Shown here: in pieces, positions 1 to 64,000 of the stretch | Position numbering within the stretch: position 1 is the first letter of the stretch | Layout of the letters: the number at the start of each line of letters is the position of its first letter | From: Blepharisma japonicum | Taxonomy: Eukaryota > Ciliophora > Heterotrichea > Heterotrichida > Blepharismidae | Assembly: GCA_949751835.1 (NCBI GenBank) | Contig: CATKHK010000041.1 | Span: 62,001 to 126,000, forward strand | Direction: 5' to 3' | Length of the DNA: 64,000 bases | Made by a program: the position numbers and the translations under genes | Notes under the pieces: generated by a model | The model's database searches: none | Seen by the model: only the letters and a program-made list of their open reading frames with translations | What the model was told of the DNA's origin: nothing

Positions 1-2
1 AT

Positions 3-420
3 AATAAAGCCATTGGTGACTTTCTTTTCATATCCTATTTAGGAGAATGCAGAAAGCTTACAACAATCAAAGGTGAATTTGTATCTCTTATGTATGAAAT
101 TTTGCAAAATTTATATTTAGGAAGTGCGGAAGCAGCTCAAGATGCTGAAGAATTAAAATGCAAGAATTTAAATTATAGTCCGTGTTTTATATAATGAAAA
201 TGTTCAAAAACTCCCTGATATAAATTACCATATTATTTCTGTGAATGATACTGATAAAGAAAATATTTCTCTGTATTTACTGAAGCAATAAAATTCATTG
301 ACAATGCATTGTTATTAAATGAAAAAATGTTGGTTCATTGCTATAGAAGAATATCAAGAATACCCAACAATTGTTTTATCCTATATCAATAATAATAAAA
401 ATAATTCTATAAAAATGCAA
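3..420 (+). pseudogene. decayed dual-specificity phosphatase, left-truncated
   Basis: The frame opening at base 3 reads into the start of a DUSP fold: a segment like YEILQNLYLGSAEAAQD (near 95-150) matches the family hallmark 'ILPNLYLGS..AAQ'. After a stop near 190 the homology jumps frame (NENVQKLPDINYHIISVND), then jumps again to FIDNALLLNEKMLVHCY. The catalytic loop HCxxGxSRS is degraded to HCYRRISRI near 340, and the continuation PTIVLSYIN is in yet another frame. The invariant Gly is lost and there are at least three frame breaks, so I call it a dead host gene rather than one with introns; no 15-nt GT...AG segment repairs it. The start lies at or beyond the window edge. Confidence 0.7.
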
Positions 421-536
421 TTTTATTTTATATTTAAACTATAGAAAATAATTTCGACTCTTATCTCCATCTGATATCAAGAATTCTAATACCAAATAAA
501 ATCTTAATTTTATCATTATAATAATCCTTTCAATAA
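421..536. other. short AT-rich gap
   Basis: AT-rich spacer between the dead phosphatase and the stop of the purple acid phosphatase. No coding or structural signal seen. Confidence 0.5.
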
Positions 537-1835
537 TTAATGAAATCTTAATCTATTTTTTATAAGCCATACATGGTCTATCATATCTCCACTGACAGCT
601 CCAAATTGTGTCCAATGTACATGAGTTCTATTTATAACATCAAGTTTTCCATACCCATACTCATCTGTCATAACTAAAGTCCAATTTTGTCAAACTTCTG
701 GGATAGGATCATTATGACCTTCATTATTTCCTCCATTTCCACTAATAATATACAAAGTTGCATTAGCATTATAATGAGTATTAAAATCATCATACTCGCT
801 CTTCACAACTTTATCATTATATATTGGCGTGCACCTTTCATAATAATGGTTATGAGCCTCAAACATAATATCCACAGCATATTCATGCCATAATCCTTCT
901 AAAGCAGACCTCAATATCTCAGCTTCACTTGTACATTCAGAAAATTCAATCAAAGAGCAGTATAAAGGCCGATGTGTAAATACAAAAATCCAAGGGAAGG
1001 CGTGTCGATTCTGGTTGGCGATTTCTAAGTCTTTTTTTAGCCAGTTATATTGTGTTAAAATTTGGTCTGGATGGTCAGAAATATACATTTCAGTGTTGAT
1101 CATAATAAAATGAGCTGCTCCTAAGTTAAAAGAGTAAAAAAAACTTGTGCCATCATTAGCAGAGTTTAAAGGCATTTTGAATTTGGTACGGTAATGGGTT
1201 AGGTTGTGCTTTAATTCATGGTTTCCAGGCAAAACCATGTAAGCGAAATTTGCTGATATATCTTGTATAGAATTTAAAAATCTATCCCCGACCATCCCGT
1301 CGTCTTCATGCATATCATATGCTATATCTCCCATATGGATTATCCCCAAAAAATCTCTGACCTTGATTTCCTGCATAAGACTATTTTTCACAAAAAGTGA
1401 ATTTTTCCCAATCCCTAAATCCCCATAAACCACCATTGATAACGGATTTTTGGAGTCTTTATACGGCTCTGAGGCATCTGGAGTTCTCCCACTGAACATA
1501 TAAATTTCGCTTTGAGTCATTGGAGTTTCGATAAAATACTCATAAAAACATTCTGGTCTTAAATTTGGGATTACCGATGTATAGATATACTGGAGACGGT
1601 ATATGATTTCACCTGCATTGAAAGGGATAGAAGAAGATGAAGCTGAAAGTCAGTCAGGAAGAATATCTGAGCATAAAATTGGGCGATAGTTGATAAATGT
1701 CTCAAGGTTTAGAAAATTGACTCAGGTGACCCTCATTTCATTTTCGTTCTCAGTTCAAGAAAGATGAATTTGTTCAGGCTGGAAGAGGCTACCTAGAGCA
1801 AGAGAAAGACCGATGAAATAATTTAATTTTCACAT
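537..1835 (-). CDS. purple acid phosphatase (secreted metallophosphatase)
   Basis: 432 residues with TGA read as Trp (TGA is the second codon, and others fall at conserved Trp positions such as PEQIHLSW and EMRVTW). Residues ~1-19 form a signal peptide. A Fn3-like N-terminal domain (PEQIHLSW...MRVTWV) is followed by the binuclear-metal domain. Visible ligands: GDLG (Asp ~139), GDIAY (Asp ~170), GNHE (Asn ~205, His ~206), VFTHRP (His ~287) and AHNHYYER (His ~327 and ~329; the usual first Gly of GHxH is Ala). The family hydrolyses phosphomonoesters at acidic pH in lysosomal/phagosomal or secreted compartments. The ATG at 1835 is chosen because it gives the signal peptide directly. The length is typical of the eukaryotic family. 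It is divergent from the next gene across 513 bp. Confidence 0.92.
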
Positions 1836-2348
1836 TATAAATCAAGTGATAAATAAAGTATTATTAAATTAACTGGACATAAAAACGATTAAATTTAAAA
1901 ATACTCAAAACTCTGTCACGAAAATGATATAGAAATACCTCAATATCAAATTTTACACTTAATTTGAAGTCAGCAATTTATTTTTTGATAGAAATAAAGG
2001 TGCGTTTTAAAAAAAAGCCATCCCATCATAATTTGCGATGCTCTCTATTTTCTTTCTAAAATACAGAATACCCCAACAATGAAACATACAGTCAAAATTC
2101 CTTTTATCCATAGCTATAACTACTATTTTTTATTTCCTAAAATTCCTTATTGAGAAATGAAACAGAAGCACTTCCATATATCATTTTTATAAATCCCAAA
2201 TATTCCAAAATCTGATCATTTTTTGTTCCTATAATAAAAATGTCTTATTATATCCTAAAAACCCAAAAATAATTTTCGCCAGCTTTCTCTTTACTTCAAT
2301 TCAAAAAAATCAATCTAAACCCAGCCATTAAATGGTAGTTTTAAATTA
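1836..2348. other. divergent intergenic region
   Basis: 513 bp of AT-rich sequence between two divergently read genes, so it should hold both promoters. I see no ORF or repeat that I would call. Confidence 0.5.
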
Positions 2349-3257
2349 ATGGATAAAGATAGCAATCCTTTAGAGACAGATCGAGACTTAGACGAGATCA
2401 TTGAACTCATGTAATCTTTATGCAGTAAAAACTTAGAAGAGCAACGCAGCAACTATGAAAAAGGAGGCGAGTTCTTAGAAGCAGAAAAAACCCACCAAAG
2501 GATTCTTCAGCTCAAGCGCGACCACAAGGATCGCCGTGAAGCCAAACTTCTTGACCGTCAAAGCAAAGCTCTGGAAGAACTTGACAACACCTTTAACGAG
2601 GAATTCAAAAATTTCAACGATGACTGGGATTCACGCATGGAGAAGTATCGTGAAGAGTGCAAAGAGCTTGAAAACCAGCTGAAGCAGAAGCAGGAAAACG
2701 AGCATGAGACCACTAAAAAGTCCTTAGAAGATTCAATCCCTATCATCCCTAAGCATTCTTCTGAATTCTTGAACCTCAAAAGAATCCAAGACACTCTGGT
2801 TACCAAGCATGAATACGTGGAAGCCCACGCAATTCAGCAACAAATGATAGAGCTAGAAGAAAAAGAAAAGGAAAACTGGGGCCAAGATAGAGACACCCAA
2901 ATTAAACAAGCCTTAACAGCCCTGGAAAAGAGGCAGGATAATGAATTGCAAGCTTTTAGGCAGAAAGCGAAAAATGGCTTCGATGAGATGAAGAAAACGA
3001 AGGCAGTGGAAATGGAAAGTTTGCTTAAAAAATACCAAAATATCAAGAAAGAAATGCAAAATGCACATAGGAGAGAGAAAAATAGGTTCGATGGAAAACA
3101 TACAACTGGGTCAGGGATTTTTATTTCTGAGACCACAGGGACTAAAAGTGTGTTTTCTGGGAGAGCGACTTTTTCAGGAAGGTCTTTAAGTGGGACTTTT
3201 TCAATGAGACCTCAGAGTGCAACAAGCCGCAGCTTTGAACCTAAAGAAATTAGTTAA
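2349..3257 (+). CDS. conserved coiled-coil protein (one 15-nt intron)
   Basis: The ATG at 2349 opens MDKDSNPLETDRDLDEIIEL and reaches a stop unless a 15-nt GT...AG intron at 2411-2425 is removed. Splicing joins the reading frame exactly, giving 297 residues. The protein is almost entirely charged alpha-helix (Glu/Lys/Gln-rich coiled coil to ~residue 245). It ends in a Ser/Thr/Gly-rich tail with SGR and SMRP-type short motifs, likely unstructured and phosphorylatable. Codon use is richer in GC than the surroundings, suggesting good expression. Similar uncharacterised coiled-coil proteins occur in many protists, but I assign no function. Confidence 0.85.
2411..2425 (+). other. 15-nt spliceosomal intron
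   Basis: GTAATCTTTATGCAG: GT...AG, 15 nt. It contains the in-frame TAA that would otherwise end the gene after about 23 codons. Its length matches four other introns in this window. Confidence 0.9.
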
Positions 3258-3473
3258 ATAGATAGTTGTAATTAACCATCCTTTCTTATAAAATCATTCA
3301 AAATAAATTTGGCATTGATAGCAAGCTTAACCTTAACACAGTAGATTGCCTTTTTAAGCATATCAAATTGAGATAGCTGTATTAATTGATTCAGTGTTTA
3401 GAAAAGAGACTTCAGGGATAATTTTGGAAATCCACTATATGTGAAATAAAGCGAAATGCTTAACAATTAGCGA
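3258..3473. other. intergenic spacer
   Basis: AT-rich spacer between the coiled-coil gene and the start of the duplicated block. No coding signal. Confidence 0.4.
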
Positions 3474-3829
3474 AGTGGATAATAATTCACTCTGCAGAGA
3501 CTGGAAACTGTACATTGAGACTTGCATGAGGAGTTGATTTAGTAAATATATATAATATTGAGCATAGCTGACAACTCAGCTGATAAGGCAGGCTAATTTA
3601 CATGTGGGAGAAAATAAATATATAAAAGTAAAATTGTGGTATTTTCGTATCATTTCACCTGTGATGAATGCAGTTACAGTGGGTTTGGAAAACTTCTATC
3701 AGGGGATATAAGGATTTTTGTTGAAAAATCGCTTTTTTAGTGGAATTAGATAAAAAAAATTAGAAAAATAAGGCATTAGTAGAACACCAATATTGGAGCT
3801 TTTTATCAATGCAACGAAAATAAAGTCAG

Positions 3830-4233
3830 ATCAGGCAATAGCATAGCTCGCTTTGAAAAATGCAAAAACGGAGAATTTCGCAAAGACAGAAGTTGTAAAT
3901 GCTCAGTTGAATTTTCAGGCCTGTTTTCCCAAGATTTTTCTAGAGGCACCCAAGAGGAAAAAGTGAATATTGTTGGTATTTAGTCGCATTTTTAGTCTTT
4001 GTAGTGATTTGCGGCTTTTTATCAATTATTGTTTTTATTTCTTTAATCAAGACAAGTCTCTATTCTCAATACAGAATTTTATAGGTGTTTATTGCCGATT
4101 GAGCCTAAAAAAAGAAAGATTATTGAGCCTAAGAGAAGAGGAAGGTAGAGATAGTAATCTCAAAATCGAAAAAGAAAGACTAGCTATAGAAATCTGGAAG
4201 ACTTATAATAAAAATAATGATAGCATAAAATAG
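3830..4233 (+). pseudogene. decayed small membrane-protein gene, copy 1
   Basis: The sequence reads ...ALKNAKTENFAKTEVVNAQL and FQACFPKIFLEAPKRKK, then breaks frame in the hydrophobic part. A charged tail (REEEGRDSNLKIEKERLAIE, then IWKTYNKNNDSIK) ends in TAG at 4231-4233. The paralogous copy at 7606-7980 keeps the hydrophobic stretch open but breaks after it. Each copy is broken in a different place, so both look dead, descended from a small single-TM protein with a charged C-terminus. The parent family is not recognised. Confidence 0.5.
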
Positions 4234-4605
4234 GGGAATTGTAAGTGATGTATATAAAATTTAAACTTAAAAGCATATACATAAAAATAGAATTAAATAT
4301 TGGCAAGATCATAAATTGCAATAAAGTATTTTTTTAAAGTTCTAAATCAGTATATTTTTATCAATAATTGTCAGCCTCAAATATAGCTTTTTCCTTTTCT
4401 TTAAATCTTTCATTTTTATCCAAACCAGCGAAAATGACAACATAATAAAAAAGGGGTTACACTGTTTTTAATCAACAAAATTACTATTGCATTGACACTA
4501 ATTTAATTTTAATAAGCTCTGACAATGCCATTCCTTATTCTTTATTCCCTGTTTGCAATTCTATTATTTGTATACTTTTATAAAAAATTATGATTTAATC
4601 CTACT

Positions 4606-4632
4606 CTCATTATCATTCTTTATATCACAAAT
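4606..4632 (+). promoter_or_regulatory. shared upstream element of the 4-TM genes
   Basis: A motif ATTATCATTCTTTAYATCAC lies about 95-100 bp before the ATG of all three 4-TM paralogues (here, ~6383-6405 and ~8352-8376). It is kept even before the divergent middle gene, whose flanks otherwise differ. Candidate promoter or transcription-start element; inference from conservation only. Confidence 0.35.
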
Positions 4633-4707
4633 ATTTATAACAGAAATTTATTATTGAATCATGTACAAATTTTCCATTTTTGAACGAAAAATATAAAGCA
4701 ATAAAAG

Positions 4708-5340
4708 ATGGATTCTAATTTACACCAAAAATTAAGCTCAAGCCTGATTGAAAGCTTATACGTTGAAGAGGTATCACAGCTATCCAACGATAAACTTCAG
4801 TCAGATGATAAGCTTGATCTTGAAGAACTCATTGATGGCCATCTCATATTAGGTTTCTTTGTGCGCAGACCTGATTGTAGCCATCTATCTAGGTCTTTTA
4901 CCCTAATCACAGTTGTGATCTTTGAGCTGGCGCTCGAAGGAGCGCTGATCTCCACAGATAAGAATATTGGCATTGGAGAAATTATGGGAGATACTGACTT
5001 TTTGCTCTATTATATAAACAATTATTTGGTCTATACCATTTTAGCAGTGGTTGCAGCGGCACCGATTGAAGCATTTATGATAGCTTCGCTTGGCTTTAAA
5101 AGAAAACAAGCATCGGTTTGGGCTACTGCTTCATTTGTGGTTGGGATTTCGATTATGATTGCATCTATTATTGGAATGTTTGTTATGAATTCCCAGATGA
5201 GCCCTGAGAGGAATGGGGTATGGACTGTAAGCTTCATAATCGGGATACTACTAGAAGTTAGTATAATTGAAGGGTTTTTTATGTTTGCGAGATATTTTAT
5301 TATCGAATGTTTCGGACCTGTTGAAAATAAAATAAAATAA
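4708..5340 (+). CDS. 4-TM membrane protein, paralogue A
   Basis: 210 residues. A soluble acidic N-terminus (1-48) contains a serine cluster (SSSLIESLYVEE). It is followed by LIDGHLILGFFVRRPD and then four hydrophobic segments at roughly 65-85, 105-130, 137-160 and 172-195. A basic loop (GFKRKQ) separates TM2 and TM3. The order 'H.IL..F...P.....R...L.TV.....', TM, basic loop, paired TMs resembles the membrane region just before the pore module of PKD1/REJ-type polycystin proteins; that link is a weak inference and no pore is present. About 94% identical to paralogue C at 8467, with paralogue B between them. Confidence 0.85.
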   Translation: MDSNLHQKLSSSLIESLYVEEVSQLSNDKLQSDDKLDLEELIDGHLILGFFVRRPDCSHLSRSFTLITVVIFELALEGALISTDKNIGIGEIMGDTDFLLYYINNYLVYTILAVVAAAPIEAFMIASLGFKRKQASVWATASFVVGISIMIASIIGMFVMNSQMSPERNGVWTVSFIIGILLEVSIIEGFFMFARYFIIECFGPVENKIK

Positions 5341-6484
5341 TGGTTTATAGCTTAAATAAATTATAAGTAAATTTATCTCTCAGCCTATTTTTGAACCTTA
5401 TGTATCTTAAAAATTCACTTAGCTTAATTTTTATGTTAAAATAATTATAATACTGATAAGCCTTTAAACTAAAATTCCTAAAATTTCTTTTATAATCCTT
5501 TGCAAATATTCACAACGCTTATATTAATAATTTATTTTATCAATATTTTAGTTTTATTGAATTAATTTTCAGAATCAATTTATAACATGCAAAAAAGTCA
5601 ATAATTAATTATTAAATTAAAACAAAATAGAAATGAAATAAATAATTATTTCTTTCAAAATATATTTGAGTTTTATCTGTTTATATTTAATATTAATATA
5701 TTCATGGGGCAAATTGATCTCAAATATATTAACGATTCTTATTTTTATATTGATGATAAATAATGAGAATTTTCTGAATAAATGCTTCAATATTTATTTA
5801 ATAACACTTCAACAATATTTATGAAGGTTCTTAATCTTGTTCTTAGTTTATAAATAGTTAAGAATTAATTAAAAAAAATAATTAAAAATTTGCAAATCTC
5901 GAGATAATCAGTTTTGTTATTTGATTTTGCAATTGCAATGAAGCGCAGCAGCATTTTTAAAGATGTCAATCACGATTTAGAGCTACAGGTTTACTTGCAT
6001 TTATTATAGAATTAATTGTAAAAAATGCTCAGTAAAATAACTAATAGTAATAAGGGCTAAATATGCCTGAATTAGATAGATTTCAATTTAAAAGATTTTA
6101 TAATTCTAATATTTAATAATTATTTATATATAATTATTGGCATCTGAATAACTTTCCCTTTTTACGTAAAATGCTTCATTTTTATTTACTAATTCTGACG
6201 AATGAAAATGATGTCACAACAAAGAATATTTCAGCTATCTTTTTGCCAGTCTGCGTTATTATTTAATCTGATTATACTAGCTTGAATATTTCCTTAAAAT
6301 TCCTTTTCTATTATTATTATTTGTTTTTATTTCTCTTTTAATTATTTCATGCATTATCAAATATTTTTCTTTATATCCCACACTTATTATCATTCTTTAC
6401 ATCACTAAATTTTATAACGGAGATTTTTATTAAACGCTTGAGAAGTAATCCATTTTAACTGGAAGAGCTATAAAACAATTAAAA
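5341..6484. other. AT-rich intergenic with a short decayed coding scrap
   Basis: 1.1 kb without an intact gene. The left ~690 bp is part of the tandem duplication. Near 5939 a scrap reads MKRSSIFKDVNHDLELQVYL before stops; the equivalent in copy 2 (~9660) is more broken. It could be a remnant of a larger gene, but I cannot name the family. Confidence 0.45.
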
Positions 6485-7120
6485 ATGAATTCTGATCTTA
6501 AGTACAATGGGAAACTCAGCTCAAGCCTGATTGAAAACTTATACGTTGAGGAGGAGCCGTGGTCCTCCAAATACGAACTTCAATCAGACGATAGACTTGA
6601 GCTCGAAGAACTTATTGATGGCCATCTAATTTTAGGCTTCTTTGTGCACAGACCTGATTTTAGCCGCCTATCAAGATTTTTCACACTAATGACGGTTGTG
6701 CTCTTTGAGCTGATGCTTGAAGAAGTGCTATTCTCTACATATGAGAATAATGATATTAGAGAAATTATGGGATCCCAAAACTTTATTTCGGATTACATAA
6801 ACAAGTACCTGGGCTATACCGTTTTGGCAGTAATTACAGTGATACCGATAGAAGCCTTTATGATAGCTTCCTTAAGCTTCAACAGAAAACAAGCATCAAA
6901 TTGGACAGCAGCTTCAATTGGGGTAGGGATTTTGATCATGATTGGATCTATTGTTGGGATTTTTGTTATGAATTCCCAGGCAGGTCTTGAATGGAATGGG
7001 CTATGGGGCTTAAGCTTCTTAACTGGAATATTGCTAGAGGCTGGCATCGTTGAGAGCTTTTTAATGTTTGCAAGATACTTTGTCATTCAGAGTTTCGGGC
7101 CTTTTGAAAAAGCTATATAA
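6485..7120 (+). CDS. 4-TM membrane protein, paralogue B (divergent)
   Basis: 211 residues with the same plan as paralogues A and C: acidic Ser-rich N-terminus, LIDGHLILGFFVHRPD, four TM segments and the loop SFNRKQ between TM2 and TM3. It is clearly more diverged than the A/C pair, so it arose in an older duplication, and the unit holding A or C was copied later across it. The shared upstream element sits ~95 bp before the ATG. The ATG at 6485 aligns with the start of both paralogues. Function unknown. Confidence 0.85.
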   Translation: MNSDLKYNGKLSSSLIENLYVEEEPWSSKYELQSDDRLELEELIDGHLILGFFVHRPDFSRLSRFFTLMTVVLFELMLEEVLFSTYENNDIREIMGSQNFISDYINKYLGYTVLAVITVIPIEAFMIASLSFNRKQASNWTAASIGVGILIMIGSIVGIFVMNSQAGLEWNGLWGLSFLTGILLEAGIVESFLMFARYFVIQSFGPFEKAI

Positions 7121-7605
7121 AATAACGAACTCAAGTAATTATTAGGTCTTTAATTTAGACGAAAATTATTGAATCTTTCTCTAAATTTATTGGGGAAAAA
7201 TATGATATTCTCAAAAATCAGCAGATAACACACTATAAATAGTGGATAATAACTCACTCTGCAGAGACTGGAAACTGTACATTGAGACTTGCATCAGTAG
7301 TTGATTTAGTAAATATATAATATTGAGCATAACTAACAACTTAGCTGATGAGGCAGGCTGATATCCATGTTGGAAAAATTAAATATATAAAAGTAAAATT
7401 GTGGTATTTTCGTATCATTTTACTTGATATAAATGCACTTTACAGTGATTTGGAAAACTTCTATCGGGGGATATAAGAATTTTTGCTGAAAAATCGCTTT
7501 TTTAGAGGAATTAGATAAAAATATTAAAAAATAAGGCATTAATAGAACACCAATATTGAAGCTTTTTATCAATGCAGCTAAAATGAAGTCAGATCAGGCA
7601 ATAAC

Positions 7606-7983
7606 ATGGCTTGCTTTGAAAATGCAAAAACTGAGAATTTTGCAAAGACAGAAGCTGTAAATGCCCAGTTGAAATTTCAAGCCAGTTTTCCCAAGATTTT
7701 TATAGAGGCACTCAAGAATAAAAAGCGAATATTATTGTTTTTTTTAGTCTTTGTAATGATTTGCGGCTTTTTATCAATTATTGTTTTTATTTCTTTAATC
7801 AAGACAAGTCTCTATTCTCAGCACAGAATTTTAAAGATATTTATTGCCAATTGAGCCTAAAAACGAAAGATTTATCGAGCTAAGAGAAGAGGAAGGTAGA
7901 GATAGTGACCTCAAAATCGAAAAAGTCAGACTAGCTATAGAAATCTGGAAGACTTATAATAAAAATTATGATAGCATAAAATA
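7606..7983 (+). pseudogene. decayed small membrane-protein gene, copy 2
   Basis: The frame from 7606 reads MACFENAKTENFAKTEAV, then NAQLKFQASFPKIFIEALK, then one strong hydrophobic segment (LLFFLVFVMICGFLSIIVFI) and ILKIFIAN, passing a TGA to a stop in ATT..GCC TAA at about 7859. The charged tail seen in copy 1 (REEEGRDSDLKIEK...YDSIK) follows in a different frame, ending at TAG ~7983. I regard it as broken after the TM segment. An 85-residue single-TM protein could in principle still be made. Confidence 0.45.
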
Positions 7984-8466
7984 GGGGAATTGTAAGTGAT
8001 GTATATAAAATTTAAACTTAAAAACATATACATAGAAATAAAATTAAATATAGGCAAGATCATAAAATTGCAATAAAGTAATTTTTAAAGTTCTTAAAAA
8101 TATTTTTATCAATAATTATCAGACTCAAAGATAGCTTTTTCCTTTTCTTTAAACTTTCATTTTTATTCAACCAGTGAAAATGGCATCACAGTATAAAAGG
8201 ATTACACTGTTTTAATCATGAAATTGCTATTGAATTTACACTAATTTAATTTTAATGAGCTCTGGCAATGTCCTTCCTATTATTCTTTATTCCCTGTTTG
8301 CAATTCTATTATTTGTATATATTTTTTAAAAAATGTATGATTTAATCCTACACTCATTATCATTCTTTATATCACAAATATTATTATCTTTTCTAAATAA
8401 TTTTTAACAGAAATTTATTATTACAAATTTCCCATTTTTGAACGAAAAAATATAAAGCAATAAAAG

Positions 8467-9099
8467 ATGGATTCTAATTTACACCAAAAATTAAGCTCAA
8501 GCCTGATTGAAAGCTTATATGTTGAAGAAGTTCCGCAGCTATCCAACGATAAACTTCTGTCAGATGATAAGCTTGAACTTGAAGAACTCATTGATGGCCA
8601 TCTCATATTAGGTTTCTTTGTGCGCAGACCTGATTTTAGCCATCTATATAGGTCTTTTACCCTAATCACAGTTGTGATATTTGAGCTGGCGCTCGAAGAA
8701 GCGCTGATCTCCACAGATAAGAATATTTGCATTGGAGAAATTATGGGAGATACTGACTTTTTGCTCTATTATATAAACAACTATTTGGTCTATACCATTT
8801 TAGCAGTGGTTGCAGCGGCACCGATTGAAGCATTTATGATAGCTTCGCTTGGCTTTAAAAGAAAACAAGCGTCGGTTTGGGCTACTGCTTCATTTGTGGT
8901 TGGGATTTCGATTATGATTGCATCTATTATTGGGATGTTTGTTATGAATTCCCAGATGAGCCCTGAGAGGAATTGGGTATGGACTGTAAGCTTCATAATC
9001 GGGATACTACTAGAAGTTAGTATAATTGAAGGGTTTTTTATGTTTGCGAGATATTTTATCATCCAATGCTTCAGACCTTTTGAAAATAAAATAAAATAA
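8467..9099 (+). CDS. 4-TM membrane protein, paralogue C
   Basis: 210 residues, about 12 substitutions from paralogue A (for example PDC to PDF, HLSRS to HLYRS, ECFGPVE to QCFRPFE) and no indels, so both copies appear constrained. Four TM segments and the basic GFKRKQ loop are unchanged. Part of duplication copy 2, and the conserved upstream motif lies ~100 bp before the start. Polycystin/REJ-like membrane fragment is the only resemblance I can offer, with low confidence. Confidence 0.85.
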   Translation: MDSNLHQKLSSSLIESLYVEEVPQLSNDKLLSDDKLELEELIDGHLILGFFVRRPDFSHLYRSFTLITVVIFELALEEALISTDKNICIGEIMGDTDFLLYYINNYLVYTILAVVAAAPIEAFMIASLGFKRKQASVWATASFVVGISIMIASIIGMFVMNSQMSPERNWVWTVSFIIGILLEVSIIEGFFMFARYFIIQCFRPFENKIK

Positions 9100-9750
9100 T
9101 GGATAATAGCTTAAATAAATTATACGTAAATTTATCTCTCAGCCTTTATATATCGATTAAAATTCACTTAGTTTAATTTTTATGTTAAAATAGTTATAAT
9201 ACTGATAAGCCTTTAACTAAAATTTCATTTATAATGCTTTGCGGATTTAAATATTCACAACCCTTATAATAATTTTTTTGTCAATATTTTAATTTTATTG
9301 AATTAATTTTCAGATTCAATTTATAACTTGCAAACAAAGTAGAAATAAAATAAATAATTATTTACTTTCAAAATATATTTGAGTTTTATCTGTTTATATT
9401 TAATATTAATATATTCGTGGGGCAAATTGATCTCAAATATATTGACGATTCTTTATTTCTTATATTGATGCTAAATAATGAGAATTTTCTTCAATAAAGG
9501 CTTCAATATTTATTTAATGGCACTTCAAATATACTTATGAAGGTTCTTAATCTTGTGCTAAACTTATAAATGGTTAAGAATTAATTAAAAAAAATAATTA
9601 AAAATTTGCAAATCTCAAGATAATCAGTTTTGTTTATTTGCTTTGCAATTGCAATAAAAGCACAGCAGCATTTTTAAAGATAATAATCACAATTTAGAGC
9701 TTTAGACTTACTTGCATTTATTATTTGAATTAATTATAAAAAATGCTAAG

Positions 9751-9933
9751 AATAAAAGCTTCAAACTCTTTATAGAATAAGTCAATTTTCATTGTCTTAT
9801 TATCGAGTTAATATTAAAAATTTCTATCGTCTCATCTGAAGCTTCAGATGACTTATCGAGCTCTTGAGTATCCTTTAAAAGTTTCCAAAAATCTTATTTT
9901 ACTCTTGATGATGACTTTTGGCTTGCTTAGTAT
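9751..9933. other. AT-rich spacer before the coiled-coil graveyard
   Basis: Non-coding AT-rich stretch. It includes a short near-inverted repeat (CTGAAGCTTCAG-like) near 9835-9850. Confidence 0.35.
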
Positions 9934-10784
9934 CTAGTTTAATATCTTACATTGTTTTTCAAGCTTTTGGCCTTTTTTCATGATTTGGTCTTTTTTATTA
10001 TATTTTATGTTGTTTTCATGAGTTTTGGCTTTCTCAAACTCTAGAATGGCTTCATTTTTATGATTTTGCGAAGCTTTTTCATTGATCTTTATCTCTTTTT
10101 CATATTTTTGAATGGCTTTTTCACATTCTTTACCTTCAGCAGCGAGGTGAAATTTCACTCTTTATTTCCTCATCTATATCTATGTTGTGGAATGATTCCT
10201 CTTCTCAGGAGCAAGTATTATTATTTTGGTTTATTACTCAATTTGTTAATTCGCTAAGATCATTTACAATACTTCACATGTTCGTCTGCTTAATGGTAAC
10301 TTCAAAGCCATTCACTATAAGTTAAAAATATTCGCGGTGAGTAAATATATATGTTCTATCCAAGTTTTTTTTTTGTTGAAGTTTTCAGACTTCAGGATGA
10401 CGATAGATTGAGACTATATAATCCTTCAAACTTTTGGTTAAGTCTTCATAATAAGCTATGGCTGAAGGGTTTTATTAAAATCTATATATTTCAGTTTTTT
10501 GATCATATTTGGAGAAGCTGAGAAAAGTTTATCAATAAATTGGAGACTAAATTGAGTTATTTCTTTGGGCTTGTGTAGTTTGAGCATATAGAATCTTCTA
10601 TTTTTTCTGGACTTGTACAGTTTAATGATAGAAAATTTTCTTCTTCATTTGATATTATGGATTTAAGATATTGCAGCTTTTCCCCTGCAAAGATACTAGA
10701 GTCTTTTATTTCCTTTTGTAGTCTTTTCAATTTGCTAAAATATTTAGATTGATGGGAACTTTTTCTTTTAATACTTTCAACCAT
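9934..10784 (-). pseudogene. decayed coiled-coil gene, copy 1
   Basis: Read on the minus strand, an ATG at 10784 opens MVESIKRKSSHQSKYFSKLK, continuing RLQKEIKDSSIFAGEKLQYLKSIISNEEENF, and is open for 75 codons. After stops, a second helical piece (10158-9934; CEKAIQKYEKEIKINEKASQ and so on) continues in another frame. The same N-terminus recurs at 13527 and 16465 (both MIER...). All three are broken, so this is a family of tandemly copied, dying coiled-coil genes. No function can be given. Confidence 0.6.
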
Positions 10785-13319
10785 ATATTATAAAATAGCC
10801 TATTAAATTAATTTTATTATCTTCTATCTAGAATAAAGTTAGTTAAAGTTAAATTAGTTAAAAAGCCTTAGTCCTTCGGTAATTAGAGTGGGACTTTTTA
10901 TAATTTAATTAAAGTAAAATATACTAGGAATAAATTAGAGGCTGATAAGCTTTTTTTGTGTTGTCACAATTTGACACTATTCTACACCTAAAATTAAATG
11001 GATTTATGCTCCACTCTCCTCTGATAATTTTTAACAGAATATATACCTTTGATTGCCTTCACTTATGCTTATTTGCTATTTTCTTCCCAGTGCCTGGTCT
11101 TCTTTCTGCCTCAGTTTCTGCTTCAATTTCTATTTCAATTCCTACTTCAATTCCTGCTTAAATTCCTGCTCCATTTTCTTCTAAAATTCCTCTCCTTTTT
11201 TGTTCTTTCCTCTTGAATTTTTTGACTCTTCTCCCTATTTAGTTTACCCAACTGAATTGACACCTTTCGTCTTGTCAAAAATCTGTACAGTTTCTCCTCC
11301 ATCTTCATACTGTCAGCGCCAATTCTTCATGTCATAGACCTGAAAGAATATTTAGCAGGCTTCTATTGGCTATGATCAGCTTTATCACCATCAAGAAACT
11401 CATCAGTTCTATAGCAGAACAATATATTTTCCCTATTGTAAAATAACTATCAAAATTAACCAAATTCTTTGGTATTTCACCAGCCCTGCACAACCTTCAT
11501 TCTTTTTCTGCAGCTGTTTTGGGAAGGAAATTTAACTTCTCAAATTGTGCAAAAGTAAAAAATGTATAATTAAATTTGGTGCAGACACAATCATTTCATT
11601 CTAGAGCTGCCTATTAATTAAAATCTTGGAAGAGCTATTCCTGGAACTCTTCTTATAATGAAACTATCAAGGTTTGAATGGAAGATGGCTAAAAAATTAT
11701 TGATATTAAAAACAGTAGCGTTTATTAGAAGTCTATCATTTTTATATGTTCAAACTTAGCCAAACAAAAGTCATCCTCTTTTAGAGGCTTATTCTAGTTC
11801 TTGTAATCATAATTACGATCATCCTTATACATTAACTTTGACACTCATTTTATCAATTATAACTATAGAAAGCAGCTTGTTTTTATGCATGTTGATTTTC
11901 TCACAGAAATTCCTAATTACTTCAGACTTTTTTTTTCGTTATTACATCCTCGTATTCTGATTCTGTAAACAGATTTTGCAGTAAAAAACAGCATAAAAGT
12001 TTCATAAAATTGCTTCCTAAAAAGCATATAGCCAGCAGGAAGCTAAAATGATCCCATAGAAACATAGAAAATTTACCTAATCTTTAAATAAGGAGATTTA
12101 GCATGAAAAACTGAAGAATCTGCAGCCTGTGCCCAATTAAATGCAATGAAGACACACTTATCTGCATATGAACTACTCAAAAGGGAAAAAGAAAAGTTGT
12201 TCGCTGAGTCAACTTTAGCCTAGCCCAATTAATTGTTAGAAAAAACAGAATAAGCATTATAACTGATTAAACTTTAAAAACTTGTCTCTGAGAGTCGATA
12301 AATTTTGCCCTATAACCCCTGAAAGCTCTGTTAAGTTAACTGTTGGGCTTGAAAAGTCAGTGCCAAGGCCCCAATATCAATTTTATATAATGCCAGGAAT
12401 CATTTTTGGGATTTTTAATCAATTACTGACATTTTTTGGCTTTAGATTGTGCTTTTCTTTGAATAGATAATTCTTTATGTAGTTGAAGCTACTTTTCTAT
12501 CCAATTTCTTTTATAAGAGCTTCTAATTTAAATTACTTTAAAGTTATTGCTTTGCAAGTTAATGCTTAATTTTTCATTCTTATTTTAGGAAGTAAAGCTA
12601 AAAAAAGTCTTATAAGTTTGAATTTTTTAAGGCTCATTTTGGAATTGATTAATAATTTAAGGATAAGAAAAATCTATATCAATTAATATGAAAACTGTTG
12701 CTTTATTCTTTATTTTAATAGGGATTTGTGAATATAATAAACATTTTGAAAATAATCAAAAGAATGCAGATCCTTATATTCTCTTTAGAATTTAGTGAGC
12801 TATTAGATTATATTAATTATTTGAATTTTCAATAATAAATTTGATTTTTGCTATTATGGCTATGAAATGCAATGCTTAGATTAAAGCATTTTTTATCGTT
12901 ATGCTTTCCAGGATTTTTGATCTAAATAATATCAGCAGATTTCATACTTGATTATGATATAAAATAATTCAGTATATTATATCTATTTAATCTAAACTCA
13001 ATAGAAAGTGCATTGACTTGTGCAAGCATTGCATTTTTAATAGTAAAACATCAATTTCTTAAACACTTAATCTTATATCATTTAGAATATCTCGCATGTT
13101 CTTCTGTATAAACTCGTTGACTATGAGGCAGAATTATTTTGTGTGGCTTATCAAAGTTTAATTTTTTGGAATTTTTCTAAAGCTGGGATAGCGATAGATC
13201 GAGCCTATTTAATCTTAAGCAATTAATAATGTATTTATAAAAGCTATAAATAAGTGTTGCTATTAAAATCAATATATCTCAGATTTTTTATCATAAATGG
13301 AGAAGCCCATAAAACTTTG
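10785..13319. other. long stretch without an intact gene
   Basis: 2.5 kb of AT-rich sequence with only scraps. On the minus strand around 11340-11240 the sequence YDMKNWRWQYEDGGETVQIF is protein-like when TGA is Trp, but it is closed by stops on both sides; it may be the residue of an unrecognised gene. Near 11100-11180 there is a short Ser/Ile-coding (minus: Glu/Ala/Ile) degenerate repeat of about 12 nt units. Nothing else supported. Confidence 0.4.
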
Positions 13320-14590
13320 ACAATAAATTAGAGAATAATTGAGTTTTGCTTCTGGACTTGTGTCGTTTATCACATAAAATGATCTAAACTTTTATTCTTC
13401 ATTTAATGTTATAGATTTTAACATATTGCAGCCTTTCTTCTGCAAAGATGTTAGAGTCTTTTATTTCCTTTTGCAGTTTTTCAATATAATATTTGGATTG
13501 ATCTTTCTCTTTAATTCTTTCGATCATGATTTATAAAAATAATTTCCAATTAAATTAAGCGCATTATCCTCTATATAAAATAAAATTAACCTTTTCACAT
13601 CAAAATCTGCTAAATTTCTTTTGATAATATATAAATTGCATAAATAATGCAGATATATCCATTTGCATCTCTATACTTACTATTTAAATTTTTATCACTC
13701 AAGTTTCATTTAATACTTTTATTATATCTTTTACTTAAATGAGATATGATTTTGTTTATTAAAGATTTAAATTTGAATTTTTCCTTATTTGTTTATTTTC
13801 CTCACATATGTTGTGCTGTATCAATTTTTGATAATCCATAGCAATTTTACTAATAAATCCGCTTATCTTCTTAATTATGCCATCTCTTAAATTTGATAAT
13901 ACTCTTTTCATTCGCGATTTAAACTCAATCTTTTCAAGCCAAACTATTGTTTCTCATTTATTAAAGCTGATGTTCATATTAATTGATCTTTTTTTATTTC
14001 TTTATCATTGAAGTCTTTCAAATTCATATTTCTTACCCTAGGGCTTTTACTTTCTCCTTATCATTTTATCTACTATTTCGAAATTTTGTAATAACTGCCT
14101 CATAATTTTTTGTTCTTTAATAATGCTCTATTTTAGCCTTTCTAATGCTAAATTGTTTAGCTTGAAGATCTTCAATTTTAGTCGATATTTTGTTTTTTGA
14201 TTTCTACTCTTCAAATTGGCTTTTAAGCTCTTCAGTCTGTCTATCATAAATTTCTTTCAATTGTTTTTGATCTTCGAAAATCTTTACAAATACTTCTTAT
14301 TCTATTTTAAGATTCAAGATCCTTCATTGATTTCACATATCTTTGATATCTTTCCTAAAATCATATTTTCCAACATTTTGTAATATATAAAATTTTCATC
14401 AAATAAATTGTGTCAATAATTGGATTAGTATTTATCTCAGCTACTTTATGATTTCTCCTATTAAAGATTTATGCTCTACTTCTTCGAGGCTATTTATTGT
14501 AATCTTATGCATTCTCAATCAAAATTTCGAGGCAATGCCAACTTGCTTGCTTGACTTCAATTCTGTTAATATTTTTAAAAATGTTTATAA
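13320..14590 (-). pseudogene. decayed coiled-coil gene, copy 2 plus upstream block
   Basis: The minus-strand ATG at 13527 opens MIERIKEKDQSKYYIEKLQK then EIKDSNIFAEERLQY, clearly the same protein start as at 10784, and is cut by a stop after ~45 codons. To its right, 13560-14590 contains helical pieces (for example QLKEIYDRQTEELKS near 14210) with many stops. It aligns by eye with 16490-17530, so the two blocks are duplicates lying just downstream of the dioxygenase pseudogene and the intact dioxygenase, respectively. Confidence 0.55.
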
Positions 14591-14608
14591 CGTTAATTTC
14601 TAATTAAA

Positions 14609-15301
14609 TTAATATGATGCATCTGGACTTTCATTTTTCCAGAGATTGATCAGTCTAAGCTCTTCTTTCAAGCTGTCAACTGCTGTAAGTGGTGGGTATT
14701 TCGCAGCTGTTTCTTCTCTTGACAATGGGAATCCATCAGCAAATTCTTCCCCCGGATGCAGAACCATGTCATGTCTGATATGGCTGAGCAAGGTACTGCT
14801 GAATCTTCAATCTCTCTTGCTGTATTACTGATGCTTGTGTCATTTCATTAAAATAACTTCATGGTACCCTGCTAAGACGTATTTTCCTGTTATATATTCA
14901 TAAAGTTTTCTAGCTTGAAGGGGTAAACAGCCACTAGGCACTGAGATCAATTTTTTGTTATTTCTAAGCCAAGCTGCAAGGTCTGGGAATCTTGATTTTC
15001 TGTGAATTGTGATGATGCTAAGTCATAGTGGTAGCCTGCGAAAACTGACCCTTTGCCGAATTCATTTAGGTCAGAGCCAGTTGAGGCATGCAGATGAGGA
15101 GCACCTCTAAGCATGTCGACAATTTTTTTGGCTGGACGCCAGCAGTGATTTCGAGTATCTATTACAACGGTTTTTACAGTTCTGAGTATGAGACTTTCCC
15201 AAGTATTCGTTAGTACAGTCTATTGTGGGAAATCTTAAGGAACGAGATTTTCGTATTCGACATCTGAATACTAAGCTGAGAATTCGCAGATTCTCCTTCA
15301 A
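14609..15301 (-). pseudogene. truncated 2OG-Fe(II) dioxygenase pseudogene
   Basis: Nucleotide-level copy of the C-terminal ~60% of the intact gene at 17544-18683, matching from about residue 145 to the end. The 3' portion (HIRHDMVLHPGEEFADGFPL ... ESPDASY) is still readable, while the middle is shifted: the segment for the HxD iron motif lies in a different frame, and the 5' part is scrambled by small indels. The N-terminal third is missing. The stop context and the flanking 3' block are shared with the intact copy, so this is a tandem duplicate that died. Confidence 0.85.
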
Positions 15302-17530
15302 GTATATATAATTTTAGGAATTTCGTAAAACATTAATTATAATTGTGATACCCTTACCTCTCAAATCATCGATAATCTCATTTATTAACGATTTAAACTC
15401 AACCTCTTTTAGTTTGACTATTTTTTCTTGTTATCTTCAAGCTGAAGTTTATTCATAATGTTCTTTCTATTTGTAATTCATTTAATTCTCTTAATTCTCT
15501 TATTTCTGCATTTCTGCCTTTCAGTGCTTTTTTCCAGCTTATATTTTTTTCTACTATTTCTAAGCTTTTTCAATAGCTGCCTCTAGATTCTCAAATCGCT
15601 TCTCATAATTTTCAAATAGTTTCTCGCTAATAAATTTTTTTTCATGGCCTATTAGAGTCTCTGCAAGCACTGCATTTTTAGCTCGAAAATCTTCAATTAT
15701 CTCCTTAAATTTTTCTTTTTATACCTTCTCTTCATTAATGCTTTTAAGTTCTGCAGTCTGCTTATCATAAATTTCTTACTGTTGCTTCTGCTCTTCATTA
15801 GCCTTTATAAGTACTTCTTTTTTTTATAAGTACTCGCATCCTTTTTTTAATTCATCAATTTTCTATGTCTTTACTATAATTTTATTTTGCAGCGTTTTCA
15901 TTTTTTTTCATATTGAACAATTTTTAGGTATGCATATATAATGCTTTAATTACTTCTTCCTGTGTTTCTTTGTATTCCTCAAAGAAAACTTCATTATCCT
16001 AATGCCTATCAACAACTCAATTTGTAGCTAGAGGACTTTTTTATTCAACTCTTCATTTCTCATTTTAATGCTTTCTTTTTCCTCGTATATCTTTTGAGTG
16101 CATGATTTAAGGTTTTCAAGCTCTTTAAAAATCTTTGATGATCTGATTTTCTAATTCTAAGCTGAGTTTTTTGCATATCTGTAAGAGGGAAAATTCTGGA
16201 GAATTGTTTCTAAAGGGCTCCAATTGTTTCACCTCTTGAATGACTGAAGGAATAAGGAAAAAAATCTCTTCGATATATCTTAGTGATTTCTTATATAAAA
16301 TCTTCTATTTCTTCTAAGCTTGCGTGGTTTAATGATATAACTTTTCTTCTTCATTTAATATGATAAATTCAAGATATTAAAGTTGTTTTTCTGCAAAGAT
16401 ACTGAAGTTTTTATTTCTTATGTAGCTTTTCAATATAGAAGCATTTTAATAGATCTTTCTCTCAATCATATATTATAATAAAAATTTCCAATTAAATTAG
16501 CGTATTATCCTCTTTATAATATAAAAATTAGCTTTTTCACATCAAAATACTGCAAAATTTCTTTGATTAATATATAAATTTCATAAATAATGCAGATACA
16601 TTCATTTGCATCTATATGTTTATTATTTAAATTTTATCATTTAAGTTTCATTCCATATTTTATTTGTTCTTTTACTTAAATGAGATATGATCTCCTTTGT
16701 TGAAGATTTAAATTTGAGTTTTCTCTTATTTGCTTCTTCACTTCACATGTGCATGTGCTCTATCAATTTCTGATAATCCACAGAAATTTTACTAATAAAC
16801 CTGCTTAACTCCATCTCTTCAACTGGAGAATAGTCCTTTATTCACGATTTAAAATCAATTCTTCTAGTCTTACGATTTTTTCTCATTTTTTCAAGCTGAT
16901 GCTTTTATTAATTGATCTTTTATTTCTGATCCATTGTAGTCTTTTTATTACTTTCAGGGTCTTTTACTTTCTTCTTGTCTTTTTTTCTACTATTCGAAGT
17001 ATTGCAATAACTGCCTCATGATTTTCAATTATTCCTCATGATTTTTTGTCCGTTTTATGCTCTATCTTATCCTTTCTAAGTGCTACATTGCTGGTTCAAA
17101 AATCTTCAATTTAATATCGATATTTTTATTTTTGACTTCTTCTCTTTATTATGGCTTTTAAGCTCTGCAGTCTGTCTATTATAAATTTCTTTCCATTGTT
17201 TCTGCTCTTCAAAAACTTTTACAAGCACCTCTTTTTCTTTTTTAAGATTCAAGATCCTTCATTGATTTCATCAATCTTTATATCTTTTATCTCTTGATAT
17301 GTGTCCAGCTTCTTATAATACATAAAATTTTCATCTATAAAATTGTCTCAATAATTGGATTAGTGTTTTACTCAACTACTCTATGATTTCTCCTATTAAA
17401 AAACTTAAGCTCTCTTTCTTTATGGCTACGTATTGAAACTCATGCATTCTTAATCAAAATTTCGAGGCAATACCAGCTTGCTTGCTTGATTTCGATTCTA
17501 TTTATATTTTTAAAAATGTTTATAACGTTA
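15302..17530 (-). pseudogene. decayed coiled-coil gene, copy 3 plus duplicated block
   Basis: The minus-strand ATG near 16465 opens MIERKIY followed by homology to copies 1 and 2 (SIFAEKQL, LNEEEKL). Further left come readable helix pieces such as EVKQLEPFRNNSPEFSLLQI and KIYEEKESIKMRNEELNKK, separated by stops. 16490-17530 duplicates 13560-14590. There is no long open frame despite 2.2 kb of coding-like, Lys/Glu-biased sequence. I interpret this as a dead coiled-coil gene rather than one with many introns, because the breaks are not 15-nt GT...AG units. Confidence 0.5.
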
Positions 17531-17543
17531 ATTTCTAATTAAA

Positions 17544-18683
17544 TTAATAGCCTCTGCTGGCTGGCGCATCTGGGTTTTCATTTTTCCAGAGATTGATCAG
17601 TCTAAGCTCTTCTTTCAAGCTGTCAGCTGCTGTAAGTGGTGGGTATTTCGCAATTGTTTCTTCTCTTGGCAATGGGAATCTATCAGCAAATTCTTCCATC
17701 GGATGCAAAACTACATCATGTCTGATATGGCTGAACAAGGTGCTGCTGACTCTCCATAGAATTCTGCCAGTCTCTCTTGCTGTATTAACTGCTGCTTGTG
17801 TTCTGTCATTAAAAACAACCTCATGATACCCTGCTAAGACATATCCTCCTGTTATATATTCAAAAAGTTTCCCAGCTTGAAGTAGTAAGCAGCCACTAGG
17901 TACCGAAACATCAATTTTTTTGTTATTTCTAAGCCAAGCTGCAAGGCCTGGGAATCTTGATTTTCCGTGAATTGTGATGAAGTTTAAATCATAGTGGTAG
18001 CCTGCGAAAACTGACCCTTTGCCGAATTTATTTAGGTCAGAGCCAGTTGGGGCAAGAAGATGTGGAGCACCTCTGAGCATGTCGACGATTTTTTCTGGCT
18101 GGACACCGGCAGCGATTTCGAACATTCTTACGACGGTTTCTACAGTTCTGAGCATAAGACTTCCCCAGGTGTTCATTAGTTCAGTCCATTGTGGAAAATC
18201 TGGAGGGACGACGTTTTCGTATTCGACATCTGAGCGGTGGGCTGAGAAGTCGCCGATTCTCCAGAAGTATCTCCACTTAGCATCATATTGCGGTGGGCAC
18301 TCAGTCACTGCTTTTGAGTCTTCTGGCAAATTATTAATTCTTTCACAATGGTTCCTCGCCTTTTCGACATTTTCTGGTGTCGCTCCAACTTGGAAGTGTA
18401 GCTCAGGGTGGACTTCAGCCACTTTTTCTCCATTGTAAAGCTGATTCCCAGCTCTTCTGAAGTAATGCTCCATCATATCGAGGAAGTCCCAGTTGATTTG
18501 TTCGTTAACTCTAGGATCACGGGCAATTAAGATCCCTGTATTGTGGAAAGTTTCAACGACTTTTTGACATTCGTCTCTTACTGCTGGAGGAATAGGCTCG
18601 TGAGGATGGTGAGCCAGATGGTCGAGAAATCCACCAAGGTCAACTACAAGTGGGGCGTCCATTGATTTATTATAAGAAACCAT
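17544..18683 (-). CDS. 2-oxoglutarate/Fe(II) dioxygenase, isopenicillin-N-synthase-like
   Basis: 379 residues, intact. The double-stranded beta-helix carries the iron triad His230-x-Asp232 (GYHYDLNF) and His287 (AGYHEVV), and the co-substrate pair Arg311-x-Ser313 (WRVSSTLF). A DIN-type N-terminal domain precedes it. Family members oxidise small molecules or hydroxylate substrates using Fe(II), O2 and usually 2-oxoglutarate; the substrate is not predictable. Note GC-richer codon use than the decayed surroundings. A dead partial copy lies ~3 kb downstream on the same strand. No introns and no internal TGA needed. Confidence 0.9.
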   Translation of the reverse strand: MVSYNKSMDAPLVVDLGGFLDHLAHHPHEPIPPAVRDECQKVVETFHNTGILIARDPRVNEQINWDFLDMMEHYFRRAGNQLYNGEKVAEVHPELHFQVGATPENVEKARNHCERINNLPEDSKAVTECPPQYDAKWRYFWRIGDFSAHRSDVEYENVVPPDFPQWTELMNTWGSLMLRTVETVVRMFEIAAGVQPEKIVDMLRGAPHLLAPTGSDLNKFGKGSVFAGYHYDLNFITIHGKSRFPGLAAWLRNNKKIDVSVPSGCLLLQAGKLFEYITGGYVLAGYHEVVFNDRTQAAVNTARETGRILWRVSSTLFSHIRHDVVLHPMEEFADRFPLPREETIAKYPPLTAADSLKEELRLINLWKNENPDAPASRGY

Positions 18684-19045
18684 TTAGAACCATATAGAAT
18701 TTAGGAGATATTAAAAGATATTCCATTGATTTTTAATGGCAAAGAATATGAATTGGAATTAAGAACTTGAAAGCTGAAAAATAGAAGGAGGAGAATATTA
18801 AAAAAATAAATAATTAAATGAGGAAAGAAAGAAATTTTGTAAGAGATAAATTAAGGCTTATTAAAATTTTTAATTTTGAGAGCATTTTATTTGAATTTTA
18901 TAGTCTCTAATACAAAATACAGTATTTAAGAATATTTTGCGAAGAAATCAGCCCTTTTAAGTTATTTGGTGAACAATATTTCAGAATTATCAGCCATTTT
19001 GGCATCATAAATACCCTTATTTTAATTAATATATCAATTTTACAA
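18684..19045. other. intergenic region upstream of the dioxygenase
   Basis: 362 bp of AT-rich sequence between the dioxygenase start and the kinase stop, both on the minus strand. It should hold the dioxygenase promoter. No other signal seen. Confidence 0.4.
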
Positions 19046-20947
19046 CTACTCGGCAATAAAAGTCCAATTTTCCAGCCTGTTTCCGTCACTTTCAGGAGAA
19101 TGCTGTCTTCCTCGAACTTTATATTGTGGCATATTCGTAGGTGGGATAAATTTTCTGCCAGGTTTTGGAGGTTTTAGCTCCCTTTTCATGACTTTCGCCC
19201 AGTCAATCCCGTTAAAAAACTCATATCTTTTGATTTCTTCTGCGTCATAATGGCTTCCTAGTCTTCTATTCGGGTCCCTTTCTAGCAGCCCTTTTAATAG
19301 ATTTTTAGCATCTGGACTTAGAAAAGGAGGAAGCTTTAATTTTGCGTTTTGGATGTTATAGAAAAGCTGTTCCCTATTATTTGCATAATAAGGTGGGGCT
19401 CCTACAAGCATTTCGTATAGTAAAACTCCTAATAAATACCAATCCACAGCTTTCCCATGCCCTTTTCTTTTAAGCATCTCTGGCGCTAAATATGCAACAC
19501 TCCCACAAAACGATTTCGCTGAATTATTATCATAAACCCCTTCTTTCGATAACCCAAAGTCAGTAAGCATTGCATGTCCTTGGGCATCTAATACTACATT
19601 ATCTGGCTTTAAATCTCTATAAATAATATCTCTTTTATGTAGCTCTTCTAACGCTAATAAAATTTCACATAAATAAATTCTTGCTCTTTTCTCTTCAAAC
19701 CTTTTTTCTTTTACTATATAAGACGTCAAATCACCTCCAGGGCAATAATCAAGTATTAAAAATAATTTATCAGTAGTCTGAAATGCATATTTTAGCCCTA
19801 CAATAAAAGGATGATTAAAATAGCTCATCACATTTCTTTCTGTCAGGGCATATTTTACTAGATTTTGGCCTATAATTTTATTTTTTCTCAAAATTTTCAT
19901 AGCATATAGCTTGTCAGTGCCTATTTTTTTTACTAAAAATACCTCCCCAAAGCTTCCTTTTCCCAGCTGAGAAATTGCTTCAAAATCGCTAGCAGTCACT
20001 TTTTTCTTTTCAATTTTTTCTTCTTCATCAAAAACTGGGACTTTTGATGCTTTTTCTTTGCCTTTATCATTAGGGATAAATGGTGTTGATAGTCTTTGCA
20101 TCATTTGCTCGACTTCTGCTTCTTCAAAGGTCTGTATTTCGATAGTCTCATCTTCCTGCGAAGGCAGTGGGGAATCTGGGACAGCTTTTTGTGTCTGCTT
20201 ATTAAAAGCTGCTATAAGTGGCTGATACCCATAGTCTATTGCAATATCTAATGGTTTTTTCCCTTTGATATCTGCTATATCAGTTCTTGCGCCTGCAGAG
20301 AGTAGGATTTTTGTGACTTTTTTCTTACCATTTAAGCATGCAATATGTAGAGGAGTCTGCCAATTATTGTCCTGGGAGTTTATATCTCCATTTTCAGCTT
20401 TTTCTAATAAAGCTTCTATTACTTTTACATTTCCGATTTCTACAGCTAAATGTAAAGGGGTTTTATTGTCTTCTCCTCGAAATGACAGCTGAGCCTTTAA
20501 TGATCCGTAGACTTTTTCATCGAGTAAACTTCTACAGAGGTCAGGGTCAGCTGTTTCTATAGCTTCTCAAAGCATTTCATTCATTTTTCGTTTATTTGAG
20601 TATAAATGTTTAGGGTTTCTTATAGGCTCTGTGTGGAATTGGCTTAGATCTTTGTCGTTGAAATTTTGATCTTGGTAGACTGCTTGGGTTTTTTCGGTGA
20701 CTGTTAAGGATTTTTTTCTTGTAAATTTTGGGGAAGTCTCATCATGTGTAATAGGCTTTTGGATAGTTTTTTTGGGGTTTTTAGACTTGCTATAATGAGA
20801 TATATTACTTGCATCTTCTGCTGTTTTATTTTGACTGTCAAAATGGTTAGATGACATAAAATTATCGATGTCTATAGATGGACGAGCTTGATAGCACGCT
20901 AACCCTGATAGAAGCTTACGTAGTCCTGCGAAAAGTCCTCCTTCCAT
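19046..20947 (-). CDS. ankyrin-repeat AGC-family Ser/Thr protein kinase
   Basis: 633 residues with TGA read as Trp in EMLWEAIETADPDL. The order is a Ser/Lys-rich N-terminus (1-125), ankyrin repeats (~127-255; TPLHLAVEIGNVKVIEALLE, TPLHIACLNGKKKVTKILL, KPLDIAIDYGYQPLIAAF), an acidic linker, then the kinase domain (~321-580). Glycine loop GKGSFGEV, catalytic Lys ~351, YRDLKPDN (Asp ~445), DFG ~463-465, APE ~488-490. An AGC C-tail ends in a hydrophobic-motif-like ENWTFIAE. The YRDLKPDN variant and C-tail place it in the AGC group near PKA/PKB/PKC. The ATG at 20947 (MEGGLFAGLRKLLSG) is preferred to the upstream in-frame ATG at 20983. Confidence 0.92.
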
Positions 20948-22752
20948 GTTATTAAGATTACAGATAAATAATTTAATTTGCATTTAATAGCAATTATTAA
21001 ATAAACGCATCCCACCAATATTGATATAAAAACTTGATAAATATAATAAATTAGCTAAAATTTATTTTGTTTAAAAAGTTTATTTAACTATGGCTCTTAA
21101 AAACCTTGGAAACTACAGGATTTGCTTAAAATTCGAACAAAAGATTTAAATATGAAAAAAACCTCTATATGTCATAGTGAAAAGAAATCATTATCTCCTG
21201 CAAATGTGCAAACTAATGAGTAAATTTCCTATTAAATTTAAACGATAAAAAATTTTTCACTCATATAAGCGTTACACATAATACACTCCTTAGAATACCA
21301 AAAGAGAGAGTCATATAAAAGAGCACGTGCTATTACCATATAAGAAACATATCAATATCTCATATTAACAGCTAAACTAGGAAGACCATAAAATAGGAAC
21401 CCTTGGCAAACTATTGTGTAAAAATGATAAATGCCTGCCTCATAGGTTTATAACATCCAATATATTATTAAATAATGCATTCAGCCATATCATAGAAAAG
21501 CACAAAAAGTTCGTTTTTTAATGAAATAGGGTTTTTTTAGGCGCAAAAAAATGTCAAAAGGTAACTCAAACAAACTGTACTTCTTTGTGTATTTAGATAC
21601 CAAATTTTCTATCAGAAACATATGCCAAAGTGTGCAACAAATTGCCTAAATCTTATACGAAATCAAGCTATACGTCTCACTGTTTTTTTCTATTCTGCAG
21701 AAATATAAAGAAGAACATCATGTATCCTAAAATTAAGAATCAATTCTTTTATAGTGATAATACAACCATTATTTCACTATATCCCCCATAAATTGGAACT
21801 CATTAACAAAAAAAAAAATTTTTAGCATAAATTTTGGCACTCATTATTTATGTTTTACTGTAGATAGTTTGTTGGAATGAATTTTGAATTTATTGTATAA
21901 TGATTTAAATAGATGGCATGATTCTATAGCAAATTATAATGATATTATTATTAAAGTCTATTTCTAATTAAAAATTCTAGTTCTTATTGCTAGCACGAGC
22001 CGTTACTATATTGAACCATCTAACACTTATTTTATCTTAAATTGATGCAAATTAATTTATCATAAATTAAATATTTGATGTCATTTTTGATGCTTAAAAT
22101 ATTTTTGATTCCTTAATTACAGCTGCAAAGGTTATTTTAACAAATTAGAACTTAGAAGAATGAAAAATGAAAAAATGGAAAATAGAAAGTTCGAAGAAAA
22201 TATAATTAAAAGTGTGCGATTAGGATTAGGAAATAGAAATCTGAATCAAAAAGTTTGAAACATAAAATTAAAGGTATGGGTCTAGTTAAAATAGAAACAA
22301 AATATAAGCTCAATGACTAAGCTTCAATTATTTAATTAATTACATTATTGTTTCTCTTGTTTATCTGGAAGGCTAATTAATAATCTCTGTCAAAACGATA
22401 GATTAATATAGAAGGGTGGTCTTGCATTCATATAAATTATATATATATAATTTTCTCTGATTTTTTATTGTTGGAGGTATTATTGATAGTTTTTGTGCTC
22501 ATGCCTGCTACTGATATTATTCTAAATGGCCTAAGCGCTTTTTAGGCTCAAAAATCCCTGGAATTTAAAAAATTTAAAAATTTAAATTTTAGTGCTATTT
22601 AATATTTTTTGCGAAATCATCCAACAATATCAAGATTAATAAAATTTATTACGATTTCTACCTAATTTATTATGAGAATTTCTATCAATTAATTTTCCTA
22701 ACTCCAGTTTTTTTCATTTATCAAGTCTTATATTGCTTATTTATTAATAAAA
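20948..22752. other. long divergent intergenic region
   Basis: 1.8 kb between two divergently read genes. It is AT-rich with many stops in all frames and contains an AT-only microsatellite-like tract near 22440. No gene, RNA or repeat copy recognised. Confidence 0.5.
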
Positions 22753-25700
22753 ATGTCACTTGAAAATATTCCATTCATATTCTGGAACAAGAATAGCCAA
22801 GGCTTAATCCATAACATTACATGTGCCTCTATCAAGGATAAAAAAATTTGTACGGGATGTGATTCTGGTGAAATTTGTATATGAACTCAAATTCAAGATA
22901 AATTTCTCCCAAATGTGATCTGCACAATAGGAAAGGACATCGAGTGTCGCGCCCTCAGCTTTATTACCCCTTTGAATTCTGATTTAATTAGCTGCGATCT
23001 GTGCATTGCTTCTCTTCATGCTGACAGTATCATTAGATGCTGAGACATCAGAGATGGGCGATGCATAATTTCTTCAGAAAATGGGACACTGCCAAATTCT
23101 ACAAGGCTCGATATGATGATCACTATTCAGCAACGATTTTTGGCGATTTCTGGAGAAGTTGTGAATATTTTCTTAACTGACAGCTGGACGATGGAAATTT
23201 TGGCTACATATACGATGGATAACAAGGTACAATGGATTTCAAGCTGAAATCATTTGGGAAATGATTATCTTGTAGGGTCAGATTTAGGAGGAAAAATCGA
23301 ATTTTGAAAAATCCCAGATTTGAAAAATTTTGTGTATGGAAAAGACGATTTTCCAGGGTTTAAGCTTGATTCTGCCCATAAGGTCCATACTGATGAAATC
23401 CCAACATCATTTTGTTTTTCCCAGACTGATTCGATAATGGCTATTGCTCATGCGAAAAGCATACAATTTTTGCATGAAGACTGAATCTTTTCAAAAGCCC
23501 AAGAAAATGCGTATTTGGAGCTGGACAAGCCGATAATTTCAATTGGATTTTCTTATTATTATTTTTTTGTTCTATTGAATGATGGGGTTTTATTGAGATA
23601 TGAGTCTATGAATATTTTAAATGAAATAACAGAAGATGAATCGAGTATAAGTCGCTCAGGATCAAAAATCATGACTGTTTTGGTAAATGATGAATATAAC
23701 CTAAATAGCTTGGAAAGTGAAACCACATATGTAGATAGAAAATTTAATAATGCAGTTTTTTACAATGATTTTATCATTTCTTATAAGCATCAATCAATTA
23801 TAGTTTTGAATTTACTTGATTTTAAGCCTGATAAGATTACCAATACCATTTTTATGCAATTTTCACTAAAATCTATAGGCCATGAAAGCTATGCAGACAG
23901 TAGATTGCATCATTTATTCAAAGAAAACGAAATAATCACTGTTAGCACTGTAGCACTCACTGATAAATGGCCATTTTATTTAATTGGAACTTCTCTAGGG
24001 AATATTTATGTGTGCCCATTTCAGCCTAACCAACTTGTCTATACCTATTCCTATCATAAATCTCCTATAACCTGCATTTATTTAACAAAAAACAAGCTCG
24101 TTACTTGTGGAAAAGACAGCCTTATGTGTATATGGGAATTTTCAATAGAAAACCACGAAATTGAAGCCAAAAGTCCAGAAAAGCAAAACGAAGTATACCC
24201 AAAAACCCCGAGAATGTTTTTTAGGACACAAACAAATTACAACAACCAAAATAGTTCTATAATCCGTCCAGAAGTGAAGCAGAACCACCCTGAGCAAGTA
24301 ATCCCTATTCATACCTCTGCAGTCAAAAAAGTAATAGAAATTTCAATTTTAGGTGAAAATAACAGCCATTCTATTTTGGATTATTGGAAGAGGATTATTT
24401 TATCACAATGCAAAGATGGATCTGTTTTGCTGATTTCTCTTATAACAAATAATATTCTTTGCTATTTTCAGCCCCTTCAGTCAAATGTAGTTGAAGCTCA
24501 TTTATTATTAGCCCAAAATTACTTATTTATTATATGCGACAACCAGAAACTCTATATTTTTGATACCGCAATTCAAGCTTTAGAAAGAGCTATCCCTATG
24601 GACCAAATCCATATTATCCTAAACAAAGAAATAGAGACTCCTTTGTCTCCAGTCAAGGAAAAAGAAAAAGAAGTCTCCTCATATATCCACAAACTCTTAT
24701 GAAACCATATAAAATTTCAATGTGAAGAAGGCTATAAAGCCCCTATTACAGTTGACCAAATTTCTATTGGTGGATCTGAATTTTTGCTTCTTCATGCTAA
24801 TGTTTCGAGCGCCATAAAGCGGATTAATGAAAATTCCTTAAGATTGTCTGAGGCTGAATACTTATTAGGGCTAATAACATGCTGAAAAGCTGAGTGTAAA
24901 GGCCATACTTCGCTTAAAGAGTATTTAAAAAAATATTTAAGTTTTGAAGAACCTTTGGTCTCTTGTCATATCGGTGTAAGAGGCTACAATAAATGCTATT
25001 CCTTTATGCTTCCTATATGTAGTGATAAATATGAAATTTCTGGCTATTTAACTAGCTGCCTATTAGGCTCCAGCTTGGCTTTTGCGTATGCATTTCAACG
25101 GAAAGATGGCTCAACCCGCAGAAAGCTGAAGCAATTCATGAATTCCCATCTATCCTTCCACGAAAACTACAAGCCACCTGATATCTCTGCTTTAGTGATT
25201 CAATATTTAAACGGAAACTTAGCAAGCGGTTTCTTAATTAAACAAGTTTTACCTTACCTAGAAAACAGAAAAAAAACGAATTTAGTGAAATCCTGTATTT
25301 TTTTATTAGAAAATAAAGCAGAAACAGAAAGCAAAAATGTGTCATTTATTGAAGCTTTATATGTATCAATTTTAGGGTTGTTTTGTAATGAAAATAGAGA
25401 TTTAAATGCGAAAGTGGTGCAGAATATTTTGAATTCGTTAAGAAATATGACGAAAACTGGGATATCACATTATGTTGCGATTGCTTCAAAAATAATTGGT
25501 AATGGGATTGGAGCTTGGAGACAATGTCTGAATGCAGAGCAGATCATGGACATTTGTAGAGAATTTTTAAGAGATGCAGGGAGTAATGATGCTGTTTATA
25601 AGAAAATTTTGTATAGAGGAGTCACTAAGATTGCAAGCCATGATTTTATGCTTTACTTGAGATTTTTGTCACATGATCTGGAAAATATGGAGGCTGATAA

Positions 25701-26283
25701 AAAATACCCAAAAACTTGCCTGTCCTCACTAAAGCAGCTTATAAATAGAAAATACGAAGAATTTCCCCGCTTCTTGCCTGATATCATTGAAGTTATCCTA
25801 AAAACTCTTAACCCCCACAACCCAATTCTAAGGAAAAATTGTTTAGAAAAAGCTAGCACCCTCCTAAAAAAACTTGTTCACAAGCTTCCAATGGTCGCTT
25901 TTAGCCAAGTAACCCAGCGTCTTGCTATAGGCACTCTTGATAAATTTATCGTTATTTATGACTTAAAAACTGCGTCTCAATGAAAAATTCTTGAAGGCCA
26001 CGAAGATGCTGTCTGTGCTATTGACTTCGACATAAAAGGCCATAAAATCGCTTCTTATTGTGCTATTGGCTGCACACTACGTATATTTAAGATAGAAAAA
26101 GGATTTTTCCAAGATATTTTATCATCGTCATCAAAACCGTCAAAAACTTTACCGTTGCCTAAGGTGATTAATTCTGCACAAAATTATAAGGAATTTTTAA
26201 ATATAGTGAAAATCGACTGGACGGTGACTGGTGATATAAGTCTTCGCAGAGAAGATGGGCAAACTTATGAAATTTCAGTATAA
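22753..26283 (+). CDS. WDR7 / rabconnectin-3-beta-like WD40 protein
   Basis: One continuous frame of 1176 residues when TGA is Trp (at least eight internal TGAs, several as the Trp closing a WD repeat, such as EICIW and IRCWD). N-terminal WD40 repeats (~1-480) are followed by a helical-repeat middle (~650-1020) and a short C-terminal WD40 pair. The C-terminus (RLAIGTLDKFIVIYDLKTAS ... VKIDWTVTGDISLRREDGQT) matches the distinctive end of WDR7. With DMXL1/2, WDR7 forms rabconnectin-3, which promotes V-ATPase assembly on endosomal and secretory membranes. Shorter than the ~1490 residues of the animal protein. Convergent with the PP2C gene, 6 bp apart. Confidence 0.82.
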
Positions 26284-26289
26284 TTTTTT

Positions 26290-27618
26290 TTAATTTTTAT
26301 TAGGAATGTTTAAAAACACACAAACTGCTGTGATATCATCAATTACTTCTTCTTCAGTCACCCATCTATCATGGGCAAATTTCGCTAAGGCTTCACATAC
26401 ACCTTTGCTGTCGTTAATTCTCCAATAAGGGACAGCAGTTTTTACTATATCTTCATTTGAAATAAATTCAAAAACCCCATCACTTCCTAAAATTATGAAC
26501 TTGTCTTCAGGAGTCATTTGAAATTCTAAAATTTCTGGCTCACATATAACTCCTACAGAGGCTGCTACTGCATCTCCTAGTGATCTTGACATTGCAAGAC
26601 CTGGTAAATCTTGATTTCTTAGTCATACTCTTGCTGGGCCTAATGGATTTCCGTTTTCATCTTGGTAACTTTCTACTCTTCCGCCCCATTGGAAAATTCT
26701 TGCCGATTCATCTTTTTCGTCTGGTTTATGGTCTCTTGATAATACAATAGACATCCAATGCCTTCCACTCGTTGTCGTATTTCCTGTATCATTAACTTGC
26801 CTTGCAATCAGCGCTCTCGAGTCTCCCACATTTGCACAATACAAAACACTCCCTTTAATCAATACAAAAATCATCGTGGTTCCGCTAAAACTGACGTCCA
26901 CATTAATTCTTTTCAATTCTTCATTAACTTCTAACACAGATTTTTCTATAACTTTTTTAGGATCACTATAAATTTCAGGGTGTTTTGCCAACATTTCTGG
27001 CAGTCTTTTTTTTACATACCCAGAAACCTCTCCTCCAAACATCCCATGCCCATCACAGACACCAAATAAATGCAAATCATTGTAACCTGCTACACAAGGA
27101 TGCTCAAAAAAGCTGTCTTGGTTGACTTTTCCAGGATTTCCTGGAATAAACCCTTTTTGAGTTTCATGAGAAAAAGAAGAGATTATGGCGAGGTTTTGTC
27201 TTATAGTACTCCCAAGCGAAAATTTTCGTAGGTGAGCTGCGTCAGGTTCAGGCTTTCTTCAGGTGTTTTGAGAAACTGGCTTGTCTGCAAGAGATGTAGC
27301 TCGCCTATGGCGAGCTGATTTTATGGTATGTCGGTTTGAGCTTTTAGGGGTCGCGATTTTGGCAGTAGGAAGCCCTGTGTGCTCTGAAAGAGGCTTGATT
27401 GGCTTATTTAGAGGGCTTTCTTTGAAAAACTGAGGAATTTTGCTTTGACCTGAATAAGAATTGGATGGACGGTGCTTAGATTTTGTAGGGATAATAGTGG
27501 TCTTTAAACCTAAAGGTTTTTCAAAGGTAGGCTCTTTGGTAGCTTTAACGGTAGGACGAGCGTTTGAGGTCACAGGCCTGGTGCTGAGTTTACGAATTAC
27601 AGTGCCAATTGAGGCCAT
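26290..27618 (-). CDS. PP2C-family Ser/Thr protein phosphatase (PPM)
   Basis: 442 residues. A basic Pro/Ser/Thr-rich N-terminal extension of ~130 residues precedes the PPM domain. Signature motifs in order: GKVNQDSFF, VCDGHGMFG (metal Asp), SFSGTTMIFV, NVGDSRALIA, LSRDHKPD, RVWLRNQDLPGLAMSRSLGD (Trp from TGA), ILGSDGVFE and DDITAVCV. All metal-binding aspartates are present, so the enzyme should be active (Mn/Mg-dependent dephosphorylation). The ATG at 27618 (MASIGTVIRKLS) is the first in frame. It ends 6 bp from the convergent WDR7-like gene. Confidence 0.93.
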
Positions 27619-28219
27619 GTTATGGAATAGTTAGCAGTTAAGTTAAATTGGAATTTAAAGAGAGATTTTTCGAAGTAAATTTTGCGGGGATAATGAAAGC
27701 TGATAAATGATCATAAGAAAGTGAGATTTAATTTAAAAAATAAAAGTGTAACTGCAAGGACTAGATGAATGATTTAGACTGATATTTTCTAAGTGTAAGA
27801 ATATGGGTGGAGATACCATGAGAAAAAGGAAAATAACGATATTTTTAAAATAAGAAGATAGTATGCAATGTTTATTAACTCTCTACTTGGCTAGAGAGAT
27901 AGTCATAAAAAGATCTTATTTTTGAGAAAATGATTAATCTTGGATAGCCAGTCTGTTATTTTTGGGCTCTAGCTAAAATTAGAGATTATCTTGATTTGAG
28001 ATATAGCTGACTGTACCTTTTAACTCTATATCAGGATGAAAATTCTCATGCCATGCTATGAGAAAAGTCTCTACTACAAAAAATTAATGCAAATTTATAT
28101 TTCATATAAATGTAGTAATTCGATACATAATCATGATTATAATAGATTTTTTACTATAAACTTGAATATTTTAAAATCAGAAATGGAAACTGATTGCAAA
28201 GGCTATGATGAGCGATAAA
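27619..28219. other. intergenic region before the LINE
   Basis: 600 bp of AT-rich sequence, presumably including the PP2C promoter. A 60-codon ORF at 28036-28218 has no recognisable homology; it may be LINE 5' sequence or chance. Confidence 0.35.
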
Positions 28220-29626
28220 GAAAGCATATGATCATTATGAAAGGAGAACAGCAGGAACCGATTAAAATTAATAAAGGCATGAGGCAGGGGGGATGTTCGT
28301 CGCCTGTATGCTTTAATTTCATTAAAAATGAACTATCCTGGAGAATAGAAGAGCTGGGACTGGGGATTCAACTGGACAATTGCCTTAAAATTGGGATAAT
28401 ACTTTATGCTGACGATATAGTGGTTGTAGCAGAAAGTCCGCAGGTGTTGAGAGAGCTAGTAGGTTGGCAGAATAATGAGCTAAAGAGTATAGAATTGAAA
28501 TTAATCAAGAAAAATCAGAAATTATAACATTTGGCAGATCTAATCAGCATTTGAACATAAAGATTGGTGGGAATTTGCTAAGAGAAGTAAAGTCTTATAA
28601 ATATCTGGGTTATGTGTTGGGGAAGTGAATAAAAAGCAATGGCCATCTAGAAGAATGATAAAGAAAACGAAGACAGCGATGCATGCAACTTTGGGAAGGT
28701 TACAATCTTTGAAGAACTTGCAGATGCAAAAAAAGTTGGCAATTTTGAGAGCATGCATTAACTCAGTGAGTCTATATGGATTGGAATCTACAGGAAGCAC
28801 AATGGGAGCTGAAGATTTGCTTGAGAAATTAGAAATAATTCAGAGAAAGTGGATCAGATGACCTGTGACGGCTCCTCAAGGAGTGGCAAACGAAACTCTC
28901 TCTATGGACAGTGGCGTTATGAGCATAGAGAAGCAATTAGCTTTGAGAGTGCTTAATTACTGTCTAAAACTTGAAAGAGAACTCAGTAAGGGAACAGTGA
29001 TGCGTGGAGTATATGAACTGAATATGAAGATGGAACTGTCTTGGGCAAAAATTGGTGCAAAATGATCGAATGTGGTGAGGTTTGATAAACTGAGAATCTG
29101 AGAACAAAAGTAAACTATGAGAATTATTAAGGACAGGCTGATGACACACGCCTGAAACATGTGCATGATGAGAATTGAAGGAGAAGTTCAAGCAAAAACA
29201 AGGCTATTTATGACACTTAATGAAAGAAATGGATACACTTATTTTAACTCTCATAGGAGGCAAGTAATTGCTTACATATTCAGGCTCAGGGCTGGCTTTA
29301 CCATAAAGACTGAATCACATAATATAAGGCATTTGGGACAAAATAACATATGTAAGGGGTGTGGATGAATAAAAGAAGATGAAACTCATTATCTTGATGA
29401 TTGTTATTTATATGATACTTATAGAGTGGAGTTATTACGAGATTTGCAAAAGTGTGGAGTGCTAGAAGAAATTATTTATGAAAAATTTAAAGCGCATGAA
29501 ATTACACTCTATTCGCAGAAATTTGTATAATGGATTGAAGGAATTCATGAAGAAAAAGCATTAGATGTTGATAACAAGATAAAGAAATTTGTTTATGCGG
29601 TGATGAAGGTGAGAGAGAATAAATAA
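28220..29626 (+). mobile_element. 5'-truncated, degraded LINE (non-LTR retrotransposon)
   Basis: The reverse transcriptase core is recognisable: INKGMRQGGCSSPVCFNFI (motif B; usual GVRQGCPLSP) and IILYADDIVV (catalytic YADD). In a shifted frame the thumb follows (EINQEKSEIITFGRS, SYKYLGYVL). Then comes LQSLKNLQMQKKLAILRACI, a C-terminal region with a zinc-knuckle-like CKGCGW...ETHYLDDC (CX2C...HX4C, ~29351-29408), and a final stop at 29626. At least one frameshift (~28500) and two in-frame TAA stops (~29113 and ~29528) disable it. The fingers, endonuclease and any ORF1 are missing. TGA must be Trp, so it lived long in this code. Confidence 0.85.
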
Positions 29627-30239
29627 ATTTTAAAATCAGAAATAATTTTAAAATAAAAAACTGATTCGCGAAAATATAAAATTACTTGCCATAGGGAAGT
29701 AAGCAAAATTTTATTTGGGATTAGCTTTGTATTACTATTTTTAAATTATTGAAATTTTTATAAGGTAGAAGTGCACCTGACATAATTGAATTTATATAAA
29801 AATCAAAAAATTTTAATAGCTATTTTTAAATTTTACTAATTGATAATAAGATGCTATTTATATAAAGTTTCATTTTTATATTAAAAAAATTATGATTGCT
29901 TCAGCTCTTAAAAGTGAAAAAGAATTTTTTGTCTCACTCCTAAAGGAGTATTTTTTTAAAATTTGATTTCTTAAATGAGAGAAACACAAGAGGAATCCTA
30001 GATGCATATAATACCAGTTTATTATTTTTAAGTTAATCACCATTATATTAATAAGTATCTAATATTGAATTTCATTTTTTTTTTCAGTTTTCAGAGATTA
30101 AATATCTATAATAATCATAATAAAAAATATTAAAATAGATTAATAAAGATCACTGGCAAATTCCAACCAAAATGTAAATATATAATTCTTAAAGCTTCGC
30201 TTACTAAGTAATTCTTTAATTAATTAGCTCGACTCTCTT
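29627..30239. other. intergenic; part of a small duplicated block
   Basis: AT-rich. 29690-30180 is related to 31180-31560, the 3' flank of the paralogous MGC gene (for example the shared 'tgacataattg' and 'aattgataataaga' stretches), so flank and gene were duplicated together. There is no gene of its own. Confidence 0.5.
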
Positions 30240-30575
30240 CTAATTTTTCACTGCTTTTTGTAAGGTGCTTCTGCTTTTATTTTACTTAAGAAAATTGAAA
30301 CCTATGGAGTCCACCCTTCGAGCTCCTATTATTGGAGAATTTGCTTGAGATTCTTCTAAATTCGAGTTCAATTCTTCAACCACAAAAAGCTGATCGGTCG
30401 AAGGCGTTATCTGCTCAATTTTTTTAGGATTATGATCAAAGCCAATAACTACTGGGGATTCATCATTTTCAATAATAACTGTAGGCGTTTTAATTAGCCT
30501 TGAAGGTAACTCATCGTAAGTTTCTTCATGCTGACTTATAGCTATACTTTTGTTTTTGCTACAAACACATCCCAT
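30240..30575 (-). CDS. small dually lipidated-type protein 1 (MGC start), 15-nt intron
   Basis: Starts MGCVCSKNKSI: Gly2 for N-myristoylation with Cys3 and Cys5 for palmitoylation, a typical membrane anchor. The frame would stop at 30282, but removing a 15-nt GT...AG segment (30271-30285 on the minus strand) extends it by STLQKAVKN, matching KEIPKKLV at the same place in the paralogue. 106 residues after splicing. Conserved core blocks are TPTVIIENDESPVVI and VEELNSNLEES. No known domain. Probably a membrane-attached, unstructured adaptor; function unknown. Confidence 0.72.
30271..30285 (-). other. 15-nt intron (predicted)
   Basis: On the minus strand GTAAAATAAAAGCAG. Removing it eliminates an in-frame TAA and continues homology with the paralogue at 31570-31932, which has no intron here. 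Moderately sure, because the gain is only nine residues. Confidence 0.6.
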
Positions 30576-31569
30576 TGGAAAATAATATTTGAAGCATTTA
30601 TAGCTTAGTAAGAAGTCTATACTTTAAAATTAAGGCTTATAATCTCTATTGCATTTAATTCAATAGAGAGTAAAGGAAAAGACAAGAATTTATTTAATAA
30701 ATCTACTTTGGAAGAGTATGCTATGCTTCTAAAAATTATATATAATGCAAGCTAAAATTATTAACTTAGTAATAAAGATTCTAATTAGATTAATCAAAAT
30801 CCATACAACCAGTCTCTAAAGGAAAATTATTAGCCAACTCTTCCCATCTGTGAAGAGCAAAACTATTGAAAAAAACTTATCTAGAAAGCCAATGAAATAG
30901 ATTTTTTCGATATGTCATCATTTTTGACTATAATGATTATTTAAATAATTTAATTTATTCAGGCTGATCTTCTATTTTAACCAAAACGAAAAACCCACTA
31001 GCAATGCATATTTGGCCACTTTTGGGGTATTTGCATACATGCATAATTCATATTATGTGCAGTTTAAAGGTGGAATATTTGAGCAATAACTTTTAAGAAT
31101 AATAGAAATAAAATCTCACTATAATAGTTATCATATAAAATGCTAGATTAGAAAGCGATATATATCTACCCAAAAATGCTATTATATCGTAATTTTATTT
31201 AATGAAATTTTGTTAAAAATAAAGCACTATATTGCAATTCTTAAACTATTTAAGTTTTTATTAAATAGAAATATATTTGACATAATTGTTTTTGATATAA
31301 AATCAAGTTCATTAGCTATTTTATATTTTATTAATTGATAATAAGATCTTATATAAAGTTTTATTTTTCATGAATTTTCTGCATCTTTAGTAATTACCAT
31401 TATATTAATTAAGTATTCTAATGTGAATTCCTTTTTATTGGGCTCTAAGCTGGTGAAATATTTATAATAATAAATATTAAAACTGGATTAATAAAAATCA
31501 TTGGTAAAATTTCTATCCAAAAATATTAAATATATAACTCTATTAACTTTTCACTTACAGATTAACTAT
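30576..31569. other. AT-rich intergenic region
   Basis: About 1 kb between the two MGC paralogues. The right part (31180-31560) is the duplicated 3' flank. The rest carries no ORF or motif I would support; it should include the promoter of the 30240 gene. Confidence 0.45.
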
Positions 31570-31932
31570 TTAATTGATTAGCCTGAATTCCTCCATAATT
31601 TCTCCACTATTTTCTTCGGTTACTAGTTTTTTTGGAATTTCCTTAAGAAAATTGAAATCTGTTGAGCCCACCCTTTGAATTCCATGTATTGGAGAGTGAG
31701 CGGGTGATTCTTCTAAATTTGAGTTCATCTCTTCTACAGCAAATAGCTGATTTGATGAAGGGCTTGCTTGATGGCCTTTTTTTATTTCAAACTCAAACAT
31801 AATTACTATTGGAGATTCATCATTTTGAATGATAACTGTAGGCGTTCTAACTCGTCTAATAGGTGGTTCATCATTTGTTTCTTCTTGTTGACTTATAATT
31901 ATGCTTTTGTTTTTGGTGCAAATACAACCCAT
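31570..31932 (-). CDS. small dually lipidated-type protein 2 (MGC start)
   Basis: 120 residues from the ATG at 31932 (an upstream in-frame ATG at 31980 exists, but the MGC start aligns with the paralogue and creates the lipidation signal MGCICTKNKSI). It shares TPTVIIQNDESPIVI, NQLFAVEEMNSNLEESPAHS and FNFLK with protein 1, and has a longer acidic C-terminus. Tandem duplicate in the same orientation. Likely membrane-anchored through Gly2 and Cys3/Cys5; role unknown. Confidence 0.8.
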   Translation of the reverse strand: MGCICTKNKSIIISQQEETNDEPPIRRVRTPTVIIQNDESPIVIMFEFEIKKGHQASPSSNQLFAVEEMNSNLEESPAHSPIHGIQRVGSTDFNFLKEIPKKLVTEENSGEIMEEFRLIN

Positions 31933-32183
31933 CGGAAAAATTAATATTCGATATTCATAGTTAAAAACTTTATTTTTCAAATAAAGCTTAAAATGCTTGC
32001 TAATTGTATATGTCCCATTTAATTATATTTAATTATTTGCTACTAAATTTGACTTGAACTTTATTACTGTGATATAACTATAAAATGGCATTAAAAAATT
32101 TCATTGCTAAATAATAAAATTATTAAAAATTTTGTTTCTGATTTACAGCTTATTTTCATTCTAAATTCTTTATTATACGTTTT
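31933..32183. other. intergenic region before the duplication
   Basis: AT-rich spacer, promoter side of the 31570 gene. No gene seen. Confidence 0.4.
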
Positions 32184-33297
32184 TTAGCATTAAATTTAAG
32201 TAAAAAGACTAAAATGGGTATTCTTTTGTCTGATTGCTTATTATTTCTTATAGCTATTGCCCTTGGATACATCAATAATAAAATACTGAAAATAAGGTTA
32301 GGTTAGATATGCTACTTCTGTAGTAAAGGATTCAAGGAATTTTAATATTACTTGATTAAAGCTCTGCTTAAAATAAGCTTCTATACAATACCATACACAA
32401 TAAATCTTTGCTACCAGACTCAAGTATTTAAAGATATAAAGTTTTTTCTAAGATGCCTATTTAAAGTAAAGAATTTTGATAAGAAAAAAGTTTAATAAGA
32501 AATTATCATAACAACCTTTATCTGATCAATTTATACCAGGCTCATGGCCTATAAAATATTAATTTTTAATTCTATTTATATTTAAATTTTTCTTCTAATC
32601 TCTCATAATTTTTCACGCCAATTTGATTCAAGCACTACTAGCTATAAAGGCAGATATAGCCCTTATTTCCTCATATTTCTATTGTATGCTTTTATTTCAC
32701 TATTTTTTTCTTTTAGTCTATCTTCCTGCTACACTTTTCGATTCTTTTATATTTTATTCAACTGTTTTTGCATGCCTTATCAATTTGATAATTTTTGCAT
32801 TTTTGTTTAATTAAAGCTCTTCTTTGTGACAAAATATTGAATATATTACATATTTGAAAATTGTAGAATCATGATAAATCATTATCAATTAAATTTTAAA
32901 AGCCAATAAATCAATTATAATTAATAAATGGAGGAAACAAAGCTTAATACACCCCTCAATTCTACTGCAAATCACAGCTATGTTATTAATACTTCAAACC
33001 TACTTCCAGAAGATATGGGTCAGATTCAAGAACCCGAAGTGGTAGCTAGCCCTCGGGTTTCAGAGTTGTCTTCATTAGATAATGCAACTTCATATGTACC
33101 CTTTTTTTCTGAAGATGAAGAAGAAGAAAAAAACCACAAGTATGCTAGTTATGATTGAGAAAATATTATTTTTGATGAAGAAGTATATGCTACTACGGAG
33201 AGCTCTACAGCTGATAGTCAAACCCTAAGTGAAGCCGAATCAAAAAGTCCACAATATGATGAAAAAATTTCTAAGCAAGCACTAGAAGAAAATACGG
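32184..33297. repeat. tandem partial duplication, copy 1 (promoter plus 5' gene)
   Basis: About 1.11 kb that recurs from 33298 onward. 32184-32880 matches 33298-34010 almost base for base, as do two internal coding blocks. The junction at ~33297 joins codon ~121 of the truncated gene directly to the repeat start, at a short shared TACG-type microhomology. Confidence 0.9.
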
Positions 33298-33320
33298 TTT
33301 TTAGCATTAAATTTAAGTAA
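32928..33320 (+). CDS. truncated paralogue of the RING-type gene (N-terminal part only)
   Basis: 130 residues (one TGA as Trp). It matches the N-terminal disordered region of the gene at 34053 but ends at the duplication junction: the last eight codons (TVFSIKFK) come from the start of the copied promoter region. All zinc-binding cysteines are absent. The blocks LPEDMGQIQEPEVVASPRVS...NATSYV and ESSTADSQTLSEAESKSPQY are identical to the full gene at DNA level, while the parts between differ. It may be translated, but is more likely a duplication by-product. Confidence 0.6.
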
Positions 33321-34052
33321 AAAGACTAAAATGGGTATTCTTTTGTCTGATTGCTGATTATTTCTTATAGCTATTGCCCTTGGATACATCAATAATAAAA
33401 TACTGAAAATAAGGTTAGGTTAGATATGCTACTTCTGTAACAAAGGATTCAAGGAATTTTAATATTACTTGATTAAAGCTCTGCTTAAAATAAGCTTCTA
33501 TACAATACCATACACAATAAATCTTTGCTACCAGACTCAAGTATTTAAAGATATAAAGTTTTTTCTAAGATGCCTATTTAAAGTAAAGAATTTTGATAAG
33601 AAAAAAGTTTAATAAGAAATTATCATAACAACCTTTATCTGATCAATTTATACCAGGCTCATGGCCTATAAAATATTAATTTTTAATTCTATTTATATTT
33701 AAATTTTTCTTCTAATCTCTCATAATTTTTCACGCCAATTTGATTCAAGCACTACTAGCTATAAAGGCAGATATAGCCCTTATTTCCTCATATTTCTATT
33801 GTATGCTTTTATTTCACTATTTGTTTCTTTTAGTCTATCTTCCTGCTACACTTTTCGATTCTTTTATATTTTATTCAACTGTTTTTGCATGCCTTCATTA
33901 ATTTGATAATTTTTGCATTTTTGTTTAATAAAGCTCTTCTTTGTGATAATATATTGAATAATATTTATATTACATATTTGCATTATTGCAGAATTGTGAT
34001 AAATCATTATCAATTAAATCTTAAAAGCCAATAAATCAATAATAATTAATAA
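33298..34052. promoter_or_regulatory. duplicated 5' flank of the RING-type gene
   Basis: 755 bp before the ATG at 34053, nearly identical to 32184-32927. In copy 1 it contains a 63-codon hydrophobic ORF (32623-32814) that is frame-broken here by a 1-nt indel, so it is probably not a gene. Presumably promoter sequence for both copies. Confidence 0.5.
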
Positions 34053-35342
34053 ATGAAGATAGTAAAGCTTAAGAGGAAATCAAAACCAAAAAAATTTGAT
34101 TTAGCTTCTCCACCAGCTCCAGCAAATGAATATTCAAATACTCCAGAACTCCTCACTTCTTCTACAGATTACAATCATGTTCTTAATGATCCAAACATAT
34201 TACCAGAAGATATGGGTCAGATTCAAGAACCCGAAGTGGTAGCTAGCCCTCGGGTTTCAGAGTTGTCTTCATTAGATAATGCAACTTCATATGTATCCCT
34301 TATTTCAGCAGAAAAAAAAACAAAAAAACGCAAGATTAGAGAGAAAATATCTGGTTATAATCCAAAAGATTTTATTTCTCATGAAGTATATGCTAATATG
34401 GAGAGCTCTACAGCTGATAGTCAAACCCTAAGTGAAGCCGAATCAAAAAGTCCACAATATGATGAAAAAATTTCTAAGCAAGCACTAGAAGAAAATAATG
34501 AAAATCCTATCCAAGTGATGCACTCTGATATCCAGAGTAAATCTTCTGAACAGTCAAATAATACACCAATAAGCTCTTTTTGTGAATATTGTAGTGGAGA
34601 ACATATAGAAATTGAGTTAGAGTGTTCTCATAAATATTGCAGAGAATGTGCCAATAATATTATAATTAAAGCTTCTAGTGGGAAATTATTACTTTCCGAA
34701 CTTGAAATAAAGCAATTCAGATTTCTTTGCCCAAAATGCAAAATACCATTAAGAAAAGATAATTATTGAAAAATAATCCGCCCTATATTGGACTCACTTC
34801 TGTCTTCTGCAGATTCACATAGATGGATTGGCTGCCATAGTTGCGGGCTAGTTAAGGAAGTTAATGAACTTTATGATAATTTATGCAAAGAATGCTTTGC
34901 TTTTAACTTACGTCGTGGCATTTTTGAACATCTAGATGTTGATACTCAGAAATTCATCAATGAAAAAGGTTACTGTGATGGTTGTGAAAATGAACGTTAT
35001 TTTGTAGGGGATTGCTTGACATCTATTTGCCCTTTAAATCATTATCATTGCAAAATATGCTTAGATGAAATTCTGAGAGTAGGATTCTGCTTAAAATGCA
35101 GAGAAAGCTTATCAGAAGAAACTAAAAGAAAAATCGATAAAATTTTATATTGCACATGCAATATCTGTGGAGCAAAATGCTATAAGGAGGTTTTTATGCC
35201 TAAAAGATGCTGTGAATATGATGTTTGTGCTTTTTGCCAAATATTTTATTCTAATGTTAATTGCTCTTTATGCAATAAAGCACTACCTACATACGCTTTA
35301 GACTTTCTCAATGAAGTAAAACAAAAAAGCCAAAATGATTAA
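34053..35342 (+). CDS. RING-type zinc-finger protein (IBR/RBR-like Cys clusters)
   Basis: 429 residues (TGA as Trp in DNYWKII). Residues 1-165 are disordered and Ser/Glu-rich. A RING-like cluster CEYC...CSHKYCREC...CPKC follows at ~172-235, then further Cys/His pairs: CHSCG, LCKECF, CDGCEN...CPLNHYHCKICLDE..GFCLKC and CNICGAKC...CCEYDVCAFC..VNCSLC. The multiple RING/IBR-type clusters suggest an E3 ubiquitin ligase of RBR type or a multi-zinc scaffold; the exact class is uncertain. It ends 10 bp before the convergent coiled-coil gene. A truncated copy lies directly upstream. Confidence 0.85.
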
Positions 35343-35352
35343 AAATTAAAAA

Positions 35353-36792
35353 TTATAAAAATTTCGATTTCTGCCTTTTCAGCATAATTTTCATTCTATT
35401 TTCTAAATCAATAGATTTGCTAACCCTTAGTTCCTCAACTTTCTGATCATGTTTTTTGTTATATTCTTTTGTTTTCAATTTATTTTCTTCCTTCAATTTT
35501 AGTCTTTCCAGCTTAGCTTTTTCCATTTTCTCTTTAATTTCTTCATACTTTAATTCTAATTGTTTTTGCATATCTTCATCAATTTGATGCTTTTTTTCTT
35601 GCTTTTTTCTAATTAAAGCTTCATTCTGTAAAGCTTTTTTACAGATTTTTTCATAAAGTTCATATTTTGAATTAATTATCTTTTGCTTTATTTTTTCTTC
35701 AAGATTTTTCATGTTTAAAAAATCCCGACGGGATTGTTTTAATTTTAATTCAAAAGTTTTGGCAGATTCTGATTTTGTAATAAAATTATGATTAGTCTTC
35801 TCACTAACTGTGTGTTTTGGAGTTGCTTGTGGATGAAGAATTTGAGAAAAGCTTATTTTTTCTGGGCTACCCTTTTTCGGTTCTTTTTTTGGAGTGATTA
35901 TAGAGGAAAACCTAATTAATGGTCCTTCAGATGCAAAATCCTCAAAATCCTTTGGTGAAGAATTTTTGGGCGAAATATCTATTTTTTCAAGGGTATTCTT
36001 ATTAATAATTTTTTCTAGCAGAGTCCTAAAAGGTAATTTAAAATTGTACAGTTTATTGGCTTCGTCTATAAATTCTTCAGCCTCTAATATAGTAGTTTCA
36101 TTATTTTCTTTTTTAGTTAATTCAGTTAGATTATCATGATGGCAATCTTCTATAAAAGAGTTCATATAAGGCTCAGGCTCATACCTATGAGCAATTAAAT
36201 AATTGGTAATTGCTCTATTTACAGAATCAAAACATTCCACTTCCATATTTGACTTATAAAGCTTATATTTCGTGTTTTCTTTGTTTACTAAAGTCCTTGA
36301 GCTATAATTTGTTCTTAATCTTGCAGGAAGTTCACATTCAGGTACAGAATGAGTGCATCTATCTCTATTGCAAAACGTAATAGCTTCTTGCTTGCTGCAG
36401 CCAATTTCCCTTAATTTTAAATATTTTAAAGCGTCTTCTACTTTTAATGTGCCATCTTTTGGAGTTAATTTATAACAGTGGCCCATTTGATTTTCCGGAT
36501 GGCTTTTTCCGATTGAATCTTTTAGTTTATTTTCTATTATTTGTGAATAATTGTGAGTAAAATTGGTATTTGTCGGGGTTATTACATCTCAAGAAGCATT
36601 TCTATGAGTTTTTGTTTGAGGAGTAGCTGGAAGAGTTGGCTTATAATGATTCATTAGTGTTGAATAAGGGAGCCCGGAGTTATCATGAAACCATTTGGTA
36701 GTGCCTGGTTTTTTTGCATAATGAGCTATTTCTTTGAATTTCAAGTCTCTTTTGTGGTCTAAGCTATCATTGAAATCAAAAGTTTGATACAT
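35353..36792 (-). CDS. uncharacterised protein with C-terminal coiled coil
   Basis: 479 residues, joining two open stretches through a TGA read as Trp (THRNASWDVI). The N-terminus is MYQTFDFNDSLDHKRDLKFK, containing GTTKWFHDNSGLP, of a kind seen in flagellar/cytoskeletal proteins but not assignable. The middle has a small Cys-containing segment (REIGCSKQEAITFCNRDRC) and Ser/Pro-rich linkers. Residues ~345-475 form a strongly charged single helix/coiled coil (KQLELKYEEIKEKMEKAKLE). Only 22 bp separates it from the upstream aminotransferase on the same strand. Function unknown. Confidence 0.85.
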
Positions 36793-36814
36793 TTTATTTA
36801 GATTTTATTAATAA

Positions 36815-37804
36815 TTAATTCTCATTTGTGTATAAACTATAAGGAATTTCTTCTAATTGCTCTGGGTTTTCGAAATCTCTCAATTGAAAATTTATTAGTT
36901 CTTGAGCTATTTGGCCTCTTGTCCCATTTCCTATTACTCTTCCATCCCATTCTAAAACAGGATGAATTGAATCAGAGCACGAATAAAACATTTCTTCACA
37001 AGTTTGAGCTTCATCGATATGAATAGGCCTCTGTTCTACTGATGTTAATAATCCCCTCTCTACTAAATCATTTGCATGAACAATTAATGATGGAACTGTC
37101 GTCCCTGCCAAAATATCATCAAAAGGAGGAGTCACAAATTTCCCTCCAGGCAACACAAACGAAATATTAGCGACTGGGCCTTCCGCTATAAATCCTTCTT
37201 CAGTTTTCTGTAGCCCGATTCATCCTCCTTTCTCACTTGATTCCATTGCACAAAGGGCATTTAATAAATAATTTGTCGATTTCATAGTCGCCAAAAGCTT
37301 TGGCTTCATAGGCATAGTTGATGTAAATTCTTTTTTAATGTCACTATTTCCTGTCCTTATATCTCCTGCATAAACTATAGCATAAAACGTCGACATCTTA
37401 GGCCATGGCATAACAGTCACAGATCCTGGTCCTGCAGAAATTCAATATCTGAGCTTACAGCATCTCAAATTTGTAGAAGCCGCAAGCTGTTTTAAAGCAT
37501 TTCCCATTTCTTCGCGTGTTAATGGCAATTCTATCCTAGCTTGGTTAGCGGATCTTATTATCCTGTCTAAATGAGCTTGCAATTTATATGTTTTCCCCTC
37601 GATTACAGATAAAGTATCGAAGACTGAATGGCCACGATGGGCCATGTGGTCGTCTATAGGAATACTCATTAAGGCACGGTCTTTTATGATTCCACCCAGC
37701 CGAGAGTTGTACATAGCGATGATTTGCAAAGTAAATCCATGAGTTCAGTCGTCGAGAGCTTTTAAAATTGATTCACGGCTATCGAATATAGGAATTTTGC
37801 TCAT
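36815..37804 (-). CDS. class IV PLP aminotransferase (BCAT / D-amino-acid transaminase / ADC lyase family)
   Basis: 329 residues in one frame with three TGA-Trp codons (DDWTHGF, LRYWISAG, GGWIGLQ). N-terminal NSRLGGIIKDRALMSIPIDD, then AHRGHSVFDTL, is the typical small domain. The pyridoxal lysine lies in the segment TMKSTNYLLN. GFIAEGPVANISFVLPGG carries the conserved Glu and Asn of the family, and ILAGTTVPSLI is the phosphate-binding turn. Class IV enzymes transfer amino groups from branched-chain or D-amino acids or act as aminodeoxychorismate lyase; substrate choice cannot be settled from sequence alone. No clear targeting peptide, so probably cytosolic. Confidence 0.88.
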
Positions 37805-38248
37805 TATATTAGAAAAAACTATTAGAGTAATAATTGATGATTGGAAAATTATTATCAAGCAAAGAATTTGTAGAATGATAAATTAAAGATGTAATTATTT
37901 TAATAATTTTAACTTTTGATTTTTCGACATTTATAAACACCTGACACTCATAAAAAATGAAGCTTTCCTACAGTCAAACTAAAGATACTTTCTTTTTGCT
38001 TATTTTTCAATAAAATATTTAAATTCAGCCATTTTTAATGGTAGATGCCAAGTTCCTTAAAAACAATAAATGACATAAAAGATATTTCTAAATCAATATA
38101 TTATATATTTAAATAGACTCTTAAATAATCTGATTTTTATAATAAATAAAATTATAAAAATATTTCCACTTTTGATCACTCTATCTTCTATTTCTATCTG
38201 AACAATCTTCGATATTATATTTAATTTAAGGGGCTTTATTATAAATAA
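37805..38248. other. divergent intergenic region
   Basis: 444 bp between the divergent aminotransferase and kelch genes. AT-rich, no ORF; presumably both promoters. Confidence 0.4.
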
Positions 38249-39118
38249 ATGGATGATTCTCTTCTCCAATTTGACTCCTTATCAACCACAAACGAGGAAG
38301 CACAGCTGGAAAATGACAAAACTGACCTAAACTCTCAAAAAAGAGTAGTTTTTTACAAACCAATTGTTTTGGTTAGAAATATTGAGCGATTTCTTGAAAT
38401 ATGAGATATAGAAAGCGACTCAACTTATTTTTATTGGAAAAATTTTCCAATTTGGAATCAAGCAAGCCCTAGCATGCGCTGAATTTCAAGCGAGCAATTA
38501 TTTATATATGGAGGAATATCTCAAAATCGTGAGATCTGTAATGAAGCATATATGGTTGATATAAATAAAAGGGTCGTTAGAAAACTTAATAATGGAAAAA
38601 AAAGGTTCTGCGGAAGCTGCGTTGAGCTTGGAGGATTTATATATGTATTTGGAGGGTTTAGAAAATTGGATAAAATGACAAATAAATGTGACAAGTATAA
38701 TATTGCTGAAAATTCTTGGTCAAAAATAAAGTCTCTACCAGGGGTAACTGCGTGGACTCTTGCTGAGCCTTTTGGAAATGAAATAATGGTAACTGGAGGC
38801 AGCTTAAATTGGCTTTATGTGTATTCTATACTAAAAAATGAATATTCAGAGGTGCTGAAAGTCATTAAATTTCAGCTTAAATTTCTTTTTGTGAATAATG
38901 GAAAGGTCTACCTCTTATGTAAAGAAGGAAATATTTATGAGAGTGAAAAATATAATATAAGAGCGTGAAATATTGTTGGATCAGTTGGATGCTTTGGACT
39001 TATTTATTCACAATATCAAAAGAAAGATAACTATATTTATTTTTGTGATACAGCCTTTGAAAGATATCGGTTTAACTTAGAAAGTAAAACTGTTAATAAA
39101 ATTAATATTAATTTTTAA
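38249..39118 (+). CDS. kelch-repeat protein
   Basis: 289 residues with three TGA-Trp codons. Kelch-type blades are visible: LFIYGGISQNREICNEAYMV, then GFIYVFGGF..LDKMTNKCDKYNI, followed by NSWSKIKSLP and EIMVTGG. Spacing of the GG doublets is about 50 residues, as in a beta-propeller. It is short for a full 6-blade propeller with extensions, so the first and last blades are probably degenerate. Such proteins scaffold protein interactions. No BTB or F-box part is present. Confidence 0.8.
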
Positions 39119-39900
39119 TACTTAGAGTAATATTTGTATAAGAAATAATTAGAATTTTAGTTAGCACCTATCTTTCAAAACAATTATTGAAAAACTGTCA
39201 TGAAGTTTTTTATGTAATTATAAAAAGTAAAAAATGTTCTTTAAGCTTTTCAGTAAGAGGAATTCATTGCCCTTGAGGGTTTTAAACTACAAGAGATGGT
39301 TTCCTGGAGATATAAAGTTCCGGTTGACTCTCTATTTTGAGATGAGTCTGCACTCATATTTAGTTTCAAGAAATATCGGATTGAAATTTTAATTAGAGTA
39401 ATCTTAGCTTTAACATTTAATCTGGTGTGATATAAATATACACATAAAAAATTATTTCCCACTTATGAGCAGCTATGATTTTATCATATGTTGAACTACT
39501 TCAACCATTTTGTTTTGTATAATAAGGAATCAGTAATTTTTTCACAGCGTACAAGAGGATCATCAAAACTAATACTTTTATTATTATTTCTGGTGTATTC
39601 ATGCTGATTTTATTAGGTTTACTTTCTAAATATTCATAATTGGTTTAAAAAATTCATTTTAATAGTTGAAAAGTTACTCAAATCGATTTATGAATTTACT
39701 TATAAACTTTTATTAAGATGCTGAATTAACATTAGTATTTATAAAATAAAAGTTTAATTAATAATGCATTTCGAGTGGCTTCTTTGATTTTCTTTTAAAT
39801 GCAAAAAAGAAACTTATGACTATCAAATAAAATCAACATTTTTATTATTATTATTATATATAGCAATTTACAGCAAAAATTGTAGATAAATTAAATTAAA
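39119..39900. other. AT-rich intergenic region
   Basis: 780 bp without a supportable gene. A minus-strand 70-codon ORF (39250-39462) has no coding character I trust. Likely contains the promoter of the next gene. Confidence 0.4.
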
Positions 39901-40506
39901 ATGTTAGATCCCCGTGGTCCAACCTGTGTTGAGCCTGAAAATTTTCATTTTTTGATGGGTGAAGGCGAAGGTTACATTGGCAATATCAAATTAATTTCAG
40001 AAACTTTGTTTTACTTATTCGAAATTGAAGAAGAAATGTATCCTATATTCAATCCAAGCGAAAAACTAATAGGCTCTCTTCTTGTAAGAATAACTCCATC
40101 TCTTAGAAATGTAGACATAGAACATTCTGAATATGAAAACATGCATCAAATAGTAGGAAAGTGACTAGACATCACCATGAGCATTAATAGAATTGCTAAT
40201 CTTTCTAATTTATATTATCAAGATGTGTTTTGCTCATATAAGATCCCACAAGTTGAAAATGGTACTTTTATAACAAAAAAAGTTAGAGGAGATAATGCAG
40301 ATTTTTGCTACTCTAAAACGCACAGTATTTTAGTTACAAAAAATATCGCGGATGAGTTTCAAAAAGGATTCATTGTGATAAAAATTTATGGAAGCACATC
40401 GCAAAGCGTAGAAAAAATCGCTACCTCGTCAGAAGAAAGGGATAAAGTTAAAGCAGCAAAAGGAGCTCAAAAATCAAAGCAATCAGTGTGCTGTGAGATA
40501 ATTTAA
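39901..40506 (+). CDS. stand-alone kinesin-3 tail-like domain (DUF3694/KIF1B-like) with CaaX-type end
   Basis: 201 residues (TGA as Trp in VGKWLDIT). GYIGNIKLISETLFYLFEIE, then EEMYPIF and KLIGSLLVRITPSL resemble the KIF1 region 'IGEA.VYL..L.Y..DV.EE.PI.....K.G.L.V.ITP'. HQIVGKWLDITMSINRIANL, NLYYQDVFCSYKI and FQKGFIVIKIYGST resemble the following C2-like block of kinesin-3 motors. There is no motor, FHA or PH domain. The protein ends in Cys-Cys-Glu-Ile-Ile, whose last four residues fit a CaaX prenylation box. Probably a membrane- or cargo-binding domain detached from a motor. Neighbours give no clue. Confidence 0.7.
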
Positions 40507-41009
40507 GTTAATATTCTTTTAAATTTATGCTAGTTTCAAATATTCCGTGTAAGTAGCTTTTAAATTGCAGAAATAGTTTTGGACTTCTTATAATTAATCT
40601 CTTGATGTTTCAGAAAAAAGTGTGTGTAACAAGATGCATTTATTTTGGAGATAGTAAGAAAGAAGCAAATTTTATAAAACCAAAGAATTAAAGGCTGCAT
40701 CGTATGATATTTAAGTTTTCCAATTTTTAATCTACCCTTTAGACTTATTCTAAAGCTTGTATAGAGCAGGATCATAGGTGTTTGCTTAGTTAAATTTATG
40801 ATTAAGTATTAATAGGATAATTATTTCATTTTAATAATTTTAGAATAAGTTGCTTTGTAGTAATTTTATATAAACATAGAAGAGTAAAAATTTTTAGTTT
40901 AAATTTAATGTTTAATTTTAAATTAGTTTGATCTAGATCAGCTACTCAGTTACAGATTAAAACTGATGCTTTGAAAGAATCGGATTTCCCAATTACTATT
41001 AATTTCTCC
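40507..41009. other. AT-rich intergenic region
   Basis: 503 bp, no gene. It lies between the 3' end of the kinesin-tail gene and the WD40 pseudogene's last codons. The stretch 'accctttagacttattctaaagcttg..tagagcaggatcata' near 40733 recurs in modified form near 42852, suggesting a duplicated non-coding block. Confidence 0.4.
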
Positions 41010-42390
41010 TTATCTTATTCTGTAACTTCATAGAAGCCAGTTAATAAATGTAATGAATTGTTTATCCCTGCTTATTGAAAAAAATTGACTAATACGGAAA
41101 TCATCCGGCTTGAATAGTGTGACTAATTTCATATCCTGAAAGAAGTATGCATGGATAGTATTTTCATTACAATCGCTAAAGGTAAAATATGTATCATCAT
41201 AATAAGAAATTTCGATAAAGGCAAATCCTTTTTGAGAAGAAAAAACTTTTTTTCCTTCAATAAAGCTTCATACTTTTATTTCTCCCAGGCCATTTAGTAC
41301 TGCATATTTCCCATCCTTGGTCAAGTGTAAGTCATTTTTATTTGATTGAAAACTGAAAACACAATCTTTTTCGTCTTGTTTTTTTTCTTTATTTATTTCA
41401 TAAATTTTAATTTTTCCTTTTGGCAATATGCAGGCTAAGTAGTCTTCTTGGTCAGTAACTATTATCTTGATGATTTTTGAGTCTGCCCCTTTAAGTACAG
41501 TTATAGGAGCGATGCTCTTTAAGTCAAATACAACCACAGATCCATTTCTCTCCCATAATACACTAAGTTGTTTCGGCTTGAGACAGCTAGAGATGTTACT
41601 GGATCTTTCAGCTCTGATAATTTTTTATTTTCAATGTCGTAAGCTATTATTTTACCATCCATTATGCCAGCTCGTACAAATTAGGTTCCGTTGACGAACT
41701 CCAGAAAGGCCGTTCCTAAAGAATCTGATTCTATTTTTTTTGAATTCTTGCCTTGTGTTAGCATCTCATATAAAAAATTCATCCCAAAGTGATCCAGTGG
41801 CAATGTAGTTACTATCTGCTGAAATCGCAATATGCAATATTGGTTCTCTATGGCCAAATAGTTTAGCAAGAATCTGGAGGTCATCAATACTTCAGATCAT
41901 TATACTCTTGTTTTGATGACCTGTAACAAGAATTTCATTATTATGAGAGCTCTTCATACAAAGGGTGCCACTTGCATTGCTATATAAGTCTTTAAATTCA
42001 TTTTCTTTATAGAAATCCCATTTTCTAATAGCATCATCTTCAACAGTCCCAGAAAAAATACTATACCCAGCTGTTACTTCTAAGCAAAATACTTCATTTT
42101 CCAACTTAAATACCCTTTCTTGAGCATTGTTTTTTAAATTTCATATGATTATTGTTCTATTTCTTGATCCTGAAATAAGAAAATCTTTGCTAGGGCAAAC
42201 TTTAAGACAGCTTACAAATTTGCTGTGCCCTTTTAGCTTAATTTCTTCTTTGTTTTCCAAGTTTTATATTTAATAATTCCATTCCTTCTGAACTTAAATA
42301 TCTATAGTTTATTCTTTCATGCAATTCTATAGGGGTGGCTCGTCAAGTATAGGTATGAGAAATTAAAGAAAGAATATTATTTATTTGTGT
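41010..42390 (-). pseudogene. WD40-repeat protein pseudogene
   Basis: On the minus strand WD repeats can be read in several frames: KLKGHSKFVSCLKVCPSKDF ... TIIIWN, VEDDAIRKWDFY, LVTGHQNKSIMIWSIDDLQI, LFGHREPILHIAISADSNYI ... FFIWD, MDGKIIAYDIENKKL, then VVVFDLKSIAPITVLKGAD and GLGEIKVWSF. Frame shifts occur near 42255, at an A8 run near 41730 and near 41530, and there is an in-frame TAA near 41680. None of the breaks fits a 15-nt intron. TGA is Trp in several blade-ending positions. I regard it as a recently inactivated WD40 gene of ~400 codons. Confidence 0.75.
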
Positions 42391-43441
42391 AAAATAAAAG
42401 ATAAAAAAAAACTTAAGAAAAGATTGTGCTAAACTGGTGTTTAAATAAAAAGTAGTCATTTTTGCTTTGAGCTGGCTATTGATATTTGAAGAATTAATTT
42501 AAATTTTTAATATCCTGAGCAAAATTAAATAGTAGATTAAATGATAGATAAATAAATTAGAAAATTAATCAAAATTACAACAGTCTACTGGGACTATTGA
42601 CTTTAAATCATGCACTAAAGGTGCCAAATTTCGCTCAAGGTGTTGTTAATGCAATAATTTTTCATCGCCTTAATGAAGGAGCTCAGAATCATTAATTCAA
42701 AAGTATTGCCAAGATTAAAAACTAAAACTGAGTCTATCTCAGAACAATTTTTCAAGATCTTTTTTTTTTAATAGATAAAAATATTTAGTCAATTAAAAAG
42801 TGAAGTGCTATATCGTATAATAGCTAACTTTTTCAATTCCTAATATACATACCCTTTGGGTTTATTCTAAGTTTGCATAACGCAGGATCATATATGCATT
42901 TAGGAATGTGACTTAAAATAAGGCATTATTTATCAAAAATTTATTTTAAGGTATTAATTGGAAAAGTATTTGAATTTGAATTTCCTTTAATAATTATAGA
43001 ATGAGTAACATTAATTTTTAGTATTTTTAAGTAAATATGAAAATATTTTTATCTACACAATTAGAGCTTGTGATCTCATACTTCTATATAATAAAATCTG
43101 TTTATGAATATAAAAATTTAAAAATTAAAATCAAACGGAGTTCTTTTTGTTATATTTATATAATTAAACATATAAAAATATTAATTTATGGAATTCCTAT
43201 GAACGGTATTTTGCAATTAAAATTTCTATTTGAAAATTCAATTGATTTACCACAAAGCATTTATATACTTAAATGAAATTTTCATTTAAACTAGGCTTTT
43301 TGGGTGTGTTGGATTATAAATAGTATATGCAAGAAGGGGATGGGCGGTAATTTGCTTTCTATTATAATTTAGGATTAATATGGTTTTATTATTGTTTAAC
43401 GAAGTATCTTTAAAGAATTAAATATTTTGAAAATTTTATAA
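42391..43441. other. long AT-rich intergenic region
   Basis: 1.05 kb with no supported gene. A 79-codon ORF at 43037-43276 is low-complexity (Ile/Lys/Tyr) and looks like chance in AT-rich DNA. 42830-42910 resembles 40720-40790 (see that entry). Confidence 0.4.
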
Positions 43442-44011
43442 ATGTCAAACAGACCTATTAGAAGATTCATTAGGGTCAGTCAAATTAAGAGCTATCTGAT
43501 CTGTTCTATCTGCAGTGAGCCTTTCTATGACCCTGCAAGGCTTTCATGTGGCCATACATTTTGTAAAGAATGTATCTTGACATGAAGTCAGGACAATAGG
43601 TCATGTCCTCATTGCAGAAAAGCTTTTAATAAGAAAACGATTGGAAAGGATCTAATCGCCGCTTGCTTTATCAACGACCTAGAGGTAGCTTGTAATAACA
43701 AAGGATGCAGTTGGTCAGGGATCTTGGAAAATTTAAATGGCCATGAGAAAGAGTGCAGGTTCCATAAGGACAAATTAGAGCCTTGGATGAACAAAATTTT
43801 GCCACCATTGAAAGATACAACCAATGATATTGAAGAGCCTATTGAAGGATTACTTCAAAAACTAATGGCTATGTGCCCCGAAAAAATCAAGGATATGTTC
43901 TCTGAAAAGTCTTCGCCTGTCTACAACGGGTTAAATTTTGAAGATTTTGACTTAGCAGAAGACTCAGAAGAGCAAGAAATGCCGCACAAGAAAATGAAGA
44001 TTGACCCTTAA
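43442..44011 (+). CDS. RING finger / TRAF-type zinc-finger protein
   Basis: 189 residues, one TGA-Trp inside the RING (CILTWSQDNRSCPHC), where a Trp is conserved. C3HC4 RING at ~21-60: CSIC...CGHTFCKEC...CPHC. A TRAF-type finger follows (VACNNKGCSWSGILENLNGH, then EKEC), and an acidic C-terminus ends in a basic KKMKIDP. The layout is that of small RING-TRAF E3 ubiquitin ligases common in ciliates. The ATG at 43442 is the first in frame. Confidence 0.9.
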
Positions 44012-44711
44012 GACAGCACGAAATGCATCTCATATTATTTTAAAAAATTTAAAATATCAAGTTTACAAAATTAGAATTCAATTTGCTAATAAATAAAAAT
44101 TTAAAAAGTATTTATTTTGTCATGAATTCAATTATTTTATTTTAAAAGCTTATTTTATAATCTAATATCAAATCAACAATGAATTTCTTATAATTGGCTG
44201 CAAAATTTTTTTACCTTACCTTGACAAGTAATTTTGATATGTCAAAAATATTTTGGCGTGCCAATATATAGAAATAAGTTTTGGCATGCAAAAAATTATT
44301 GATATTAAAAAAAAATATTTGCCTAATAAATCAAAAATCAATTTTTACAATGAATTTCAAAGTATTGTGAATAATTTAAATAATGTTAATTGTTATAAAA
44401 TTAGATCAGCTCATGTCTCTTATATTAAAATATATACAAAATTAATCTTCTATATATAAATTTGCCAATGCTCTGCACAAATATCTCCTAACCTTAATTT
44501 TTAATTATGATCTGATTTTATTTTGTTTTTAAGCAGCAACCCTATTCATGCATAATTTTCTTAGATACTTCTTTATACATGCGCACTTAAGAATACAATT
44601 TGGACTTCTGATTCATTGATTAATAAAATCCATTTTCAAAGAGATTTCATATGATCTGACAAGTAATGAATCATTACTAAAATCAATTTTCTATTCAATT
44701 TTAATTCTGAT
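44012..44711. other. AT-rich intergenic region
   Basis: 700 bp, no supported gene. A short direct repeat involving 'ttggc(g/a)tgc' and 'aaaaatatt' occurs near 44250-44300. Otherwise nothing. Confidence 0.4.
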
Positions 44712-45581
44712 ATGACTGACCAAATTATGCATATGGCCTCAAGCGCAGAAAACCTTGAAGATGTTATAAAAATCACACAAATTTATGATTTATTTAAGAA
44801 ATATGTTGAGCTTAAATACTTAAAGAAAGCTCGCAAAAAAACAAGGGATTCTATTGTATTTCCTAGTGAGACAAAAGGAATTCTGCAATCACCGAAATCC
44901 TTTTCTATAAATGAGATTGAAAAATATAAAAGATATCAGTCTTTGCCATGTATTTTTGCTAGTCTTGCTATTTCAACTAATACTAGTTCTTCATCAGGCT
45001 CTAAAATATGTAAATTCTAAGTAGATTCTCTAGAAGAATGCCAATTCATATTTAAAAATTTTTCAATTTTATTTTTACGCAATTTCTCTGAAGGCGGGTC
45101 AAGGACTTCAGAAGAAAATCCCCAGATTTACATAAAAAATATCATTCAGCACTACTTAAACTGCTTTATCTCATCACAAACCCTAATGAGTATGCTTACA
45201 CTTCCTTTTAACGATTTAAAATGAATTGACATGAAAACATTTTTGCAATCTATAGAAGCAGTTCATATGGATCCTCCAGATAAAAATTCTTTTTTTTATA
45301 AAGAGCCAAGCAATACCTCTCGTAAAAATTTCACTATGCAAAAATTGTTATGTAATTTTTATATAGTCTTCTTCAAACTTGTAGAATTTTGTGGAGAAAA
45401 AAACCTCAAAAAGGAAAAACTCCAAATTGCTATATCAATGGCTTTAAAGAAAGCAAAAAGAGGCAGAGATTGTGAAATATTAGCTGACTGAATTTTTGAA
45501 AGAATGAACTTAAATGCCAAGGTTAAAAAAGATGCAATCACTTTTGATGAGTTTTACAGAATTATGAAAATCGATAAATAA
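44712..45581 (+). CDS. uncharacterised helical protein, one 15-nt intron
   Basis: 284 residues after removing the 15-nt intron at 45010-45024, which contains the in-frame TAA otherwise ending the first 102-codon stretch. The splice joins SSGSKIY to SLEECQFIFKNF in frame. Two TGA-Trp codons occur downstream (FNDLKWIDM and ILADWIFERM). The protein is predominantly helical, with a Ser-rich loop (STNTSSSSGSK). Its C-terminus (KLQIAISMALKKAKRGRDCE ... DAITFDEFYRIM) has an EF-hand-like DxITFDEF, but the loop is not complete. I do not recognise the family. Confidence 0.8.
45010..45024 (+). other. 15-nt spliceosomal intron
   Basis: GTAAATTCTAAGTAG: GT...AG, 15 nt, carrying the in-frame TAA. Removing it fuses two adjacent coding stretches of the same gene. 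Confidence 0.88.
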
Positions 45582-45601
45582 ATTGTTATATTAATTATAA
45601 T

Positions 45602-46302
45602 ATGGCTATAAGTGATATTCTTATAAAAGCAAGGCTTGATGGGATAAGAGAGATTATTTCTCCAAGGATACGAGATGATATTTTCAAGTTCACTGTACAA
45701 GGTGTAGGGAGATTAATAATAAAGATATATGTCTTACTGCAGATAATTATTATGAAGATTTAAAGGTTTCTGGATTGTTTAATTTATCTATGAAATACAA
45801 AATATGTGAAAATTTGGGATAATTAATGGGTCAATAGCATTCTATTGCTTCTTCAGAATTTCAGTAATTGTTCTTTGGCGAAGAAATGTGGCCTGCAGTT
45901 TCATTCACTTTGTTCGCATCAAGTGGCGTTTATGCAGTTAACGGCAAATGCAGAATCCTAGCTCTTGGAGGAGGCACAACTAGAGGAGCCTATGAAGCAG
46001 GAGCTGTAATTGAGCTTATCAACATCCTTCCTGCAGGTGAAGCCCACAGACTGTCAAGGTTCAAAATATACAAATTTATGAAAATGAAGATAGTGAAACT
46101 TTTCCCATGTGATGTAAAAGATGATTATAGCTGCATTTCGATTAAATAATGGCTTTAAAGTTATATCATCTTGAAGTAAGGTTTAGTAGATATTGATTTA
46201 TCTCAAGGAGATTAGTGTGATGATGATGATGATGATGATTTTCAAGACAAAATAGTTGGGATTTATGAAATTGAAACTAATTTCTTAAAAAAATATTATT
46301 AA
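45602..46302 (+). pseudogene. decayed CZIB (DUF866) copy interrupted by another gene fragment
   Basis: MAISDILIKARLDGIREIIS at the start and DIDLSQGD...KIVGIYEIETNFLKKYY at the end match the intact gene at 46495 (MGIQDILVKARLEGIRSIIP; DVDLSQGDW...VVGVYEIET). Between them the frame is broken several times, and about 200 bp of unrelated patatin-like sequence (near 45855-46055) replaces the middle. It is a tandem duplicate that died. Confidence 0.8.
45868..46060 (+). pseudogene. patatin-like phospholipase 5' fragment
   Basis: Within the dead CZIB copy, the sequence MWPAVSFTLFASSGVYAVNG, then KCRILALGGGTTRGAYEAGA and VIELINILPAGEAH is the start of a patatin: a short signal-like hydrophobic N-terminus and the oxyanion motif GGGxxRGAYEAG. 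The GxSxG serine that should follow within ~30 residues is absent because the fragment ends. A gene piece captured during duplication, not a working enzyme. Confidence 0.75.
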
Positions 46303-46494
46303 TATTTTATTTATATAATATTTTTCCCACTTAACTCAGTATGCAAAATGCGTGTTTATAAGTCAGTTACAATAGGTATTTAAAACTTGCTTTAGAGCAT
46401 GCAGAAAATTATGATTTAATGAAAAAAAGAAGATGAATGTAAGAAATCCGATAGGATTATAAAATAGACAGCTAAATTGTGATATATAATAAAT
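46303..46494. other. short spacer
   Basis: Promoter side of the intact CZIB gene. No other feature. Confidence 0.35.
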
Positions 46495-47022
46495 ATGGGT
46501 ATTCAAGATATTTTGGTAAAAGCAAGGCTAGAAGGGATTAGATCAATTATTCCTAAAAGTAATTTTAGATGGTATTTCCAAGTTCGTTGTGCTAGATGTG
46601 GAGAAGTTAATGATAAAGAAATTTATCTAGTTGCAGAAGAATTTCATGAAAAATGAGGAACTCCTGGGACATTTAATTTTGTTATGAAATGCAAAATATG
46701 CGAAAATGTAGGAACTATCAATATACTTAGTGGCTCAATAAAACATTATAGTGTCTACGCAACAGTAATAATTAGTAAGAACCAAGAAATTGAGATTGAA
46801 GATTCTGAAGAAGGATCAAGAGAAGAATTTAAGCCAATTTGCCAATGCGAAACTCGAGGTCTGGTTATTGTTTCATTTAGACTAAATGATGGATTTACAA
46901 TAGAATCATTAACACATAAGATTTGGGAAGACGTTGACTTGTCACAAGGAGATTGGTGTGAGTATGATGAAGATGCAGGCACAGTTGTAGGGGTCTATGA
47001 AATTGAAACTAGAGTTTCTTAG
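46495..47022 (+). CDS. CZIB: CXXC-motif zinc-binding protein (C1orf123/CZIB, DUF866)
   Basis: 175 residues from the ATG at 46495 (TGA as Trp in FHEKWGTP). Two CXXC pairs (VRCARCGEVND at ~31-41 and KCKICENVG at ~65-73) bind one zinc between two beta-sheets. FRWYFQV, GLVIVSF, FTIES, VDLSQGDWCEYDE and VGVYEIET align along the whole length with human C1orf123 (160 residues). A conserved eukaryotic protein of unclear role, reported to bind zinc and a metallochaperone. It ends 23 bp from the convergent complex I gene. A dead copy lies just upstream. Confidence 0.92.
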
Positions 47023-47045
47023 TAACTTTTACTAATTTTATTCTA

Positions 47046-47825
47046 TTATTTCTTTGCAGCAGCAGCGGCAGCGGCAGCAGCAGCCTCTTCTTTCTTTTTC
47101 TGGGCCTCTGCTTCAAGTCGTTTTTGATAATCATCTTTCGCTTTCGCGTAGTCTCTATCAGGCCACACATTAGGCTGTGCCTTCAAAGTTGTTCTTCCTT
47201 GGATTCCTTCTGCACAGTTCCTTCCATTCTGAGGCCCAATTTTTGGCTCTTTTCCTGCTTTCCAAGCATCAATCATTGCTTTCATTGTTTCTGGGGTCAA
47301 ATCTTCATAGACTTTTTCTCCATTTACCTGCAACATAGGAGCATTTGCGCAGCATCCTAAGCACTCAACTTCAGTCAAGGTAAAAAGGCCGTCTTTTGAA
47401 GTCTGGTCTTTTATGATCCCACATTCATGCTCAATTGTTTTTATTATATCTTGTGCTCCACGGATCATACAAGGTGTTGTCCCACACACTTGAAGATGAT
47501 ATTTCCCTACAGGTTCACGATTGAACATTGTATAAAATGAACAAACCTCGTAAACGTCCATTTCTGAGATTTCTAGGATTTTAGCAATCTTATTCATCGC
47601 AGCCAAAGGCACCCAGCCGTCACATTGCTTTTGGGCAAGGTATAATAAATTGATAGTTGCTGAGCGCTTGTATTGTGGAGGATAATGGGTGAGAATTGTA
47701 TTGATTTTTTGATAGTTTTCTTCATTAAAGTCAAATGGAGTATCTCTGTTGTTGTAAGCAGTGTCGCGATGGGTTGCAAGAGCTGAGCTAAAAGTTCTGC
47801 GAAGAAAATGACGAGCTGCAAGCAT
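47046..47825 (-). CDS. NDUFV2: mitochondrial complex I 24 kDa subunit
   Basis: 259 residues. A basic/Ser/Arg N-terminal presequence (MLAARHFLRRTFSSALATHR) targets mitochondria. The thioredoxin-like domain carries the [2Fe-2S] (N1a) ligands in VCGTTPCMIRG and VECLGCCANAP. The helical N-domain (HYPPQYKRSATINLLYLAQK) is well kept. It works in the N-module of NADH:ubiquinone oxidoreductase next to the 51 kDa flavoprotein subunit. Unusual C-terminus: a Lys/Glu helix followed by about ten alanines and KK, encoded by GCA/GCC/GCG repeats at 47055-47090. No introns and no TGA needed. Confidence 0.96.
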   Translation of the reverse strand: MLAARHFLRRTFSSALATHRDTAYNNRDTPFDFNEENYQKINTILTHYPPQYKRSATINLLYLAQKQCDGWVPLAAMNKIAKILEISEMDVYEVCSFYTMFNREPVGKYHLQVCGTTPCMIRGAQDIIKTIEHECGIIKDQTSKDGLFTLTEVECLGCCANAPMLQVNGEKVYEDLTPETMKAMIDAWKAGKEPKIGPQNGRNCAEGIQGRTTLKAQPNVWPDRDYAKAKDDYQKRLEAEAQKKKEEAAAAAAAAAAKK

Positions 47826-48520
47826 TTATTATGGACAATATGGATGATTCTAGGAAATTTGAGTTTGAATTAAAAATATAGTGAATTGAATTTTTCAGAG
47901 AAATTGGGAAGTTGGAAGTTTTTAAGTTTAAGATTAATAATCATAATGACTTTTATTGTAAAAATGAATTTATGTGTATCACTTATATTAGCTAAGAAAT
48001 TTATTCTTGAAATTAATAATTGTTTTAGAAAATGGATAAAAGAATTTCAAAGCTGAAATACTTCAAGGTGAATCATGATTATATTTTTGCTTAATTTCAT
48101 ATAATTAAAATTATTAAACAATAATTTAATTATAAAAGGGTATACTGGCTTATTAATATTTTGTCGACTTTATTATTTTCATATTATCAAGATTTGTATC
48201 ATAAATCTTAATGATAATTTAAAATCACATTGGCTTAATTATTCACCTACAAAAATGTTTCATCTTACTTTATACTACAAAACGTTTCGATTTAAATTTT
48301 TCAACCTCAATCAATATTATAAGAAGCTGTCTATAAGCATTATTTATCTAAATTTTACACTTCTAATCCCATCAATCTTTATTCCAGAATATCCTTAACC
48401 TAATTTTTCTGATGTTAACTTATATATCTTAACGATTATTATTACTTCAACAAACTCCACTCAACGCTATTATTATCTGTCTAAACCTTGCTGTGATTAA
48501 GCTTAATTAAATTCAAAATT
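47826..48520. other. AT-rich intergenic region
   Basis: 695 bp between the complex I gene start and the end of the CaaX mini-gene, both on the minus strand. It should hold the complex I gene promoter. No further signal seen. Confidence 0.4.
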
Positions 48521-48748
48521 TTACATAATTGCACATGTGCAACTTATAAGTTTCTGGTTTTTCTTCTCGTTCATAGTATTCATCTCTGACAATGCTTGGG
48601 CTGTATTTGCAGATCTTGCCATGTTATACGCCACTTCCATCTTCGTTGACTCAGAGAAGCTTCCAATTCTATTCCTTGAAGCTTTCTTCTCCAAATCTTT
48701 TTCAATTAAATTTTGACATCTCATCATCATTGAGGTACTGCCAAGCAT
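48521..48748 (-). CDS. 75-residue protein with CaaX box
   Basis: MLGSTSMMMRCQNLIEKDLE... is mostly helical and polar, ending in CTCAIM. The last four residues Cys-Ala-Ile-Met form a strong farnesylation signal, with a second Cys two residues earlier available for palmitoylation. Codon choice is GC-richer than the flanks. No homologue recognised. The first ATG of the frame is 48748; the neighbouring gene starts divergently 125 bp away, leaving room for a promoter. A real but unknown lipidated mini-protein is the best reading. Confidence 0.6.
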   Translation of the reverse strand: MLGSTSMMMRCQNLIEKDLEKKASRNRIGSFSESTKMEVAYNMARSANTAQALSEMNTMNEKKNQKLISCTCAIM

Positions 48749-48873
48749 TTTTTAAATTATAATAAAGTTTATGCAGAAATAACAAATAATAATTTCTAGT
48801 AAATTTAATGATGGTAATTTTACTTGAAAATTTAATATTATATGGTTTGAGCTAATGTTAAAGGAATCCATAA

Positions 48874-49962
48874 ATGGCAGATTTATTCGAAGATTATGAT
48901 TACACAGAGCGAGAAGCCCAGGAAAACCCACCAAATTCATTTCATTTATCGGCTATTACTGCTTTAGCGCTATTTGTGTCTTCATATGCCTTAAGTGACC
49001 CTGATGGAAAAGCAGAATATGCTTTACAAAAGCATTTTTTCCAATCGACCGGGATTTTAATTATAGGGATTATCGTTGGGATGTGGTCTTGGTGCAAAAT
49101 GAAATCGAAAATCGGGATATTGCCAAATTTGTATCATAGCACTTTGGTGCAGCCTATATGAAGACTAGGGGAAACAGAAAAGATTCGATTTAGGATGGCA
49201 CCAGGTGTAGCAAAATGTATGATAAGTGCAGGATTAATGTTTATAGCTCACAGTTTAAATACTTTTGTAAGCTATTATGACAACGATTTTCTGATGAACG
49301 GCTCAATTGATTTTATGATTTATCTTGTAGGAGCTTTTGTAGTGATTATCACATTTTACATTTTTAAATTCTCCTATACACTTTCTCAAATTTTCGGGGT
49401 TTCTTTATCAATAACTGGCAGCATATGGTTTTTCATGACCTTAGACATGGCTAAACATTGGTATTTAATTATTTTACAAATTGTATCAGTAATTTGCTAT
49501 ACTGTAAGTGTAATTTTGCTTGTCCTTGCAAGTAAAAAAGAATTAGACACTCATACAGCAGGGATTATTCAATTATTTATGCAGGGATTATTACAGCTGT
49601 TTTCTTTTGTGGTATTTTATTTATTTTTAACGTCAGCGGCTATATCAGCAAGTGAATTAATTATTGAGGTACTTTCTGGATGCCTTTATGGGTTGGCAGT
49701 TTATTTTATGACAGAATCTCTTATGAAAGATAGCCCTGGAATTTCTATAAATATTGTGCTATTAAAATGAATTATTTATGGGTTCATCATTAGTGATAGC
49801 TATGGAGCTTATAATATTATCCCATTTTCTACATGCATGGCTGGTTTATTTTTTATGATTTTTGGTGATTTCATATTTAACAAATTTTCATGCAGACTTA
49901 ACCAAAACTTATTGAAGCATAGATCTTCTATAACAACCCCTTTATTAAAAGATAATCTTTAA
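48874..49962 (+). CDS. multi-pass membrane protein (DMT-transporter-like)
   Basis: 362 residues with two TGA-Trp codons (QPIWRLGET, LLKWIIYGF). An acidic N-terminus (MADLFEDYDYTEREAQENPP) precedes about ten hydrophobic segments of ~18-22 residues, with short loops and a polar C-terminus. The ten-TM arrangement and small-residue-rich helices recall drug/metabolite (EamA/NST) transporters, but no diagnostic motif is seen. Only 9 bp separates its stop from the next ATG on the same strand. Confidence 0.8.
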
Positions 49963-49971
49963 TTATATAAA

Positions 49972-51825
49972 ATGGATCAAGGATTGTTAAATGTAATCGA
50001 GATGTGTAAAGATGATCCTGAGCTAAAAACACTTGCCGATGACCATCCTTTGCTATTAAATGCTTTAAAAGGTCTTGAATTGACTGAAGATGAAATTTTT
50101 GGAATTTTGACTGCGGTTGAAAATGAGGTAAAAAATAAGCAGAATTATCAATTGACAAAAAATTTTGAAAATGCTGATATAAGGACTATGACAAGTTTTA
50201 ATAATATTGAATGCCAAACTGAAGAGAATTGGGTGAATTCTTGCCAATTTCAAATGAAATTAGAAGATTATAGAACAACGATAGTGAATTCAATAGAATT
50301 TCAAATCAAACTTGAAGAAAAAATAAAAGAAGTAGCAACAAATTTTCAATCGCTCTATGGATTAATAGAAAATAGGTCTCTCAGCTGCGTAAATGATATG
50401 AGCAAGGAATTAAGTTATTGCAAAGAAAAATTAAAAAAATCCGAAGAGGAATGCTTTCAGCTGAAAGAAAAACTTGATTTCATTTGCACTGAAAGGAGTG
50501 TCATTGAACAAACTGAGGCCAATAAAAAATCTGCTAATTTAATAGTAAAACTTAAAAAAAGTGAAGAAGCTTTACAAGAAGCAATAAAGGAAAGAAATTT
50601 GTGAAAAGCCAAAGCTCAAGAAAGAACCAATTTGGCGCGAAATAATTCAGCGCTAAAGCTAAAAAATCAAGAATTGGAAGAACAAAATACGATTTTATTA
50701 AAATCAATGGAAGAATACAAAGAATGGGAAAATTGCCAAGAAAAGGTAGATTTTAAAAAAATCGGCGCAAAATTAATAAAAATCGTAGGAACTAGGATTC
50801 AGAAAAGGCTTAAAAATCATGCAATTTCGAAGCTGAAAATCGAAAATAAACAAGAAAAATCACTTTCAGAACAAAATCTCAACTTAAAAAATTTAAATGA
50901 AAAAAATGAGCTTCAAGCTTATTATTTTTCAAAAATTTATTCTCAGCTATGCCTAGCCATATCTAGTGCAAGCTTACAAAGACCTTTCGAGCTAGACTTA
51001 GCAAATACTAAGCTGACATCTGCAAATTTCGACGAACTTTTACAATCCTTAAGCAGCAATTGTTTTGTATGTGAGCTGAATTTAGCAGAAAATTCATTAG
51101 GCGACGAAAATGCAATAAAATTATCTGAATGGTTAAAAAAAGACGATTTTCTCAGATGCTTAATGCTAAGAAACAACAATTTTTCAGCAGAATCTACAGG
51201 TGAAATAGTAGATGCTATATCTGTCCAAGGCCAAATCAATATGATTGACCTCAGTGAAAATAAAATTAATTTACAAACTCTCATAAATTTATGTGCCTGC
51301 TCAACGTCAATAAGTGACATTATTGTTGAAAATTGCAATTTATCAGGAGAAGACATGAAATCTTTACTTGAAGTGCTTAAAGATTCTCAGTTAAATGGAC
51401 TCTTTATATCATATAACCCAATATCAAAAAATAACCTGAAAAGCATTATTCAGTTACTATCTAAGACTGGGCTGAAAAATTTAGGACTATCTGGCCTTCA
51501 GTTTGATGAAAATCATGTAGGAGATTTATGCAATTTAATTAGGACTCGGCCACAGATGGAAATTCTTCATCTTGCACATGTAAAACTTACGAGTCAAGGA
51601 CTTACAAGAATTATGGAATGTTTATCCCAACAAGAAAGTTTACGAGAATTAGATCTAACTGGAACTGATGTTTTGATATCTGATGTCTGCGCTATATTAG
51701 ATTCTTGTGTTGGGCTAAAAACAATTGTGCTAAGAGAAATGGAGGTTTCACATAAAGATTATTGCCTTTTAGCAGATGCGATTCAAAGGTCGCCACAATT
51801 AGAAGTATGTTTATTAGATAATTAA
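49972..51825 (+). CDS. coiled-coil / leucine-rich-repeat protein
   Basis: 617 residues (one TGA-Trp). Residues ~90-330 are long coiled coil with KLKKSEE heptads. Residues ~340-617 hold ribonuclease-inhibitor-type LRRs of ~28 residues: FELDLANTKLTSANFDELLQ, CELNLAENSLGDENAIKLSE, MIDLSENKINLQTLINL, ILHLAHVKLTSQGLTRIMEC, LRELDLTGTDVLIS. Ciliates have many such proteins, often cytoskeletal or centrosomal scaffolds; the role here is unknown. The stop is 1 nt from the convergent gene's stop. Confidence 0.88.
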
Positions 51826-51826
51826 T

Positions 51827-52468
51827 TTATAATCTCATATACCTAGTTTCCAGATCTTCTCGTCTTCCATAAGCTCGCTTTAAATTTCGAATTTGTTTTG
51901 CTATGCTAACCGCGAGGATCAAAATTACTATAAACTCAACAGAAAAGGACCAATCATTCGGACTCTCTATTTGAGTAATTTCATCGGGGCAGAATTTATT
52001 TACACATATGCTCATACAGACATCTTTATCTCCTTGAAGTCCAAAACAAAATTCTTTACAGTCAGTAAGACAGTTTTCTTTGTCTGGAGCTTCGGTGATA
52101 AAAAAAGCTGTATATTTTTCTTTATCTTCAGTAATAGACTTTTCAATAGAATTTTTAATATTTTCATATGATTTTTCAGTAAGTATCAAAGAACGCTCAC
52201 AAGTTTCAAGAAATTTGCTTGAGATTTTTGAGGGTGATTTTATGCTGCAATTGCATAGGCCTTTGCAGGCAACTTCATTATTCACTAAGGAAGTTTCAAG
52301 ACAAAGCTTTATACAATTCGAACTGCATTTAGAACCGTAGAGTTCAGGATGATTTTCATTTTTTGATAGGATTTTGGCAGAAGAATTGGCGTTATATTTA
52401 AATACTCCCTGGATTGTCATCTGAGAAGAGGCAATCCAGAAAAATAAGGGTAGGATTAATGTGATCAT
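51827..52468 (-). CDS. Cys-rich type I membrane protein
   Basis: 213 residues. Signal peptide (MITLILPLFFWIASSQ); ectodomain with two Cys clusters (GSKCSSNCIKLCLET ... CKGLCNCS and KENCLTDCKEFCFGLQGDKD...CVNKFC), probably disulfide-paired helical hairpins. One TM helix follows at ~172-190 (FSVEFIVILILAVSIAK), then a basic cytosolic tail (RNLKRAYGRREDLETRYMRL). No recognised family. Convergent with the LRR gene, with a single base between the two stop codons. Confidence 0.85.
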   Translation of the reverse strand: MITLILPLFFWIASSQMTIQGVFKYNANSSAKILSKNENHPELYGSKCSSNCIKLCLETSLVNNEVACKGLCNCSIKSPSKISSKFLETCERSLILTEKSYENIKNSIEKSITEDKEKYTAFFITEAPDKENCLTDCKEFCFGLQGDKDVCMSICVNKFCPDEITQIESPNDWSFSVEFIVILILAVSIAKQIRNLKRAYGRREDLETRYMRL

Positions 52469-52647
52469 TTATTATTTTATATTCGAAAATAAGCATTCAC
52501 ATAAACCACAATTTAAAAATTTTTGAAAATTCAATTATTTCTATTATTTCGCTGAAATCCATTTAATTCTTAATTTTTATTATTAAAATAAGCTTACATG
52601 TCTAAATAATATTTTAGAATTAATTCTCTTATTTAAAATAACAATTT

Positions 52648-54093
52648 TTATTTTATTTGATAATATTCTTGTGATGAAGGATCATAGTAGCAATTTAAAA
52701 TTGAATCATAAATCAATTGTTTTTCTGTGGAATCTTTCGGAATTCGAAGATTTTGTATTGAAGCTAACCCAGAAAAAGGAGGAGTAAAAGGCCGAAATTT
52801 CGTCATTTCTGATAGATTTTTATCATAAAAGTTAGGAAGAGGCACAGGAGAGGTAGAATTTTTTGTCATTTGAGCTGGGGCAGGGAAAAAGTTATGCTCA
52901 ATTAGATCATGGGGATTATTTTGAGGGGATTGTCTGTCAATCTCAATTTCTTCTTGGATTGATTGATTTACAAAGGAGCTGCAATTTGACAAGTTTTTAC
53001 TTGATTTTTCAATAACAATTGATTCTTTTATTTCTGATTCGTTAAGATCATCAGTATGATTTTCGTTGGAAAATTTTGAATTAATTTCGTGATCATCACT
53101 GAAGCCTCTGAATCTTTTTTGCTTTGGGCTATTTTCTGTATTTAAGGTTATGTTTTGGTTTTCCTCATTTGATATTGAATGCTTTTTTGGCCTGTGAGAC
53201 ACTTTTTTTATTGGAATTCCTGCTGAGCCTTTTCTTTTAGAGGCTTGTTGTGGAGTTTTGTCGATATTTTTGGATTTATTTAATAAGCTTTTATTGAAAA
53301 ATTCATTCGTTGTATTCGATTGAAAATTTCGCCTCGGCGATACAGTTTTTTGCCTTGATTTCGGCAAATTTCTAATCGGAGCTGTTGCTACAGGAATTCT
53401 ATCCTCAAATACAATTTCTTCTTTTTTGCTCCCTACAGAAAGACCACTTCTTTCTGATTCAGGAGTCATTACAAGCTCAGGGCCAACATTTTGATTCGAA
53501 AATTGCACTCCTGCTGGGAATTCCAAAACCTTTGGAACATTTTCATAATTTTGTGGATTTTTTGCAGAATTTTCTGATAATTCAAACAATGGATTTCTCA
53601 TTGTAAAAATTCTTCGAATTTTGCAAAAAGAATGAACTGTGATTGAATCTAAAGACCTAAAAGTGTTCCCAGGAAAGCAAGCTGTAACAAAACTAGGCAT
53701 ATCTATTGATATGCAAGACCATGCACCTCTTAAGAAAGGCCAATTTGGTATTCTTGAATGCAAAGGGGCTGAAATTATTTCTTTTGATGCTGATGAAAAT
53801 AAAAGCCTTCGTTTTGTGCTAGAAATATCTGAAATTACAAGTTCCAATGCAAAAGGCTGGCCTGGGGTTAAATATACCTGCAATATCAAATAAGGCTGAA
53901 CCAATGCCAACGACTGCTTATCGTTACTTGGTAGTTGAAGTTTCGAATTATGAGAATCCAATGAAATGATATAACCTTTCACTGATTTTTCAAATAATTT
54001 CCATTTGGGCTTGTTTATACCCCATTGAGGGGATTTGTCACTTGGATTTACAAGTTCAACAAACGGTCCACTTTGAAATGAGTTTTGATACAT
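52648..54093 (-). CDS. CFAP20DC: CFAP20-domain protein (CFAP20DC/C3orf67-like)
   Basis: 481 residues. The N-terminal ~165 residues form a CFAP20/DUF667 domain: MYQNSFQSGPFVELVNPSDK, KLQLPSNDKQSLALVQPYLI, LELVISDISSTKRRLLFSSA, ISAPLHSRIPNWPFLRGAW, then FRSLDSITVHSFCKIRRIFT. The rest is disordered and Ser/Asn/Lys-rich. The start at 54093 aligns with the family (MxxNxxQxGPFVE); an upstream ATG at 54138 is in frame. CFAP20 family members bind axonemal or centriolar microtubule inner junctions. The gene shares a 126-bp promoter with the LZTFL1-like gene. Confidence 0.88.
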   Translation of the reverse strand: MYQNSFQSGPFVELVNPSDKSPQWGINKPKWKLFEKSVKGYIISLDSHNSKLQLPSNDKQSLALVQPYLILQVYLTPGQPFALELVISDISSTKRRLLFSSASKEIISAPLHSRIPNWPFLRGAWSCISIDMPSFVTACFPGNTFRSLDSITVHSFCKIRRIFTMRNPLFELSENSAKNPQNYENVPKVLEFPAGVQFSNQNVGPELVMTPESERSGLSVGSKKEEIVFEDRIPVATAPIRNLPKSRQKTVSPRRNFQSNTTNEFFNKSLLNKSKNIDKTPQQASKRKGSAGIPIKKVSHRPKKHSISNEENQNITLNTENSPKQKRFRGFSDDHEINSKFSNENHTDDLNESEIKESIVIEKSSKNLSNCSSFVNQSIQEEIEIDRQSPQNNPHDLIEHNFFPAPAQMTKNSTSPVPLPNFYDKNLSEMTKFRPFTPPFSGLASIQNLRIPKDSTEKQLIYDSILNCYYDPSSQEYYQIK

Positions 54094-54219
54094 GTGATAA
54101 AAATGATTAAAAATGGAACAATTACATTTATTATTCAAGAATAATACTTAGCTAGTAGTAAATTAAGACTATTCTCTAATAATTTCTTGCTGTATTTTTA
54201 TCATTTTTACATATAATAA

Positions 54220-55029
54220 ATGGAAGGAATTCTGAGTCCTGAGCATCAAGTCGAGGTAAAAAAATACCTGGACTTCTTTGCCTTAAAACGTAGAGAAAAC
54301 TTAAAGGAGATTGACACCTCAGCTAAGCAGTTTATAGCAAAAAATCTCAATGAAGATGCTTTGCTTCAGAAGAACGAGGTTGAAGCTTTTATGGACAATT
54401 TTGTCAGAGAGGTATCAAGCACAATTGAAGCTGAATTGCAAAATATAGCTCACATGTCAGGAGTTTATATAAAAATCTTAATGAATCAAGCTCAAAACCA
54501 AAATTTAACTTTGCAAGCTGATACTTCTTTCATCGAAAATCTCCATGCAATTGAAGAAATGAGAAATATAGAAAGAAGCCAAAAAGCTTTAGATTTAAAC
54601 AAAAGGACTCAGGGTGCTAGACTTCCAACCCTTCAGACAAGCTTTAATAATGATCCTTTATTAGTCAAGCAGCTTAATGAGCTTAAAGAAGAAAATAGCA
54701 CTCTGAAAAATCGCATGAAGCAGATGCAAACTCAAATTAGTCAAATTTTAGATGAAAAAATGGAACTGAGAAATGCAGTAGAAAGCTTAACAGCTCAATT
54801 AGAAAATGGGCCAAGACATGAAGAGCCACAGCATGATACTCAAGCTATTCATATGCTAGAAGAAACTAAGGTAGGAGTCATTTAGCTTCAATTGCAGACT
54901 AAAGAAGAGCTTATAAAGCAGCTTAAAGAGGAACAAGATAAAAGACTAGCTGATTCAAAGCAATTCCAAAGCTTGAAGAAGCTCATTGTAGGGAAAAATG
55001 AGCAAATAAAGGAGTTGAGAGAACAGTAA
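54220..55029 (+). CDS. LZTFL1: LZTFL1 (BBS17)-like BBSome regulator, one 15-nt intron
   Basis: 264 residues after removal of the 15-nt intron at 54871-54885. The N-terminus (LSPEHQVEVKKYLDFFALKR) and helical domain (AFMDNFVREVSSTIEAELQN, then IAHMSGVYIKILMNQAQ) match LZTFL1. They are followed by a leucine-zipper coiled coil (LKEENSTLKNRMKQMQ). The post-intron end (FQSLKKLIVGKNEQIKELRE) matches the conserved C-terminus. LZTFL1 regulates BBSome entry and membrane-protein traffic in cilia. Without the intron the protein would lose its last 44 residues. Confidence 0.88.
54871..54885 (+). other. 15-nt spliceosomal intron
   Basis: GTAGGAGTCATTTAG: GT...AG, 15 nt, with an in-frame stop at its 3' end. 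Removal continues the LZTFL1 homology. Confidence 0.92.
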
Positions 55030-55223
55030 TGAATAAATAGATTGGAAAGATTACAGAAGTCATAAAATTAATTGATAATTAGGTATTCTTTTCATTTTTA
55101 GCTTGAATTAATATATTTTATGTATCTCATTTTCAGGCTAGATAGATACATTTCTTTAACTGAAAATATGATTATAACCAACTTTATTTCCCAATAAAAT
55201 ATTAATAAAATTTGCTTATTATC

Positions 55224-55583
55224 TTAATAAAGAAAATACATTTTGCTGATGTTTTGATTTTCTTCTGCCCCAGGAAATAAAACTCCTTCTCCATACTGAG
55301 TTGACTTATCCTTTTTAGCGTAAACTTCTATACTTATAGGCTGAAATTTAAAAGCTTTATGGCTTTTTCTTTTGCTTTTCTTTACAGTCTCCTCGCGTAA
55401 ATAAAATTTTTGGGCATGACTTCTGACTTGAACTGGAGTCCTTGTTCCTAAGAAGTCAGCAATTTTTTTCCAGTCTTTTCCATAAAAAGAAACTCCTCTC
55501 ATAAAATCTTCATGCTCTTTTAAGGTCCAGCGGCCAGTTCTTCCTTCGTCTGTGCTTGACTCACACTCTGAGTATACTTTCAT
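55224..55583 (-). CDS. single Myb/SANT protein of the SHAQKYF class
   Basis: 119 residues. One Myb repeat at ~16-66 (GRWTLKEHEDFMRGVSFYGK, DWKKIADFLGTRTPVQVRSH, AQKFYLR) with the diagnostic VRSHAQKFY helix 3 of SHAQKYF factors, followed by a basic KKSKRKSHK segment (likely nuclear signal). In plants this class includes CCA1/LHY and MYBS transcription factors. Here it is compact and probably a DNA-binding regulator. Confidence 0.92.
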   Translation of the reverse strand: MKVYSECESSTDEGRTGRWTLKEHEDFMRGVSFYGKDWKKIADFLGTRTPVQVRSHAQKFYLREETVKKSKRKSHKAFKFQPISIEVYAKKDKSTQYGEGVLFPGAEENQNISKMYFLY

Positions 55584-55706
55584 GATATTTATATAAATTT
55601 ATGTCAGTCCAGGATACGGGTATCTAATGGAGTTAATTGGAATTTAATTAAAAATGGTCTTATATAAGCATAAAAATAATTTTTTATTGCATAGAAATTT
55701 ATTGGA

Positions 55707-58700
55707 TTAATGCTTAATTCCACGTTTCTTAGAGCCACGGCATTCTTGAATTAATATAAAAAGCTCTCCTTCTCGAGCACGTCTAGCCTCATATGAATCT
55801 TTCATCTGCTTTTGGATTTGCAAAATAATTCTTCCTAGTGCATTTAGCTTTTTATCAACATGATCTTCTGCTTTTTCAAGCTCATTGCCTGTACAAATTT
55901 GTAAATATTTCTTTTTTCCTCTATTTTTCCTTCAGAATAGCAAAGTTTCTGCTTCAATCAGCATATCAATCAGTTCTTTAGCGTCAGCAATTTCACTGTT
56001 TTCTTTGACTCTTTCAAAAGTATCACCCATAAGCGAAATAAGTAAGCTGATCATAATGATTGGATTAAGCACAGTAAATACTCAATGACTTGCCCACATT
56101 AATAAAGAAACATACAAATCAGTGCTATAGTCTTTTATATTAATCCTCCAGGCCATAGTTGTCCAATCGAAATACTCATGATCTGATCCACCTATTAAGG
56201 CATATTGGGTTGTTGCAAAAGCAAGAGTTAAAAAGCATAAAATAATAAAGAAAGGCAACATATCATAAAATACAGTAAAAATCAGGTTAATCAGATACCG
56301 AGTGGGCTTGAAGATATTGAAATAAAGCGTTCCTCTGAACCATGATAGAGAAATGATAGCACCTAATAGAAAATGATTGTAATTACTAGTTCCAGAACTT
56401 ATTATTGACACATAAGCTACAAAAAGAGCTATTCTTAATAAATCAACTCAATTCCAAAAATCTTGCCAATAATAAATTCCGCCTACATTTATTTGGTATA
56501 ATTCATATAATGTTAAAATACAGCTCAAACCAAAAGGAATCATCACATAATAAGAGTCACCTTCAAACAAAGTTGCATATATTGACAGTAAAACTAAATA
56601 AGAAATATAAATAGAAGCTTGAAAATACATGATTCAGCTTAGTTTTCTCCATTTTTCATTGAGAATATATTGGATTATAGGCGTTTTAAGGATATTCCCA
56701 TTAGGGCATTTTCCTAAACTATCAAGAAAAGCTAAACTTTCTTTAGAGCCAGTAGTTAGATCTAATCTGACAAGCGAATTTAAATACATCACATCTTTTC
56801 CTTCTTGATCTGAAGAAAATTTTATTTTTTTACTAAAATTTTCAGATTTTGGCAAAATATATTCAGAGTGGATTATGCTAGGAAGCCTTGATTTTTTGTC
56901 ACAAAATTTCTTCAATGAGTGATGTTTACATTTCATTAAAATATTTTGATAGAATTTTTCAAGACCTGGAAATCCTTTCAAGTTCAGAGTTATTAGAGAG
57001 TCTTCAAAATAGTAAAAAGAATAAGGGTTTGTCGCTGCAATTTTATTCATTGCTGTGAAAAATGCATTAGTGCATTCTGTGTAAGATTTATTTAAGCATA
57101 TTGATAGCGGAGTTTCATTTTTTGAGGAAGGAAAAAAGCCATCTCCATATTCGATAGCTTTTTTTAAATGGCCTGACAAGTTAAAATAGGCGTAAAAGTG
57201 CAATGGATTTAAATGAAAAGGCTCAATTATTCACTGATCCATTTCTTTATTATAAGCTGGCTTCTCATTCATCATGATTTCTTTGATGTATCTCATAAAT
57301 TTATGCTTACCAAAATCTGGCCCATAAACTTTTATTGTCCCAGGCTTCAATGGGCTTTTAATAATTTTGATTTCTTTATCTAAAGCTAACGCAATATGAT
57401 TTTCTCCTGTTAAAAATATCATCGATTTTATTTTATTTTTGAATTTTATGGTAGCAACCCTTCCAAAATTTTTTAAATCGAAAATTGACATTTTCTGGTC
57501 TTCTGATGCAGCAAAAAAATATTTCCTATCTTGTGTACAATATATAGATCTCAATATTTCATTATGATAATTAACTGCTCTCAACATATGTTTATTTTGA
57601 ATTCCCCATATAATTAACTGTCCATTTCTATGCCCTATTAAAAGAATTTCTCCATTTCTTGTTACCACAATTGTTTGTACTCTTGTATTATTTCCTGCAA
57701 ATTCCATTAATATTTTTGAGTCTTTTAAATCGTGGCATAAAACAGTTCCACTGTCATCTCCACTATAAAGAGTAGAATTTTCATATAAATTCAGAGCTCA
57801 GACTTCTGCTCTATGTGAGCGAATTGTGTGATGTGGTGAGAAATTATCCATGTTTCAGATAATTATTCGAAATCCAACGTCTCCAGTAATAAAAAATCGA
57901 TTGTCTGGGGTGCATAAAATTGCTCTGACTTCTCCATCAATTCCAGTTATTTCTTTTGTTTTTTCATTTTTTTCGAGATCTCATATGAGGATTCTTTGGT
58001 CGTCGGTGCAAGAGAATAAATAATCCTCATCTGGGGAAATAGCCATTGCATACATAGAAGATTCGTGGGGATATTCATAAAGCTTTTCACCTGATTCTTG
58101 GTCTCACACAATAATATTCATGTCTTCTGAGTTTGAATATATTTTTTTCCTTTTATTAGAATGAATTAAATTAAAAACAGTTTCTTTATGCCCCACAAGT
58201 AATTTACTACTATCAAAAGATGGGAATTTTCATATTAAAATCCTATAATCTTTCCCAAGAGAATAAATATGTTTTTCACTCAGACTTATAGTGATCCCTC
58301 TTACAGCTCTTTCATGGCCTTCCATAACAATTTCATCATGGTTTCTATTAATGCTCCATACTCTTACAGTTCTATCACTACTTCCAGACACTAGAACATT
58401 TTCATTCCCAGTAAATTTCATAGATTTTATACATCCAGTATGTCCTTTAAGCACTTTTATTATTTCACAAGTCTCAAAGCTCCAAATACTAATATTATTA
58501 TCCATATGACTAATAGCGAAATATTTTTTCTTTGGGGAAAATTTTACAAAAGTAATCACAGATACTGAACTATACAAAGTAAATTGCACTTGCTTAGTAG
58601 CAATAGAATAAATTTTAAACTCCCTGCTATCTCCAGCAGAAATTAAATGTAGCCCATCTCTACTAATGCATAAAGTATTTATTTTTGAGTCATGCTCATA

Positions 58701-59309
58701 AATTTCTTCGGAAATTCCATTACTATCTTTTCCATTTTTTGACGCTCTTACAGTAGAATCCCAACTGGACGAATATACATATGTTTCATCAGGAGAAATA
58801 GCTAACGCTGTTATTTTCCCTGTATGTCCTATATAAGCCTGCATAATTTCAAAAGTCAAAAGTGATAATTTTTTAATTGCCCAGCCAATCCCATTCCCGT
58901 TGATATCTTTTTCTTCAAAAGCTGCGAATGCAAACTGATCATTTTCACAAACATCAATTGCAGTAATTTTTTCATTAGTTCGGTAATCTTTTAACGTTTC
59001 TTTTTTGTCACAAATAACTATTCGTTTATTGGCGCCCAATGTAAATGAGTGTCCATCTCTCATGACTCTCATACAAGTTCCTTGAAAAGGGATTCTAACT
59101 TCTCTGGGAAGCTGATTGGAAATATAACGAAATGATGACTGAAAATCGCTGCGAATATCTAATGATGATTCTTGAATGATTTCTTGCATAAGAGGGTTAA
59201 TTTTGATAGCATTTTCGTTAGGTTCTGCAAAAGTAGCAGGAAGACTCGCAGTTTTAATAGGGTTAGATTCAAACTCTGGCTCTATTTTAGAGTTGTAACT
59301 GTTAATCAT
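55707..59309 (-). CDS. WD40 double-propeller fused to a TRP-like ion channel
   Basis: 1200 residues in one frame with about ten TGA-Trp codons. Residues ~70-690 hold about 13-14 WD40 repeats (YIGHTGKITALAISPDETYV, LKGHTGCIKSMKFTGNENVL ... RTVRVWS, HESSMYAMAISPDEDYLFSC ... ILIWDL). A short ankyrin-like stretch (LHFYAYFNLSGHLKKAIEYG) follows near 705. Residues ~880-1110 are a six-TM channel: S1 (FQASIYISYLVLLSIYATLF) to S6 (FTVLNPIIMISLLISLMGDT, then FERV), with a pore region after FFIILCFLTLAFATTQYALI. The S6-to-TRP-box-like segment is typical of TRPV/TRPA channels. A basic, helical C-tail follows. Start ATG at 59309. Confidence 0.87.
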
Positions 59310-59352
59310 TTTTATATTTTAAGATAAAATTAATAAAAGGATTTTTTAGTGG

Positions 59353-60873
59353 TTAGCAACCTGTTGTAGATGCTTGGTAAGCTTCAAACCTGTTGTATTC
59401 TCCAGAAGGTGTAGGAATAGTAGGATCATAGTCCACTTCAATATATCCTTGCATCAATCTTGATCTTACGTTACTAAAAGTCGTTCCTGAAAGATATGGG
59501 AATGGGATCTTCGGGAACAAATAGCTTCCCTCATTGAATATCATATATTGCTTAAATAAATCTGTAGTTAGTCTTCCCAAATAGTAGGTATTAACATTGC
59601 CGACTTGTGCATTTGATTGGATTTGAACCAAATTGGAAATTATAGGGTTATAAGAATACCCAACAATTACAGTTTGGTTGAAGTAAATGTTGACTGAAAA
59701 AGTAATGGTTACATTATAAGCCAAAGGATAGCTCCATTCATTAGTGCTTTGGCTATAAACTAAGGTTTGTACAGTAAGTGGCAGTTTTCCTTGAATTCCA
59801 TAGCCACCTATAATATAGCATCTTGGAGTATCATAAAAAGTAACGTTAAGTGTTACTGGGGAATTAGGGTAAATTTTATTAAGCTCAGGAAAATATCCAC
59901 TATTGGTATTTAAAATATTAGGAAAACCTGCAGGTAAAGTATCTATTGTATAGTGGCCATATACTTTTAGTGTGGAATAATAATAAGAATCTATGGTAAA
60001 TTGGGTAATAAATACTTGGGATTGGCCGACATAAGCATTTGAATTTATAAAGCGATTAGGTAAGGCTACTGGAGGATTTATGGTAGGGATTGAAATTGAA
60101 GAGGAGGTTGTAGTTACTGTTCCGTTAACCCAGAATGAAACATAATTGTTTTGGCATGAAAGAGAAGCATTATAGTTAATAACTGGAGCTGCCACCCATG
60201 ATAAATCTGCTTTTACTTTAGTACCAGGCAATGTTGGCCAATAATTCGCCTTTGAAATATAGGAATTTGTCTGATTTTGGAATGCTGCAATAAAAAATGC
60301 AGTTGCATTATTTGATAAATAACTCGTAAGATTTGTCTGAATTGCAGTAACTATTGCTGTGCTGAGATTGGTTAAATTATACTGAGTATAATTCGTTATA
60401 ATGTAATTTAATTTGTTGATTGTTATTATAGGCAGGCCATTCCCATAAGAAACAGTTGTGAAAAATGTCAAATTTGCAGTAAAAGTTGTGTAGCCAGTTC
60501 CTGTATTATTTATTTTTTTGCCAACCTCTGAATAGCTATAGCTAATTGTCCCTGTAAAGTTATTTAATGTGAGATTCAGGTAATTTGGAGAAGATATCAT
60601 TACATTCACCAAATTTGCTGTAGACTTCATTGTAGAATTGAGCAGCACAATATTTGTTATATTGCAGACCACACTTGTCTTAGAATCCAAAGTTGTAAAG
60701 TTGAATTTGCCAAGCTTCGTGTATGACACATCTCCCAATGCGTTTGGAAGAATAGCGCGAATATTATTGGCAACATCGGTAAAAGACCTTGATATTACCA
60801 TTCCTGGGGTCACTGCAGACTTTACTAGTGATAAACACAAGACAAAGGCGAGAAAACATATTTTCGTCAACAT
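59353..60873 (-). CDS. secreted BPI/LBP-like glycoprotein
   Basis: 506 residues with a signal peptide (MLTKICFLAFVLCLSLVKSA) and about 25 N-glycosylation sequons. The start of the mature part, TPGMVISRSFTDVANNIRAI then LPNALGDVSYTKLG, resembles the N-terminal barrel of bactericidal/permeability-increasing and lipid-binding proteins ('PG...RIT.KGLDYA......L...L'). Beta-strand-rich throughout, with a cysteine pair pattern of the fold not obvious. It might bind bacterial or membrane lipids, fitting a bacterivorous ciliate; this is an inference. Stop at 59353, 43 bp before the channel gene's ATG on the same strand. Confidence 0.72.
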   Translation of the reverse strand: MLTKICFLAFVLCLSLVKSAVTPGMVISRSFTDVANNIRAILPNALGDVSYTKLGKFNFTTLDSKTSVVCNITNIVLLNSTMKSTANLVNVMISSPNYLNLTLNNFTGTISYSYSEVGKKINNTGTGYTTFTANLTFFTTVSYGNGLPIITINKLNYIITNYTQYNLTNLSTAIVTAIQTNLTSYLSNNATAFFIAAFQNQTNSYISKANYWPTLPGTKVKADLSWVAAPVINYNASLSCQNNYVSFWVNGTVTTTSSSISIPTINPPVALPNRFINSNAYVGQSQVFITQFTIDSYYYSTLKVYGHYTIDTLPAGFPNILNTNSGYFPELNKIYPNSPVTLNVTFYDTPRCYIIGGYGIQGKLPLTVQTLVYSQSTNEWSYPLAYNVTITFSVNIYFNQTVIVGYSYNPIISNLVQIQSNAQVGNVNTYYLGRLTTDLFKQYMIFNEGSYLFPKIPFPYLSGTTFSNVRSRLMQGYIEVDYDPTIPTPSGEYNRFEAYQASTTGC

Positions 60874-61087
60874 TTCTATTATGAATTTATAATTGAAATT
60901 ACTGGAATTATTATGGAAAGGAGTAGCAATAGATAAATTTGTGATATTAATGATAATAAATTATATATTTGATATAGAGTTGGATGCATTTTTATAAGGG
61001 ACAGCGACTGAGAATCAGATTTATTAAATAATCTTGAAATAAAATTATTAGATGATTCATAAGAGCTTTTAATAATTTATTGCGAGT
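60874..61087. other. intergenic spacer
   Basis: 214 bp, AT-rich, upstream of the BPI-like gene. No other signal. Confidence 0.35.
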
Positions 61088-62776
61088 TTAATTCAATATT
61101 ATGTCATCACCATTTTTAAGTCTGGGATGGTTTGCTAGTTCATGAGGAATTACTTGGGAATTCTTTTCTAAAAAGCTTTTTAATGGTGCAAGCATTTCTT
61201 CGTCTTGAGGAGTTACAAAGGTTATCGCCTTTCCTGTATTGTTTACTCTGCCTGTCCTACCAATTCTGTGTTCATAGTCAGTAATTGTTGTGGGGCAATC
61301 ATAATTAATTACAAGCTGTAAATCTTTGACATCAATCCCACGAGACGCTAAATTTGTAGTCACTAGAATTTGGAATTTGTGGCTTCTGAATCCTTCCATT
61401 GTGGTTTCTCTTGATTCCTGATTTTTCCCCCCATGTAAGCATCCAACTCTTCATCCAAATTTTTGTAAAAATTTCGATAAATCATCAGCTTCATTTTTGT
61501 GATTTACAAAAACAATAATTGGCGGTTTTGCTTTTTCTAAAATTTTTTTAACTTCCCTCCTTTTATCATTTTCTCCTAAAAATTTCAAACTTTGTGTAAT
61601 TTTTGATGACCCAGTTCCAGGCTCCTTAATAGAGACATATCCAGGATTTTTTAAATATTTTTTTCATAAATTTTCAATTTCGCTATCCATTGTGGCAGAA
61701 AATAAATTAAAAGTAAGCTTATAAGTTTTATTTTCTTCATTTTCATCATTATTCTCTTTTCATAATTCTTTTGGAATGCAATTCAAAATTTTATCAAGTG
61801 TCTCCTGAAGCTCTAATAAAATCATTTTATCAGCTTCATCAATAACAACCCATAAGCATTGATTAAGGACTAAATATTGATGCTGTAAGCACTCTAAAAA
61901 TCTCCCAGGTGTCGCTATAATTATTTCATAGCCTCTTGTTAACTCAGCTGATTGGATTTCTAAGTCTTTGCCTCCTAATAAGCAATAGCATTTTATGTCA
62001 GAGTATTTTGTAAGCTTTATTGCTTCTTGATGGATTTGTTGAGCAAGCTCACGTGTAGGAGATAAAATAATGCCATAAGGCCCATCTAATGAAGTTTGCT
62101 CATTTATTTGAGGGAATTTTGTGATGGCAGAAATCATAGGAATTAAGTAAGTTGCTGATTTTCCACTGCCAGTTGGGGCTAAAGCTATTAAATCACTTTG
62201 TTGGAGACCTATAGGAATAGCTTGCATTTGTATAGGCAGTGGACTTGTGTATCCGGCTCGTCTGATAGCACTTAATAAATCCTGGCTTAAATTAGATTCA
62301 CTTCAAGTCCTTATTGGAGGTGGGATGTTTTGCCCTCTTACATAAATTTCATTATTTTCTCTAAAGATTTTTCAATCTCTATCTGTCATTAAAGAAGCAT
62401 GCTTATTTTCTTCTTTTATTTCTTCGCTAACTAAATCTTTGCTATTTTGTTTTGATTTGATGCCAAATGGGATTCTTTCAGGATTTAGAGAATTTTCAAT
62501 AAAAGTTGTGTCCTCGGTAGGATCTCATTCAAATTTAAAGACTTGCCTGAATTTTTCACTTGGCTTTTGAATAGTGGGGGCTGGCTTATTTAGACCTAAA
62601 TATCTAGATTTAATAGAATCAAATTCATGACTCACTGGGATAGGCTTTTCTTCTTTTCGTGGAGAACGAGAACGAGGTTTTGGAGCAGGCTGGGGAACTT
62701 TGGCTGTTTCCTCTAGTTCTTTTTTGAGTTTTGCCCGCTCTTCTTTAGAGAGAAATTTAGGTTTAAATTCTGCCAT
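61088..62776 (-). CDS. DDX23: DEAD-box splicing helicase Prp28/DDX23
   Basis: 562 residues with several TGA-Trp codons (KFEWDPTED, TDRDWKIFREN, IRTWSES). The N-terminal short charged region lacks the long RS domain of the human protein. The Prp28 hallmark RDWKIFRENNEI..VRGQNIPPPIRTW is followed by the Q motif, APTGSGKS, PTRELAQQ, TPGR, DEAD, SAT, RGIDV and HRIGRTGR. Prp28 displaces U1 from the 5' splice site to let U6 in. Here it must act on introns of only 15 nt, which makes its shortened form notable. Confidence 0.93.
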
Positions 62777-63210
62777 GTAGAATGATAATGATATTATTTT
62801 TGGCCATTTTTAACATTTTAATAACTGATATAGGCAATTATCTGCTTTTTTGTTGCTTATAAGGTTTGAAAAGTTTATCTATCAGATGTGGCTAATTGTA
62901 TTTCTAGATATGGCATATTTAATGGTTCTCAATCGTATTACCTCCATAATTGCTTATAAAAATTACACAAGCTTATTAATTAGTTGCATATGTTTTCTGA
63001 TTGTTTAGACAAAAATATTGGTTCAAGTTATTATGAATCACGCAAGTATAGTTTCAAAATTTTCCGCTTGCGTTTTTAAAGTTTTATCTCATTAAAAACT
63101 TTTTATTCAACTTCTTATTTATTCCAATCTCTTCTTCAGTTCTCATATTCTTAATTTTTCACCCTATTTTAGGCTTAGTTTTATCTGATACCAATAATTC
63201 AATATATAAA
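62777..63210. other. divergent intergenic region
   Basis: 434 bp between the divergent DDX23 and RRM genes, both RNA-processing. AT-rich; presumably shared promoter region. Confidence 0.4.
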
Positions 63211-63915
63211 ATGACCACCAAAATGCACGAGTAACCCTTATTCAGCAAAAAATTATTTATAGGCGGTCTTCCTTCAGAATTAAAGGAGGAAGAAATAAAA
63301 AATTATTTCAGCAGATTTGGGAGAGTTGAAAAATGCTCCCTAATTCTTGATAAAAATACAGGCCGTTCCAGATGCTTTGGCTTCATTACTATGATAAATC
63401 AAAGCTCTGTTAAGGTTATATTAAATAGGAAGCACTTAATTTTAGGTAAAGAGGTAGAATGCAAGCCAGCAGTCCCAAAAGATAAAAGTGAAAAAAACAA
63501 CCGAAGTCGGAAAATTTTTGTTGGGGGTTTGCTTCCAGAGGTCACTAATTCTGAATTTTTCCAATTTTTCCAACAATTCGGAGAAATTGAGGATAGTGTT
63601 GTTATGAAAGATAGAGTTACAGGGAAACCTAGAGGTTTCGGATTTGTAACCTTTTATAAACAAGAATCAGTAGAAAAAGTCATGAGAAATTTTTCCAATA
63701 ATTTTATTCATGAGAGATGGGTTGAATGCAAAAGAGCCACGCCAAAAGACGATATGGGCAATTCGGCAACGGTTATTATTGAGCCGGATTCGAGCTCATC
63801 TGAATTCACTGACTGTGAATTCAAAAGGTCATGGTCTAATAGGAATAGTTGTGAAACTGAAGAATTGTGTAGGAGCCTTGTGGATTATGTTTTATCAGAT
63901 GATGATAAAGAATAA
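63211..63915 (+). CDS. two-RRM RNA-binding protein (hnRNP/Musashi-like), one 15-nt intron
   Basis: 229 residues after removing the 15-nt intron at 63241-63255, which puts the start MTTKMHD in frame with KKLFIGGLPSELKEEEIKNY. RRM1 (~8-80; RNP2 LFIGGL, RNP1-like RCFGFITM) and RRM2 (~98-170; RNP2 IFVGGL, RNP1 RGFGFVTF) are separated by a short linker, followed by an acidic, Ser-rich tail. The arrangement is that of hnRNP A/Musashi/DAZAP1 proteins. Divergent from the Prp28 gene. Confidence 0.9.
63241..63255 (+). other. 15-nt spliceosomal intron
   Basis: GTAACCCTTATTCAG: GT...AG, 15 nt, containing the in-frame TAA. It lets the ATG at 63211 reach the first RRM. Confidence 0.92.
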
Positions 63916-64000
63916 TGACAATTTTTTGTCAATGGAATAGTAATAAATAATTTATAGATATAGATAAAAAAATAATGCAGTTAACTTATCAGAAAATGTT
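63916..64000. other. right-edge non-coding
   Basis: 85 bp after the RRM gene. Nothing seen. Confidence 0.3.

Follow-up and report, generated by a model that had tools for sequence, protein, structure and literature searches.

WD40 repeats joined to a TRP-like channel in Blepharisma japonicum: signs of a TRP-like channel branch, little described so far, in large unicellular ciliates

TRP subfamilies are distinguished largely by their cytosolic ends. Of the tandem WD40 propeller proteins (2ymu, Utp12, Pwp2, APAF1, EML), we know of none that carries a channel. Within the TRP membrane domain, the sources, as far as their text was available, describe a Ca2+ coordination site made up of E788, Q791, Y799, N805 and E808 in TRPA1 (PMC8036557) and of E893, Q896, N918 and D921 in nvTRPM2 (PMC5976436), and report that mutation of TRPA1 E788 leads to the loss of Ca2+ potentiation (PMC9865456). 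According to the available part of PMC7431192, the site is somewhat conserved in TRPC and not conserved in TRPV, and an older TRPA1 structure had no notable similarity to it. Among the titles brought up by our literature search, which covered part of what is in print, none reports a WD40-TRP channel in ciliates; the accessible sections of PMC9942806 mention neither WD40 nor a channel, and those of PMC10946202 contain no WD40 or TRP, channels appearing there only as enriched terms.

The gene described here lies on contig C41 of the Blepharisma japonicum genome, within a window of 64,000 nucleotides (the whole stretch of DNA that was analyzed). On the minus strand, positions 55707-59309 form one unbroken frame of 1,200 codons from the ATG at 59309 to the TAA ending at 55707 under translation table 4, with 10 TGA codons read as Trp, as described for Blepharisma stoltei in the part of PMC9942806 that was available. 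Table 6, in which TAA and TAG encode Gln, was tried and rejected because it interrupts the frame, so the genetic code matters for this gene. The B. stoltei orthologue (P0002) is of equal length and aligns without gaps at 94% identity; therefore, no intron is expected in the focal gene. The original prediction of a single 1,200-codon frame was borne out, and so was its continuous domain order: within one gene, a WD40 region is followed by a weak ankyrin-like piece and then by a TRP-like S1-S6 channel (Table 1).

The interpretation that accompanied the prediction is partly supported. The main correction is one of scale, as the genome (45.2 Mb, 224 contigs) contains dozens of WD40-TRP genes. The Ca2+-site residues and the Gly-to-Lys change in the filter of the focal gene had also gone unnoticed, and the gating or localizing role proposed for the WD40 part is a hypothesis. 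When the channel halves of three paralogues served as queries, the genome yielded 86, 86 and 76 matches. The 86 matches of the first, merged, plus one additional place of the second amount to 80 places matching the channel half, 74 of them with at least 900 bp matched and 6 shorter. We read 48 of these loci whole (39, three and six), and in all 48 a long N-terminal region and the channel share one frame, with predicted proteins of 1,170 to 1,338 aa in 47 and of at least 1,517 aa in L015, where the frame reaches the end of the fetched stretch. One member of 1,338 aa (L039, G000:C41:127400-132400) is located ~4.5 kb beyond the right end of the window. Over the whole frame, eight paralogue pairs gave dN/dS values of 0.09 to 0.42, and all computable values for the separate halves were <0.5 (in three pairs dS was >1, and for one WD40 half it was saturated). 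Judged from these ratios, the family is under purifying selection in both halves. Conservation was assessed in 147 aligned rows, 42 from the genome itself and 105 others.

A word-based protein search, a method that misses distant relatives, retrieved 241 proteins at an E value of ≤0.001. Among the best 120 of the 241 and the rows of two other searches, the only organisms named were B. stoltei and Stentor coeruleus, most rows being environmental and a few ncbi rows carrying no organism. Databases label such proteins as "Ion transport domain-containing protein" or "WD40 repeat protein." In a tree of 57 rows (42 from the genome, 6 from B. stoltei and 9 from Stentor), the deep forks of which are weak, the Stentor rows fall into two groups among those of Blepharisma, so much of the family growth looks lineage specific. 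Three relatives of the channel half, P0096 and the Stentor proteins P0097 and P0098, have no Pfam domain listed. P0096 has no evident WD40 repeats on reading and contains additional hydrophobic segments, which may indicate a further architecture.

Table 1. Features of the WD40-TRP gene, with positions in the window; fractions refer to the 147 aligned rows
Feature	Residues	Position	Strand	Basis
Whole gene, ATG to TAA, TGA read as Trp	1,200 codons	55707..59309	-	Table 4 translation; gapless 94% B. stoltei orthologue P0002
WD40 region, probably two propellers (from length and tandem-propeller matches)	about 70-660	57330..59102	-	Pfam, repeat profile, structure-chain matches
Ankyrin-like stretch	701-753	57051..57209	-	Family profile, weak
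K886-W887, shortly before S1 (K in 146/147, W in 146/147)	886-887	56649..56654	-	Conservation
S1	893-911	56577..56633	-	Family-average hydropathy
S2	920-938	56496..56552	-	Family-average hydropathy
Putative Ca2+ site	E936, Q939, Y947, N953, D956	56442..56504	-	TRPA1 alignment; conservation; residues from available parts of PMC8036557 and PMC5976436
S3	954-972	56394..56450	-	Family-average hydropathy
S4, including R992	981-999	56313..56369	-	Conservation and family-average hydropathy
S5	about 1009-1038	56196..56285	-	Hydropathy
Selectivity-filter stretch NIKDY, with Lys1059	1057-1061	56127..56141	-	Alignment and conservation
S6	1073-1095	56025..56093	-	Alignments to solved channels and hydropathy
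Helix-like stretch after S6, with D1109 at the place of the Inactive/TRPM2 TRP-box Trp	1096-1126	55932..56024	-	Alignments and conservation

The N-terminal region matched the Pfam WD40 family with an E value of 2.5e-53, together with many other propeller families, and the EML_2 profile exceeded its cutoff there. Using a profile of 46 WD40 repeats from paralogues, with the focal protein excluded, we detected 9 repeats at ≥5 bits and 11 at ≥0 bits between residues 160 and 609, and none of 200 shuffles of residues 1 to 680 gave any WD40 stretch at 5 bits. The WD40 region claimed in the original prediction is confirmed, and its figure of 13-14 repeats is an estimate rather than a count, since it derives from the length of the region: ~590 residues at ~41 per repeat fit 14 blades, 11 repeats having scored ≥0 bits. 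Alignments to the tandem propeller proteins named above extend over up to ~330 residues, with no particular closeness to any one of them. A special kinship with one propeller family was sought and rejected, as many models score. Within the family, 12 of the 42 own-genome members have four or fewer strong repeats (one has none), and so do 3 of 6 further members; the platform is therefore not a uniform WD40 signature, and the propeller reading of the WD40-poor members rests on kinship because strong repeats are few there.

Between the WD40 region and the channel, the small ankyrin-like piece that had been predicted was found, at a weak level. When a profile of 38 paralogue channel halves was run against solved chains, its positions 9 to 61 matched ankyrin chains (5y4d, whole-sequence E value of 2.1e-8, no single stretch passing), TRPA1 ankyrins reaching 3.6 and 6.3 bits. 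Ank_2 appeared at an E value of ≤1 in 6 of the 38 paralogues, and the family consensus scored 18.1 bits against a cutoff of 27.3. No ankyrin array of the TRPA/TRPN/TRPV type was found before S1, only this stretch of ~53 residues. At the junction itself, P697 and N701 are invariant in an alignment of 15 relatives. That two adjacent genes split near 57200, or an assembly artifact, have been read as one is very improbable: the invariant junction, the single frame at 48 of 48 loci, the gapless B. stoltei orthologue of equal length and the selection acting on both halves (dN/dS of <0.5) all oppose it.

In the channel half, Ion_trans scored 33.4 bits (cutoff of 25), and the family average showed six hydrophobic segments. 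The focal sequence alone matched solved chains weakly (Inactive, E value of 0.045; TRPM2, 0.15; TRPV6, 0.36), with unrelated chains intermixed. The 38-half profile reached 284 distinct solved chains at an E value of ≤1, and the best 60 of the 284 were 58 TRP-superfamily chains and 2 ankyrin chains. TRPA1 came first (5.2e-11), followed by Inactive (2.5e-10), PKD2L1 and PKD2 (2.5e-9), TRPM8 (4.2e-9), a TRP-like channel that we take to be algal (5.9e-9) and TRPV3 (9.2e-9). A search with the family consensus placed the TRPM2 chanzyme, presumably of the choanoflagellate type, at the top (1.5e-8), with Kv1 chains from 1.6e-4 on. The complete S1-S6 with a TRP-like S6 that had been proposed is in agreement with all of this, and because of the profile and consensus matches to solved TRP chains, the channel half is assigned by its S1-S6 to the TRP superfamily. 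The TRP-box Trp after S6 is absent, with Asp in 132 of the 147 rows where Inactive and the TRPM2 chanzyme have Trp; the TRP box is missing from some TRP subfamilies as well. No melastatin region was seen among the Pfam matches (25 of 54 families listed), which are WD40 in the N-terminal part and only Ion_trans in the C-terminal half.

The best profile match, TRPA1, shares with the focal family the S1-S6 match, the site residues E, Q, Y, N and E/D at equal spacing and an ankyrin-like piece before the channel. It differs in its long ankyrin array, where the focal protein has WD40, and the focal protein lacks the TRP-box Trp at the aligned place. TRPM2 (including the chanzyme), the best consensus match, is identical in the alignment at E, Q, Y, N and D, and differs in that WD40 stands in the melastatin place and Asp replaces the TRP-box Trp. 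For TRPV (Inactive, TRPV3), the profile match spans from just before S1, including KW, through the region after S6; the differences lie in the Ca2+ site, not conserved in TRPV according to the available part of PMC7431192, and in the long ankyrin array, absent from the focal protein. PKD2 and PKD2L1 (TRPP) share the S2-S6 match and an LGDFD-like filter, and differ from the focal family in having a domain between S1 and S2 and E instead of Q in the S2 motif.

The PKD_channel scores (10 of 38 paralogues at an E value of ≤1; 32.8 bits for the consensus, above the cutoff of 22.4) led us to weigh a polycystin origin, or more broadly a channel half related to polycystins or single-domain voltage-gated channels rather than to the TRPA/TRPM kind. 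The LGDFD filter, as in PKD2L1, the Kv1 matches and the missing TRP-box Trp would also fit such a relationship. However, the gap between S1 and S2 is ~8 residues by hydropathy, so a domain of the TRPP/TRPML type is absent and there is no space for one, the top matches are TRPA1 and Inactive for the paralogue profile and TRPM2 for the consensus, and an ankyrin-like piece precedes the channel. We consider this relationship unlikely.

The focal protein contains the residues of the S2-S3 Ca2+ site of the TRPA1/TRPM2/TRPM4/TRPM8 type, in register with those of TRPA1 and at equal spacing in the profile alignment. The complete EQYND set is present in 111 of the 147 rows (28/42 own and 83/105 other) and missing from 14 of the 42 own rows. 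Conservation reaches 85% in 36 of 456 columns, and four of the five site columns belong to this group (P = 1.6e-4; P = 8.9e-4 within residues 900 to 1099, both values treating columns as independent). PKD2L1 has E, E, Y, N and D at the same columns of the profile alignment, and the S2 Glu and S3 N-x-x-D also occur in voltage-gated channels; hence only the Q tells for a TRPA/TRPM-type site, and the Q939 column shows the lowest conservation among them (124/147). Control of the WD40-TRP channels by Ca2+ through this putative site seems likely.

We favor, with a probability of roughly 60%, the reading that the protein is a subunit of the TRP superfamily, closest to TRPA/TRPM in the S2-S3 site and probably a Ca2+-modulated cation channel, with a WD40 double propeller where those channels have a long ankyrin or melastatin region. 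The subunit would assemble as a tetramer, and cytosolic Ca2+ at E936, Q939, N953 and D956 would open or potentiate the channel. The propellers may bind partners or the cytoskeleton, and would act on the pore via the ankyrin-like piece and the pre-S1 segment. A typical family member would thus be a Ca2+-sensitive cation channel, and the focal member, with its filter Lys, would more likely function in mixed tetramers, with conduction altered or reduced.

Position 1059 of the filter is Gly in 128 of the 147 rows and Lys only in the focal protein and its B. stoltei orthologue, the nearest paralogue (L002) retaining Gly. In a homotetramer the filter would be surrounded by four lysines, which should impede the passage of cations; conduction by the focal member may be altered or absent. 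A strongly positive pore caused by Lys1059 was considered and rejected, since the pore loop carries an ordinary net charge (-3 versus a median of -4, with 70 of the 147 rows equal or higher). The filter Gly is missing in 8 of the 42 own members, of which L007 to L009, L015 and L022 also lack the full Ca2+ site and L001, L014 and L031 keep it. L022 (G000:C51:243000-248300) has lost its filter stretch and most of the Ca2+-site residues while its frame is still open, and is perhaps a nonconducting subunit.

Alternatively, the protein could be a WD40 scaffold anchored in the membrane through a channel-like domain that has lost conduction, in the focal member if not in others, and serve as a regulatory or dominant-negative subunit. 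The restriction of the filter Lys to two orthologues and its retention across a species split at 94% identity would fit, as would the members lacking the filter Gly, L022 included; but S6, S4-S5 and the Ca2+-site residues are intact and the pore-loop charge is ordinary, which makes this scaffold doubtful. The simplest account of the focal member is that it forms mixed tetramers with Gly-filter kin, because this fits both the intact core and the retained Lys1059. A wider proposal, possible and put forward tentatively, is that heterotrichs have a TRP branch of their own, with a WD40 double propeller in place of the ankyrin array and an expansion to some 75 genes in one genome, whose products would be Ca2+-gated sensory subunits mixing in tetramers, the filter-Lys members tuning selectivity or silencing the pore.

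Elsewhere in the window, positions 22753-26283 (plus strand) encode a protein of 1,176 aa that matches WD40-type propellers close to each end; none of its 15 Pfam hits is to a channel family. The minus strand encodes an ankyrin-repeat kinase (19046-20983), a CFA20-domain protein (52648-54093), a Myb-like protein (55335-55583) and, upstream of the channel gene, a protein with an LBP/BPI match below the cutoff (59353-60873). Outside the window, adjacent Ion_trans matches form same-strand clusters at G000:C16:129119-146011, C71:204628-225821 and C95:119746-124335, as if these were tandem arrays of multidomain voltage-gated-type channels.

The WD40-TRP genes suggest that large unicellular ciliates have a branch of TRP-like channels that has been little described. 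A TRP branch that combines WD40 propellers, dozens of paralogues per cell and a retained Ca2+ site would extend these channels by a new kind of input module, and would offer a candidate set of sensors for touch, light avoidance and contraction in Blepharisma and Stentor. The differences among the paralogues at the filter and at the Ca2+ site make them a natural mutant series.
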